A model generated the notes under the pieces. The model had not been told where the DNA came from and ran no database searches. It saw nothing but the letters and a program-made list of their open reading frames with translations. A program made the position numbers and the translations under genes. DNA of 64,000 bases from assembly GCA_034231615.1 (NCBI GenBank), contig CM067317.1, positions 17,870,264 through 17,934,263 on the forward strand, given 5' to 3'. This document shows, piece by piece, positions 1 to 64,000 of the stretch (the stretch's first letter is position 1; each line of letters opens with the position of its first letter). The stretch is from Meghimatium bilineatum. Lineage: Eukaryota; Mollusca; Gastropoda; Stylommatophora; Philomycidae.

Positions 1-604
1 TGTCAATATTGCTATTATGTTATTCTTATATTTTGTACTTCTCGGGTATTCATTCTCAGACTCCCGCTATATTTCTCATTAAAAACAATGGATGCTGTGA
101 TTTATGCATCTTTAGCGAAAGTTTGTTTCGTTAAATAATATATGATGTGTTTCGCAAAAATGCGGTCTCTGATTCCCGCAATCAACACACAAAGGACACA
201 AATACAAAGGCTGAAGAAACTATGCAGAGTGCTTTACGTGAAGCTATCAAGCGATCTGCAAACTGTTGTCGATTACATGTGATAACAGAAGCGCATTTAA
301 AATCGTGTACAAACTTCGACATTCACAGTGGAAGGTAGTGTAATATAAAATCAGAAATAAATTACAAAGCGTACATTTTTAAATCATCCAAATTTCAATT
401 TTAGCATTGAAATGTATCTGTTTGAAGTATATAAATGAGAAACATAAAACACGACTTAGTGTTTAAACGCGTTTTTGCTGCTCTTATTTTTCAGCTGAAA
501 TAAGAGAATCGAATATTAATTTCACTAGAGAATTAAATGGTCGATCAATCAATCAGTCAATACACAGTTCACCATAGTGAAAAATTCGATTACGTGTTTT
601 CGTT
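1..604. other. AT-rich sequence without recognisable feature
   Basis: I read both strands and saw no gene, RNA or repeat that I can name. A 63-codon open frame at 147-338 starts on GTG, resembles nothing I know and is probably chance. Confidence 0.5.
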
Positions 605-690
605 TGATACTGTAAATATACCTGGCCTGTTGGTTAAGACATTGGCCTTATACGTATGTCGCATGTTTGATCACAGACTTTTTGATATAT
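605..690 (+). repeat. tRNA-like SINE head, degenerate
   Basis: The stretch contains TGGTTAAGACATTGG, which fits a tRNA A box, and about 35 bases later ATGTTTGATCAC, which resembles a B box. The spacing is that of a tRNA-derived polymerase III promoter. No complete tRNA fold is visible and no tail or target duplication could be found, so this is a decayed SINE head at best. Confidence 0.35.
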
Positions 691-694
691 GAGT

Positions 695-1010
695 ACTTGT
701 TAAATTGTCACTAACAAGGAGGATTGTCTTAAGTCTGTCAGTGGTCGGTATCACTAACACGATTGGTTGTCTTAGTCTATATAACTAACACAGTCAATTG
801 TCTTAATCTAGAGAGTGGTTGGCGAAACTAGCGACAGTTTTTTTGGTCTTAAGCTGCTTGATTGCCGCAATCACCACCACATGGGGGGTCAGCGTGTCGA
901 CGGTGCCACTAACACATATGGTTTTAAGAGGGTTAATTGTTGGTCTCTCTCTAACACAGTAGGTGTTATTGCATCAGTGGGTTGTCGGGGTAACTAATTT
1001 AGTGGCTTCT
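695..1010 (+). repeat. degenerate repeats of about 40 bp
   Basis: The words ACTAACAC and ATTGTCTTA recur at irregular spacing of about 40 bases. This looks like an old diverged minisatellite. The open frame over 815-997 lies in it and looks incidental. Confidence 0.45.
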
Positions 1011-1056
1011 CGTAAGTAAGTCAGTTGTCACCGTCACTAAAACATTCCATCTCGGT

Positions 1057-1138
1057 CTGTTTAATTATTGCACTACAATATGTGTGAGTCTCACTGACTG
1101 TTTAATTATTGCACTACAATATGTGTGAGTCTCACTGA
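1057..1138 (+). repeat. 41-bp direct repeat, two copies
   Basis: Two copies of a 41-bp unit follow each other directly, starting at 1057 and 1098. They appear identical, so the duplication is recent. Confidence 0.9.
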
Positions 1139-1297
1139 GTGTTTGTTTTCCGCGATATTCTTTCAAAAACGTACTCTATCCAATGTGTCACTGAATATTG
1201 TCCTCCAATTAATTCATAGGCAAAAGCAAAATTACTGAACATTCTCTTTAAAAATCACGGCATTCCTATGGATAGTTCTGCGTGGCGATCTCACTCC

Positions 1298-1455
1298 ATG
1301 TCACTCATCTTGTTATAGTTGTGAGTGCAGACTTCACTCAGTTTCACTCATCTTGTTATAGTTGTGAGTGCAGACTTACACAGTTTCACTCATCTTGTTA
1401 TAGTTGTGAGTGCAGACTTCACACAGTTTCACTCATCTTGTTATAGTTGTGCGTG
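1298..1455 (+). repeat. minisatellite, about 47-bp unit, four copies
   Basis: Four units each contain TCACTCATCTTGTTATAG followed by a GTGAGTGCAGACTT segment. The last unit is diverged. No coding capacity is seen. Confidence 0.9.
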
Positions 1456-1512
1456 CTTATCTTTTAGAGCATTACTTATTTTGTTATAATTCTGCGTGTC
1501 GAATAATTTAAA

Positions 1513-1605
1513 AAAGGAGGGGGGGGGGGTGGCGACGGAGGTCAAATATAACATATAAAGTATAGATGTAATTTATGGACTACCCCAAGTGTTAATAATA
1601 ATTGA
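1513..1605 (+). repeat. fragment of a G-run / GTAATTTATGGAC repeat family
   Basis: A run of 11 G at 1519-1529 is followed about 55 bases later by GATGTAATTTATGGAC and a CCCC. The same combination recurs near 33974-34091, 37785-37845 and 50361-50410. At 33506-34091 that terminus is one arm of an inverted repeat, so this is probably the right end of a MITE-like family. The left end is not visible here. Confidence 0.45.
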
Positions 1606-1864
1606 CAATGTACATCACCAGACATCACACGTCAACGGAATCACAATGATGAAGGATATCTAATAGATATGTGGTCTGTCCTTGAGTTTTGTTGCTTCTA
1701 AGTCGTGTTAACTATTGATAACATGTGTATGTATTCTCGTCTGTAAACGTAGTACCATTGTGTTTTCCCAGTTCTCTTGTTTCCATAGTGATGGATTGCT
1801 TTCTTAGACTGGATGTCTGCCACGGTTTCACTCATCTTGGCTGATGCAGCTTATTATTGGTCAC

Positions 1865-1943
1865 GTATACCTTGTGTTGAGTATACCTTGTGTTGAGTAT
1901 ACCTTATTTTGAGTATACCTTATTTTGAGTATACCTTGTATTG
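1865..1943 (+). repeat. 16-bp minisatellite, about five copies
   Basis: Units of the form GTATACCTTGTGTTGA repeat in tandem, with TTATTTT and TTGTATT variants in later copies. Confidence 0.85.
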
Positions 1944-2102
1944 GCATTGGTAGACAACTGTACTCATATAATTTATCTCAGTCGGCTTACCACATGCTTG
2001 AGATGTCACCGTTTTACGATCAGCTGCTCCACTTTCGGATTTCTGCAAAACATCGTTAATTTATGATTAACCCGTGAATTATAACGTTGTGCTTACAAGT
2101 AT

Positions 2103-2136
2103 ATCTTTTTCGGAGATTCTCGGTTCCGAAAAAGAT
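2103..2136. other. perfect 12-bp inverted repeat
   Basis: ATCTTTTTCGGA at 2103-2114 and its exact reverse complement at 2125-2136 flank a 10-base loop. An RNA copy could form a hairpin. No neighbouring gene explains it and there is no U-run typical of a terminator, so its role is unknown. Confidence 0.6.
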
Positions 2137-2189
2137 TATGCCTCGACAGCTTAACATCACTTGAACCAGAATACAATCACAAGATACTC

Positions 2190-2437
2190 TAGGGTGCCGG
2201 GTGTGCATTTATCCCTGTGAAACTGTTGAATCCTACCTTTTTGAATTCCCAGCTCTGGTTGACGTCAGGAAAATGCTTCACCCTCCATGGCCAGATAAAT
2301 TGAACATATTATATGAAACAAAACAACAGCTCACAAACACATGCATATATCACACAATGGCATTGGGGCAAAGGCCATGTGTACATGGACCGCTGGATCA
2401 GCAACCAACCAACCGGAGATTACCGGAGATCTAAAAT
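2190..2437 (+). pseudogene. non-LTR retrotransposon, C-terminal fragment
   Basis: The frame from 2201 to the stop reads about 77 residues with a pattern like the extreme C-terminus of mollusc LINE proteins: a cysteine pair, then ETVESYLFEFPALVDVR, a proline-rich link, LNILYETKQQLTNTCIY and a terminal MALGQRP block. In related proteins the first block is a zinc-knuckle-like C-C-H-C array. Here the expected histidine and last cysteine are replaced by Y and F, so the motif is broken. Only this tail is present and there is no reverse transcriptase upstream. The family match is from memory of such C-termini, not from a search. Confidence 0.6.
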
Positions 2438-2498
2438 AGCTTGCTTGCTTGCTAGTGTGACCGGGCTCTGAAATACACCTCTCAACAGAAAGGTAACA

Positions 2499-2650
2499 TG
2501 ACTTCACTCGTGAAGTTCTTGACTTCATTTGTGAAGTCCTTGACTTCATTCGTGAAGTTCTTTACTACATTCGTGAAGTTCTTTACTACATTCGTGAAGT
2601 TCTTTACTACATTCGTGACGTTCTTTACTTCATTCCTGAAGTTCTTTACT
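2499..2650 (+). repeat. 21-bp minisatellite, seven copies
   Basis: Seven units of about 21 bp related to TTCATTCGTGAAGTTCTTTAC. The unit length is a multiple of three, so both strands keep long frames across the array (VKFFTTF-type on plus, VKNFTNE-type on minus). The repetition explains these frames without any gene. Confidence 0.9.
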
Positions 2651-2659
2651 ACTGTCCAT

Positions 2660-3056
2660 ATTTTCACTTCGCACTATTTATATACTTGGAGTCACGTGAC
2701 CAAAAAACTAAAAAAAAGAAGTAAAATCGACCAACCAAATCACGAAAATAATCAAAAATAACCCATTCAGATAAAGTTTACTTTCTGTTGAGCGATCTTA
2801 TAGTGTTGTCGATGACACGTTATGTGCCACATGTTTCTTTCATGGGTTGTAGCTGTGTTGAAAGAGACGGAGTAAATTGTGCTTTAAATTGATTATAATA
2901 GATTTATTTTGTGTGTAGTAAATATTGGAGACATCGATTACATCATAAATAGGGGGATTCGAACTATTTCCTTCAACATAATTGAGCTACGTGGTAACTA
3001 AAATGTGAATAAATACAAGCGTGAAAGACTATTGATAATACGATTTTTATCAATTA
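2660..3056. other. AT-rich sequence without recognisable feature
   Basis: No gene or named repeat is seen on either strand between the 21-bp array and the 12-G run at 3057. Confidence 0.4.
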
Positions 3057-3068
3057 GGGGGGGGGGGG
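3057..3068 (+). repeat. homopolymer run of 12 G
   Basis: One of ten runs of nine or more G or C in this AT-rich window. It is followed by TAAATTATC, which may be a decayed relative of the G-run / TAATTTATGG family. Confidence 0.8.
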
Positions 3069-3135
3069 TAAATTATCTTGAGAAAAAGTGTTAAAATATA
3101 TTAGAAATTGACATTTAGCGCATCATTTGTTACAG

Positions 3136-3251
3136 GCAAGATATTATTCGGATGGCGCGTACACGACAAGTAAATATTAAAGAAACTGTGAAGGGAAGTA
3201 ATCAAGTTATCAAGGTAGATCATAATATTGATATGAATATTAGTACATGGG
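3136..3251 (+). CDS. candidate protein-coding exon, unrecognised gene
   Basis: A 116-bp block is bounded by a good acceptor (TTTGTTACAG, ending at 3135) and a near-perfect donor (GTAAGTATG from 3252). The frame CAA-GAT-ATT-ATT-CGG-ATG is open from the acceptor to the donor. From the ATG at 3152 it reads 33 codons plus one base, beginning MARTRQVNIKETVKG and ending NIDMNISTW. The ATG has G at +4. Composition is mixed and hydrophilic, unlike the arrays around it. It could be a first coding exon starting at 3152 or an internal exon. No domain is recognised, and reading through the donor meets a stop eleven codons later. Splice sites can occur by chance in AT-rich DNA, so this is inference. Confidence 0.4.
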
Positions 3252-3259
3252 GTAAGTAT

Positions 3260-3760
3260 GGAGAACTTCTGAAAGGTTTATTTTAATATACCAGGCAGTA
3301 ATCATAGTCATTCATCACTGTCACTCCACTGTTTTTTGAGGTCATTGTTCAACTCCACCCCACACTTGTTAAAGATATTTAATGCAATATAAATACAGTA
3401 TAAACGTATCGCGCATTTTATTACTGTATTTCCTTGAGTGACCTGACACACATATCATATAACGCAGTTTAATAACGTGTTATATATCAAAACAAATCGA
3501 ATGTTGTCAATTCAATATATACCGTAGTGTTGTGGTACTTTCATTTAAGAGGCGTTATTTTTCTAGATACTACCGTGTTTAGTTCATCACGTGCAGATGA
3601 CCATCGTCGGTATACTTTACAGATAATGCATTTATGAAGATGAGCACTGTTTGACAGACATTTTGTTACAGATAACCGAACTCAATTTTTTAAAATGATT
3701 TTAAAAATAATTTTGTAACTACGGAGTATTTACGTATGTATTACGTGTCCTTTATATATG
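3260..3760. other. AT-rich sequence without recognisable feature
   Basis: No convincing frame, RNA or repeat is seen. If 3136-3251 is a real exon, this is the start of the downstream intron. Confidence 0.4.
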
Positions 3761-3761
3761 G

Positions 3762-3895
3762 TTCATGATTTAGTTGTGTGTGGGCATATTTATTACAGGT
3801 CGCTTATACGTTCATGATTTAGCTATGTGTGGGCATATTTATTGCAGGTCGTTTATACATCGTTATTGATTTAATTGTGTGTGAGCAAATTTAGG
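3762..3895 (+). repeat. minisatellite, about 50-bp unit, three copies
   Basis: Three diverging units share TTCATGATTTAG, TGTGTGGGCATATTTATT and CAGGTCG. Confidence 0.75.
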
Positions 3896-3974
3896 CACTA
3901 GAAAAGGAAGGTGGGTGAGGTTGCGAAGTGTTTGGAACCTTGATCGAAGTGAAAATATACTGTTTTATAAACAG

Positions 3975-4110
3975 TGAAGGCATAAACCTTTATATACAGT
4001 GGAGGTGTAACGTTTTAAGGACAGTGGAATAATAACGTTTTATGGAGATTGGAGGCGTAACGTTTTATGGACAGTGGAGGAATAACGTTTTATGGACAGT
4101 GGACATTGTT
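3975..4110 (+). repeat. minisatellite, about 27-bp unit, irregular
   Basis: Units share ATAACGTTTTATGGACAGTG with variable spacing. Four to five copies are visible. Confidence 0.7.
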
Positions 4111-4186
4111 GAGTCTTGGAGATATGACGTTCGTTAGACTGTGTAAAGATGTGGAGTTCTGAAGTATTTAATGGAGATGAATTTTC

Positions 4187-4500
4187 AGGAGCATTGATAA
4201 TAGGTGAGATACGATGTTTCAGGAGCATTGATAATATGTGAGATACGATGTTTCAGGAGCATTGATAATAGGTGATATACGGTGTTTCAGGAGCATTGAT
4301 AATAGGTGAGATACGATGTTTCAGGAGCATTGATAATAGGTGAGATACGATGTTTGAGGAGCATTGATAATAGGTGAGATACGATGTTTCAGGAGCATTG
4401 ATAATAGGTTATATACGATGTTTCAGGAGCATTGATAATAGGTGAGATACGATGTTTGAGGAGCATTGATAATATGTGAGATACGATGTTTCAACAGCAA
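4187..4500 (+). repeat. 34-bp minisatellite, about nine copies
   Basis: Units of the form AGGAGCATTGATAATAGGTG plus AGATACGATGTTTC repeat about nine times with few substitutions. Confidence 0.9.
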
Positions 4501-4504
4501 TGAC

Positions 4505-6490
4505 CATAAGTGAGATATGATGCGAATAGCATTGACCATAAAGCTTATAGGCATCTCCACATCAGCAAAGCGTATCAAAATGATCCCCCATCTACCAGCA
4601 AAAGCGCTTTTTGATGCACTGTGTCGTCTGTCAAATCACCTTCGGCTTGTTTTCTTGTCTTTGCATCGTCGTTCCAAATTTTCTATTTATCCACATCTGA
4701 AAAGCATCAATTCTGTCTTCCATGTTTGTTCCATGTTTCTGAGCAGTAAATTAATATAAACGATATGTACCATTTCATAATTCTTATTGGTAGTTTGTGA
4801 TTTCTTTAGATGTAGCATAGGCTGACCGCAAACTTGTGTGTGATGGTGCACCGGCTATAGAGCACTGTCCTATGCCATATATTATCAGCAAGTATGATAC
4901 GATTTTGAGAAATAACGAATATAAAACACTGTTCTATGAGAATAGTCTTACCACCGGTGTACTCATGTTCGAGTTCAAATATATAGCAGGTAACAGCAAC
5001 AGATAGTGAGTGGCTGTTACAAACTTATATACTATTAGTACCAGGACAAACTAAGCTGTCAAGTCTTATTATGTATGCTTATGTGTCAGAGTCTCGAATT
5101 TCCCGCTCCTATGTATGACTGATTTTCTTAAGATCGATTATGCACCGCTAGATTGATCCCACAGTTGAGAAGCAAGGATTTATGAGTTCATTAGGCTTAA
5201 ACGTCTACGAAAAATGATCAGTTTCTTTTTACGAGTATTTATGGTCGTCGTAACCTCATTCAGATTAGTATGACTTGGTGTGGATAACAGAATGCGATAT
5301 GTCTAGGTTTACAGAAAGGCTAGGATATTTGCACCTTTTGTCGCCCTAATCCACATATATTCAACAAGGAAGTGTTGATACGAGGGATTATCTCATTATT
5401 CAGCTGCCATGTGAGCGTCAATAGCGTCGAACGTTTTTGTCGTTTTTGTGTATATAGTCTTAATAATAGTATTTTTTTTCGAAACGTCGATGCATGTGTG
5501 TTATTATTTGTGTTTCCAATGATTAGCAAATTTTCATTACCATGTTCCAAGTTCTTCTTGTTTCAAAGGTAGCAAGCAGGAATCGTTAAAGACATCGCTG
5601 AAAGACCTTAAAATGAACTATAGTACATGGGACAATGATTCATGCAAGAAATGTGCATGAAGATAAACAACACGGAATTAAATCATGGAAAAAGATAAAA
5701 CACCTCATATTTACAATGGACTAGGTAGAAAAACATGTACATAACAAGAACCATATATAGCGACCCTTGCATCAGCAACTAGTTATGGATCTTTTAAGCT
5801 ATTGTGTATCTTATTATCCACAGTCAAACGCACAAATAATGAAATACATGTAAATGAATGTCAAAACAGACATTGAACGAATGTTATTACTTGTGATGAC
5901 CAAACAATAACAATTACGTTGGTTGTATTACATTTACTACGATCTGTTCCTGTAGAAATAATTTGAAATTGATCTCAATTATTCCGACATATATGTGCAG
6001 GAAAATGAATGCACATACAAACGGATTATTTTAGTTTAGCTGTAACCTAAGACACAAAGAAGTTCCAATTAAATAATATAAGACATTTTCTAAGTATTTT
6101 AGATTGATGTTTCCTTTGGCTATAACGATGCGCTTGTCTTGGCAATTAATGAGTCTGGTTTTTTCAGAGTTTGGCAATCAAAGATGAGCTGAAACAGATG
6201 TCTATTATTTTTTTTTTACAAATGACCTTAAATATATTAAACAAATTTGGGTTCATGTTAAGCTGATGTGGCCAACGTTTCTTACGGATGTAAATATAAT
6301 CTTATACAAAATGTAACCTGCCTTAGTGTACGAAACTCAGCAGGAGATACGCAGCGCTAATAAAAACAGTACACGTATACTGTCCCTGTATTAGAGTGCA
6401 GTTGCGAAATATAGCTTGAAAGGGAACATGTATTTTAGTTTATTGGGAAGAGAGTGGGATATTTGTTAGGTTGTCGCAGGGGGGGGGGGC
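4505..6490. other. 2-kb AT-rich sequence without recognisable feature
   Basis: The short open frames here (for example 4517-4759 and 5320-5572) show no recognised motif. I saw no tandem array. The region ends at a run of 11 G (6479-6489). Confidence 0.4.
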
Positions 6491-6499
6491 GGATGGAGT

Positions 6500-6760
6500 G
6501 GTCATGTGACGTATCCCTTCCAAAATGTTGTCTTCCCAATGAACTCTCTCATCAGCTCTCTGTCTTGGGCGATATGGCTTGCATTTTCTAGCGATGTATT
6601 CATGTTATCTTTAATGTCGTCAGTCCATCGTCTCTTTGGTCTGCCCTTTCTCCTCTCACCACTCTCCCCTCCATTATTTGTCTTTCTAAACAGTTGTGTC
6701 TCTTTATATGACCAAAGAGGCGTAGTTTTCTTTTTGCTATTAGGGAGAATTGCTAATAGA
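6500..6760 (-). pseudogene. non-LTR retrotransposon (RTE/BovB-like), C-terminal fragment
   Basis: Read on the minus strand, one frame gives KLRLFGHIKRHNCLERQIME and, after a frameshift, GERRKGRPKRRWTDDIKDNM followed by AQDRELMREFIGKTTFWKG. These are the FGH-x-x-R, GRP-x-x-RW-x-DDI and DR-x-x-x-R blocks that close the ORF of RTE/BovB-type LINEs. The reverse transcriptase is absent, so the copy is 5' truncated and frameshifted. Confidence 0.75.
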
Positions 6761-6817
6761 TATTTAGTTTTTGAAGGAATGATGTTTAGTTGGTGGATTG
6801 GGAGCAGTTGGTCTCAC

Positions 6818-7038
6818 GTGGGGTGTAGGGAGGCTGATAGGGTCCGACCGTTGGCGGTGTTGACATCTATTGCATTTCCACTCGATGCGTCCATCATTAC
6901 AGTAATAGAAGACCATTGGACGACCATAACCTCATATCCTTTCTCGATGTACAGTCCTGGTGTCTGTAACAAATGTACAACATCTTTCTCTGTAGCTGGC
7001 AAGCTCAGTAAATAGAAATATTTGATTGCATTAGCCAT
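6818..7038 (-). CDS. candidate first coding exon, unrecognised gene
   Basis: On the minus strand an ATG at 7038 sits in a strong Kozak-like context (ACCAACATGGC). The frame begins MANAIKYFYLLSLPATEKDV and continues through a mixed, non-repetitive sequence with PGLYIEKGYEVMVVQW and DASSGNAIDVNTANGRT. The base composition is visibly richer in G+C than the neighbours. At its end the sequence reads CAC|GTGAGA, a plausible splice donor at 6817, just before an in-frame TGA. An AG at about 7059 could also make it an internal exon. I do not recognise the protein. It could instead be an unknown part of the retroelement beside it on the same strand. Confidence 0.35.
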
Positions 7039-7044
7039 GTTGGT

Positions 7045-7384
7045 TTAGCGTTTTGTCATCTGCTAATGACGTGAAATTTCTGTGACGACACGAACGTTGC
7101 GTAAACTAGAACATAATTTGCATGGTTGTGGGCATACCATTATACACGTTTCAAAGGGTGGACTATTATCACGTGATGAGGCCACATTTGCCTAACATGT
7201 ACCATTCTTCTATAAAATAACATCTCTGCTGTCTCCTTTATACTTGATACGGCCCTAAGCTATTAGAGATATGTGGCCCTTTATACGACCTTTGTACGTA
7301 ATATATGATTATTGTTCACTCTGATAATTTTTTGGAATGACTCTCACTCTAGATAGTGGGGGCCTTAAGTTATAGCTTGTGTAG
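7045..7384. other. AT-rich sequence without recognisable feature
   Basis: Nothing supportable is seen on either strand up to the hAT target duplication. Confidence 0.4.
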
Positions 7385-8165
7385 CTTATATGTACGGTTA
7401 CCATACGTTCGGGTTTCCCCGGACAAGTCCTCTTTTTATGTCACTGTCCGGGCGTCCGGGCGGCTTTCTAGAAAATGGCTTTTGTCCGGGTTTTTCTCCG
7501 TCCCCGACCGTCCGTCCGTCCACGATCGATCGAAACTTTCTTATTTTCTGTGCTATTAATCTATTATTTATAGTGAAATAAGCAAGAGCGCCAGCTATAT
7601 TTAGCTCAATATTAACATTAGCCATCAGATCTTCTGGTTCAGTTAGTCATTTTCAATTTCTGTGTAAACATAACACATTTCGCATAGCAGACGGTAATGC
7701 GAGTTCGTTAGTGATAATTATTAATTAATGCATTTTTGAATTGAAGATTGAACTTAATTTTTTTTAAATGCCGAAACTCAGTTAAATCTCAGTTAATACA
7801 AGTTTATAATTAAATAAGAACAATATTTTATGTAATTTAACTTTAATTTTATTTGTGCAACTCTTAATATTGGGCATATTTGATGAACATTTTGCGTATC
7901 CTCTTTTTCCATCTGACAATTATGGTAACCCTACAATAAGGGTGCACTGGATTTAAAGGCGCACGTCGAAACGTCCTCTTTTTACATCTGACAATTATGG
8001 CAACCCTACAATAAGGTGCACTGGATTTAAAGGCGCACGTCGAAACGTCCTCTTTTTACATTTGACAATTATGGTAACCCTACAATAAGGGTGCACTGGA
8101 TTTAAAGGCGCACGTCGAAACGTCCTCTTTTTACATCTGACAATTATGGTAACCCTGCTTATATG
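7385..8165 (+). mobile_element. non-autonomous hAT element with 8-bp target duplication
   Basis: The octamer CTTATATG occurs at 7385-7392 and 8158-8165. Between them lies a 765-bp element whose right end, read inward, is CAGGGTTACCATA and whose left end is TACGGTTACCATA. An 8-bp target duplication and a CAG-GG terminus are hallmarks of the hAT superfamily. The left end continues with a GTCCGGG / CCCCGGACA-rich segment. No transposase frame survives, so the element needs a partner in trans. Its right end contains tandem copies of the terminal sequence (separate entry). Confidence 0.8.
7905..8155 (+). repeat. 75-bp tandem repeat of the hAT right terminus
   Basis: ATCTGACAATTATGGTAACC recurs with 74-75 bp spacing, its G at 7915, 7990, 8064 and 8139. 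Each unit therefore carries a copy of the element's right end, and only the last abuts the target duplication. Confidence 0.9.
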
Positions 8166-8316
8166 TACATTTTGCACTAGGTCTAGCCACTTACATCTTC
8201 AAAGGGATATTATTAATGCATACACATATTACATCTACTTTAGAGCTGCATTCTGGATGACATATAATATTTGATATCACCATTAATTCCGTTTTATGCT
8301 ATTCTAGCAACACTTA

Positions 8317-8319
<3 letters not shown>
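8166..8319. other. AT-rich sequence without recognisable feature
   Basis: Short spacer between the hAT element and an AT microsatellite; nothing is recognised. Confidence 0.4.

Positions 8320-8352
<33 letters not shown>
8320..8352. repeat. (AT)n microsatellite
   Basis: Uninterrupted TA dinucleotides of about 33 bases. Confidence 0.95.
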
Positions 8353-8354
<2 letters not shown>

Positions 8355-8464
8355 ACATATTGTGAAGGCACAGTGACACGGAATATGCAGCCGTTTCACG
8401 TTTTGTTTATGTGTATAGGAACATAGAGAACTCTGTGAACTTTATCTTGGCTTCAGTATCGTGG

Positions 8465-8645
8465 AGCAGTGCAACAATGAACTTTAGCTTGTCTGTAGTA
8501 CCTTGGACAGTGCAACATTCAACTCTATTTTGTTTGTAGTGTCTGTGAGCAGTGCAGCAATGAACTCTAACTTATCTACAGTGTCTTGGAGCAGTGCAAC
8601 AATGCGCTTTAGATTGTCTACAGCATCTTGGAGCAGTGCATATAA
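8465..8645 (+). repeat. minisatellite, about 45-bp unit, four diverged copies
   Basis: Units share GGAGCAGTGCAACAATG followed by CTTTAG-TTGTCTACAG variants. The frames at 8503-8700 and 8594-8857 run out of this array and resemble no protein I know. Confidence 0.75.
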
Positions 8646-8649
8646 GCAA

Positions 8650-9010
8650 ACCTACTTCTCAGATGCTGCCACAGCTATTGCTTATTCCAGCTTTGGGTGA
8701 GTTAAACATTAAGATTTGCCAACTAGTCCAGAAGTATAAACCCACCAACCTTAGCACCAAACAATCAAAGTATGTTCAAACCACAAAGTACGAGGTAGAA
8801 AATAAGAAGCAGGAGTACAGGGAGAAATGGCGGAAACAAAATATTCTGGATTTATAACACCACGGCGTGGTCTCGGTGTCATTTTTTGCACTCATTCGAA
8901 TGGCTACGGATAGAGGTATTTGAAAGGTTATATGACCTTATTTATCAAGTGTAGTACTCCTACAATCCTCATGGGTTATGGTTCTTATTATTATTATTGA
9001 CCACGATCAT
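8650..9010. other. unrecognised sequence with one open frame
   Basis: The 3' part of the frame ending at 8857 is lysine- and glutamine-rich (KYEVENKKQEYREKWRKQN) and could be a chance frame. No splice sites or family match support it. Confidence 0.3.
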
Positions 9011-9011
9011 T

Positions 9012-9183
9012 TTCTTCTTCTTCTTCTTCTTCTTCAGCGTTCATTCTAAAACTCCTGCTGAATTCTCTTGTAGCAGGACCATTGTCCTACTAGATTTCCA
9101 GCAGGATGTAGTCCAGAGAATGGAAATGCGTTGAGTCGCAGTTTTATTTGCGCCAATTACCCGACACATCCGTCTTCGGCGGG
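9012..9183 (-). repeat. SINE with (GAA)n tail, minus-strand copy
   Basis: The reverse complement reads CCGCCGAAGACGG, then a GGCGCAAATAAAAC segment, CATTTCCATTCTCTGGAC, ATCCTGCTGGAAATCTAG and ends in about eight GAA triplets (seen here as TTC at 9012-9036). It aligns across its length with the copy at 45124-45286. The element has no protein frame and relies on a LINE for mobility. A target duplication is not clear for this copy. Confidence 0.8.
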
Positions 9184-9184
9184 G

Positions 9185-9985
9185 ATTTTTTTCAACAATA
9201 AGCCTCTTACACGCAAAAATGCTATGTATAATCAGAGATAGGAACTATTATTACAATAAAACATGTTAATTATAAATAAAGAAACTAGTGCTACACTCAA
9301 AGAAACTCATTATAAACAGAAAGGAACTATCCTTAAATAGAAAAACGTTTAGATAATGCAAACTATTTATATAGCTATAACTGCAAAAAAGTGAGCATTA
9401 GATGTTGAGATAAACTGTCGAAGAAACAAAGAAACCAGATAATACACAAGGGAGAAATGGAATATTAATTTAAAGAGATTAAGCAGAAATTATAACCCAG
9501 TGCAGATTATGATGAGGAATATGGAGAAATGAGATTAACACAGCCGGTTAAATGAACCTGGCTGGTTAGGGAAAAATGGAGTATTGGGTCGGATTTAGTT
9601 TCTGGGGCCGTCTTCTCTCCACTTTTGATTTACATATTTTAACTTTAAAAATGCAAACATTAAAGCACCAGATTCGCGTTGATGCTGTAGAGTAAACGAA
9701 TTATTCCATCTGGGATAATCTATACACGTCAGATAGACCTTAATTAAAGAAAACAAAGCAAAAGAATGTCTGAATGTATATGGCTGTCAAAACATACTTT
9801 GAAACATTATACATCTTTGCTAGCTATAACAAATGCTGAGATGCTGCCAAAATTTGAGACTCTTGTTTCAGGTTTTTGTATTTGAAGTATAGTAAGTAAA
9901 TATTGACAGAAACTGCTATTTAATACTTCTTTATTTTTTTTTTTCAATATTTACTTACAGTTTTGTTGCGGTTTGCTGATTTTTT
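9185..9985. other. AT-rich sequence without recognisable feature
   Basis: No gene, RNA or repeat is identified on either strand. Confidence 0.4.
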
Positions 9986-9989
9986 AGTT

Positions 9990-10310
9990 AAACGTAAACG
10001 AAGATAATATATCATCGCACCTGTCTCTATGCATGCATGTTTTGAAGTAGACGAAGATGATATATTATCTCACCTGTCTCTATGCATATGTGTGTATTGT
10101 AGTAGAAGAAGATAATATCTCACCTGTCTCTATGCATGCATGTTTTGAAGTAGACGAAGATGATATATTATCTCACCTGTCTCTATGCATGCATGTTTTG
10201 AAGTAGACGAAGATGATATATTATCTCACCTGTCTCTATGCATGCATGTTTTGAAGTATACAAAGATGATATCTCACCTGTCTCTATTAATGCGTGTGTT
10301 GAAGTAGACA
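9990..10310 (+). repeat. 53-bp minisatellite, about six copies
   Basis: Units contain GAAGATGATATATTATCTCA, CCTGTCTCTATGCATGCATG and TTTTGAAGTAGAC. The two outer copies are shortened or diverged. Confidence 0.9.
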
Positions 10311-10344
10311 AAGTAATTGAATGATGATATGTATTATATCAGCG

Positions 10345-10510
10345 TACCAGGTTAGAGAAGAAGAGAAAGACCAAGAAAATGATGGAGCAGCAATATCGGC
10401 GAATGTATGCACTTGTATCTGGCCTATGCAGACATTTTTACATTAACAAAGATGCGTTCAGCGTATACACGAAGAAGACAACGTTCTGAAAACAATATGT
10501 CACTTGATAT
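10345..10510 (+). pseudogene. non-LTR retrotransposon 3' end (RTE/BovB-like)
   Basis: The plus strand reads RLEKKRKTKKMM, then RRMYALVSGL and NKDAFSVYTKKTTF. It parallels the tail of the longer copy at 12750-13195, including the shared ATGTCACTTGATATATA after the stop region. It is a severely 5'-truncated copy of the same family. Confidence 0.6.
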
Positions 10511-10705
10511 ATAACATTACGTTAGTTTCTGCAAGAAGTTGTTATATGCGTGTTATATGTGATAAAATGTCTCTAATTAAAGTGAAAAACAATATGGATG
10601 TATTCAAATTCACCAAAGATCAAAACACAAGTTAAACAAAGACACTGGTACGCAACAGTATCATTTATTCAAGGAAAGGTGAGAATAGTATGAACTTTAA
10701 TTTTC
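10511..10705. other. unrecognised spacer
   Basis: No feature seen between the LINE tail and the 18-bp array. Confidence 0.4.
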
Positions 10706-10710
10706 ACCGT

Positions 10711-10968
10711 CAAGTGCACACAAACTATCAAGTGGACACAGACTATCAAGTGCACACAAACTATCAAGTGCACACAAACTATCAAGTGCACACAAACTAT
10801 CAAGTGCACACAAACTATCAAGTGCACACAAACTATCAAGTGCACACAAACTATCAAGTGCACACAAACTATCAAGTGCACACAAACTATCAAGTGCACA
10901 CAAACTATCAAGTGCACACAAACTATCAAGTGCACACAGACTATCAATTACACTCAGACCATCGAGTG
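10711..10968 (+). repeat. 18-bp minisatellite, about 14 copies
   Basis: The unit CAAGTGCACACAAACTAT repeats almost perfectly. Because 18 is a multiple of three, three long frames run through it (QVHTNY repeats on plus, LIVCVH and DSLCAL repeats on minus). These follow from the repeat arithmetic and are not evidence of protein genes. Confidence 0.97.
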
Positions 10969-11129
10969 CGAACACACGCCTAAATCGAGGAAAATATAAA
11001 TAATTTTTAAATATTACTTGTGTTAATATTATTAACATGTATATCAGTTAGGACCACAGTTTGCCAGTGTATTGCCATAGCATAGAAGGGGAGCAAAGAC
11101 TAGCATCACTGTTACCTACCGTGTGTATT

Positions 11130-12383
11130 ATAAGATACGAGGGGTGCAAAGGGAACGCATTGCTCTAGGCGGACCCAGGGTTAGCAGATAACCAGGATCC
11201 CAAATGTACCTCCACGCGGTGCACCCTGGAAACAGAAATACAGCAGCTCGAGCTGATTCTGGCCAAATCATTTGGGGATCGTGTCCGAGAATGTGGAGGT
11301 AGCAGATGGAAAGAGATTTGACTGCACAAGAGACAGACAATATCTCCGACACCACCAGCATCACCACATATAGCGACACTGTCGACATACAGTGAAGCAA
11401 GTCAGTCCAGTCCGAACATTGGAGGGGCGGCCAATGTAAAATGCACGTAAATATAGATGCATGGCGAGAGACAAATATATTTCATACCGAGTACAATGAA
11501 ACAATGAAAGGGCAGAACAGCACTAGAGGGCAGCGCGTACTGCAAATAGAAAGTGAAAAGTCCCAAAGAAAGGGGAACTACAAGTTCCGTCAGCTCGAGA
11601 CGAGCTTCTAGTTACCTGTGTTCCTTACAGGCAGAGACCCAGACCCATCCATCGGCGTTTGGTAAAGCAAGAAGACCTAACCCAACTCTAATGTCGAGCC
11701 TTCCTAAACCGGAAATATGCTCGCGAAGAGAAAGGGTTCCGTACTCGATGCGCTCAGGCACAAAAGGGACCACGATTTAGCCCTGGCCCAACTCTACTGT
11801 CAGGTTTTCCTACACCGGAAATACACTTGAAGAGAGAAAGGGTTCAGTACTTGATGGGCTCAGGCGCTATTGGGACAAGGACGCTCAGCTCGAGAACGCC
11901 TTGCTCTCAAACGCGTGGTGTGAGACTCGAACTTGGACAAGGGGTACACGATGTCGGTGAATGACACCTCGGCTAAGAGGGCGAAAGAGCCAGGGTCCAA
12001 CTCCTCTGTTGAGTTCTTCCCCTTAAGGAACCAGGCTCACGGATGAGAAACGGTTCAGTACCCAATGGGCACAGGCACAGCACGTCCAATTACACGAGGC
12101 AAGTTCATAGACAGTGGAACACCTCGTTAGAGTCAGACGATAGCAAAAAATCGTCTGGGCGAAGAGTCTCCGCTACGCGTGCCTGGAGACAGATATAGAG
12201 GCTGTCACAGGCTAAGGGTAGCCCACCCGAATTGTCAAGTCATGCCGAAATCGGATGTGCTAGGCCTACAAGGCGCATAACGATGGCACAACGTAATCAC
12301 GCTCCCGGCGGAAATCGCACGGATATCCGTGATGGTTACAATGGAGCGAACGAAAAACAAACAAACAAAACAATAAGATACGA
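11130..12383 (+). mobile_element. 1.23-kb retroposon, full-length copy 1, with 11-bp target duplication
   Basis: The 11-mer ATAAGATACGA occurs at 11130-11140 and 12373-12383. The element between (11141-12372, 1,232 bp) starts GGGGTGCAAAGGG and ends in an (AAAC)n tail, the signature of target-primed reverse transcription. It is collinear over its length with 61721-62945. One frame near its 5' end reads ADNQDPKCTS and later EIQQLELILAKSFGDRVREC in both copies, so it may derive from the start of a retrotransposon ORF. No reverse transcriptase is present. It may be an internally deleted LINE or a very long SINE-like element. Confidence 0.85.
11675..12095 (+). repeat. three diverged internal repeats of about 90 bp within the retroposon
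   Basis: Blocks beginning near 11678, 11785 and 11996 share CCAACTCT at the start, CCGGAAATA or a derivative, GAGAAAGGGTT and GGGCTCAGGC. The same three blocks occur in the second copy, so the triplication predates the spread of the family. Confidence 0.65.
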
Positions 12384-12740
12384 CTAAGGAGGTTTTAGGG
12401 TGGTGGATTTAGTTGTTCGATCCAATAGATGGTAAGTAACATTGACATACAAATATGCTGACGTCGGATGTGATAGACCAAAATTCTCAGATATCGCACG
12501 TAAGCTGTAAACCTTGATACAACGCATTCCGTAATACGAGGAAATCCTGTTCATCTATAAGAGCTTGAGAACGAAGGAACAAGAAGACAGTATGTGTTCT
12601 TACAATTTGAAGATAACCAAGTCCAACACTGACCATCTTGTATTTAAAATATGTTGGTTTAATAACAATAACCTTCTATTGTGATTCATTTGACTTCTCT
12701 AGTGATTATACTGGCCACTGTTTTTTTACGTTGTGTAGAC
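12384..12740. other. unrecognised sequence
   Basis: No feature is seen between the retroposon and the LINE fragment. Confidence 0.4.
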
Positions 12741-12749
12741 AGTCAATAG

Positions 12750-13195
12750 CTCTTTTATGATCATGTGTTTTCCCAGTGGCAACACATGAATGCGAGACTT
12801 GGACTTTAAACAAGACAATATCCAAAAGAATAAATTCATTTGAAATGAAGTGCTACAGAAGATGTTACGAATATCACGGATAGAGAAAAAGAAGAACATT
12901 GAAGGTTTGAAATTACTGAAACTAAACGAATGTTGGCTTCTATATACTATCATTAGAAGGATGCTACAGTACTTTGGACACTTAAAATGACATGATGGTA
13001 TCGAAAGGCTGATTCTAGAGGGCAGATTGTCAGGCGAGAGAAGAAGAGGAACACCAAGAAGACTATAGACAAGCGACATAGAATAATGTATGCATATGTC
13101 TCTGGCCAATGCAATCTTACTTGCCTGGAACAGAGAGATGTTCAGTGTATCCACGACGAAGACAACGTTCTGGATATGTCACTTGATATATATAG
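12750..13195 (+). pseudogene. non-LTR retrotransposon (RTE/BovB-like), C-terminal fragment
   Basis: Across shifting plus-strand frames the translation shows THECETWTLNKT, RINSFEMKCYRRC, ECWLLYTIIRRMLQYFGHLK, ILEGRLSGERRRGTPRR and a terminal NREMFSVSTTKTTFW. These are the conserved blocks after the reverse transcriptase in RTE/BovB-type elements (cys-glu-thr-trp, FEMKCYRR, FGH and GRP-RR). Stops and frameshifts show it is dead. The minus-strand frame at 12726-13154 is its shadow. The tail matches 10345-10510. Confidence 0.8.
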
Positions 13196-13364
13196 TCAAT
13201 GAATGCAAAGGGAAGACATATGAGTCATTAAGAAAGATGCGTTCTAATTTACTAACATATCTTATATTGCCAATAGTCTTAGTTCAACTTGCGCTAACTA
13301 GTTCAGAAATTGCTCGCCTGCAGCAAGTTTAGTTGATTATTTTAGATCTCACAATATTTGGTGA

Positions 13365-13700
13365 ACATTATAGCTGGTGTCTCGACAGTATACGCTGTAT
13401 GGTGCAATTTATAACTGGTGTCACGACAGTATACTTTGTTTGTTTGTTAAATGGGGGATTAAAGCCTCTTAGCAGAGGCACGACCCTTTCAACCTAAGAC
13501 AGAAGTCTATTTTGGTTATATCAGGCCTTATTAGCTTTTATCTAAATGTGACCTAATGGTCTGCTGTATGGTGCAATTTATAACTGGTGTCGCGACAGTA
13601 TACGCTGTATGGTACAATTTATAACTGTTGTCTCGACATTATACACTGTATGATGCAATTTATAACTGGTGTCACGACATTATACACTGGTGCAATTTAT
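13365..13700 (+). repeat. 40-bp minisatellite, interrupted
   Basis: Units contain GCAATTTATAACTGGTGTC, a CACGACAGTATAC segment and GCTGTATGGT. About seven units are seen, split by an insertion at about 13434-13562 and followed by a retroposon insertion at 13710. Confidence 0.85.
13434..13562 (-). mobile_element. probable short retroposon insertion with (AAAC)n tail
   Basis: A 130-bp block unrelated to the 40-bp units begins with TTTGTTTGTTTG, which is an (AAAC)n tail on the minus strand. It contains AAGCCTCTTAGCAGAGGC, a short inverted repeat. No clear target duplication was found because the flanks are themselves repetitive. Confidence 0.45.
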
Positions 13701-13865
13701 AACTGGTGTAATTGTCAAGGCATGCCGAAATCGGATGTGCTATGCCTACAAGGCGCATAACGGTGGCACAACGTAATCACGCTCCCGGCGGAAATCGCAC
13801 GGATATCCGTGATGGTTACAATGGAGCGAACGCAAAACAAACAAACAAACAAACATAACTGGTGT
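13699..13865 (+). mobile_element. 5'-truncated copy of the 1.23-kb retroposon with 11-bp target duplication
   Basis: ATAACTGGTGT occurs at 13699-13709 and 13855-13865 around a 145-bp insert. The insert matches only the 3' end of the full-length copies, from AATTGTCAAGGC through GGATATCCGTGATGG to an (AAAC)n tail. A 5'-truncated insert with a target duplication is the standard product of LINE machinery. It lies inside the 40-bp array. Confidence 0.85.
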
Positions 13866-13869
13866 CATA

Positions 13870-14825
13870 AAATTATAAAATAGTTAAGAAGCAAATGTCT
13901 TCTAGAATACATTTTCAATTATTGTAATTAACGGGTAGGTCACGCCATCATCATTTCATATATTACCTTCACGTTCAGGCTCAGGTATGTCGATATCACC
14001 ATCATATTCTTGGCCTGTTACATTTTTGTCATATTAACAAATTGCTGTGTAGGATTTCACATACATTTTTAGCAGTTAATATGTATACATGCACACACGC
14101 ATATAAGCTTTTCTGATTATTAGTTCGGATTTAACGGAAACATGTCTTTGAAACATAACTTTTTAAATTGTGGTTGCATGTTTACGCATAAAATGTTACA
14201 TTAACATTGCCAATAGCTAAATGAAATTGCATGGCTTTACTACGATTGCATCGCACGCCATATCGCACCAGTTTATGCATGACCGGACCTGTGTATAAAG
14301 GCCCGTGTCTAGAAATGTAAACGTGACCTGTAACGCTAATTTTCATTATTTCCGTGAATTTTGATTGTTGATCTTGGCCTTTTTGTCATGCGACTCCAAG
14401 TTTATAAAGAGTGACCAACGAAAACGCAACAATAATATGAAACCTAACTAACGAACGAAGTCGTGTTTGCTGTCTGTACGGAGGTCTACATTACTGCCGA
14501 CGATCTCAGGGTTGTGGGGATTTTCAATACATCTTTCTACAAGTAAATCGTTCAGAGTCGACATGTGTCGCCACACCTTTTACGATGTATTACCTGCACA
14601 GTGCATGCATGTTATTATGCATTACGCCATAGATCTTTACATACAATGATATCTTACGCAATTTGTAACATCATCATACAAGTTAGTTGTAAACACAAAC
14701 AGGAATACCTCGTTCCTGGGTTTACTTGTCGGATTTCAGTTTTGCGAGGTACATATTATCTTACTTCCTGTAAGGGGAATCTGGGCAGTGCATATGAACA
14801 GAATACTTTTGTGACGTCAAAGAAT
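13870..14825. other. AT-rich sequence without recognisable feature
   Basis: Overlapping open frames at 14467-14873 show no recognised motif. Nothing else was seen. Confidence 0.4.
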
Positions 14826-14829
14826 TATA

Positions 14830-14905
14830 GTGGATCACATGAGGTATGGTTAGATCGCCGTTGCAGATCTTGAGGTCCTGAGTTCGGTCCATGTTTGGGA
14901 CAGGA
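14830..14905 (+). repeat. tRNA-like SINE head, degenerate
   Basis: TATGGTTAGATCG resembles an A box and, after about 25 bases, GAGTTCGGTCC resembles a B box. No tail is resolved. Confidence 0.4.
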
Positions 14906-14909
14906 TTTT

Positions 14910-15475
14910 GTTTCTTCTGGAGGGACAATCAAAATCCTTACTGTACATGTCCTGTTGTCTGCTATGACAATGTGGCCTTTATTTTCACAGCCCATGGAAA
15001 TCATCTTCGCACTCCTTCACAGGAAAACATACAGTATCGACATTTTTGTGTATATAATTAAAACCTGTTAATTCTAGTTGGTCATGATAAAATTCTGTAG
15101 AATATTACTGTATTGAGACATCTGTAATTTCACACATGCAATTAGAACAGGATTTAAAGGTCGTACTATGTCACTGTATGTTCAAAATGTTCTTTAATTA
15201 CAATCCGTGTTTACTGAATTGAAAAAAATGTGAAAAGGGATGCGTGGTGTGATGAACGTTGATTAGTTTTAGTGATTTGCTTCGAAGTCATTTCTTTCAT
15301 TGTATCATGATTCACGCATATTTATTTCACAACTGTATATGTCAGTCATTTGTTTCGTTTAGTGAGGATTAAAAGAGTGTTTTTTTCAAAACCGAATACT
15401 TGAAATACTTGTATTAAAGAAGTTTACTGTTTTGAAAGAGCTGTTAAAGAAGATGCTGGTTCAAATTTTGTTGTT
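14910..15475. other. AT-rich sequence without recognisable feature
   Basis: Nothing was recognised. Confidence 0.4.
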
Positions 15476-15477
15476 TT

Positions 15478-15905
15478 ACATCTCTAACATTTGAATTAGG
15501 TATATGTAGTTTGCACATTTGCCACATCTCTAATATGTGAATTAGGTATATGTAGTTTGCGCATTTGCCACATCTCTAACATGTGAATTAGTTAAATGTA
15601 GTTTGCACATTTGCCACATCTCTAACATGCGAATTAGTTATATGTAGTTTGCACATTTGCCACATCTCTAACATGTGAATTATGAATATGCAATGTGAAC
15701 ATTTGTGTCACATCCCGAACATGTGAACTAGATGTTAACAGTCCTATAATTTTGGTTACTTCTCTAAAAAGTGAATTAGGTATGTTTCGTTAAAACAGTT
15801 GTATCACGTCTGTAAAATGTGAATTGAATATACGTAGTTCGTACAATTGGGTCACGTCTCTAACATGTGAATAACGTATACTTTGTTCTAACATTTGCAT
15901 TCGTT
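15478..15905 (+). repeat. 46-bp minisatellite, decaying towards its right end
   Basis: Units share CATCTCTAACATGTGAATTA, GTATATGTAGTTTGCACATT and TGCCA. The first five are clear; those after about 15,720 are increasingly diverged. Confidence 0.8.
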
Positions 15906-15909
15906 GTGT

Positions 15910-16590
15910 TTATACGTGTTTCTAATTAAGTTTATAATTGATAAAAAAAAGTAAAGTAGCACTCTCACCGACCAGACATAATGTAAAACGTTTGAGAATG
16001 GATAAATTACCAATACGAAAGAATGTCAACGTATCAAAATATGTCGTTATGAATTTGCACAAGTACGAGTAGCACTAAGGGCGCCAATATCACAGTTATA
16101 ATATAATCACAAAAACACTCATTTCTTCTCTGGACTACAACAGCCTAACTTAATAAGTGTGAGAACACACGCAAAATAGATACACAATTTCTTCTGACTC
16201 ACTCACAAAAAGTTAGAAAACAGAGATCTAGAAACCATGAATATATTTTCCAATACGTTCAACAATTTGATCAAAGATTATTCTAGAATACCTTGGCCCT
16301 TTAACATTTTAAAGTGGATTTAGACAAATCAATAATATAACATTGTACATAAGCACACATCTTTTTTTAATGCAATCATACGTATCAGCAGCATTAAACA
16401 ATTTCGAAAATAATTTTACCCAACAATTTATTTTTATGATGTCGGTCGATGGGCGGCGGATTTAGCTTTGCTGAAATTAAATGCAGATTTTTAACGATTC
16501 ATTAAACGACATAAATGCAAACGGAATTGGATTTCTTCAGTGAAGATTACGCGTAAGTGTTCAATGGATTTGTATGCACTCTTGTTGAAC
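15910..16590. other. AT-rich sequence without recognisable feature
   Basis: No gene or repeat recognised. Confidence 0.4.
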
Positions 16591-16683
16591 TTGTGTGGTT
16601 GTACCGGGATGCAATGTGTAGTCGTAGGACTGGATGTTATGTTTAGTTTCTTTCAACCACACATCTTCTTTTTCGGCGATCAT

Positions 16684-17050
16684 GACTCAGGCTGGGACTC
16701 CGGATTCTATGATATGGGCTGCTGTCTGTTTTAGAGTTGCCACTGTGCCATACTGTTTCTCTTCGACGCTGATTGAGGTGGGCCATGTCTTGTTTCTCAA
16801 GTTTGCATTCTGGGGACATACTTGTAAGATATATTCTGCTGTCATATTAGCAAGACTGCAATGGCAAAGCCCAGTTGTTCCTATTTTGAATTTGTTGTAC
16901 AGGTGATGTCTCATTTTGTTGTGACAAGTTATGAGGCCTGCTCTCTTCTGGATAGTTGGTAATACCCATCATCTGCATTATATTTGGAATGGTCTTCTTT
17001 GTATGTGAACATTGTCAATATACTTGTCAGGTTGATAGCATGTGGAGTTA
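16684..17050 (-). pseudogene. non-LTR retrotransposon, C-terminal zinc-knuckle fragment
   Basis: On the minus strand the translation reads YNADDGYYQLSREQA, a gap with stops, then an open 75-residue frame starting MRHHLYNKFKIGTTGLCHC. It continues with TAEYILQVCP, LRNKTWPTSISVEEKQYGTV and TLKQTAAHIIESGVPA to a stop. This is the C-terminal arrangement of a widespread mollusc LINE group: a C-x-C, then an H-I-L-Q-x-C-P block, a WP block and a final hydrophobic helix. The histidine of the knuckle is Y here. The ORF end looks well kept, but upstream stops show a pseudogene. Confidence 0.75.
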
Positions 17051-17099
17051 AACATTCGGTAATATATGTTAATTTATTGTGAATGTTCCTCAACCGTTA

Positions 17100-17490
17100 T
17101 ATCTCAGCGATGATCAATGCTCCTCAAATGGCATATCTCTATGTTCAGTGCTCCTCAAATGTCATATCACTATGTTCAGTGATCTTCAGATGGCACATAC
17201 TCTATTATGTTCAGTGCTACTAAAATGTAATATCCTCTACTAGGTTCAGTGCTCCTCAAATGGCACATCTGTACTATGTTCAGAGCTCCTCAAATGTCAT
17301 ATCTCTATGTTCAGTGCTCCCCACATGGCATATCTCTAGGATCATTGCTCCTGAAATGTCATATCTCTATGCTCAGTGCTCCTCAAATGTCATATCGCTA
17401 TGTTCAGTGCTCATTAAATGTCACATAGTCTAGTATGTCCAGTGCTCCTAAAATGTAATATCCTCTACTAGGTTCAGTGCTCCTCAAATG
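17100..17490 (+). repeat. minisatellite, 30-40-bp irregular units, about eleven copies
   Basis: Units share TATGTTCAGTGCTCCTCAAATG followed by T/GCATATCTC or a longer TCTACTA variant. Confidence 0.8.
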
Positions 17491-17494
17491 TCTT

Positions 17495-18498
17495 ACGTGT
17501 TTACACTGATTTGATTAATACATAGTGATGAACAAATGACCATATTATATAGAATATTTAGAGGAAGAAACAGTAACAGTTGTTTACTAATAATTGTTAA
17601 CAGAAGTACAAAGCAATACATTTTATGCATACAGTTTACAAAACACAGACCTAATCTTATACACAAAAATCGCATGGTTATCGGCTTTTATCGGAATGGA
17701 AGCACATATTAGCAGCACTGTCACCTATCGATCATTTTGTGATTCAATGGGTGATTGAATCAGTTTGTGCGTGCTATAGTTTGTTTCACTTGACTCATTG
17801 AGGGTCAAAGAGACACTGAAGACAATCTCAAAATATATATAACGAAATGCAGGGCGTAGATATCGCATCCAATCTGCAAACAATAACAACTCGTGCTTTG
17901 CCTGCGGTCTAAATGAAGATACAGTGCAGCCGTTTCAAAAACATAATGAGAAAGACTAAAACATCAAGTTAACAGTCTGTTAAACAGGCAAGTAAGTTAT
18001 TGAATGTCTGCAGTCTATACTATTTGTAATATTAATTTGTGAAGAAAATATTTGATTGTTTGGCCTTATTTGCTGTTGGTGAGAAACTATTTTCATCGAC
18101 ATCTCAATGTGATCAAGTTATTTGTAAAATAGTAACTATATTTTGGTCTTGCAAGTCCATGTTTTATGAACTGTAAATCTTATTACTTTGAAGTTTCATC
18201 AAGCACGCTCAAGAAGATTTTAGTTCAGATGCGCGAGCACTGTAGCACTGCAAGCACATTTGGTAGGTTTGAAGTATGCGACAAAAATGACAATAGTTTG
18301 CAATTAGAGTAATGGTGGATGCCCAGTCGTAGAACTAGCAGTCGTACTGTGATGACGACTATATTCACGAGGAGATGAGGAAATAAATGAATAGCCACGT
18401 GTACACTGACAATGATGTGACAATTATGTAGCCATGTAATCGTATTCTAATACATAATCCCGAATGTGTCCATGTAATACAGATCATCATTTCCAACA
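17495..18498. other. AT-rich sequence without recognisable feature
   Basis: Nothing supportable on either strand. Confidence 0.4.

Positions 18499-18500
<2 letters not shown>

Positions 18501-18556
<56 letters not shown>
18501..18556. repeat. (AT)28 microsatellite
   Basis: An uninterrupted dinucleotide run of 56 bases. Confidence 0.97.
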
Positions 18557-18560
<4 letters not shown>

Positions 18561-18589
18561 CTATATTTATGAAATTCTCCGCTATATTT

Positions 18590-19020
18590 CAATAACACTA
18601 CGTTATTTTTTGAGCCATATACCGATACACTCGTATTTCAGTAATCTCCAGGCACACTTATGTAAACCCCTTTATTATTTCTATAATCAACATTTTCATT
18701 TATTTAATTACTGTTCTGTTTATATAATCACTTTTATATTTATGAAATTCCCTGATTTGTATCTGTAATCCCAGTTATATTTGTACAGTTTGCAGATATT
18801 TCTGGAAAGCACAGTTATATGTATGTAATCCTAGTTATATTTCAATAATATTCGTATCCATTAAGTACATATCCATTATATTGCTGTATTATGTAGTTAT
18901 ATTTCTTATTTTCCCTGCATACACACGTAATACACCATTTTTACGCCGATATGTGTAATCATCGTTATATTTCTATAATATGCTATAATATGTCTGTGTG
19001 CACGTTATATTTATGTTAAT
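18590..19020 (+). repeat. highly diverged tandem region
   Basis: The words GTTATATTT, TGTAATCCC and TATATTTCTATAAT recur at 25-50 base intervals. This is probably an old minisatellite whose period is no longer regular. Confidence 0.4.
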
Positions 19021-19299
19021 CCCCATTTATGCATTGATGGAATTTTCGATTAATTTCGTAAGCATACCAATATTTAGTACTGCTTTAAACATAATCCATC
19101 GTGTAAACTTAAGTTTTTACCATATTATTTACATCAATGTCTAACTGACTAGACACTTTTAGACGGTCAATTTAGCAAATTTTGAATTAGACACTTTTCT
19201 TGCCTTCATGTAGTTTTTCCGAACTTTTTCAGCAAAAAATGTAGGAAGGAAGAGGCGGCGATTTTTTAAAATAGGTTTTGTATATATATAAAGCATATA

Positions 19300-19645
19300 C
19301 GTCAATGGGCATTAAGAAAGAGCACAGGTAAATTTTTCCAAATTCACTCGGGAGTGAGACAGGGATGTGTACTATCCCCTATATTGTTCATAACAGACAT
19401 AGGTCGCATCTGCAAAGTAACAAAGACAACAAGAGAAAATAACATAAAGTATAAATTAAACGAACTGCTATTTGCAGACGACCAAACACTAGTAGCATGA
19501 CCAGAAGAGCAACTACAAAGACAAATAAACAGATTACATAAACACGCCACACCTTTGACATAAAGATAAATATAGAAAAGCCTGAAGTGCTGAGGATGGC
19601 GAAGAACAGAAAGAAACAGCAATATATTTAACTACAAGTCTATAC
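19300..19645 (+). pseudogene. non-LTR retrotransposon reverse-transcriptase fragment
   Basis: The plus strand reads ALRKSTGKFFQIHSGVRQGC, then VLSPILF, and after about 30 residues LNELLFADDQTLVA, followed by a stop, PEEQLQRQINRLHKHA and INIEKPEVLRMAKNRK with shifts. GVRQGCVLSP and FADD are the palm motifs of LINE reverse transcriptase, and the catalytic FADD is intact. Only about 110 residues remain, so it cannot be active. Its continuation resembles the 57,240-57,790 fragment (FADDQ, then P-E-E-Q). Confidence 0.88.
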
Positions 19646-19654
19646 ATATAGCAT

Positions 19655-19930
19655 TTGTTTCTCAAGTCACCATTAGACCATTGGATGGTCCTTGCAGGCA
19701 GCTGTGCAGCTGCCAGTATCTCAATTCTCTTCCCCCCCTCCCACCGTTCACCAGATGAGAGCTCAGTACAGAGAATTTATGTGGGTATGGCATTGTTTAA
19801 CCTTATTTTCCAATTGGTGAGGCCATTTCACATATCAATGGCAGAGTCGAGAAGAGGTATGGTATCTCTGCTCGCTGCAAGACATTCGTGTTTGTAATGT
19901 TGTCAAGAAATCTTGATATTTGTTGAAAGG
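19655..19930 (+). repeat. dispersed repeat, copy 1
   Basis: A block of about 250 bp shares CCGTTCACCAGATGAGAGCTCA, GAGTAGAGCATGG/GAGAAGAGGTATGG and CAAGACATTCGTGTTTGTAAT with 21095-21345 in the same orientation. The 80-codon frame at 19655-19897 lies inside it and is not kept in the second copy. Confidence 0.65.
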
Positions 19931-20070
19931 CGTGTAAGGGGGTCAAATATTGGCAAAAAAATTTTGACTTAGGTTATGAACAAACCCAATGGAAAACATT
20001 TAAAAACTGAAGATTTACAACTAGGTACAATACAGGTATACTGATACCAGGTAACACTTCATTAACACTT

Positions 20071-20238
20071 CTTGATGAAATCGCATCTTTTTTTGGAGAT
20101 GCGGTTAGTCAAGTACTGAAAAACGCGTGTGCAATTGTTGCTAGGCGATTTGGTGCCGTAGAACGGACTGGTTCAATTCCCGTTAGTCTCAAGAATTTTT
20201 AAAATTGTCCTCTGGCTTCCTACTTAAATAAACTTGTA
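20071..20238 (+). repeat. SINE-like repeat, duplicate copy A
   Basis: This 167-bp block recurs at 20451-20618 with only about four substitutions. It carries GGTTAGTCAAGTACTG and, further on, ACTGGTTCAATTCCCG, the latter a good B box. An older relative lies at 36125-36325. It is probably a tRNA-derived SINE, here seen as part of a local duplication. Confidence 0.7.
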
Positions 20239-20384
20239 TAAACAATTATTTGAAGCAAAATTGTATTGTCTATATATGTTATCCATGTTTACAAGAAGAC
20301 CTATCGGCCCTTGTATAACTAATACGGATATTATGTTATGTGTTTGTTGTTACTGAGGATATGTCAATACCTGTACGGGATGTT

Positions 20385-20618
20385 TGTTGTTGTAATAGTC
20401 CTTGTCTCGATTGGTCCGTTCGGGTGACTTTGTGTGCACGATTTGAATGGCTTGATGAAATCGCATCTTTTTTTGGAGATGTGGTTAGTCAAGTACTGAA
20501 AAACGCGTGTGCAATTGTTGCTAGGCGATTTGGTGCCGTAGAACGGACTGGTTCAATTTCCGTTAGTCTCAAGAATTTTTAAAATTGTCCTCTGGCTTCC
20601 TACTTAAATTTACTTGTA
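20385..20618 (+). repeat. SINE-like repeat, copy B with longer 5' part
   Basis: This copy extends further 5' (TAATAGTCCTTGTCTCGATT, GGTCCGTTC), and that part also occurs in the copy at 36125. Its 3' 167 bp nearly equal 20071-20238. The 80-codon frame at 20340-20582 spans it and is not expected to be coding. Confidence 0.7.
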
Positions 20619-20619
20619 C

Positions 20620-21090
20620 CGCAGATAGAACAAAACATGCGGAAAATTCCAACATAACAAAAAAAAACACCCTGACAATATATCTAGATACACCCTTGAC
20701 AACTCGCTATACACTGGAAGTGTGTTACCGTTGTCATTAGGTCAATACCTATCTTTTATTTATTTAGATTTTGAGTGTTCGGCCATTGTTGTATTTTCGT
20801 TAATGTTGTATTCAGGTATAGTAGTTTTATTTCATTCTCGTTCCCCTTCTCGAGAGAGTAGGAATTGACAGAAAAGCGTGGTGTTGCAAGAAACGATCAG
20901 AAAATATGTCTCAAAGTAAGAGAGAAGTGTTATCAATCAAAGTAGATCATGAATAGTCAGTTTCCGTAAGCTGAAGGGAATACTGAAGCTGAGATAGGTG
21001 CACCAATGGGCGCGTCAAAGGTGCCATGATTGTGATGTGTCGACTACGTCTCACACAAAATAAAGCATGCATATATTATTCTTCCTATTT
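20620..21090. other. AT-rich sequence without recognisable feature
   Basis: Nothing recognised. Confidence 0.4.
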
Positions 21091-21094
21091 TATT

Positions 21095-21345
21095 TTTGAG
21101 GTCGCCATTAAATAATTGATGATTGTTCCAGACAAATTTGCAGATATCCGTATATATCAATACTCCCCTACCCCGTACCGTTCACCAGATGAGAGCTCAC
21201 TAGAGAGAACATCTGTCGGTATAACATTGTGTGCCATTTTATTTTTCAAATCGTGATAGCATCGCACAGATGAGTAGAGCATGGTATCTCTACTCGCTAC
21301 AAGACATTCGTGTTTGTAATCGTGTCCTGCCACCGGTGTTCAATA
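21095..21345 (+). repeat. dispersed repeat, copy 2
   Basis: Homologous to 19655-19930 in the same orientation, about 1.44 kb away, and clearly diverged. Class unknown. Confidence 0.6.
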
Positions 21346-21915
21346 TTTTGCAGAAACACCGCATATAAAACACGTCTTGCACACATGCATTTCAAAGGAG
21401 TAAGTAGAACCAATTATCCGTAACAACATAGATATTCACAAAGATCAACCGAATGATTTCGATTCAAAAATTTTCACTCGTAAGCCACATTCAACATTCA
21501 AGAAAGTTCTTCAAGAATACATATAACTATAAACAAAATCGATACCCATCCTTACATATGAACTGAGCCATTTACATGAAACCAGGAACGAATACAATAC
21601 ACTTATGTATTTGTCAAGAGATATACAGATATGCTTCTGAATGTAAGTGCCAATCAGAAAGCCGTACTCTTTTCACAGAATGTTGCCGATTATCCAATAC
21701 AAAGACAACAGCGAATGGAAATAAACCAATTTTTGTGTGTGATAGAAAACACAAAATAACAACAATAGTTAGTGCACACTTTATCTAATAGACAGTCCTT
21801 AAATCGCAATACATTCTATAAGAAATATTATAAAAAAGTACGTATATAGATATTTGACCAGATACTGTTTGTCGTTGGAGCTAATATTAATGGTAAGGCC
21901 GATTCAAACACTTTC
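21346..21915. other. AT-rich sequence without recognisable feature
   Basis: An open frame at 21576-21788 contains several cysteines (ECKCQSESRTLFTECC) but no known pattern or splice support. Confidence 0.35.
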
Positions 21916-21919
21916 AGCA

Positions 21920-22310
21920 TTTGATTTGCATTGTATTACTTGGCTAATATATGTATTACTTGGTATTTGATTTAGGATTTTGCATTGTTACCTATGCGCT
22001 AACTTCAGCGCAAAATGAAAATGGATGTGATTTGACATGAAACTCGACATGTGATTTGAGAGTGTGCATATCTTTCTGTATTACATGATATTTGATTTGG
22101 AATTTATTGTACATATATTACTGTATTACTTGACATATGGTGTGAGAATACGCATAAATATCTGTATTACTTGCCATTTGATTGGGAATTGTGATCTATT
22201 TCTGTATTACTTGACATTTGATTTAGGATTGTGCATTTTTCTTTATTACTTAACATTTGAAATGGGATTGTGCAAATCCATCTGTGTTAAGTGACATTTG
22301 AAATATCTCG
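21920..22310 (+). repeat. diverged minisatellite, about 42-bp unit
   Basis: Units share TGTATTACTTGACATTTGAT and GGGATTGTGCAT variants. About eight copies of unequal length. Confidence 0.7.
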
Positions 22311-22314
22311 TCAT

Positions 22315-23020
22315 TCTTGATTAAATGTATTTGGTTAATTCAATGATATTTGTTTGTCGTTCGATGTGAAACAGCGACTTGGCGCTGGCTGTATATACAT
22401 CAACATATGCTGATGTTTTGAATAATAAGTATTTGTTGTTGTACATAAATCTGATCTCTGTTTTGGATTGCTTTTTAACTCTTTTTAATAAAAATAAAAA
22501 TATGAGGGCGGGCAAGGGAAGACTCACACGGAGATCAATAAATCAGAATAATAAAATGTTCATAATTATGAATTATTCAGAGTGATATAATATTCAGTGT
22601 TAATTCAGATAATATTCTAGGGATATACAAATGTAGCGCACATACAAGAGGTGCATGAGTATATCAGCTCTCAAATGTATCCAAGACATTCATTGTTTTT
22701 ATTATTTGTGTATGCGGGTGTTGTTATTGTGTCTTCTACATCTGACCATCGTAAATGACCCTGATAAGGTGCGCACATCATAATAAAGTAACGTGCACGG
22801 AATGCATCACTCCAAGTACATAATCCAGTCCTACATGTCTAAGAAAATTACCTCAAGTACCATCTCAAAATTGTTGCACATTAATGTTTCCTGTATGTCC
22901 AAACCGATTTATAATCAGTATGTATAGTTAAATTTTCGTAGTGAACGCAGGGTTTTCCATTTTATTCCTTGAAGAATTTTAGTTTCAGCTAGACATGGTT
23001 CCATATCTGTTGACATTATG
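22315..23020. other. AT-rich sequence without recognisable feature
   Basis: Nothing supportable. Confidence 0.4.
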
Positions 23021-23125
23021 TATTGTCTACTGTGAGAGTTTAACTTGTTGCCATGGGGTATTGTCTACTGTGAGAGTTTAACTTGTTGCCATGGGGTATT
23101 GTCTACTGTGAGAGTTTAACTTGTT
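23017..23125 (+). repeat. 43-bp tandem repeat, about 2.5 copies
   Basis: GTATTGTCTACTGTGAGAG plus TTTAACTTGTTGCCATGGG repeats with almost no differences. Confidence 0.88.
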
Positions 23126-23129
23126 GATT

Positions 23130-24000
23130 TCGTACAGAAAGAGTGAGAGAGAAGAATGTAATGACAATCATTTTTAATGTATATTCTATCCTCACTTCAG
23201 GCATACTTTGCTACTATATATTTTTATTTACGTTTGTGATTCATATGTATTCTGATTGGGTCTATACAGTCAAACCGTCAACGTACAGAGCACTGCAGAT
23301 GCAAGTGGTGTGAATATCTTTTGCACGACATCTATAACAATTCTGTCGTCTATGAGGAATAAACTCCTTCATGCGAGGCATATGTTACGCTCACATGATA
23401 CTTTTCTCTTCATCAAGCTTGACTCTCTTGAATGTCTTTCATTTACACAATTCATGATTTACAATATATATTTTATTTTAATTCCTTGCTGAACTAGTTT
23501 TACCACCACACTCTTTTCAGAAACTAACAACATCGTATTGAATAGTTGATGTTTCTTTACAGGTACATAGACTTTGATTACTGATTATTATTCTTGAGCT
23601 ACATAGTTCCGTGCTCTAATCGATACCGTCGGCAATCATCGCATTCTTCTCTTAAGATAAATAACACGTCAATTTAAAAACTGGAGAAAAATGTAGTCAA
23701 TAATAAGCACCTTCTGTATATAAAATAAATATTGAAATATCAACTTTAGACACGTATCATGCATATCAATGAAATTCTATAAACAGCAAAAAATAAAGGA
23801 TTGTTCATTGATGAATCAATATGTCAGTAAGTAGATATATATGTTTTAAAATACTTCTGTTAGCAAAAAAGATGGTTGCTAAAGTTTGATCAATAACTTG
23901 ATTTGATTAATGACACTTCTTAAATTCAACATAGAAATTGGAAGCAGATGGATTGAAATTTTGTTTCTTGAAAAGCCAGAGCTGTCTTTTCATACATTTT
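23130..24000. other. AT-rich sequence without recognisable feature
   Basis: A 78-codon frame at 23256-23492 is not recognised. No tandem structure. Confidence 0.35.
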
Positions 24001-24009
24001 TACAGGCAG

Positions 24010-24720
24010 CGAGAAGGACCCACATGTACTACGTAGTATGCGAGCACTACTCACATGTTCTACTGAGTGTGCGAGCAGCACTCATATATGCTACTGGATG
24101 TGCGAGCACCAATCACGTGTGCTAACTAGTATACGAGCACATTTAATACTGAGTATGCAAGTACCATCAAATGTAATACTGAGTGTGTTAAGACCTCTCG
24201 CATGTGCGTGTGCGAGAACAGTTCCCATGTGCTACTGATTATGCGACTACCCCTCACATGTGCTACCGAGTATACGAACACAGCTCACATTTAATACTGA
24301 GTATGCGTGCTCCGATATCATACAATACTGAGTGTGCGAGGACTGCTCCATGTTCTTTTGAGTGTGCGAGCACCGCTCCCATGTACTACTGAGTGTGTGA
24401 GAACCACTTTCATGTTCTACTGAGTAAGAGAGCACCACTCACATGTAAAACTAAGTGTGCCAGCACCGCTCACATGTACTAATGCGTAAGCGAACACCGC
24501 TCACATGTACTAATGCGTAAGCGAGCACCGCTCACATGTACTAATGCGTAAGCGAGCACCGCTCACATTTAATACTAAGTGTGTGAGCACCATTCACATG
24601 TACTACGGGATATTTCCAGAACCGCTAACATGTACTAATGAATATGAGAACACAGTTCACATGTACTGCTGAGTGTGCGAGCACCGCTCACTTATATTAT
24701 TGGATATGCGAGCACAATAA
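24010..24720 (+). repeat. minisatellite, about 35-bp unit, about 20 copies
   Basis: Units share CTCACATGTACTACTGAGTG and TGCGAGCACC with many substitutions and small indels. A more uniform block (TAATGCGTAAGCGAGCACCG) occupies about 24476-24570 and must be a newer expansion. Overlapping short frames are by-products. Confidence 0.85.
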
Positions 24721-24724
24721 CATA

Positions 24725-25618
24725 CAACATGAATGGGAAATTGAAAGAGCATGTGCAGGTAAACAATAAAATTGGATATATAACTATCTCTATTGGACGG
24801 AACACACCTCTATCCCCTCTTAATTTACTCATAGCCGTGGATAGTAATACTATATGTTCCGGTTTGCACAAAAAGAGTCAATTATAAAAGTACTTTCTCA
24901 GGACTCGAGCAGCAGATGCCATTACCAGAGTTCCATGATGCTCGATGCCAATTGGATGGAACCGAATGCTCTATGGGTTGTCATATTAAGACAGCAGCAA
25001 GCGACATAATACACTGATATTTTCATGAGCAGTTATGCGAGTAATCATACAATTAGATCAGCTTTTCTTTATCTTCCTTCGTTCTCACTCTCATGTTGGT
25101 TAGTAAGATGTTAACCAGAGAACGGTATTCGTTGTGTTATAGTTAACAGATTGGATGCAATATCTGCATTCTTCAACGTTCCCCATCTGACTCCAATATG
25201 ACTTTTGAACCACTTTACCCGTCTATGGAATATACAGCAAAATCCACACTAAGCCTCTTTAGACGCCTCTTGCGGCTGCATGTCAGTTTACAGTTATGCT
25301 AATTTTTGATTCCCTATTACGCCACTGGAAACACACGTGCGACACAAGTTCACAATGTATTTATACATCCGAAAATGTATTCAGATTTCTAGATCATTAT
25401 AAAGCATCAAACAGTTCACTACACGCTATACAATGTGCCATGTACAATACTGTTATCATTGACATCCATCAGAAAATATGTTTTCTGCTTTACAAAACAG
25501 ATATCACTCGTTAACACGTGGACGTTACTCTTTAAATGGATGTTACGAGATGATGCAACCACTGACGTTTCAAATCGTGTCTAGTTCACTTAATATTATT
25601 TTACTATAGAGATTCATA
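24725..25618. other. AT-rich sequence without recognisable feature
   Basis: No gene, RNA or repeat recognised. The 72-codon frame at 25296-25514 resembles nothing known. Confidence 0.35.
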
Positions 25619-25621
25619 TAA

Positions 25622-25820
25622 TATGGTCTGGGTATAGTGGGCCACTTGATATAACTTTAATTTAGTTGGCCACTTGATATAACTGTAATTTAGTGGGCCA
25701 CTTGATATAACTGTAATTTAGTGGGCCACTTGATATAACTTTAATTTAGTGGGCCACTCGATATAACTTTAATTTAGTTGGCCACTTGATATAACTTTAA
25801 TTTAGTTGGCCACGTGATAT
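25622..25820 (+). repeat. 28-bp minisatellite, left arm
   Basis: About seven units of GGGCCACTTGATATAACTTT plus AATTTAGT. Decayed units continue to about 26030. A related arm resumes at 27428 beyond an inserted hAT element. Confidence 0.92.
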
Positions 25821-26204
25821 AATTTAAGAGAACGTTTCACCATCGGTATCAGAAACAATGCAGATCTACAGCAAATTGCAATGAAACGAGAGACATGGAA
25901 ATTAATGACATGCACCCTATATGCCGTCTTTGATCCTAGAGGAATAACTAACTAACTAACTTGATATACTTTTAGTGGCCACGATATAACTGTAATTTAG
26001 TTTTTTACTTGCTATACGTTTAGTTTAGTTCATAGGTTCCCAAACATTTTCAGGCCACCGCCCCCTTTGAATGGCATATATATTGTATCGCCCCCACCCT
26101 CCATTACAACATTTTCCTGCAGAAGTTTGATATTTCAACGTAGATAGTAACTAATGATAAATTGCTACTTATGCCGTTAAACTAAATTAAAGGTTTAGAG
26201 AACA

Positions 26205-26395
26205 CAGTCACAACAGGCAAAATTAAAGGCAATAGAGACAGAGGGAGACAACGTGAGGAAATATTAGACAGTTTGACAACCTGGCACAGCAAGGAAACAA
26301 CAACTACCTTGATACATAATACTGTGGACAAAGAGCTGTGGAGAGACATGACCGCCTACGCCAGCGGACATGGCACCTGATGATGATGGTGATGA
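26205..26395 (+). pseudogene. non-LTR retrotransposon C-terminal tail
   Basis: Reads TTGKIKGNRDRGRQREEILD, then SLTTWHSKETTTTLIHNTVD and KELWRDMTAYASGHGT with two stops, followed by a TGATGATGATGG run. It is the last ~60 codons of a LINE ORF and its simple tail, nearly intact in frame. A second copy lies at 46755-46900. It sits inside the hAT element and so inserted later than that element. Confidence 0.82.
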
Positions 26396-26689
26396 CGTTA
26401 AATCATTGAACAAATATTAGTCACTACGTGTTTCATCTTGAACACAGTTATTGCTATACGAATTTTCAAGGCACATAACCCATATGTAAAGATGGTAAAG
26501 TGTATACTCGAGTAAAATTATGAAACGTTTCATACAATGTTTTAATATGACATTTCTGAATACATATTAAAATAGTACACTACATTAGTAAGAATCTTAT
26601 TGCAATAATTATAACACCATCAAATATATTACACAATTATTCATCGCGAACTTACAGAGTAACAATACAAAGCAAAAATTACAAATTAA

Positions 26690-27380
26690 TATGAGTAATG
26701 AGCCTGATGCGCTTTAAACAGTTTTATTATATCTGTTTCAACTGTCGTTAAAAAAACAGCTGCAAATCGCCACGCTCAGTTATATGTATCCGGTCCCTTC
26801 TCTTAGACAATAAATTCGCTACATCATTAAACCGACAAATAGGAAGATGGAAATGCAATTAATAATTGCTGCACTATTTCCCATAAAGCAGGGTAGAGTG
26901 TTAGTATTAATTTCTGAAGACAGAACTTTTGATGTCCACTACATAATTTTAATTTTATATCGTCATTTTTTGAGAATTATATGAGTTCCTCTTCTAAATC
27001 TAATGATCCTGGTGTGTGTACATGTGAGAAATGATCTAGATTTCAATTTGGTCTTTTTATGTTTACAATACCCTTTAATAGCTTATTGAAGTCAGAATGG
27101 AGAGAGAACCTTCAAGTGTTGGCGGTAGGTAAGTAAGTCTTCCTGTTTGAGAGACACTGCTGATAAATTTGAAAAGTGCTAAAATTTTCTAAGTTTCCTC
27201 CAAAAACAGAAATAACGGTTTTTTATATTTTAAATTCAATTAATCACATTGTAATTTTAGATTGACTTCATTAAATGTTTTATAAAGGCCTGTCAAATAA
27301 GCGATGTCATTTATGGATGTACGCAGGCTGGCTGTCAATCTGCCGTCTCTATTTTCCTCACCCCTACTTTCGTAGACTGC
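26690..27380 (-). pseudogene. hAT transposase relic, C-terminal half
   Basis: Read from right to left the minus strand gives IAYLTGLYKTFNEVNLKLQ, then LTYLPPTLEGSLSIL, FNKLLKGIVNIK, HTPGSLDLEEELI, YPALWEIVQQLLIAFPSSYL and KAHQAHYS, with frameshifts and stops between. These match, in order, the helical region and C-terminal dimerisation domain of hAT transposases of the ZBED5/SCAND3-like group. The N-terminal BED finger and the first catalytic region are absent. The family is recognised by pattern, not by a search. Confidence 0.75.
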
Positions 27381-27427
27381 TTCAGAGCCACCTGGTGGGT
27401 TAGTACCGCTCACTTTGGGATCCTGTA

Positions 27428-27592
27428 GTTCAGTGGGTCACTTGATACATTAGTTCAATGTGTCGCTTGATACAACATTAGTTCAGTGGGTCACTAGATA
27501 AATTAGTTCAGTGTGTCATTTGATACAACATTAGTTTAGTGGGTCACTTGACATAACTTTAATTTAGTGTCTCACTTGATACACGTTTAACA
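27428..27592 (+). repeat. 28-bp minisatellite, right arm
   Basis: Units share TTCAGTGGGTCACTTGATAC with ACATTAGTT variants. They are related to the left arm at 25622-25820 but more diverged. Confidence 0.75.
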
Positions 27593-27599
27593 CACACAT

Positions 27600-28335
27600 A
27601 TATCTTGATGGACACGAAAAAGCAAATCATAAGTAAGAGTGCACAACATTAAAAAATGGAAACATCAATATACAGAATAATACCAAGAAAAAGGTGGATT
27701 GAAGGAGTTACCAGCATTCTGACACCGCACCGTATTAATGCATATAACGCGACCAAACTCAAAATTAGCTCGAAAACCGATCGTCATTCAGTCCTGCTAC
27801 TTCCCACATCATAAGCAGATAAACGACAATAGATAGATCCAAAAACAACTGTTTTATAGTGTGCTTCATACGGGTCAGGTGAACAGAACGATAGTTTTCA
27901 CATAATCTCTCAAATTGTCCCTAAAGTGCTTCGAAATCACATATTGTGTCGCTCAGAAACGCCCAGTGTGTGGAAGCACAACCAGTAAACCTATTTGAAT
28001 CTCCGACATGCATCAATTAGTGATGGTACGGAGAAAACAGTTTTCCCGAAAAATCAGAACACATAGACGTCGAATTATGATTAAACGTGTCCCAAATCTG
28101 GCACAAAATTATATGTCAGCATTGGGTATTTCAGTAATCTCCGCACAAACCAGTGTGATGCAACAATAAACGTCTGAAACTGTTGTAATATGCGTCTGCG
28201 ATGGACGGATATTACATATATCAAAAGGTGCAACTATACTTAGAAGATTAGCATAATGTGTGTGATCATTCACATGGAAGGAGCTCTGGCATGTCGCTGC
28301 ATCAGTTAAGTTATTGAACTGTTTTATTCTCATAT
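27600..28335. other. unrecognised sequence
   Basis: A plus-strand frame near 28030-28165 (RRRIMIKRVPNLAQNYMSAL) has a vaguely helix-turn-helix look but could not be tied to a transposase. No other feature. Confidence 0.3.
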
Positions 28336-28339
28336 ATTA

Positions 28340-28720
28340 CCATTATCTGCTCATGTTCTCTTCCTGCTGTTTTCTCTTCCTCGTCTGCTTCTGCCATTTT
28401 GGCCTCTCTCTCACCTCTCTCCCACCTGATCTATCGTACATCTCATTTTGCTATTCCCTTACTTTATGATTGTTTGTCTGTAATATTCAGCCTCTGTTGC
28501 ACTTTTGAGGTAAGTATATTTAATTTACTTTTAATTTACTTACTACTATATCTTTTCCTTTTTCCATCTCACTTTCTTCAGTCTACTTTTCCCTCCCTAC
28601 TTACTACTATCTTCTCCCCATACCTTCTTCTCTTCTATCATGCTGCCACATCTGTGCTTCATCCAAAATCTATCTGCTATTGCCACTTCTCCTCCTTTTT
28701 ATAACCGTATTTGTCTCCAT
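28340..28720 (+). other. pyrimidine-rich tract
   Basis: About 380 bases of the plus strand are dominated by C and T (runs such as CTCTCTCACCTCTCTCCC). The 101-codon frame at 28399-28704 is rich in S, L, F and P as this composition dictates, and is not persuasive as a gene. Confidence 0.55.
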
Positions 28721-28724
28721 GTAA

Positions 28725-29645
28725 GATTTGTTTTATTGTGGTCGTTTGTGGGTCCTGATGAAGGCTTATTAGTCAAACGGTCGTCGGTCCCTGTATCTGG
28801 TTGTTAGGTTGTTGCATGTTTATTTTGGTAACACATCTACCTATTTTTGTATATCTTGACATTTGTCATGTGTTACTCCCGCCACCTACTTCCTGTTTAG
28901 GGATGTTACCCTACACTGGAACATTTATCCCTTGGTTTAAAGTTAAAACAGTTCATGCCAGTGTGGTTGTCGTCTACACATCATGTCAAGCAATACTGCG
29001 TTGCATCGTTAAAAGTTAAAACAGTCATGTCAATATTGTATCACTCAAAATTACGTCCAATAAAATTAGTGTCTGCAAAACGTATATCATGTACACTCCA
29101 CTTTGAAAAAATGTTGCCAATGATAGGTCTAACCTGACTTAATCAAACACGTGTGCCTTCTCATTCGCCTAATTACTAAATCAATTCTTTCTTTCCTTCT
29201 GCTCCTGCAATTTATTTCCAAGACATATTGTGCGTAATACAATGCGATCGATGACCTCTGCTCATTATAACTAGCTTATCAAAAACCGCTGCTTAATTCA
29301 TATTACATATATAGGTCATTATTTCATTGTCAAATTATGTCTATAGAAAATAATCTTTTCAGAGCAGTAATAAGTTAAACGAGATTGAATCGATATGTAT
29401 TGTTGTCTTACTTTCTTTAGTAAAGGCGTAATGTGTTTTTAACTATTAACAAAACGTTCGTTTCATTTCTTCCTTGATTAAGCCGTTATTAGGTCGGTGA
29501 TGAAATGCGGTTCTTTCGACAAAGGTTTAGCTGTGGCAACTTAGACCAGCTGTTCTGCTGACATATGATGTGTAGGAGATGGTATATTTTCATATTTATT
29601 CTCATAATTCTGCACTTTTAGATATACATTTCTTTAGTAATATGT
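28725..29645. other. AT-rich sequence without recognisable feature
   Basis: Nothing supportable on either strand before the LINE fragment. Confidence 0.35.
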
Positions 29646-29649
29646 TAAT

Positions 29650-30335
29650 TTCTACCGTTAAGTTTGATGCATTGTACATTATGGGGATTATATTTAGTTT
29701 ATATCAAAACCAGCAAGCAGCCATGGAAGCACACAGTGAAACATCTGATTGGTTCAGCGTGGAAAAAGAAGACAGACAAGATTATGTTCTATCGCCATTT
29801 TTCTTCAACATATTTGCATATAAAATAATGGAGAATGTAAATAAGTCACTAACGGAGAAATAACTTCGACACACTCAACATCAGAGATTACGAGATACCA
29901 AAAGTACGATCTACTGACAATGCAACATTATTGGAACACAGTCAATCAGGTCTCGAACACCTCATATACTATATGAAAGAACATAATAAACACAAAATCT
30001 ATTTCTGAATGGAAACAAGACCAAAATTATAACAAATGACAAAACCACTAGCAAGTTCTCAATCAGTATCACCAACAGCGAATTAGAAAGAGTCACTTGA
30101 AAGAATACCTTGGTTCTCTTATCAAAAGTAGCAGTGATTGCTATTAAAAATTCAGAAGAAGGAGGGTGGCAATCGCGTCAAAGAAGCTGATAAAAATAAA
30201 AACATATGGATGAGCAGCTACAAAACAACACAATTATCACTTCTAAGAACTTGTATATTCCCGGTGGTAATACATGTATGTAAATTCTCAAGATCAACAG
30301 AAGTTTCAATATTCTGCTATGACTGCTAGATCCTG
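29650..30335 (+). pseudogene. non-LTR retrotransposon reverse-transcriptase fragment
   Basis: The frame ending at 29863 reads IIFSLYQNQQAAMEAHSETS, then DWFSVEKEDRQDYVLSPFFF and NIFAYKIM. It aligns with the reverse-transcriptase block whose usual form has SLYxNQQA and RQGCVLSPFLFN. After a frameshift come DYEIPKVRSTDNATLLEHSQ and GLEHLIYYMKEH. The catalytic YADD is replaced by STDN. Further shifts lead through a YLGSLI-like block to LSLLRTCIFPVV. It covers the palm and thumb of one LINE protein and is dead. Confidence 0.85.
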
Positions 30336-30339
30336 TTCA

Positions 30340-30810
30340 GGATATGCTACCTGATAATGATGACCTTATGGGTAACATGTTATGAGTGTCCGTATGACAA
30401 TTTAATCAAAACGAACTATTCTTTTTTATAAGTTCTTAAAGTAATTTAATAGTTACCAAAAGTATATGTATATAAAATGGTATCTTTGTTTTGAGAGCAT
30501 GCTTTTGCCTGACTATCTGAATTGCGACTTCCATTGGAATTGATGGCCGGATGCTTTTGCATAAACATTTTAACATTCGCATTTGATGGGAACGCAACTC
30601 ACCATACGAAATATCATTTTATTGACAATATTGTGGTAGCATGTCAACTTGAACAATTACCTCCATTACTTTGTATAGTCACGACTATTATTTAACCAAA
30701 ATGGACAAACGTTAGCTGCCGAAAAGACAAATCTCAATAGAACAGTTAATTTTTATTCCTTTATAAAGTTTTTTCTTTTAGATATAACATTGTGTATACA
30801 TCAATCATAT
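30340..30810. other. AT-rich sequence without recognisable feature
   Basis: Nothing recognised. Confidence 0.4.
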
Positions 30811-30814
30811 GCCA

Positions 30815-31390
30815 TGCCAAATGGCGTAGGCGATCATGTTTCTCCACGACTCCCTGTCTCTTGTGTTGTCAATAAGCTCTTTTGGTAAACTTCTACCGTG
30901 CCACAATATTAGTCCATCTAGCAACTTTTCTCTTTGACGTCCCATATTTCTTCTCCCCCATGATCGTTCCAGTGGTTATTTTAAGTGTTCAAGCTGTGTT
31001 CTTCTAAGCAAATGCCCTATACACATTGACTGTCTGCCCCTAATGTTTGATCTTTTAACGCAAGGCTCAATGAGAACATCTGCATTAGTTTCCTTATCTG
31101 CTCATGGTATTATCATCATTCTTCTCATAAACCACATCTCTGTAGTCTCTAATTCGCTTTGAATTTGTTTGTTTACAGTCCATGCTTCACATCAATAAAA
31201 ACGAATTGGTTCGATATAACATCTTAGCACTCGAATATTCGGGTCTGCATTTATAATCCTCCATTGCGCAAAATGGTTCTCATTTTCTGGAATGCTGATG
31301 TGGCTTGTGCCGTTCGCCTCTTTATCTCACTTGAGCATCTATCTTCTGATGTTAACATTGTTCCAAGATATTTCACTTTTTTAACCTGTG
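30815..31390 (-). pseudogene. non-LTR retrotransposon, C-terminal half
   Basis: Minus-strand frames read KVKKVKYLGTMLTSEDRCSS, EIKRRTAQATSAFQKMRTIL, then a region with stops, and finally a block equivalent to WRxMIAYAxxHG at the low-coordinate end. The YLGT-x-LTSDG, IK-R-I and terminal blocks are typical of LINE proteins after the polymerase domain. The end resembles 26205-26395, so they may belong to one family. Several stops and frameshifts are present. Confidence 0.75.
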
Positions 31391-31394
31391 TTAA

Positions 31395-32520
31395 ATTTGT
31401 TTAATAAGGTATACACATGCATTTATTGCGACCAATATTTGTATGTTGTCGTTGCTTACTTTCGTTCTATGAACGTAAGTCGCTACTCAAATAAAGTTAG
31501 AATCCACCGATTTAGAGAGATCCACTGATTATGTACTTCCTTTGGGAAGAAGTGAAATCAAACATATTCGTTCTGGTGTCTATTTTTTTAAAATTATGTA
31601 ACATGGTTTTCCAAAGTATATCTTCTAGTCGCGAACACTAATGTACTTGGTCACACTGAAACAATAGCAATTGCTTTTATATCTCACGTGTCTTATGTGT
31701 TTCTGTATTCATTACGATGTGTAATTACAGTAATGGTCATACTTTTATGTCTAGTTATACATCTAGTTATATATCTAGTTTATGTCTGGCCATGCTTTTT
31801 AAATCTAATCTTCGTGCTAATTAAACCTAACCTGGCTATGTACTTTGTTCACTACGGAACATCGCGATGTCATATGTGTGCGATCCGAAAAAGTCAACAC
31901 AGATTCCCATATAGTGGTGTTGCATACTGTGATATATTGTATATTTATTTAAATGATGATGCAGTTTGACTTCCAACATAAACACAATCTATGGAAACAT
32001 TGTTCTCGAAACTTGTTGCTGCTGGTGTTATTTTATATCAGTATATTTAGGTACGTAAAAAAGCTCATGAGAAACATCTTCCCTACCTGCACACATTAAA
32101 CAATATCATCACCTGTACTTTCTGGGTATTTGAGCTAACAAACACAACTTTACTGATAGAGTATCGTTAACATTAGTGACACACAAGAGTTGCCATTTTA
32201 TGGAACTGCCACCGTATACACAACAAGAAAACTATTGCAATAAAAAAAAAGCTACTACACGTTCAGCTATTGACCACAGTAAAATGTATTCAGGAGCTGA
32301 GCATAAATTAGGTCAAGAATCGCTTGTCAATTATTTACCACGTCCTCTCCACCATGTCAACAATTGTCATTAATTCAGGAACCCAGTGTTTAGTTCTGTC
32401 TGTCAAATATTGTAACCCTCTCTTACAACACGATTTTTAGTCGAAAAATTAGGAAAAAGCAACCGTTACTTTTTTCTTAATTTGATTTATTTCTCAAATT
32501 CACACCATTTAAACTTTACT
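31395..32520. other. AT-rich sequence without recognisable feature
   Basis: A 93-codon hydrophobic frame at 31688-31969 could be read as membrane-like but lacks support. Confidence 0.35.
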
Positions 32521-32523
32521 TTA

Positions 32524-32614
32524 ACTTTTGTAAACCCCACCCCCCTACCACTTTTCCAACAACTCTCAAACTTATGCAGCTTGCCCACCCCCAATTCTTG
32601 ATGTAATATATGGA
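32524..32614 (+). repeat. possible G/C-run repeat terminus
   Basis: Two short C-rich runs are followed by GATGTAATATATGGACATCC, similar to the terminus of the family at 33506-34091. Confidence 0.35.
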
Positions 32615-33014
32615 CATCCTTAAAATTACACACCAACGAGTGGATCTGACAGTAGAACGAGATGGAAGGTGGAGGTAAATATTTCAGGTAAATTTTACAG
32701 GTATGTGTGTTCGGTAATCATGGATGTTTATCAAACAGCAACATAAATAAACTGTTTGCAGACAATTAGGTTTGGTATTGATATAAATTTATGCAAAAGA
32801 AAGAAGAAAGAGCGACATCAAACAATTAATTAAACTTTATAAAAGAAACCAGCTTAAATAAATATCGTTCAAGTAGGCAATTATATTATTTAGCAGAGAG
32901 TTTCTATTATTGTGATTTGATTCTATGGTGCATGTTTCTATGGATTTATTATATTATTCTAATTCACAGGAATTTCTATTAGAAACAGATTTTCGGTTGT
33001 GTGTTTTGTTCTGT

Positions 33015-33085
33015 CAGTGTAAATAGGTCGGTGAGATAGCCGTTATATATGGGCTTTGGGTTCAAGCCCCATCTTTAGGAAACTT
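33015..33085 (+). repeat. tRNA-like SINE head
   Basis: TAGGTCGGTGAGATAGCCG is followed by TGGGTTCAAGCCCCA, an excellent B box within a short stem. The A box is weak. No tail seen. Confidence 0.45.
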
Positions 33086-33124
33086 TAAAGCGACATTTAA
33101 TACTAGGATGGACTCTGATAAATG

Positions 33125-33160
33125 CCCCCCCCCCACTCACACACATACATACACACAGCC
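33125..33160 (+). repeat. C10 run with CA-rich tract
   Basis: Ten C residues (33125-33134) run directly into alternating CA/CATA. Confidence 0.8.
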
Positions 33161-33505
33161 AATGGAAATATTTCCCAAAAACTAACTTCACAAATTAGGC
33201 TGAAACTTTAGAAATATCCATGAAAACATGAAACTGACAATGTTTAAACCCCAGCCCCATTACAGAATGTGTATGTATGATTGTGTGTTACCTGTATGGA
33301 CAATAACATTGCCCGTTATTTAATCTGTCAACAACATGATTAATTAAACAATATATACTTATACAGTGACCATTAAGTTGAAATAGTATGTGTAAAAGTG
33401 TAAAAGATTCCGAACTAAACAAATCATGTAATTAAGTCCTCACAATTTTATGCAAAATATATATTTGAGTACATTAACCAATAACAATACAAATTATAAC
33501 ATTAT

Positions 33506-34091
33506 GGGCTGTCCATATATTATGTCAACAATTCTAAGTAAAGTAAAATTACCCCATAATATTTACTAACGCTGTATGGGTGTAAAAACGTTAACTATCT
33601 CACATTTCAGTGGCTCTGCTATATGAGGGCGGAAGCTATCTCCTCTTCTTCATTTCCCGGATTAACATGGTATCCAATTATAGGGCTTGGGGGACATGCG
33701 AGCAGTTGCGATATAAACAAATATTTCCGTCTCAACTAGGAAATGAACCCAGCACCACTCATATGTGAAGCCATTGCGCCTAACTACTGCGCTACGCAGC
33801 CAACAATCATGGATATGAGTCTACATCGGATTGGCAGTTGTAAACAAGAAGGAGATGGCTAACAAAAGGAGAAATCAACAATACTATTTTTATACACCAA
33901 TATGTTTGAATGTGAAAATAGTGTTTGAAATATTATATGTCATTTGTATTCAAGTTCTGCAATAATATTGAAAGGGGGGGGGTACATTTAATTAAATAAT
34001 TATTCAGGTGGGTCCCTGATTTCTTGATACTTGTTGACAGGGAGGAGTAATCAGTAGTTAATAAATTGTTGATGTAATTTGTGGACAGCCC
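33506..34091. mobile_element. candidate inverted-repeat transposon (MITE)
   Basis: GGGCTGTCCATATATTATGT starting at 33506 is mirrored by the right end at 34091, whose reverse complement begins GGGCTGTCCACAAATTACAT. Over 30 bases (with the flanking AT) 26 match. A run of nine G (33974-33982) lies inside. No transposase frame exists. The flanks do not show a clear target duplication, so the superfamily is undetermined. A tRNA-like segment is nested in it. Confidence 0.6.
33735..33805 (-). repeat. tRNA-like SINE head, minus strand
   Basis: The reverse complement reads GGCTGCGTAGCGCAGTAGTT, AGGCGCAATGGC, and later GCTGGGTTCATTTCC. A and B boxes are in tRNA-like spacing. Best tRNA-like segment in the window, but the arms do not make a full cloverleaf. 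It lies inside the candidate MITE. Confidence 0.5.
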
Positions 34092-34094
34092 ATT

Positions 34095-36118
34095 CTAGCT
34101 GCATATACGAATATGGGTTAGATTGGACTGCACGATATGTAACGGGTTGTTGAACATGTGCTTGCCTGTTGTCAGTTTACTGCAGTAAATAGCACGCAAT
34201 ACACGTTTGACAGACAGATCGAGACATATTTATGAGACAAATCATTGTGTGTGTCATTTATTTTTCTGTTCAATAACAACTTACCAATTTGTTCTAGAAC
34301 AGAAATTCTGATGAAATGCTGAAATTGAAATCGACCAAAACCACAAAACTACACAATATGAAATATTTCACGTCAAACAACGGTTCATAAATGATATACG
34401 GATAAATATCCATGGGAATCTTACACACGATTTCAAAGAAAATTTAACTGAACACAATCGTCTCAAATATATATTTATATTGATACTCTATTGTGTAAAA
34501 ATGTACGTTATTTAATCTGATAAGTTATTTATTCATAATAAACTTGAGGTATACAAGAATACTCACAGAAAAAAAATATTACTTAAACAGTTTATTTATA
34601 ATTTAACAACATATACACTTGTATGTGGGTTAAAAACTTAAGGAAATATTTTACACAACAAAATGAATCGAAGTTTTCAAATTGTAGATGAAACATAATT
34701 TGTTACAATTAACATGTGTTAGATGTGCTGCAAAACAGTAAATGTAGTGTAAATGTCATGTTTTAATGCAGGCTTATAATGTATGACAAATATGTTATTT
34801 TTGTATGTGTAACTTATGCCATCTATATAAAACAGACTTGAATTTTGATTGTAGCAAATAATTCTGGTAAGGATTTTAGTTTTAAAAAACAAATTAATTA
34901 TGTACATTATTTTACTCCAAGGTAAAAAGTTGACTGGAATAAGAATGAAAGTTGAACAGAAACAATATCAGGAACACTATTTCTGATAAACTGCTATATT
35001 CGATGTATTAGAAGTTTTGGCGAAGCCACTGTTGGCGTGGCATGGCTGAGCGTTGTTAAACACTGCTCGCGCGAGGATACACATACACCGATATGTGGCA
35101 CTTGACCTGTACAGCCGAGAGCTGATGATAGTCACAGTGTGAGTTCAGTTGTTATACATAGCTTACACTTCTCTTAACCCGTACAATTTGGGTGAGGCGA
35201 CATATCAGTAGCTATTGTAGCAATCCGTTTATTTTATTGCAGAGAACAAATTTTGTACCAAAGTTTATTTGTAAAGTTGTAACATTTATTTTAAACAATT
35301 ATCCACATACACAAATAAACTGCAGCATTTGTTAAAAGCAACATTTCAGTAACTCGCTCCCTGATTGCTTCTTCTTTTTCTTCTCATTGGCAGTGTAACA
35401 TGTCTATGCAGCAAGTGCGGTTTCTTAATTAATATATGCTGGTTACATGATGATTAGAACTGGTTATCTTTGGTGAGACGTACGATGTAGCTAATATGGA
35501 TGACTGTAGCCTTTTGCAAAACTCCTCGTCACATGCAAATCACACGTGTTCATTTGACTTCAACAAGCAATCACAATTGTCTCACAATTAGATATACTTT
35601 AATTGTAACAACTTAATTGTTCGTGTTGGTTGAGAAAACAAAGTTTCACTGAATTAGTTTTCCTTTTATTTGCAGACAATATTTGTAAGTTGTTGTGTCA
35701 CTTTCCATTTTATTTCTTTTCTTCTGTGTTCTCTTGTAATCCGCTGTTGATATATTTCAAGACTTGGATATATTACTTACTTTTATTCCAGTTTGCAGGT
35801 GTCACACATATGTTTTCAGTCACACTCACCACCTCGTTAAATGAGAGCATTCTATTATGAATCCGAAACAGTTGCGTCACGCAATATATAATTTTCATTC
35901 GAGGTCTTAAACTGTCATAATAGTATTTATTGTTATCTCTTGACACACGTCATTTGCTGGCTGTTTCTTGTAGACATTGAATGTTTACCAAAGGCCGCGT
36001 ATTTCTCACCTTTCACATTTCGTATGTCACATTCGCTCCTTCACCCAGTTTCATGATGTTAATGTGGTCTAAAATCTAACCAAATTAAAACTATTCTTAA
36101 TATACAAAAATAATATGT
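34095..36118. other. 2-kb AT-rich sequence without recognisable feature
   Basis: No gene or repeat named. A strong acceptor-like site followed nine bases later by a donor-like site occurs at 35676-35684 (see findings). Confidence 0.35.
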
Positions 36119-36124
36119 GTTAGT

Positions 36125-36325
36125 TGTTATTGTAATAGTTCTTGTCTCGATTGGTCCGTTCTAAGTGACTTGAGTACACACTTTGAATGTCTTGACAAAA
36201 TCACATCTGTTTTTGGAGATTCGGTTAGTCTAGCACAAAAAACCCGTTTACTCTAGTTGCCATGCGATTTGGTGCCGTCAGAACGTACTAGTACAATTCC
36301 CGTTGGTCTCAGGAATTATTGTAAA
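36125..36325 (+). repeat. older copy of the 20-kb SINE-like repeat
   Basis: Contains CTTGTCTCGATTGGTCCGTTC, GGAGATTCGGTTAGTC and GCGATTTGGTGCCGT, then an AATTCCCGTTGGTCTC segment. It aligns with 20385-20618 at roughly 80 to 85% by eye. Confidence 0.7.
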
Positions 36326-36438
36326 CAGTAGTGTTATGTTTCACATAATATAAATATACAATGCTATTGAACAAAACCCTTGATTTACTGAATTTTTCAG
36401 TCTAGACTGGGTTTCTTTCGAGGGGCCAAACTAAATAA

Positions 36439-36660
36439 TTGAAAATTAACGGGCCATTGATGTCGGTAACAACGTCTAACACCACAGGAACAACCGTTGC
36501 AATTAATTGGAAATCACAAACCGATGTACGTGACATTTTAGATATTTTCTACAATTTGCAAAAACGTAATTGTAGGATAATTCTAATATGGCATGCATGT
36601 AATGGGAGACTATTAAGGGGTTGTCTGGTGAAATATACTATACCGGTCCTTAAATCATAG
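36439..36660 (+). CDS. unrecognised open frame, possible exon relic
   Basis: The frame has non-repetitive, protein-like composition: MSVTTSNTTGTTVAINWKSQ, then DVRDILDIFYNLQKRNCRII and a C-terminal CLVKY. The D-R-D-I-L, L-K-x-x-N-C-R-I-I-L pattern recalls the ligand-binding region of class C / natriuretic-type receptors, but this is only a visual similarity. No clean acceptor joins its start and no ATG precedes it in frame. Could be an exon relic or chance. Confidence 0.22.
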   Translation: MKINGPLMSVTTSNTTGTTVAINWKSQTDVRDILDIFYNLQKRNCRIILIWHACNGRLLRGCLVKYTIPVLKS

Positions 36661-36924
36661 TGGCAAAAAGGCCATGCAGAAGTAAGACATTTCAAGCAAA
36701 AAGGCGCATGCATCGCAATTTACTCACAGATAGGTGCAGGCATCGTAGTTTAGTAACAGGAAGGTTAAACATCGTTACCTTCTCACAGAAGGGAAACCAT
36801 ATTTGACTTCACCTAGAACCATGCAATAATTCTTTATACTAGAATAATTTATGACTATATTTTATGTAGAATAAAATTTCAGTCATGTATATGACTCATT
36901 AACAACAGTCGATCACACCACACT

Positions 36925-37018
36925 ATTCATATCACATTATCATATCACAGTATTCGTATCACATTATTCATATCAAAGTATTCACAACACATTATTCACA
37001 TCAAAGTATTCACATCAG
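36925..37018 (+). repeat. 26-bp minisatellite
   Basis: CACATTATTCATATCAAAGT plus ATTCA repeats about four times with substitutions. Confidence 0.75.
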
Positions 37019-37104
37019 AGGTAGTTTCATTGGAATGGACGGAAGTTCATGTTGAGAGGTAACCCGAGTAAAAGAACGTCAAACCTCTACGCCTTTGTAG
37101 TATT

Positions 37105-37262
37105 CTAATAGATATTACAAAGTTAAAATAATAGTTATTTTATAGATACTAACATAACGTTAAATTAATAGTTGTTTTGATTGATAATATCACGACGTGA
37201 AATTAATAGTTATTTTTATATATACTAACACGAAGTTAAATAAATAGTTATTTTGGAGTAAA
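37105..37262 (+). repeat. minisatellite, about 43-bp unit, four copies
   Basis: Units share TTAAATTAATAGTTATTTT and ATACTAACA, with changing spacing. Confidence 0.7.
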
Positions 37263-37344
37263 ATCAAAGAAGCAAGTATTTTGTTACTAACAAAATTAAA
37301 TACTGGTTTGGAGCGTTGTTTAAATTACATCCACGATAAAGTTG

Positions 37345-37395
37345 GGAGGGGGGGGGTAGTAAAGTGTTATAGTTGTTGACACAGGAAATGGAAGG
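37345..37395 (+). repeat. G-run repeat fragment
   Basis: Nine G (37348-37356) are followed by TAGTAAAGTGTTATAGTTGTTGACA, a relative of the G-run family. Confidence 0.4.
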
Positions 37396-37559
37396 ATTAG
37401 CGAAAATTTACGTAAACAATAATGTTTTTACCCCAATCGTATGAAATAAAAATAAAATATATCTAAACACTATATATTTACATATATATTAGAGTTTTAA
37501 AATAAAACACGTATTTTAGTACTGTTTCTGTTCAATTTTTTATTTGACGAAGGGGAAGC

Positions 37560-37748
37560 GGTAAATTAAAACAGGGGAAGGGGTAAAATAATTTGATATA
37601 ATAAAAAAGGGGAAGGGGTAAAATAATGTAATATAATAAAACAGGGGAATGGGTAAAATAAATTGATATAATAAAACAGTGGAAGGGGTAAAATAATTGG
37701 ATATAATAGAAAAGGGAAGGGGTAAAATAGTGTGATATAATACGAGGA
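37560..37748 (+). repeat. minisatellite, about 37-bp unit, five copies
   Basis: Units share AAAACAGGGGAAGGGGTAAA and ATAATTTGATATAAT. The minus-strand frame over it is repetitive. Confidence 0.88.
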
Positions 37749-37782
37749 AAACAGGAAAAGGGTCTATGAATCCGTGACATTG

Positions 37783-37845
37783 CTAACAGGAGGTGGGGGT
37801 GTCAACATATGAACAAAATTTATTGACGTAATTTATGGATTTCTT
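37783..37845 (+). repeat. G-run / GACGTAATTTATGG repeat end
   Basis: GGAGGTGGGGG followed 40 bases later by TTGACGTAATTTATGG. Same family as 1513-1605 and 33506-34091. Confidence 0.45.
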
Positions 37846-37849
37846 CTGA

Positions 37850-39040
37850 ATCCAAATTATTGAAGACAACTAGTTCTCGGTCACACCGATGTAACTATAA
37901 CATTCCCTTACAATAACTGTGGAAATGTTTCGAATATTTCGCGAAAGTTTAGCGATATTTTCACACAAATACACGCATACATGTATAGAAATATTGATGT
38001 CCCGGAGACGTTTCTTCATCAGTTAGAAGTGCGTATTGAGTCCCCCATAATTGAAGATGAGAAAGCATATGTTTCAGTTCCCATAAAGACCTACTTATCA
38101 AACGGAGAACAATAAACTAAGGTTAAATGTTGTTCTTCCCTCCAGCAGGTCATTTATGAACGACCTAACAGAAATATAAATGCGATATCCACTCTATCAC
38201 ACAGTAATGATGACCATATAAGCAATAACTATCACCGACCGATACTACCATATAACCCAGTGAGGACATGATCAAACTGTCACTATATTTACACAAATTG
38301 ATGTCTGTTACAAATAGTTTCTGCTTCCTTAGACTCCATTAGAGATGGACCACACTAATGAACGTAGACGAACTGAACCCAGTTTGTTATTTCATCAAAT
38401 TAGGATTTTTACTTTCTTAGTGTTTATTTTATCTGTTTTCTTCATTATGTATTTTCATTCTGTTCTTCATCTCTGATTACCCAGGACATTAACATCCACG
38501 CGGATGATTGGACAAGACGTTGGTGGTACGTGTGAATACGTGTACTATACACTACTACTACGAGTTGTTTAACTAAACTACACTAATTTACGCTTGGATG
38601 GAACAGCAAACAAACAAATTTACAGTATAGTGCTACATACAATTTAATGACAGCACACTAGGGAAACTAACAGTAACTGCAATTAGTTTCAATCTAGAAA
38701 ATAAAGCAAACCCTTTAATAGTGCATGATAGTTCTAAACAAGAAAAGAATTGAGCGCCGCTTCTCCTGTATCTAGTTGTGTTTTCACATCAAGAGTCAGA
38801 AGTAAATATAATAGTATCGAAATTGTGATTAATTTACCATAAAACCAGAAAAGTTAAGTTTTAAGTATTCACGCCAAAGCGTATCGAGGCACCCTGCTTT
38901 ACGCCATTATGTTTCATTGCCCAATGGTATACTAAAGTATGATATTGGTCAGCATTATTCCCGCATCAGTTACTTTCCCAGAAGATATGGCATTCATGCT
39001 TAGTCTAGGTCGATCTAAAAAATGTTGATCATTGAAAAAT
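37850..39040. other. AT-rich sequence without recognisable feature
   Basis: Nothing supportable. Confidence 0.4.
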
Positions 39041-39044
39041 AATT

Positions 39045-39122
39045 TCCATTTGTAATGGGAATTGAACCTTGGATTGACTAGAATGTCAGTGCACTAACCA
39101 ATGATCCACAGAGACACTAATC
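39045..39122 (-). repeat. tRNA-like SINE head, minus strand
   Basis: The reverse complement reads TCTGTGGATCATTGGTTAGT, GCACTGACATTC and then AAGGTTCAATTCCCATT. A and B boxes are both good and spaced as in tRNA. No complete tRNA fold. Confidence 0.5.
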
Positions 39123-39189
39123 CTTCTCATACTCTTCATTATTTCGTGAATCAGGAAGAAGCTAATAAGAGTATTCATTTTCATTTTGC

Positions 39190-40290
39190 GCTGAAGTTAT
39201 CGCATAGGGCAAAGGTCAGATCTCTCCAATTCTATCTGTTCAAAGGTATTCTGTGCTGTTCTTGAATAGTGTGAATATTGGTTGTTTTACTTTCTCTAAG
39301 TATTGTTCTTCTAAGTGTTTCTGTTGGTCTACCCCTTGCTGTTTTGCCTTTAGGTACCCATTCAAGAGATTGGTGGTGTATTCTGTTGGTGTCTGCGCGT
39401 AGGACATGCCCGGTGTAGGACCAACGGCGTTTTCTGATAACATCTGTGATGAAATTTTGATGTGTCTCTTCTCTGATTTTATCATTCGATTTGAATTCAC
39501 TCCAATGGGTGTTAGTTATCCTACGAAGACATTTGTTCTCGAAACTCAGTAATTTCTTTTCTGAAGATAAAGAGCTTTTCCAGCTCTCACATCCATATGA
39601 TAGCACCGGAATAACGCAGGAATTAAATAGCGCATTTTCGTGCGTGTGCTGATTGACTTTGACTTCCAGATATTAGACAGTCTGTTAAATGCACTTGATG
39701 CTAGGGCAATGCGAGTTGTAATTTCTGGCATGACATCACCGTCGAGTGTTAATTTGCTTCCTAGATAGGAGAATTTGTGTACTTTTTCAATTTGTTGTTC
39801 ATTTAAAGTAATTTAGTTAGGTGAATTGGTGAGTCCATAATTTTTGTTTTTGCTGAATTGATTTGGAGACCTATTTGTCCTGCAATGAGTTATAATCTAT
39901 CAATTTTTGTTTGTGTATCTTGATGGTTTTCACTCAAAAGTGCAAGATTATAGGCAAACTACAGGTCTTCTAATGTTGTTTTATTTATCCATTTGATTCT
40001 TAAATTTGTGTTAGATGTGCTTTTTCTCATAGCCCAGTCAATTGCGATATTTAATAGTAATGGTGACATAGGGCAGCCTTTTTAACACCAGTAATCACTG
40101 GGGGTCATTCTGAATTGCCTCTTTCTGTTCTAACCCAGCATTTTGAGTTGGTATAAAATGATTTTATCACATTTATATATTTGTTTTGGAATCCGTATAT
40201 TTTTAAAATTTCCCAAAGCGATGGTCGATGGATGCTGTCGAAGGCTTTTTGAAAATCAACGAACTTTATTATGAGATTATATCTAGAAAT
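39190..40290 (-). pseudogene. non-LTR retrotransposon: palm to C-terminus
   Basis: Read right to left on the minus strand: RQHPSTIALGNFKN, then KGCPMSPLLLNIAIDW (the RQGCPLSP-type motif), TLEDL-stop-FAYNLALLSE (catalytic site), INSAKTKNYGL, VHKFSYLGSKLTLDGD, then GCESWKSSLSSEKKLLSFEN, KCLRRITNTHWSEFK, RKRRWSYTGHVLR and ARGRPTETLRR. Expected DFADD has become stop-FAYN, so the catalytic pair is lost. This is the longest LINE relic in the window, about 1.1 kb, truncated 5' of the palm. A 440-bp tail copy lies at 57834-58272. Confidence 0.88.
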
Positions 40291-40299
40291 TCTTATATT

Positions 40300-41100
40300 A
40301 TTGTTCTAAAAGTATATACATTTTAAAAACATTGATAAAATCTGTGTTTTATAGAAGCAATGTCGCTAACATTTAAGTGTATGAAAGACATTATATTTCA
40401 AATGGCGTTCAGAAGGGTATAAGCAGGGCTGAAACCAACATTCGGGCTTGGTGATGTCAAAACAAACTATAAGTTACCTAATATTTTACACCTTCTACAC
40501 CTTCTTAGTTGTGAAAATCCTGAAGGTTACATATAAAGTACAGATAATGAAATGTTTTGTGTTATAGTTTACAGATTAGATGAGACAAGCACTTTTTCAA
40601 AAAAATTATTTGATAAGTCGTGCATTTTTTTAATACCAGATTTCCTATTATATTTCAACCCTTTTGGATACACATCCCCATTGATGCCTGTATGATCGTA
40701 TTAAAAATATGCAGTCATGTGTGCTGGGTTATCAGAAGTGACCAACATTGATACACTCAAATTTAGTGTAGGATTTTGTATCTCTGCATGCCTTCTCTAT
40801 ACTCAAATTGTATGATGTTTTTTCCCCACATCATTGCAAGCGGCTGAGAGGTGGCGTATTCTGGGTACGAAAGAAAGTTCTGGCATTCCACCCCCCCCCC
40901 CTACATATTATTACCATCAGATTATCCAAGTGAAAACAATAGCTTCATCGTTGAAACTTTCTTGGGATCTAAAAAAATACAACAAAACAAATACAGCATT
41001 GTTTCCTATACTGAAAACTACCAATTAGACCTGCATTATTAGAAGTATCTGCACTTTCTCCAGTGAGTCATACCTTTGATTTATTCGGCTAATTTACCAC
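40300..41100. other. AT-rich sequence without recognisable feature
   Basis: Contains a run of 11 C (40891-40901). No gene seen. Confidence 0.4.
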
Positions 41101-41105
41101 GGCTG

Positions 41106-41392
41106 TAATGGTGTTACTTTGTTTCATCAATGAGTTATTCAGCTATTCTGTCCCAACTGTAATGGTGTTACTTTGTTTCATCAATGAGTTATTCAGCTAT
41201 TCTGTCCCAACTGTAATGGTGTTACTTTGTTTCATCAATGAGTTATTCAGCTATTCTGTCCCAACTGTAATGGTGTTACTTTGTTTCATCAATGAGTTAT
41301 TCAGCTATTCTGTCCCAACTGTAATGGTGTTACTTTGTTTCATCAATGAGTTATTCAGCTATTCTGTCCCAACTGTAATGGTGTTACTTTGC
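41106..41392 (+). repeat. 54-bp minisatellite, five perfect copies
   Basis: The unit begins TGTAATGGTGTTACTTTG and ends GCTATTCTGTCCCAAC. All five complete units look identical. As 54 is a multiple of three a 99-codon frame results with an exact 18-residue period (MVLLCFINELFSYSVPTV). This is simplest explained by a young tandem duplication. Confidence 0.95.
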
Positions 41393-41437
41393 ATATACTT
41401 TTTATAGGTATCTAAAATAGAAAGGGCGGAATATGTT

Positions 41438-41588
41438 TACATATTCACGATTTGATGTGTTGATCTGATACAGTCACGATTTGATGTGGTGATCTGATAC
41501 AGTCACGATTTGATGTGTTGATCTGACACAGTCAAGATTTGATGTGTTGATCTGACACAGTCAAGATTTGATGTGGTGATCTGAGTGT
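41438..41588 (+). repeat. 29-bp minisatellite, five copies
   Basis: TCACGATTTGATGTGGTGAT plus CTGATACAG with ACACAG and CAAGATT variants. Confidence 0.9.
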
Positions 41589-41687
41589 AATCAAGAACAG
41601 TGCATATGATCGTGATGGAGAGGGGCTAGCTACTTGTATGATTCACTGGTCATTATCCTAGCATTTAACAATGAATCACTTCTCTCT

Positions 41688-41752
41688 CTCACACACACGC
41701 TCTTTCTCTCTCTCTCTCTCTCTTTCTCTCATTCTTTCTCTTTCTCTACTAT
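41688..41752 (+). repeat. CT/CA simple-sequence tract
   Basis: TCTCTCTC with CACACAC and TTTC interruptions. Confidence 0.9.
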
Positions 41753-41814
41753 GCACAGACCATCATTATGATTAATTAATTAATTTAAGACACGTCTTGT
41801 TGAATATCATTACG

Positions 41815-42095
41815 CCCGTGTGTTCTGAGTCCCGAAAGGGGAACAAATAATATCAACACTATTTACCTTCCAAGCATGTCGTAAGAGGCGACTAATGAGG
41901 TTATGGGATGGGGTTGGCTGTCCCATTCTATAGAGGGTCAGTGACCCAGCGCCATGCTGAAGTCGGATGTGTCAGACCGAAGGCGCATATATCGCAGCAA
42001 TGATGTAAACCATGGCACAACGAATTCCATTCTTCGGACTAAATCCTGCTAATCTGCAGAAGTTTGAGAACGAACGCAGAAGAAGAAGAATGTCA
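41815..42095 (+). repeat. SINE with (GAA)n tail, longest copy
   Basis: The core reads TCGTAAGAGGCGACTAATGA, GGTTGGCTGTCCCATT, GCTGAAGTCGGATGTGTCAG, AAGGCGCATATATCGC, CATGGCACAACGAATTCC and GAGAACGAACGCAGAAGAAG. It is about 280 bp. The segment from GCTGAAGTCGG to GGCACAACG resembles the 3' domain of the 1.23-kb retroposon. Frame at 42012-42227 is incidental. Confidence 0.75.
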
Positions 42096-42218
42096 TCAAA
42101 AGACCGAATTCAGGTTTTCAATCAGGTCTTTTCAGCTGAAACAGACTCGCCTCGTTTTTGGCTATATCTGTGTATTAAAGAAATCATGCAACTGCATATA
42201 CATAATCTAACATCATAT

Positions 42219-42424
42219 TACATTTGACAAGTTGTGAATAAAATTCCCAGATTACATTTGAAAAGTTGTGAATAAAATTCCCAGATTACATTTGACAAGT
42301 TGTGAATAAAATTCCAAGATTACATTTGACAAGTTGTGAATAAAATTCCCAGATTACATTTGACAAGTTGTGAATAAAATTCCCAGATTACATTTGACAA
42401 GTTGTGAATAAAATTCCCAGATAC
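42219..42424 (+). repeat. 34-bp minisatellite, six copies
   Basis: TTACATTTGACAAGTTGTGA plus ATAAAATTCCCAGA repeats with few changes. Confidence 0.95.
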
Positions 42425-42429
42425 TATCA

Positions 42430-42900
42430 AGATAAACAGAACACCAGGCCAGGTACACGTATATGCGAGTGGTAACATATTAATGCAGGTATCATAGTTC
42501 AAATATTTAAGAAGTTTATTTAGAGAGGATGACAAACTTCATGTAGAGATACAAACATGTCAGAATGTCAATCATGTGACATAACAGTTTCCGCCAATGT
42601 CCACACATCCTACATGCTATATTTCTACACAACGACAACAAGTGGGTGAAATGAGATGTTTGAGAAGAGCTATAACAGGTCAGCAGAGGGGATCGACAGA
42701 GAAATGAAAATATTAGGATAGAAATAAAGACAATATCAATTCAAGACTCCATTGAAAAACAGTAAACCAGGAGGTTTTACCACATCATGAGAAAGAAACT
42801 GACTTAATTTGTCCATTGCGCATACGGCAGCAGAAAATCAGGTTACAATGCCTGAAGAAGTACAGGAACTAAATGGGTGTAGGCACTCACAGAAACCTTA
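42430..42900. other. AT-rich sequence without recognisable feature
   Basis: Nothing supportable. Confidence 0.4.
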
Positions 42901-42904
42901 TATA

Positions 42905-42971
42905 GGGGCTGACCATGGCCAGTGCCACCCACATGGTCAAAGACAGTCAACTCAACCCCCCCCCCCCCCCC
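42905..42971 (-). repeat. C16 run and possible MITE terminus
   Basis: GGGGCTGACCATGGCCAG starts a block that ends in 16 C (42956-42971). The orientation mirrors the G-run family, with a diverged terminus. Confidence 0.35.
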
Positions 42972-42974
42972 ACG

Positions 42975-43945
42975 ATGCTTAACGAAATAAGTAGAAATCA
43001 CAAAAGATTGATCGAACAAAAGATACAATCAAACCAACAGCAGTCATCTGTGATGTGATGTATTTGGCGTGAATGAGTATTTTCTAAGGGATTGAAAAAC
43101 CTACATGATTGGTTACATGTTTTAGAAAAATATTATGGACAGCTTCACGACATATGTATATAACAAGGAAGGACTTTTAATTGTGTCTGTCCAATTTATT
43201 AAGGTCATTGAAAGTTAGACGAGAACGTTAAACAATACTAGAGGCAATAAACGGCCCTGCTCGGGTGAATATATGAAAATATTAGCATTAAGAAAAAATG
43301 TAAGTAACAAAATTATGATTTAAGTAACTTGACAACATAAAATGAATAAAGTAGAATAAAGTTGTTGGATAGAAAAGAATAGATACGAATTCATATTCTA
43401 ATGCACCGATGACTTTGATCTGTTTCAGTTTCTACAAATTAAAAAAAATCCAGTCTCTGGGATCGAACATAGAAAATTCGTAGTAAAAATAAGCTCAAAT
43501 GTCGCTGTACCCGTAATACACTGATCTGATATGGATAAATAATAAATGAATACAAACTATATCTTTTATATAAAGGCTATCGTACTCTCATAACATCCGT
43601 TATTGACTATCGATTGATATGATTTTAAAGACAGAAAGGCAGATGTAAATTTCTCTGTCCAGAAAGACAAGGATAAATAATAGCGAACCTGTTAAAACAG
43701 AGCAATCATCAAATTAATTGAGAATGCAATGTTAATATTTTAAACCTACCATTTGATTTGTTTATTAGATTTATCTACCGTGGTCAGAGGTAAACTGGTA
43801 ACCAATCATATTAATGATTGAAGGATACAATATTTGTCACGACTCTTCGCACAGCACTGTCCCCAAACCGCATGAGTAACCGTGCCTAATTTAATCCATT
43901 ATGCAATTTAGTAGTCTATACCGAACAACAAACAGGCTTGTTTAT
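42975..43945. other. AT-rich sequence without recognisable feature
   Basis: Nothing supportable on either strand. Confidence 0.4.
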
Positions 43946-43949
43946 ATTT

Positions 43950-43995
43950 ATATATATATATTGTTTTATATTATATATATATATATATATATATT
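43950..43995. repeat. interrupted (AT)n microsatellite
   Basis: Two TA runs separated by TTGTTTTATAT. Confidence 0.9.
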
Positions 43996-43999
43996 GTTT

Positions 44000-44450
44000 G
44001 TCGATCTTACTTAGCTATTTGATAGCCACACTAGAACTTTACAATATTGTTTGTCGATATTGCTTAGTCATTTGATGGTTAGACTAGAACTTTATAAAAT
44101 ATTGCAATGGATTGATTGTTTATCAAACTGTGCATGATGTTTCTTTTCATGTCACATTGGAGTTGGCATATTATATAATATATTCATGTCCACCAATTTA
44201 GAATGTAATAGTAGACTTAACAATTCTGTTTCTTCGCTCTCCCCGTTCGTGGGGGTTTTCTTTGCTACTTTTGTAGGATACACACTATTGGAATATTCTG
44301 GTGCCGATTTTCGTGGTACTTGACGACTCACTCTTTAATTAACCTTGTATAACACTAGCTTGTTGTGAGTTCCGTGTGAGAAGAAAATACAGCAGCACTG
44401 TTTACATTCCATTAATATTGTTTGAGAAGACGAAAACTTTTCTGTGGTGG
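44000..44450. other. AT-rich sequence without recognisable feature
   Basis: A loose direct repeat around ACTTTACAATATTGTTTGTCG occurs at its start; nothing else. Confidence 0.4.
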
Positions 44451-44454
44451 AGTT

Positions 44455-44640
44455 TATTATCCCACTCGTATAGACTCAACGTAACCAAGAGGTCATACTG
44501 AAATTGGATGTGTCAGTACGAAAAGGGTAGATATCGCCGCAAAGATGTAAACCATTACACGGCGAATTTCAGTCTCCAGATTGACTGCTAATTGACAAGG
44601 ATTTACAAATCAATGCAGAAGAATCTCGCGTAGGAGACAA
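44455..44640 (+). repeat. SINE with (GAA)n tail, degenerate copy
   Basis: ACTGAAATTGGATGTGTCAG, ATATCGCCGCAAAGATGTAA and AATGCAGAAGAATC align with 41815-42095. Confidence 0.6.
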
Positions 44641-45111
44641 ACACACACAAACAATAACACACGGGCATCCTTCTTAAGAAACTCCTACTCGTTTATTATG
44701 TTGCCCTGGTTTGACGTTCTTAAGATGTATCATTAACATTTTAGTAAAAATCTGTAAATCGTGGAAATACAACTGTTGCGAATACTGGTTTTATGATGGT
44801 TGGTTGCTGATCCAGTGATCCATGCACTAATATCATTTGTCTCATTGCAGGGTGTGGTACATTCATATGCTTGTGAACTGTTGCTGCATTTCTAGACATG
44901 GGTTCTATTAATCTGGTGCTGAATAAAGAAACATGTTTCTAATATTTTCTAGGGTTGGACAATTAAATAATTGACAGTAAACAGTGTTTTATTTTTGAGT
45001 TCACAAACCGACACCATATAGTAAGTTGTTTTATGTCACCCTTGAAAGAAAATATTGCACCAACAAATATCTTCACAATGATGACTAACTTTGCCAAATA
45101 AAATAAGTATG

Positions 45112-45298
45112 ATATTTTTATACGCCGCCGAAGACGGGTGTGTTGGGCCATTGGCGCAAATAAAACGGTAACACAACACATTTCCATTCTCTGGACTTTA
45201 TCCTGCTGGAAATCTAGTAAGATCATGGTCCTGCTACAAAAGAGATTCATCAGGAGTTTGAGAATGAACGCTGAAGAAGAAGAAGAATATTTTTATAC
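45112..45298 (+). mobile_element. SINE with (GAA)n tail and 12-bp target duplication
   Basis: ATATTTTTATAC occurs at 45112-45123 and 45287-45298. The 163-bp insert (45124-45286) begins GCCGCCGAAGACGG and ends with GAA triplets. The target duplication fixes both ends of this form of the family. It has no protein frame. Confidence 0.88.
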
Positions 45299-45299
45299 C

Positions 45300-45600
45300 T
45301 CTAAATCCCGTTTTCATCAGATAAAGAAATGAATGTCAGAATAATATGTTTAACTGTCATTTGTGATATATTATCAAAGCCAGTGTGTACAATCATAACA
45401 TTAAAAATGCACATGATAATACCTATTTATTGGCACGTTACTACATATTAATGTGTGCTTATACAACTTTATTATACGGTTCTGAAACATGGACATCAGA
45501 ATACAAGCATGAAAGAATACTCATTATTTTTAATCTGAGCAGTCTTCTCAATACAATGGGCACTAGATAGCAAGATAGTTACAAATACACAGTTACTGCA
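45300..45600. other. AT-rich sequence without recognisable feature
   Basis: A short frame with LLYGSETWTSEYK (near 45467-45507) could be a tiny LINE trace, but the rest does not follow. Confidence 0.3.
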
Positions 45601-45605
45601 ATAGT

Positions 45606-46015
45606 TAAGGTTAACATTAATACCGTTAGTTAACATTAATACCGTTAGTTAACATTTTAATACCGTTAGTTAACATTAATACCGTTAGTTAACATTTTAA
45701 TACCGTTAGTTAACATTTTAATACCGTTAGTTAACATTAATACCGTTAGTTAACATTTTAATAGCGTTAGTTAACATTAATACCGTTAGCTAATATTAAT
45801 ACCGTTAGTTAACATTAATACCGTTAGTTAACATTAATACAGTTAGTTAACATTTATACCGTTAGTTAACATTTTAATACCGTTAGTTAACATTAATACC
45901 GTTAGTTAACATTTTAATACCGTTAGTTAACATTAATACCGTTAGTTAACATTAATACCGTTAGTTAACATTTATACCGTTAGTTAACATTAATACCGTT
46001 AGTTATCATTAATAC
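45606..46015 (+). repeat. 19/21-bp minisatellite, about 21 copies
   Basis: Two unit lengths alternate irregularly: TAATACCGTTAGTTAACAT and the same with two extra T. The palindrome GTTAAC is in nearly every unit. Confidence 0.95.
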
Positions 46016-46139
46016 GCAGGCAATAAGTTGTTGGATCATGTGCGAACAATGGATAGCAACATTGCACAACAGTCGGATGAGAACAGAGTTGGAGGAAAAC
46101 CACTACAAAGCAGTGTATGATGTACCTATAAGATAAACA

Positions 46140-46275
46140 TGCTATAGCTTAGGGGCCCCACGTTTCTGAGGGTCCCCGAAATATTTTTAAAATTTCACTA
46201 TCTATATACTTGTTAATTGTTAAAGGGCCCCATATCTCAAAGAGTTTAGGGCATTATCAAGTCTAAATCCGGCGC
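46140..46275 (-). mobile_element. hAT-like terminal fragment
   Basis: The reverse complement begins CAGCGCCGGATTTAGACTTG and contains GGGGCCC twice. This resembles a common hAT end. Flanking CTCCAGAG would be the target on that side. The other end is not found. Confidence 0.45.
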
Positions 46276-46389
46276 TGCTCCAGAGACACAAAGATGTAGG
46301 AAGGTACATTGAAAAACGTTTTCATTAAATTCAATAACGGCCTTTGTGTTGCTGGAGTAAGAAAGGGAAATAGAGAATAACGACACTTT

Positions 46390-46606
46390 TGTTTGGCATG
46401 CATGGTGTAAGAGCCGACTAGGAAGGTTTTGAGGATGGAATTGGCTGTCTCATCTCATAAAGTCTCAATGTATCAGAGCCTATAATGACGTCAAATTTGT
46501 CATGTCGATAGTCATAGCTATCGCAGGGTAGCTGTAAACAAGGATGATCTGACTACATCCTGATAATATGCAGGAGTTTGAGAACGAACGCAGAAAAAGA
46601 AGAAAC
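46390..46606 (+). repeat. SINE with (GAA)n tail, copy
   Basis: GTAAGAGCCGACTAGGAAGG, ATTGGCTGTCTCATC, CATCCTGATAATATGCAG and AGAACGAACGCAGAAAAAGA align with 41815-42095. Confidence 0.65.
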
Positions 46607-46642
46607 CCAACAGTCGGGACAAATATTTCAGATACCGAAACT

Positions 46643-46740
46643 CATGTAATCGGCACGGTGCAATATGGTGCAGATACTTTATTGGCATTCGACCAGACGC
46701 ATGTAATCGGCACGGTGCAATATGGTGCACATACTTTAGA
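46643..46740 (+). repeat. 57-bp tandem repeat, 1.7 copies
   Basis: ATGTAATCGGCACGGTGCAA and TATGGTGCA recur 57 bp apart. Confidence 0.85.
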
Positions 46741-46754
46741 AACAATTTTAGTAT

Positions 46755-46900
46755 ACATCATAGGTGAAAATATTAGACAGTTTGACAACCTGGCACGGCA
46801 AGGAAACAACAACTACTTTGAAACATAATACTGTGGATAGAGAGCTGCGGAGAGCCATGACCGCCTACGCCAGCCGGCATGGCACCTGATGATGATGATA
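46755..46900 (+). pseudogene. non-LTR retrotransposon C-terminal tail
   Basis: Reads KILDSLTTWHGKETTTTLKH, NTVDRELRRAMTAYASRHGT and two stops, then TGATGATGATGA. Very close to 26205-26395, and shorter. Same family. Confidence 0.82.
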
Positions 46901-46904
46901 CATC

Positions 46905-47980
46905 ATAGATATATACCAAATGTAAGTTGTTCCATTCCACAACACACCCGTAGGTATGCCGTCGCAAAAGAGGGATAATTAACTGAGAAGAAATATATTG
47001 TTTCATTGTTATTATTTTTTGCTGTCCTTTTTTAGAAAAAAATAATATTAAGGAGATTGCGGCGTTCTGGTTATTCTATCTTTATTTAAAAGTGTGTTTC
47101 CTGGTGATACGTCTCATATTCTGACTCCTTAAGGATGATGTTTATTAACTCCCCCCACCCCCTCCCCCACAGCTTAACGGGCTCGAGTATAACTAAAGTA
47201 ACAGCCACACGGAGTACCTTCATAAAACACACAACCACCCTGGCTTGTTAACATGCATTCACACATAAACACACACAGATATATATTCATACGTACATAT
47301 ACATATATAACCAAACACATACACATATTCATATTCATAAATACATACACACATACACACAGAAGAAATTATCCATATAATAAAGAGAGCTGCAGAAGAT
47401 ACATTTCGAAAGAACTAAAGATGTAATCGCATTAATTGAAACGAGGCGTAGTGATGCTAAATATGAATCAAACATAGATGGGCAATTAACAAATAACATA
47501 AAAGCAGAAATATAGAAAGGTATAATAATAATAGAGATTTAATTTCAAATTATAAATATAGACATAACATTAAAAAAAAAAGAAATGCATAATAAAACGT
47601 ATTCAGAGATATAGATATTTCAGGAAAAACGTAAATCGGTAATTGTATCATAGAATCAAATCAGGTGAATGCTTCCGATAAACACGAGCCAGGCATTCGG
47701 GCAGATAATTTAAATTATGGAAAGGGTCTGAAAGAAAGTTATATAATTAGATATTTTGAGAAAAAATAGAGAAATTAAGTAACAGAATTAGAAGTTACAG
47801 GTTACCGATATATTAAGCTGAATATTAGCAGTGAATAACATGATGTATGCAGGCATGCTAATATCACGTGTATAAATGTGCAGGAATAGAATATAGTATC
47901 TGCTACTAATATTGTATATGTCAGTCCTAAGTACAGGATCAAAGGTAACAGTGGATGTAGTATTTACTGAATTGTTTCAA
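46905..47980. other. AT-rich sequence with a CA/TA-rich tract
   Basis: A pyrimidine block (CTCCCCCCACCCCCTCCCCC) lies at about 47150-47170 and a CA/TA-rich tract at 47215-47360. No gene seen. Confidence 0.5.
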
Positions 47981-47989
47981 CAGTAGATG

Positions 47990-49725
47990 TAGTATATGAT
48001 TGATGGTTGTAAGAATGAATGTAGTGTATGATTAGTGGTTGTAACAAAAAATGTAGTGTATGATTAGTGGTTGCAACAGTTGATGTAGTGTTTGATTAGT
48101 GATTGCAACAGTTGATCAGTGTATGAGTAGTGGTTGCAACAGTTGATGTAGTGTTTGATTAGTGGTTGCAACAGTGGATTTAGTGTATGAGTAGTGGTTG
48201 CAACAGTTTATGTAGTGTACGATTAGTGGTTGCAACCTTGGATGTAGTGTATGATTAGTGGTTGCAACAGTTTATGTAGTGTACGATTAGTGGTTGCAAA
48301 AGTGGATGTAGTGTATGATTAGTGGTTGCAACAGTGGATTTAGTGTATGATTAGTGGTTGCAACAGTTTATGTAGTGTATGATTAGTGGTTGCAACAGTT
48401 GATGTAGTGTATGATTAGTGGTTGCAACAGTTTATGTAGTGTATGATTAGTGGTTGCAAAAGTGGATGAAGTGTATGAGTAGTTTTTGCAACTGTTTATG
48501 TAGTGTATGACTAGTGGTTGCAACAGTTTATGTAGTGTATTATTAGTGGTTGCAACAGTGGATGTAGTGTATGAGTAGTTTTTGCAACTGTTTATGTAGT
48601 GTATGACTAGTGGTTGCAACAGTTTATGTAGTGTATTATTAGTGGTTGCAACAGTGGATGTAGTGTATGAGTAGTTTTTGCAACTGTTTATGTAGTGTAT
48701 GTTTAGTGGTTGCAACAGTTTATGTAGTGTATGATTAGTGGTTGCAACAGTTTATGTAGTGTATGATTACTGGTTGCAACAGTGGATGTAGTGTATGATT
48801 AGTAGTTGCAACAGTGGATTCAGTGTATGATTAGTGGTTGCAACAGTTTATGTAGTGTATGATTAGTGGTTGCAACAGTGGATGTAGTGTATGAGTAGTT
48901 TTTGCAACAGTTTATGTAGTGTATGTTTAGTGGTTGCAACAGTTTATGTAGTGTATGATTACTGGTTGCAACAGTGGATGTAGTGTATGAGTAGTTTTTG
49001 CAACAGTTTATGTAGTGTATGTTTAGTGGTTGCAACAGTTTATGTAGTGTATGTTTAGTGGTTGCAACAGTTTATGTAGTGTATGTTTAGTGGTTGCAAC
49101 AGTTTATGTAGTGTATGATTAGTGGTTGCAACAGTTTATGTAGTGTATGATTACTGGTTGCAACAGTGGATGTAGTGTATGATTAGTAGTTGCAACAGTG
49201 GATGTAGTGTATGATTATTGGTTGGATTAGTGGATGTAGTGCATTATTAGTGGTTGCAACAGTGGATGTAGTGTATGATTAGTGGTTGCAACAGTTTATG
49301 TAGTGTATGATTACTGGTTGCAACAGTGGATGTAGTGTATGATTAGTGGTTGCAACAGTAGATGTAGTGTATGATTAGTGGTTGCATCAGTGGATGTAGT
49401 GTATGATTAGTGGTTGCAACAGAAGATGTAGTGTATGATTAGTGGTTGCATCAGTGGATGTAGTGTATGATTAGTGGTTGCATCAGTGGATGTAGTGTAT
49501 GATTAGTGGTTGCATCAGTGGATGTAGTGTATGATTAGTGGTTGCATCAGTGGATGTAGTGTATGATTAGTGGTTGCATCACTGGATGTAGTGTATGATT
49601 AATGGTTGCAACAGAAGATGTAGTGTATGATTAGTGGTTGCATCAGTGGATGTATTGTATGATTAGTGGTTGCAGCAGTGGATGTATTGTATGATTAGTG
49701 GTTGCATTAGTGGATGTATTATGTG
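47990..49725 (+). repeat. 32-bp satellite array, about 54 copies
   Basis: The unit is GATGTAGTGTATGATTAGTG plus GTTGCAACAGTG with frequent TTTATG and TGAGTAGTTTTTG variants. Three units make 96 bp, so long minus-strand frames (48383-48715, 48820-49035) repeat every 32 residues and are not genes. Later units (49380-49700) carry a GCATCAG variant. Confidence 0.97.
48492..48683 (+). repeat. 96-bp higher-order repeat inside the 32-bp satellite
   Basis: Blocks of three different 32-bp variants start at 48492, 48588 and 48684, exactly 96 bp apart, and the first two complete blocks are identical by eye. Confidence 0.8.
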
Positions 49726-49729
49726 AGGA

Positions 49730-50030
49730 ATTGGTGTACATCATATGTAATATTTGAACAATGTCTGTAATAGGTGATGTATTAAAGAAGTAATTGTTTT
49801 CCCGGGGTCTTTAGCAGGAAATGAAAAAGTCTTGTTAGATAAATCCTGTATGTTTTATGCAAAAAATGCAATCCTATCTGGATTATTTTAAGTCGTTTGA
49901 CAATTCAAAGAATGAGACGCTGAATCTCTGATTCTCCTGTATCAAAGATCTCCAATGATGACATCATTAAGATAGTAACCATGCCCATATAACCAGTGGC
50001 TGACTGAAAGTGAGCCAAATAATGGCAACA
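49730..50030. other. unrecognised spacer
   Basis: No feature seen between the satellite and a degenerate SINE. Confidence 0.4.
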
Positions 50031-50212
50031 CTGTGATCTGTTTTGTAGGTAGAAATAATCAGGTATTGTTATGTTGGCTATTCTCAAAGCGAATGTGTTA
50101 GACAGAAAGACATACATCACATCCAAACTGAAAACCCTCACATTCGCATTCTGTACTTCGGATTAAACCCTACTAACAAGAGTTTGAAAACGAGCACTAA
50201 TGACGAAAACAA
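50030..50212 (+). repeat. very degenerate GAA-family SINE
   Basis: GCGAATGTGTTAGACAG, TCGCATTCTGTACTTCGGA and GTTTGAAAACGAGCACTAA align with the 3' half of 41815-42095. Confidence 0.4.
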
Positions 50213-50360
50213 TAACTTAAAAACTATGACTGGTTTTATACCATAATTATGCATGCCACCAGGTGACATGCATCTGTTTTATGTAAATATTCACGTTTGT
50301 ATGTGTTCTAATTTATGACATCTGCCGCTTAATCTTACATGATTGCGTTTTGTTCCGAAA

Positions 50361-50412
50361 GGGGGGGGGGGTTGTATGCCTTCATTAATCTAGTTAACGT
50401 AATTTATGTTTA
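50361..50412 (+). repeat. G11 run with GTAATTTATG
   Basis: Eleven G are followed 35 bases later by AACGTAATTTATGTT. Same G-run family. Confidence 0.45.
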
Positions 50413-50414
50413 TC

Positions 50415-50880
50415 ATACCATCTGTGGGACGCACATCAAACACATGTATTTGCATGTTCCCTAGTTAAGGGAAGAACTCACTACACAAATGGTTGATACA
50501 ACAATACTAAACCTGATTCCCTGTGACTTTATGCGGGAGAACATTATAGACTAACTACATCTAATAAACACAATGTGATTTTGAATGAAGGAGTGTTAAA
50601 TACGTTTAGTTTAACAACATGTGGTAGATATACGTGGAACGGCAGCAAGACATAGCATGTTACAACTAAAATGTAATTTGGAAAGGTGAAATGTTACATA
50701 ATGAATGAACGAAATAAAGTATCTAGACATAAAATGCAAAACTAAAATAGCCATTTACCAAGGTTAATAAAGTTTGTTAGGAGTTTGTGTGCAATGACTT
50801 ATGTTAGTGTTTCTTTACAAATATGGAAGTTATTTTAGCTGCCATTGATTAGTCTAGAGCTAAATATTGACATGTTGATT
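50415..50880. other. AT-rich sequence without recognisable feature
   Basis: Nothing recognised. Confidence 0.4.
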
Positions 50881-50885
50881 CATCA

Positions 50886-51020
50886 TAATCAAGTGCCATC
50901 TCCGCAACGAAGGTTGGTTGCAACGGATCTCCAAAATTCCCTGTCTCTTGTCTTGGTCGTGCACTCTGCTAGACTGTGACCTGTCCATCGTGTGATGTTA
51001 CTCTCCCACTTGCATCTCTG
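50886..51020 (-). pseudogene. non-LTR retrotransposon C-terminal tail
   Basis: On the minus strand the frame reads RCKWESNITRWTGHSLAECT, then TKTRDREFWRSVATNLRCGD and GT-stop. The W-x-x-N-I-x-x-W-T-G, TRDR-x-x-WR and GDGT end blocks are typical of RTE-type ORF ends. Only about 40 codons remain. Confidence 0.75.
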
Positions 51021-51089
51021 ATTGATTATGCTGATTAGTATAGTGCTAAATATTGACATGTTGATTTCATGAAATAATGAAATCCCTAG

Positions 51090-51140
51090 CACGTTGGTTC
51101 TTAAACAGTGATCCGTGGATCCTTCTAGGGTCCACTTGGT
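51090..51140 (+). mobile_element. possible hAT left terminus
   Basis: CACGTTGGTTCTTAAACAGT followed by GATCCGTGGATCC resembles the CAGTGGTTCTTAA ... GTCCGTGGACC starts of hAT elements. The other end was not found. Confidence 0.3.
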
Positions 51141-51144
51141 TCTC

Positions 51145-51606
51145 TCTGATGTCAAGGGCACATCATTAGCTCCGACCGTAACTAATACTGTTAATACTAC
51201 TTCACATCTCAGTAATACGTATTCTAGATCTAGTCAAGCTCTAACGCTGATGACATTTGTAGCAATTAGAGGAACGCCAGAGCTGATAACGAGCTAAACA
51301 AAGATGATGTGTAACCACAGTCGCAAAAAAGAGTTGTATTCAGTGTTGGTTATATAGATACATAACCAACGTGTCTGAAGATATCAGGCAAAGTGGGTTG
51401 TGCCGCAGCAACATAGAACGTAGAGGAGATATAATTATACGGTCATTTGTCATATATCGGTATTCGGGCGAATGGTCATGCTAATAAATGTACATTAACA
51501 TGTGGACACTTCTTTTATGAATATTTGCGCATAGTTATATCCGAGCACATTTTATGTTAATGCGCGGGCATGCGCACACACACATATATAAATAACATGT
51601 GTATAT

Positions 51607-51647
<41 letters not shown>

Positions 51648-52180
51648 GCATGTAGATTTAAGTGTTAGAACCTTTCATACATTTATATGTGTTCATGCTC
51701 AATGACAAAGTGTAGTTAGGCCTGAGTCAATTTGACGTGTTTCGTAGCCTCATAATTGGCTCCTCCCATTAATATGTAGATGTTAAAATGCTATATATCT
51801 GCTGTTATTACTTTGTTTTCGTAAACTGTCTGGCATTATATGGCTATGGTATAGTTCATGTGCATATGTATTTATATATGTGTTTATGGTATTATTTGTG
51901 AGTTCAGTAATGCTACGAGATATTACTCCAGATATTGTCCCGTTTGCTAGAATAACCTGTATTTTTCATGTCATAGCTGAATGTATTTGTCAGCTGTTGC
52001 TGTGGTTTTTTTTGTCATTGTCGTACATCTCAGGAAGAATGAACTTATATATTGTGTACTACATAATCGTTCAGCTACTAGTGTAGTGTACTAGAGTCGA
52101 GACTTTTATTCATTATAATTCATGTTGAAGGAGATTGACTTATGATATGAGTATGTACATTTAGGTAAATTATCTCATCA
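51145..52180. other. AT-rich sequence with (AT)n microsatellite
   Basis: A (TA)n tract lies at about 51611-51642. No gene seen. Confidence 0.45.
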
Positions 52181-52184
52181 TTCT

Positions 52185-52222
52185 CTCTCCCTTTCTCTCT
52201 CCCTCTCTCTCTCTCTCTCACA
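52185..52222 (+). repeat. CT simple-sequence tract
   Basis: TCTCTCTC with CCCTTT interruptions. Confidence 0.9.
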
Positions 52223-52287
52223 CTTTATGTATATGTTATTTATTTTTTATCTTTTCCGTTGTGGATGTATGTGTTGAGCTGTTTATC

Positions 52288-52439
52288 AAACAAAAAAACT
52301 CGTGTATTCATGTTTACGTGGGAACTTCCTAGTTTGTCAAAATAAAAATTCGTGTATTAATGTTTACGTGTGAACTTCCTAGTTTGTCAAACAAAAAACT
52401 CGTGTATTCATGTTTACGTGTGAACTTGCTAATTTGTCC
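52288..52439 (+). repeat. 51-bp tandem repeat, three copies
   Basis: Units share TCGTGTATTCATGTTTACGT and GAACTTCCTAGTTTGTC. Confidence 0.9.
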
Positions 52440-52645
52440 GCCGAAGTCCGACGCTCATATGGATTTCATCAATGATATGTACTGTGGTCACCAGCCCCGA
52501 GACAAGGCCGTAGAGTGTGTCTGTCAGAGTTGTTTCTGGTAGCCATATTTGCATTATTGTGGTTAGGTACAGTGGGCAGTTCGGCAAAATAGGTTCAGTG
52601 TTTTCTGGAAATTGTCCACAGCGGCACAATTCGGTGACACCAACT
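52429..52645 (-). pseudogene. non-LTR retrotransposon, C-terminal zinc-knuckle fragment
   Basis: The minus strand reads ELCRCGQFPENTEPILPNCP, LYLTTIMQIWLPETTLTDTL and YGLVSGLVTTVHIIDEIHMS. It is the same C-terminal arrangement as 16684-17050: C-x-C-G, then H-I-L-x-x-C-P (H replaced by P), the W-P block and a final hydrophobic helix. The knuckle cannot bind zinc as read. No upstream domain. Confidence 0.75.
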
Positions 52646-52804
52646 CCACATTCTGGTATATTTGAACCGGTGTTTCCATCTAGTGTTGCATGATGTTCTC
52701 ATTGTATTAAACATTGTTTGTCACTTTCTACCAGCATTTTTGGGTCGAAACGTCGTTTGTGTTGCATAGGAGAGTACAATGTTTATACACATTTGGATAT
52801 TATT

Positions 52805-53147
52805 TCTAGAAATGTAAGTCTGGATATTGTGTTGTTGAAATGTAAGACTGGATATTGTGTTGTAGAAATGTAAGACTGGATATTGTGTTGTAGAAATGTA
52901 AGACTGGATATTGTGTTGTTGAAATGTAAGACTGGATATTGTGTTGTAGAAATGTAAGACTGGATATTGTGTTGTAGAAATGTAAGACTGGATATTGTGT
53001 TGTTGAAATGTAATACTGGATATTGTGTTATTGAAATGTAAGACTGGATATTGTGTTGTTGAAATGTAAGACTGGATATTGTGTTGTTGAAATGTAAGAC
53101 TGGATATTGTGTTGTTGAAATGTAAGACTGGATATTGTGTTGTTGAC
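52805..53147 (+). repeat. 28-bp minisatellite, about twelve copies
   Basis: GAAATGTAAGACTGGATATT plus GTGTTGTT with GTAGAAATG variants. A 142-codon minus-strand frame (period 28 residues) is produced by three-unit periodicity. Confidence 0.96.
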
Positions 53148-53189
53148 AATTACTTCCAGTCTTTACTAGATCATCTCATATCTCCTTGA

Positions 53190-54250
53190 GTGGTCTACAC
53201 TCCACTGGAGCTAGCTGGTCTGCTATTTCATTTCCCCTGAGTTGTGAGTGGTCTACACTCCACTGGAGCTAGCTGGTCTGCTATTTAATTTCCCCTGAGT
53301 TGTGAGTGGTCTACACTCCACTGGAGCTAGCTGGTCTGCTATTTCATTTCCCCTGAGTTGTGAATGATCAAACCTCCACTGGAGCTAGCTGGTCTGCTAT
53401 TTAATTTCCCCTGAGTTGTGAGTGATCAAACCTCCACTGGAGCTAGCTGGTCTGCTATTTAATTTCCCCTGAGTTGTGAGTGGTCTACACTCCACTGGAG
53501 CTAGCTGGTCTGCTATTTCATTTCCCCTGAGTTGTGAATGATCAAACCTCCACTGGAGCTAGCTGGTCTGCTATTTAATTTCCCCTGAGTTGTGAGTGAT
53601 CAAACCTCCACTGGAGCTAGCTGGTCTGCTATTTAATTTCCCCTGAGTTGTGAGTGGTCTACACTCCACTGGAGCTAGCTGGTCTGCTATTTAATTTCCC
53701 CTGAGTTGTGAGTGGTCTACACTCCACTGGAGCTAGCTGGTCTGCTATTTCATTTCCCCTGAGTTGTGAGTGATCAAACCTCCACTGGAGCTAGCTGGTC
53801 TGCTATTTAATTTCCCCTGAGTTGTGAGTGATCAAACCTCCACTGGAGCTAGCTGGTCTGCTATTTAATTTCCCCTGAGTTGTGAGTGGTCTACACTCCA
53901 CTGGAGCTAGCTGGTCTGCTATTTAATTTCCCCTGAGTTGTGAGTGGTCTACACTCCACTGGAGCTAGCTATTCTGCTATTTAATTTCCCCTGAGTTGTG
54001 AGTGGTCTACACTCCACTGGGGCTAGCTTTTCAGATATCTTATTTTCCCTTAGCTGTGAGTGATCAAACCTCCACTGTATCTAGCTGGTCAGCTATTTCA
54101 TTTCAACGGAGTTGTGTGTGATCAAACCTCCACTGTATCTAGCTGGTCAGCTATTTCATTTCATCTGAGTTGTGAGTCGTCAAACCCCCACTGTATCTAG
54201 CTGGTCAGCTATTTCATTTCCCTTGAGTTGTCAGTGGTCTAAACTCCTCT
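53190..54250 (+). repeat. 58-bp satellite array with two unit types, about 18 copies
   Basis: All units share GGAGCTAGCTGGTCTGCTAT and TTCCCCTGAGTTGTGA. Type A has GTGGTCTACACTCC, type B GTGATCAAACCTCC. The order runs roughly A A A B B A B B A A B B A A A then diverged B units after 54050. The left units are nearly identical while the right end is decayed. Confidence 0.95.
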
Positions 54251-54259
54251 GGAGAACTA

Positions 54260-55945
54260 TTTATTTTACTTGGTTAACGAGTTGAGCTAGTAGTGGTTTT
54301 ATGGCATTTATGTATAGAGTGTGTGTAAGTTCTGGTGGGCTTGTTAAATGGGATTTTATTTTTTTAAGGTTCAATATGGTTTCTTCCTCCTGGTAAAATG
54401 ATACCAACAGCACAAAACATGTGAACAATTCCCTTTATCTTTCAGGGATTGAAATATCTTACCCACTTTAATTATTTTATTTAATATAAACATCAAGGTA
54501 TGGTAGTTCTGTACAAAGTTGTGCTAAATATATTCTAATGCTATTGATTGGAAACTGAATATTGTCACATTCTTTCAACATTTCTAAAAATGCACAAAAC
54601 AAAAACAAATGAACACTTAAAGAAAGTGGGACGGCAAACAAACAACAGAAATGGATCAGATACGCTTCAATGAAATTCAAATACTCATAATGCATTCAAT
54701 CGATAACAATTGAAGAGGCATCGGACTCGAGAAAGCAACATACAGAATATAAAATACACCTAACTGTTTAGTGAATATATGATTATGGTAGAGATAAAAG
54801 TGCGCAACAGTGTTGAGGAACATATGCAGATGTTAGAAATGCAGTTGTATAATAGTGTTTATAAACATATAAAGCAAATATTGAAGATCAACTCTCTATA
54901 TCTGCCGTCTAAAATATATTAATTTTACTATCTTATATTATAGAAATATTTCGTACGGTAGCGATCAATCAATACAAATATTCATCGAGCAGATCTAGAC
55001 GTGCTTAGTCTCCCCCGCGCCCTGGTAAATATTGACTTGGATGCAGCCTAATTGTTTCTTTTAGATCACTATTGTCCATTCACATTCTTGTGAACACTTT
55101 TGAATTTTTGTATCTAAATCCAAACTGCTTGATAATTGGTTCTTATATTTTCCACATTGTGCTATAGTATTCATGACCTTAATAAAATATTATTTTGCCA
55201 TGCAAATGTATCTACCTAGAGGGATCTTTTCGTCATACTACTGTTCATTCATATCACTCCATCTGTACACAAATATATAATGTTAGCAGTAAATATTTAT
55301 GTTGCAAGAGATTTAAATCATATTTTAATTGCACCAATGTAGTTTGCACGTTATTATTATACCCCATTGTTCTGTGCTTGTCTACTATTTAAATCGGTAT
55401 GGTGAAAAGGGAACTAGTGTGTTATTAGCCCAACTCCTGTTTAGAAGTAATTGGCATATTTTTAAATGTATTCAAGTTATTGCTGCATAACGTATGTTTC
55501 TGATCACACATTATATCAGTAACGTGTTTACTGTGCACATGTATTAACTATGACGAAGGTTACTGTAGTACTGTACATAGACTTCTTTACGGAATCTACA
55601 AGATTTCGTTTATATGAGAGCATCAATAAACCTGAAGCTAGGTTGCACGTGCTGTAGATATACTTTTTTTTAAAGAACAAAACTATTGGATGGAAGTAAG
55701 ATGACGTTGAGAACATACAGTGTCAGACAAGGACGGAAAACAGCGAGACGGAAGATATTGGCACCATTTACATCAAACAAATATGTCCCCCTACAATACT
55801 GAAAGTAAAGATTTAAAAAAGTTGTGCTATTGATATTGAAAATAAGACTTTTTGGAAAGTTGTAAGATGTGCTGGTTTTATACTTTATTGCAAAACTGTT
55901 TGAGCATGGGGTGTAGTCTGTGAATAATACATGTATACTGAATGA
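54260..55945. other. 1.7-kb AT-rich sequence without recognisable feature
   Basis: No gene, RNA or tandem array recognised on either strand. Confidence 0.35.
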
Positions 55946-55951
55946 TACTGA

Positions 55952-56224
55952 AGTGAATTACTGAAACAAAAGATAACAGCTCGTTGGGTGGAAAAATATT
56001 TTATAGTATATCTATACGAAGATTACATTAATGCGTGTCATACCATTGAGGAAGAATGGCCATTTTCTGAAAGCTTTCATAAAATGACAATTCCCAGTAG
56101 CAACAGACATCACATTATAAATCCGCCTGCTGGTAGCAGTATGAGAGATACAATGTATCAATACTGTTCCATGCTATTTCAGCAGATGGTAGAGGCTACT
56201 GCACTGAAAGAAGTGGACTTGTAG
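55952..56224 (+). CDS. unrecognised 90-codon open frame
   Basis: The frame follows a stop at 55949 and reads SELLKQKITARWVEKYFIVY, then YEDYINACHTIEEEWPFSES and finally MYQYCSMLFQQMVEATALKE before VDL-stop. The mix of acidic, aromatic and proline residues looks protein-like. There is an in-frame GTG at 55988 but no upstream ATG. No domain or splice site is clear. It could be a relic of a retroelement ORF that continues downstream (from 56,390), or an exon. Confidence 0.22.
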   Translation, partial: SELLKQKITARWVEKYFIVYLYEDYINACHTIEEEWPFSESFHKMTIPSSNRHHIINPPAGSSMRDTMYQYCSMLFQQMVEATALKEVDL

Positions 56225-56389
56225 TTATTATTAAATGGAAAAAAATAAGTCCCCCTATGTGAAACATTGTAATACATTTCATTGAATAATGTATCTTATC
56301 ATAATATTGTCAAAAATTGTCCTGGAATAAAAAATGTCCAACTACGACCAGCGGGAAGGATGCCATAATGACTTGGCTAAATACGTGCC

Positions 56390-57790
56390 ATTTTTAACAA
56401 TATCAATTCCAAGCCCGAATTGTTAAAGCTATTGAAATTAACTACAATGAATAAGGTATATTGCGTTGTCAAATTAGTTGAACGATATGAACAATATAAA
56501 CAAAGAAACTTAGAAGAACGTGAAACTCTACCAATAACTACCAAGTTAATTGAAGAAGAGTGGAAATATGCAAGAAAAACATAATGCAAAAAGCGGGAGA
56601 GCCATGTGGATATATGAGATACACATGTAGAAAACCCAAAGTATCACAAAAAGTGAAACGAGGAAATGAAAGGTGTCAGAAAAGATAAGAAGCAAACATT
56701 CTAGACATGGGCTGCGAGCAAAGCCCAGGAAGATTACATGTCAGCTAAATCAAAAACAAATAAAATATTTACATATGTAAAAACCACAGCTTCGCAAGAA
56801 TATGGCGAATCATTAAATACAGAGTATAAACCTGTACTAAGGAAATTATACACGAAATTAAGAACATCATAAACAGGAAAAAAAGCATGATCCAATTGAA
56901 ATAATTAATGATGCAAATGGAAAGACAATCAATGACCAGAAATGAATCATGGACGTGTGGCAACACTATTTTAAATAATTGATAAATCTAAAAGACAGAA
57001 GAGACAAAAACATAGCAATCAATAAAATGGAATCATTAAAACCAAACACATTGCTAGGGGAAATTGAAAATGTCATATAAACAACTCCACCAAACAAAGC
57101 CATAAGAGTCGATAACATTCGTGTCAAATTAATCAAGGCAACAGCAGATATTGCGATAAAATGTATATGTAAATTTGCCAATGAATTTGCAAAAACACCA
57201 ATGAAGAAGACAGCCTAAACATCTCCTAAGCAAGCATCTTTTTTGCAGATGATCAAGCAGTAATATCAACACCAGAAGAACAAATACAAGAACATACAAA
57301 CATACTTTATATAACATGTAGGGACCTTTACATGAAGAAAACAGAAAAAACCAAGGTAATATCAATCGCAAAAACAGAAACATTACAATTTGTTTTGATG
57401 GCACACAACTAAAACTGATGAAAGAATTCACTTATCTTTAAAGCATTATATCACCAAATGAGAGAGAGAAAACCATAAGAAATGCACAATAGATGCACCA
57501 TAGAATACGGGATCTTAGTGCAGATGTCTCATATTATCAGAAACAAATATGAGAACATGAACACCACAGCTGCATTATATAAAACTATCATCCTACCATG
57601 AATATGCTACCAATGTCAAACATGGAGACTAACAACAAAAGCCTATAGAAAACGTGCTGCAACAGAAATGGCGCGTGTGTATATAATTCTCGGAGTCACA
57701 ATAAGAGATAAAATTGGAAATAAAAATGTCAAAAGATTAACAAACACAATGTCAATCCTAGTTTACATCAGATGAAAACAGGTTAAGTGT
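56390..57790 (+). pseudogene. non-LTR retrotransposon, internally deleted
   Basis: Plus-strand frames give KLVERYEQYKQRNLEERETL, WAASKAQEDYMSAKSKTNK, IEIINDANGKTINDQ, IMDVWQHYFK, MESLKPNTLLGEIENVI, then KAIRVDNIRVKLIKATADIA and CKFANEF, and next FFADDQAVISTPEEQIQ and KTKVISIAKT. The first blocks are the linker and fingers; the FADDQ block is the catalytic palm. About 60-90 residues between them are missing, so an internal deletion joins fingers to palm. Later YGCQTW- and RLTTKAYRKRA-like traces continue. Many stops. Confidence 0.85.
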
Positions 57791-57833
57791 TTTTCACATG
57801 CTTCCAGACTACCACCATATTCATTCATTAATT

Positions 57834-58272
57834 AATTTTCTATTTGCGCTGAAGTTAGCGCATAGGAAAGAGGTAAGATCTCTCCAATTCTGTCTGTTCA
57901 AAGCTATTCTGTGCAGTTCTTGAATAGTATGAATATTGGTTGTTTTAATTTCTCTAAGTATTGTTCTTCCGAGTGTTTCTTTTGGTCTACCCCTTGCTCT
58001 TTTGCCTGTAGGTACCCATTCAAGAGATTGGTGGTGTATTATGTTGGTGTATGCGCGTGGAACATGCCCGGTGTAGGACCAACGGCGTTTTCTGATAACA
58101 TCTGTGATGGTATTTTGATGTGTCTCTTCTCTGATTTTATCATTCGATTTGAATTCACTCCAATGGGTGCTAGTTATCCTACGAAGACATTTGTTCTCGA
58201 AACTCAGTAATTTCTTTTCTGAAGATAAAGAGCTTTTCCAGATCTCACATCCATAAGATAGCACCGGAATAA
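57834..58272 (-). pseudogene. non-LTR retrotransposon C-terminus, second copy
   Basis: The minus-strand 147-codon frame begins MLSYGCEIWKSSLSSEKKLL and continues with KCLRRITSTHWSEFKSN, RKRRWSYTGHVPRAYTN and ARGRPKETLGRTILRE, to LNRQNWRDLTSFLCANFSAN. It aligns with 39190-39610 with few differences, so the two are copies of one LINE. This one has a longer uninterrupted frame (C-terminus open to its stop) but no polymerase. Confidence 0.85.
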
Positions 58273-58274
58273 CG

Positions 58275-58855
58275 TGCCATCATATAGTGCCACACAAAAT
58301 GATTTGTTATACAGGCCCAATGAATATAAAGCCAGTTGCAGACCTTGCAAATGATTAAACAAACATATGGAATATGTATATACAAAAAAATAATTTTCAC
58401 ACAAAAGTTACATATACATAGAACTCTTATACCTCTGACTCTGCAAAGCATAAAGCGTTATAAAGCGAAATGAAAAGAAAAATAAAAAATATACTTTTTA
58501 TTCATCTTTCTTGTAGTCTGCATAAAAGATAAAATAATTTAGCCGTTGGGAAAAATAGATAATTTATATTGAATTAAGAACAACACATTTATAAGGTCAT
58601 GATTAATATAAGACGACATGAAAACAACCAATGCATTACATCAAGTAGTTTTTAAGAAAATAAACCCATACGTTTTATGAGATTGTAATGAAAACTTGAC
58701 CATAGTTGAATACAGTCATTATTATTCACCGCAGGCGTTCAGTGTTACTAGTTTCTTATTTAATTAAATATTTTTACTAGAGATAAAAATTGTTAATCAA
58801 AGAAGGAAACTATCAACTGAAATGTTGCCTATTGAACTGCGGTATTGTGATTGAC
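58275..58855. other. AT-rich sequence without recognisable feature
   Basis: Nothing supportable. Confidence 0.4.
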
Positions 58856-58857
58856 TG

Positions 58858-58863
58858 ACTGAC

Positions 58864-58894
<31 letters not shown>

Positions 58895-58915
58895 TAGAGA
58901 GAGAAGAAGAAGAAG
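58858..58915 (+). repeat. (GA)n tract
   Basis: GAGAGA runs with a short GATA and GAA interruption. Confidence 0.95.
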
Positions 58916-58919
58916 AAAA

Positions 58920-59160
58920 AGAATAATGAAACACAATATATCAATCATGTGTAATTGCTGGAATATCAAGACTAATCGGTTAATCTTTCCAAAGTGACTA
59001 CCTTGAAATCCATGAGGACCGACTGGTTTATATTACAGTCTAGGAAACAGTAATTGTCGACATGTCTTGACAGCACCAACTTGAAGCCACGTTTGGTCAT
59101 GTACTTGAGTATACAGACGGAAACGATTATTTCAGAATGAATAATATTAGTACAAGCACA
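58920..59160. other. unrecognised spacer
   Basis: Nothing recognised. Confidence 0.4.
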
Positions 59161-59164
59161 GTTC

Positions 59165-59345
59165 ATTTGCAATACGATACTATGTTTATAGATACATCAC
59201 GATACCGTGTTTATAATTCCATTACGATACTATGTTTACAGTTACATCACGATACCATGCTTACCGTTACAACACGATACTATGTTTACAGTTACACACC
59301 GATTATATGTTTACATTTACACCACGATAATCTGTTTATATAATG
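59165..59345 (+). repeat. 25-bp minisatellite, about seven copies
   Basis: ACGATACTATGTTTACAGTT plus ACATC repeats with substitutions. Confidence 0.9.
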
Positions 59346-59349
59346 GTAT

Positions 59350-59595
59350 AATCTGCGCTTTTTTCGACTGGCCCTGTATACCTTTTTGCCATTAACTCCT
59401 CGCTTCCCCCCCCCCGATATTCCATATAGTGTCCAGATCATGCGGGGGCATACGTTTGTTAAAGTGTTGAAGTATAACGACAAACGATATAGAGAGGGGG
59501 AATAGTGATGAGATGACACATATCTGGGCTACTTAGCGCAGTTGTAGATACCACAACACAGTGATGACACGAGGAATGAGCAAGACACTAGATGA
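59350..59595. other. unrecognised spacer with C10 run
   Basis: A run of ten C is at 59406-59415. Nothing else seen. Confidence 0.4.
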
Positions 59596-59599
59596 TCTG

Positions 59600-60430
59600 T
59601 GAATGACAGAAATGAGAGTGACCAGTGAAGAGCAGAAAATGTGTATAATTTCTGAAAAAAATCAACGAGTACAAATACTGAATAATTGGATGACGTGTTC
59701 GCGAGTTCATTAAATATAGGAAAGACTATGACATTCCTATGAAATTACACCTAAAATAATCATTGACATAGACCAACTAGAAAATGTAAATAACATTGAA
59801 TACCTATAGTCAACCATCAACAACACAGTAGATTGTTCGTCAGAGATAACAGCGATGATCAATATCACTACAAAAACATTACAGATAAAATATATATGGC
59901 AAGGAGCACACAGAAAAACAAAGTTACAGCTACTAAGAAGCTACAATCTTTCCAATGGCAACATACGGATGTGAGACGTAGGCAATGACATTGACAATGG
60001 GAAATAAATTATATGCATTTGAAATGAAATGATTTATCTACACAGGTCATACGAATATCATGGGCAGAAAGAAAACATAACAGAGATGTCCATAAAGATC
60101 TGAACATAGAAGAAGGTTGGCTCCTAAACACTATCAAAACACTAGAAAGCAAACTTACATATTTCGGACCAAAAAAAATACACAATGGTTTGAAAAAATT
60201 AATCATGGAATGGAAAGTTCCAGGGAAGAGAATAAGAGGCAGACCAAGATTACAATGGACACATGACATCGAAAGACCGTCTGAACATGACGCTAGAATA
60301 CGCCTGACTGCTAGAACAGAACCCTGAGGCTTACATAGTCGCAGTGATGAACAGGATGTGCAAAGGACACAACTTCATGAAGCTATCTGTGGCAGGAGTT
60401 GTGACTCTAGGTTCCTCCAATGCGCGGCCA
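59600..60430 (+). pseudogene. non-LTR retrotransposon (RTE/BovB-like), C-terminal half
   Basis: The plus strand carries VNNIEYL-stop-STINNT (YLGS-type motif), ATYGCET-stop-AMTLTMGNK, LYAFEMK, RISWAERKHNRDVHKDLN, GWLLNTIKTLESKLTYFGPK, LIMEWKVPGKRIRGRPRLQW and THDIE. These follow the polymerase in the RTE/BovB group. Stops and frameshifts abound. The frame at 60009-60269 on minus is a shadow of it. Confidence 0.85.
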
Positions 60431-60434
60431 CTGA

Positions 60435-61305
60435 GCCAGTTTGTTCAAATCTCCATCAAATATGACTAATGGTGCTTATAACCACATTCAGTTGTTTTCC
60501 ACATTAAATTAATCATCCAATGATAATGTATCGTTATTCTGTAGTGAGATGAGACACACTTGCGCATTGAATATTCAATTGAATTTATTCGAGGGCCGGC
60601 AGTCTTTTATAGGAATTCAATAATATGGCCAGAGAGTTTTGCATTCCTTCAGTTGCACGGGATTCTCATGAATCTGTTATGAGTTATAACCAAAAATACG
60701 TGTTGATCTTAACCTCTTGCATGACCCACCCCTCTCCCTAGCGAATCATGAGGTGCGTACAATTCAGGTAAACACAAGACATTGATAACCAGTTGGACAG
60801 AGTTGTTTACGTGAATGATGTACAATCAGCTAATATCTTTTTAAAAAGTAGCTCCAAAAAGTTGCGTTTATTTTTTTTTAAATCATATAATAAAATATAA
60901 CATACATACCAAATCACGGAAAATTGTTGAACATTTTGTTACCAATGAAATTACTGTAATAACAAACATTGACCTTAACTAAGAAAAATAAATCTCTCGA
61001 CATTTAACTAATCGCACACAGTTACTAGAAGAGACAGAATTAGATGGAAGTGCATACGAGCAATTGTAGAAACCGAAACAGACCACACAACATGTGGATA
61101 CAAATACATTAAATTATTTCTGCCATCTACGGGAATAGTCAACGTAAATACATCGTGTACACTGGTGGGATAACAGTACGCTTGTTAAGCAATAATGAAT
61201 ATAGAAAAAATAACTTCGAAGAGTTGCTACATTGTCATGAGATTTCTAGTTTCTCAGCGTGGCACTGCACGAAACTAAAGCTGAAACAACACACAGCGGG
61301 AAACA
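60435..61305. other. AT-rich sequence without recognisable feature
   Basis: Nothing recognised. Confidence 0.4.
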
Positions 61306-61307
61306 TA

Positions 61308-61531
61308 GACTAGAGCAGCGTTCCCCAACGGGAGGCCAATGTCACATGAAGCGGGAGTACCAATTTCATTTTTCAAAAAAGGGCAATTCGTACAAGTTGT
61401 AATTATATTTTATTTAGGGAATATTTCAATTTTTGTATATAAAATAATATGTATATATTATAACATCAGACTTTAGAAAAACTTAAGTGAGACATTGTAA
61501 AAAAAAAAGGTTTGGAAACACTGGTCTAAAG
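61308..61531. mobile_element. 208-bp hAT MITE with imperfect 8-bp target duplication
   Basis: GACTAGAG (61308-61315) and GTCTAAAG (61524-61531) flank an element that begins CAGCGTTCCCCAACGGGAGG and whose right end, read inward, begins CAGTGTTTCCAAACC. An 8-bp target with a CTAGAG core and CAG-starting inverted ends fit the hAT superfamily. Two of eight target bases differ, so the insertion is old. No transposase. Confidence 0.7.
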
Positions 61532-61707
61532 CTCAGTTTGTCATCCTTTATTGAGTCATAACTCTTATATAGAGCCAGAGTGACTTGCGATCTTATTTGT
61601 TTAGAAACAAAATGACCCGTGCATCATATGTATAGGAACACCCATGTACATAGAAGCGATGTGACCCTCGGCATCATTATATATACAATTACCATACACC
61701 CCATTTT
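61532..61707. other. unrecognised spacer
   Basis: Nothing recognised between the MITE and the retroposon's target site. Confidence 0.4.
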
Positions 61708-62958
61708 ATAGAGGTATATGGGGTGCAAAGGGAACGCATTGATCTCGGCGGACCCAGGGTTAGCAGATAACCAAGATCCCAAATGTACCTCCTCGCTGTG
61801 CCCCCTGGAAACAGAAATACAGCAGTTCGAGCTGATTCTCGCCAAATCATTTGGGGATGGTGTCCGAGAATGTGGAGGTAGCAGATGGAAAGAGATTTGA
61901 GTGCACAAAAGACAGACAATATCTCCGAAACCACCAGCAACACCTCATACAGCGACACCGTAGACATACCATGAAACTAGTCGTTCCAGTCTAAACATTG
62001 GAAGGGCGGCCAATGATAAAAGCATGGAAAGGTGGATGCATTGCGAAAAACAGATATATTTCATACTGAATACAATGAAAAAAATGAAAGGACAGAACAG
62101 AGGGAAGCGCCAACTGCAAATACATAGTGGAAACGATTACGGAAATAGGAACTACAAGCTCTGTTAGCTTGTGACGAGCTTCTAGTTACGTGATTTCCAT
62201 ATAGGCAGAGACCCATACCCAATAATGGGCGTCTAGCAAAGCAAAAAGACCTGGCCTAACTCTAATGTCGAGTCTTTCTATACCGGAAACATGCTCGCAA
62301 AGAGAAAGGGTGCCATAACCGATAGGCTTAGGCACGAAAGGGACAAAGATGGCAATCCTGGCCCAACTCTACTGTCAAGCTTTCCTATACCGGAAATACA
62401 CTTGCAGAGAGAAAGGGTTCCGTACCTGATGGGCTCAGGCGCTATTGGGACAAGGTCGCTCAGTTCGAGAACGTCTTGTTCTCAAACGCGTGGTGTGAGA
62501 CTCAAACTTGGGCAAGGGGTTCACGTTGTCGGTGAATAACACCTCAGCTAAGAGGGCGAAAGAGCCAGGGTCCAACTCTTCTGTTTTGTTCTTCCTCTTA
62601 AGGAACCAGGCTCACGGATGAGAAACGTTTCAGTACCCGATGGGCACAGGCAAAGTACGTCCAATTACACGAGGCAAGTTCATAGACAGTGGAACACCTC
62701 GTGCTTACAGACATGAGCAAAAATCGTCTGGGCGAAGTCACCACACACAGTCGGTCCTGGCGACAGATAGGGAGGCTCTCTCAGGCTAGTGTAGCCCACC
62801 CGAATTGTCAAGGCATGCCGAAATCAGATGTGCTAGGCCTACAAGGCGCATAACGGTGGCACAACGTAATCACGCTCCCGGTGGAAATCACACGGATATC
62901 CGTGCCGATTACAATGGAGTGAACGAAAGAAAAAAGAAGAAAAAAATAGAGGTATATG
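61708..62958 (+). mobile_element. 1.23-kb retroposon, full-length copy 2, with 13-bp target duplication
   Basis: ATAGAGGTATATG is at 61708-61720 and 62946-62958. The element (61721-62945, 1,225 bp) starts GGGTGCAAAGGG and ends in a purine-rich GAAAGAAAAAAG tail, unlike the AAAC tail of copy 1. Collinear with 11141-12372. The frame at 61718-61900 reads ADNQDPKCTSSLCPLETEIQ and LILAKSFGDGVRECGGSRWK; copy 1 shows the same frame with a few substitutions. The second tandem frame (62291-62539) is likewise shared. No polymerase domain. Confidence 0.85.
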
Positions 62959-62959
62959 T

Positions 62960-63410
62960 GCTAGCGACCCCTTTACATTTTAATAACAAGATTGCGTTTA
63001 CGATACCACGTAATATGGTAAGACATTACACAAAAGTTGATTGTTCAGTTTAGAAGTAGGTTTTTTAAGTGAATAAAATTTACTAAAACTTCAATTCACG
63101 ACATATTTAATACGATGACTGAAATTAAATCTCGTTAAGCATGCCTTTGATTAAGCATGCCATGCGATTGCGTTTTCCTTACTATATACGACTCTTTCGA
63201 GCTTTCGTGTATCCAAAAAGAAATGAAAATGTAAAACTACGACTTTTATGAATTATATTAGATATTTAAAAATATATTTTTTGTTTCAAACTTTGAGGTA
63301 AAATATTTGATGTAAAAAGTTGATTTCATTTCAAGAATGTTTTTTTTAGTTTACTGATTTAGTCGTAGAACCTACAGAAAAACCACAGGTTGAGAACCGG
63401 CGAACTAGAG
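62960..63410. mobile_element. possible hAT right end
   Basis: GGTTGAGAACCGGCG at 63388-63402 is the reverse of a hAT-type CGCCGGTTCTCAACC start and is followed by AACTAGAG, similar to the CTAGAG targets of other hAT insertions here. A GCGACCCCTTT at about 62963 may belong to the other part. The left end is not found. Confidence 0.35.
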
Positions 63411-63414
63411 ATAA

Positions 63415-63595
63415 AATGCGCACGCAGTACTACTCATGGCAAATATATAAAAACTTAATCTTTTCCTATCCTCATAATTTATACTGTGATAAACATGTAC
63501 AATTAGTCCTTCGGTTATCTCTTCCAATGAAATAAGTAATAAACAACAACATATTAACATTTCTGTCAGTCATGCTGGTTATGTTCAATTTGCAT
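63415..63595. other. AT-rich sequence without recognisable feature
   Basis: Nothing recognised. Confidence 0.4.
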
Positions 63596-63597
63596 TT

Positions 63598-63700
63598 CTG
63601 TGTCATTCCATCCGTTATTAGACTCCTTGTCAATGTACACCCCAACCGCTATTAGACCCCTTGCCAATGTACACCCCAACCGTTATTAGACTCCATGTCA
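63598..63700 (+). repeat. 34-bp tandem repeat, three copies
   Basis: CCGTTATTAGACTCCTTGTC plus AATGTACACCCCAA repeats. Confidence 0.88.
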
Positions 63701-63704
63701 AGTC

Positions 63705-64000
63705 AATATGTATATAACTCCTACAGAAACATTTTCTCCAACTTCTGCAGCCTCCACTAATGATCTTTTTATCGACATGACCAGCAGCTCACAAGACGTT
63801 GTTTTCAATAATCGTTTACCTTTCATCTTAAAAACTCCATATGTATATATGTATATGTATGTAAATATACATATATTTACACTGGTGTATGTACATACAC
63901 ACACGGCAATACATGGAAACACTAACACGATATATGTGTTGTACCGAAATTCGTCACAGAACAAATTACCGGAAGTAGCTCATTATTTCGTGATTTTCTT
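63705..64000. other. AT-rich sequence without recognisable feature
   Basis: A TATATGTATATGTATG-like simple tract lies at about 63840-63900. Frame at 63698-63964 on minus is not recognised. Confidence 0.4.

What the first reader, a model, noticed from the sequence alone, without database searches (positions are those of the whole stretch)
11130..12383. 1.23-kb retroposon family with both ends fixed by target duplications
Two collinear copies, 50 kb apart, each lie between different perfect direct repeats (11 bp ATAAGATACGA and 13 bp ATAGAGGTATATG). Both start (G)GGGTGCAAAGGG and end in an A-rich simple tail. That defines a complete unit far longer than a usual SINE yet with no visible reverse transcriptase. 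It may be an undescribed non-autonomous retroposon or an internally deleted LINE.
Basis: partly seen in the sequence, partly recalled or inferred. Interest (0 to 1): 0.75.

Follow-up and report, generated by a model that had tools for sequence, protein, structure and literature searches.

The report
Ribozyme-headed non-autonomous retroposon family
A 1.23-kilobase "copy-and-paste" DNA parasite that makes no protein of its own appears to begin with a self-cutting RNA of the hepatitis-delta-like type lying exactly at its first base, which would explain how it makes a precise 5' end.

Summary
Two 1.23-kb copies (A 11141-12372; B 61720/61721-62945; 86% identical) lie between perfect 11- and 12/13-bp target duplications. 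Three additions:

(1) A third copy, C (13710-13854), keeps only the last ~123 nt plus tail, with its own 11-bp duplication. That is 5' truncation, as target-primed reverse transcription gives. All three targets read TT|ATA.

(2) Copy A interrupts an older dispersed repeat. Four relatives in the window (60-70% identical) align through the junction, showing A's ends directly.

(3) Its first 141 nt fit an HDV-like self-cleaving ribozyme whose P1 starts at the element's first base. The strict descriptor hits nowhere else in the window, and in 0 of 30,000 element shuffles. Against: the descriptor was written after I found the fold by eye; Rfam scores are below gathering; B has one mismatch in P1 and one in P3.

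No coding trace was found. Best reading: a non-autonomous non-LTR retroposon headed by an HDV-like ribozyme and moved by an unidentified LINE, designed like R2 SIDEs and NARTc. No host genome or repeat library was available, so host, parent LINE and prior description remain open.

The parts
11130..11140 (+). 5' target-site duplication of copy A (ATAAGATACGA)
12373..12383 (+). 3' target-site duplication of copy A
11141..12372 (+). copy A of the retroposon, 1232 bp, full length
   Evidence: target relatives uninterrupted at the junction
11141..11281 (+). proposed HDV-like ribozyme; predicted cleavage just 5' of 11141
11141..11147 (+). P1 5' strand GGGGTGC, pairs with 11221-11227 GCACCCT (G1.U wobble, 7 bp, duplex -11.8 kcal/mol)
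11148..11195 (+). J1/2 insert, predicted to fold as two hairpins in both copies (-13.9 kcal/mol each)
11196..11206 (+). P2 5' strand, 8 bp with 11269-11276, then one bulged G (11277), then 3 bp with 11278-11280
   Evidence: letters; helix
11208..11220 (+). P3 ACC / L3 TCCACGC / P3' GGT: proposed active-site loop
11228..11229 (+). GG, P1.1 partner of the CC in L3
11233..11261 (+). P4 region, CAGAA/TTCTG plus an inner hairpin
11262..11268 (+). J4/2 GCCAAAT; candidate catalytic C at 11263 or 11264 (the two Rfam models differ)
11673..11778 (+). internal repeat 1 (copy A)
11779..11884 (+). internal repeat 2 (copy A), 106 bp after repeat 1
11988..12083 (+). internal repeat 3 (copy A), about 210 bp after repeat 2, weaker
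12218..12372 (+). conserved 3' end and AAAC-type tail of copy A; proposed reverse-transcriptase recognition region
61708..61720 (+). 5' target-site duplication of copy B (12 or 13 bp)
61720..62945 (+). copy B, full length; ribozyme layout kept with one mismatch in P1 and one in P3
62946..62958 (+). 3' target-site duplication of copy B
13699..13709 (+). 5' target-site duplication of copy C (ATAACTGGTGT), within a 41-bp tandem array
13710..13854 (+). copy C, 5'-truncated: last ~123 nt plus tail; 97.1% to copy A over 140 columns
13855..13865 (+). 3' target-site duplication of copy C

Best explanation
A non-autonomous non-LTR retroposon. Its RNA is proposed to be transcribed either from an upstream host promoter or from an internal one, and to cut itself with a 5'-terminal HDV-like ribozyme just before the element's first G. 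That would leave a transcript with a fixed 5' end. A LINE-encoded endonuclease/reverse transcriptase, acting in trans, would recognise the conserved 3' end and A-rich tail, nick at TT|ATA targets and copy the RNA by target-primed reverse transcription. Complete copying gives units such as A and B; incomplete copying gives 5'-truncated units such as C. Shown here: the boundaries, the duplications, the 5' truncation, the shared target motif, the lack of detectable coding, and a sequence that fits the ribozyme double pseudoknot starting at nucleotide 1. Inferred: actual self-cleavage, the LINE partner, the promoter, and the role of the internal hairpin repeats.
For: Boundaries: perfect duplications at three copies; joined flanks of A align through the junction to four dispersed relatives at 41836-42093, 25336-25066, 46340-46600 and 44382-44568, identity 60-69.5%, no gap at the junction. 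Truncation: copy C starts about 1.1 kb into the unit, has the same 3' end and its own duplication. Target: 3 of 3 duplications begin TT|ATA; TTATA has a frequency of 0.0030 per base in the window. Ribozyme: strict descriptor, one core on two strands, P1 at 11141 = element nucleotide 1; 8 strict hits in 60 shuffles of one strand (3.84 Mb), about 2e-6 per base; element-specific shuffles with nt 1-7 fixed: copy A strict 0 of 30,000, copy B relaxed 22 of 30,000. Rfam drz-agam-1 aligns P2, P3, L3, P1' and J4/2 in A (20.8 bits, E 0.042) and the same without P4 in B (16.8 bits, E 0.43). The P3-L3-P3' string CCUCCACGCGG (A) or CCUCCUCGCUG (B) differs at 2 of 11 letters from the CCUCCUCGUGG reported as most conserved in fruit-fly and zebra-finch R2 (passage of PMC5035012). 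The J1/2 insert folds the same way in both copies. Constraint: A-B divergence is uneven (chi2 62.4, df 20, p 3e-6); ribozyme 9/141 against 157/1081 elsewhere, Fisher p 0.006. Non-coding: substitution phases 54/54/58, at least 12 stops in every frame of both copies; 0 Pfam families in six frames of A.
Against: No Rfam match reaches its gathering score (0 in the window). Rfam's alignments start at 11183, not 11141; the P1 5' strand at 11141 is my assignment. The descriptor was written after the fold had been found by eye. With the relaxed descriptor the window as a whole is not enriched (5 P1 starts on +, 1 on -; 60 cores in 15 one-strand shuffles), so for B only the position is informative; looser descriptors give many hits (25 to 747). 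The nested minimum-energy fold does not show the ribozyme and pairs the P1 strand elsewhere; it is no more stable than shuffles (z -0.62 in A, -0.24 in B). B has one mismatch in P1, one in P3 and others at the ends of P4 and P2; only one A-B difference in a helix keeps a pair (GC to GU), so there is no compensatory covariation between A and B in the ribozyme. The 3' end shows no excess stability in three of three copies (z -0.23 to -0.58). Copy C's duplication lies in a tandem array that repeats the same letters. No LINE with the same ends was available.
Confidence: 0.82

Rival explanations
1. A plain internally deleted LINE (SIDE or HAL1-like): the 5' UTR with ribozyme and the 3' UTR of one autonomous LINE joined by deletion, the middle being LINE remnant. 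This is a special case of the best explanation and differs in where the middle comes from.
For: R2 SIDEs have this design, with a middle of unknown origin (PMC3414825, section read). LINE-like RT fragments lie in the window (by eye).
Against: No codon signal or Pfam match in the unit; both copies share one layout with three hairpin repeats. The LINE fragments in the window share no sequence with the unit by blastn.
Confidence: 0.35
2. A long SINE with a pol III promoter head (tRNA, 5S or 7SL).
For: Non-coding, TSDs, A-rich tail, dispersed.
Against: No tRNA found in the window (ARAGORN, which could miss degenerate SINE heads); no Rfam family at gathering; the only match at E up to 5 in 11100-12400 is a ribozyme. 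Length 1.23 kb.
Confidence: 0.05
3. Retrocopies of a host non-coding RNA (processed pseudogenes) rather than a self-propagating family.
For: Non-coding; TSDs; A-rich tail; only three copies seen here.
Against: The tail is AAAC-type in two of three copies, not plain poly(A). Uneven A-B divergence suggests evolving source copies under constraint. A ribozyme at nucleotide 1 is not expected of a capped transcript.
Confidence: 0.07
4. The ribozyme fit is coincidental; the 5' end is fixed for another reason, such as an internal promoter.
For: Sub-threshold Rfam scores, post hoc descriptor, mismatches in B, competing nested fold.
Against: 0 of 30,000 shuffles for A; P1 start coincides with the independently defined first base; active-site loop close to R2's; structured J1/2 in both copies.
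Confidence: 0.1

Closest known systems
R2 SIDE and R2/R1 hybrid SIDE of Drosophila (PMC3414825)
   Same: 5' HDV-like ribozyme, non-coding, 3' end recognised by LINE machinery, middle of unknown origin
   Different: R2 SIDE is 529 bp and sits in 28S genes; here 1.23 kb, dispersed at TT|ATA with variable 11-13 bp duplications; parent LINE unknown
NARTc / RIME / SIDER of trypanosomatids (PMC4035085)
   Same: non-autonomous retroposons dispersed with TSDs and a 5' HDV-like ribozyme (Pr77)
   Different: their 77-nt hallmark is shared with known L1Tc/ingi LINEs; here a ~141-nt ribozyme with a structured 48-nt J1/2, and no known partner
drz-Agam HDV-like ribozymes of mosquito (Rfam RF01787; PMC4908430)
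   Same: P3-L3 loop, extended P2 and a structured J1/2 domain, as described for drz-Agam-2-1
   Different: Rfam drz-agam-1 score 20.8 bits against a gathering score of 37; activity untested
Metazoan retrozymes (PMC7229834, PMC7761336)
   Same: ribozyme-bearing non-autonomous non-LTR retroelements of animals
   Different: those use hammerhead ribozymes in ~170-400-nt tandem units with circular RNA; here no hammerhead match, single linear unit

Membership tests
non-LTR retroposon (target-primed reverse transcription) | variable-length target duplications around copies | tested here: met
   3 of 3 copies, 11, 12/13 and 11 bp
non-LTR retroposon (target-primed reverse transcription) | A-rich 3' tail, constant 3' end and 5' truncation | tested here: met
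   same 3' end in 3 of 3 copies; C truncated
non-LTR retroposon (target-primed reverse transcription) | clean insertion relative to an empty site | tested here: met
   copy A: four paralogous, not orthologous, sites aligned through the junction; copy C: an array unit aligned through it; copy B: no empty site found
HDV-like ribozyme | double pseudoknot P1, P2, P3, P1.1, P4 with P1 at the cleavage site | tested here: met
   copy A under the strict descriptor; copy B only with one mismatch in P1 and one in P3
HDV-like ribozyme | Rfam family score above gathering | tested here: not met
   20.8 and 16.8 bits against 37
HDV-like ribozyme | catalytic C in J4/2 and conserved U and G in L3 | tested here: met
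   GCCAAAT in both copies; L3 U1 and G6 in both copies
HDV-like ribozyme | covariation of helices | tested here: inconclusive
   two full-length copies only; one GC-to-GU change, no compensatory pair
HDV-like ribozyme | self-cleavage | not testable with these tools
   needs a bench assay
SIDE (internally deleted LINE) | 5' and 3' ends shared with an autonomous LINE | not testable with these tools
   no host genome held; exact-pattern scans of viral and prokaryote collections 0 hits, as expected for an animal repeat
SINE | pol III promoter head from tRNA, 5S or 7SL | tested here: not met
   degenerate heads could be missed
retrozyme | hammerhead ribozyme in tandem units | tested here: not met
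   no hammerhead match; units are not in tandem

The most novel reading that the evidence does not exclude
An independent lineage of animal retroposons that is wholly RNA-based in its cis functions: a 5' HDV-like ribozyme with a structured J1/2 domain, a central array of three repeated hairpins that may bind the borrowed reverse transcriptase or a host protein, and a conserved 3' recognition end. It would evolve as a structured RNA replicon in its own right rather than being a recent deletion product of one LINE.
Probability: 0.3. Interest if true: 0.65.

Novelty: new member of a known kind. Interest (0 to 1): 0.5.

Why it matters
Non-autonomous retroposons headed by HDV-like ribozymes are documented, in what I read, in Drosophila rDNA and in trypanosomatids. 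A dispersed 1.2-kb family elsewhere would show that a ribozyme start plus a LINE-recognised 3' end is a general recipe for parasitising LINEs. The TSD-defined first base also gives an exact, testable prediction of the cleavage site.

Tried and rejected
SINE reading: no tRNA in the window, no Rfam family at gathering. Coding remnant: no codon phase in the substitutions, stops in every frame, no Pfam family in six frames of copy A. Unusually stable 3' fold: rejected, z -0.23 to -0.58 in three copies; sliding 120-nt windows gave z below -2 in 3 of 24. Ribozyme as nested minimum-energy fold: not seen. A constrained fold of P2 plus P4 failed in both copies (one search returned the infeasible value), probably because the interior loop exceeds the program's limit. 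The nhmmer step printed nothing and is not used; copy counts rest on blastn. Relatives: exact-pattern scans of viral contigs and genome contigs gave 0; these collections hold viruses and prokaryotes, so this says little about animals. Looser descriptors: copy A recovered in 5 of 5 settings, copy B in 1 of 5, with 25, 34, 20, 747 and 140 P1 starts on both strands together. RNAalifold's covariation term for the six internal repeats is +0.56, i.e. not favourable, although two pairs carry double changes.

Literature: 10 searches used. No listing showed an HDV-like-ribozyme retroposon from a mollusc; one search held 766 papers of which 12 were listed, so that search is weak. Repbase and Dfam were not available.

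Full report
Observation. The two units, their target duplications and their shared start are present as described.

Boundaries. Copy A lies in an older dispersed repeat. When the flanks are joined with the duplication kept once, the sequence aligns through the junction to four other members of that repeat in the window, at 41836-42093 (69.5%), 25336-25066 (63.5%), 46340-46600 (60.0%) and 44382-44568 (64.0%), with no gap at the junction. These are paralogous empty sites, so the inserted unit is 11141-12372 with an 11-bp duplication. A second, 5'-truncated event, copy C, has the same 3' end and its own duplication inside a 41-bp tandem array; an array unit also aligns through its junction at 79%. 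No empty site was found for copy B. All three duplications start TT|ATA, which points to one endonuclease preference.

Ribozyme. Rfam's only match at E up to 5 in 11100-12400 was the HDV-like ribozyme drz-agam-1 (20.8 bits, gathering 37). Its alignment covers P2, the P3-L3-P3' loop, P1' and J4/2; copy B gives 16.8 bits. Reading the sequence by eye, the missing P1 5' strand is GGGGTGC, the first seven bases of the element, pairing with GCACCCT through a G.U first pair. A descriptor written after that finding gives one strict core on both strands of the window, with P1 at 11141; 60 shuffles of one strand gave 8 strict hits. With nt 1-7 fixed and the next 173 nt shuffled, copy A's strict fit recurs in 0 of 30,000 and copy B's relaxed fit in 22 of 30,000. 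Looser descriptors are not specific, and under the relaxed one the window as a whole is not enriched over shuffles. The loop CCUCCACGCGG (A) or CCUCCUCGCUG (B) matches 9 of 11 letters of the R2 string quoted in PMC5035012 (passages seen). The 48-nt J1/2 folds as two hairpins in both copies, and P2 is extended; PMC4908430 (first of four parts read) reports that a structured J1/2 together with an extended P2 accelerates drz-Agam-2-1. PMC3774820 (sections 12, 16, 18 and 19 read) reports P1 of 6-7 bp, P1 to P1' distances of 23 to over 700 nt, a conserved L3 G, and that a P1 mismatch can abolish activity in vitro. By that measure copy A looks intact and copy B impaired. Against: sub-threshold Rfam scores, post hoc descriptor, no compensatory change between A and B, and a nested fold that competes and is no more stable than shuffles.

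Rest of the unit. There is no coding trace (B's frames were not scanned against Pfam). A-B divergence is uneven: 3-7% per 60-column window over the first 180 columns, 20-29% in parts of the middle and near 12100-12215, and 3-10% over the two windows before the tail. Decay after insertion alone should be even, so much of the difference probably arose in source copies under constraint at the ends; clustered changes and alignment error were not excluded. Three internal repeats (two in tandem at 106/107 bp, a third about 210 bp on) occur in both copies. A shared hairpin pairs in 93.3% of 90 cells (shuffled mean 88.9%, 0 of 500 as high; slid versions 31-51%), with two pairs changed on both sides (184 of 500 shuffles reach that). 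The structure came from the same alignment and RNAalifold's covariation term is not favourable, so this is suggestive only.

Comparison. R2 SIDEs (PMC3414825: abstract and section 5) and NARTc/RIME/SIDER (PMC4035085: passages) are non-autonomous elements with 5' HDV-like ribozymes. It works like these on present evidence. Membership as a SIDE needs the parent LINE and could not be tested. It is not a retrozyme (PMC7229834 abstract; PMC7761336 passages), since no hammerhead was found.

Verdict. A real, complete, non-autonomous retroposon, very probably headed by an HDV-like ribozyme: a new member of a known kind unless a repeat library already lists it.

Noticed in passing
41813-42093, 25341-25064 (-), 46340-46600, 44385-44573, 17682-17888, and the flanks of copy A (11055-11140 / 12373-12612): An older dispersed repeat of about 300 bp with five further members at E below 1e-3 in the window; copy A is inserted in one of them. 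Family not identified.
   Followed up: partly
19270-19497 (+), 29576-29860 (+), 39235-39812 (-), 57824-58279 (-): Frames that look by eye like reverse-transcriptase or C-terminal fragments of LINEs (motif recognition recalled). The two tested ORFs (39232-39672, 57821-58279) had no Pfam match above cut-off.
   Followed up: partly
whole window, e.g. 47947-49718, 53187-54254, 45610-46015: Dense minisatellites: 59 Tandem Repeats Finder rows.
   Followed up: no
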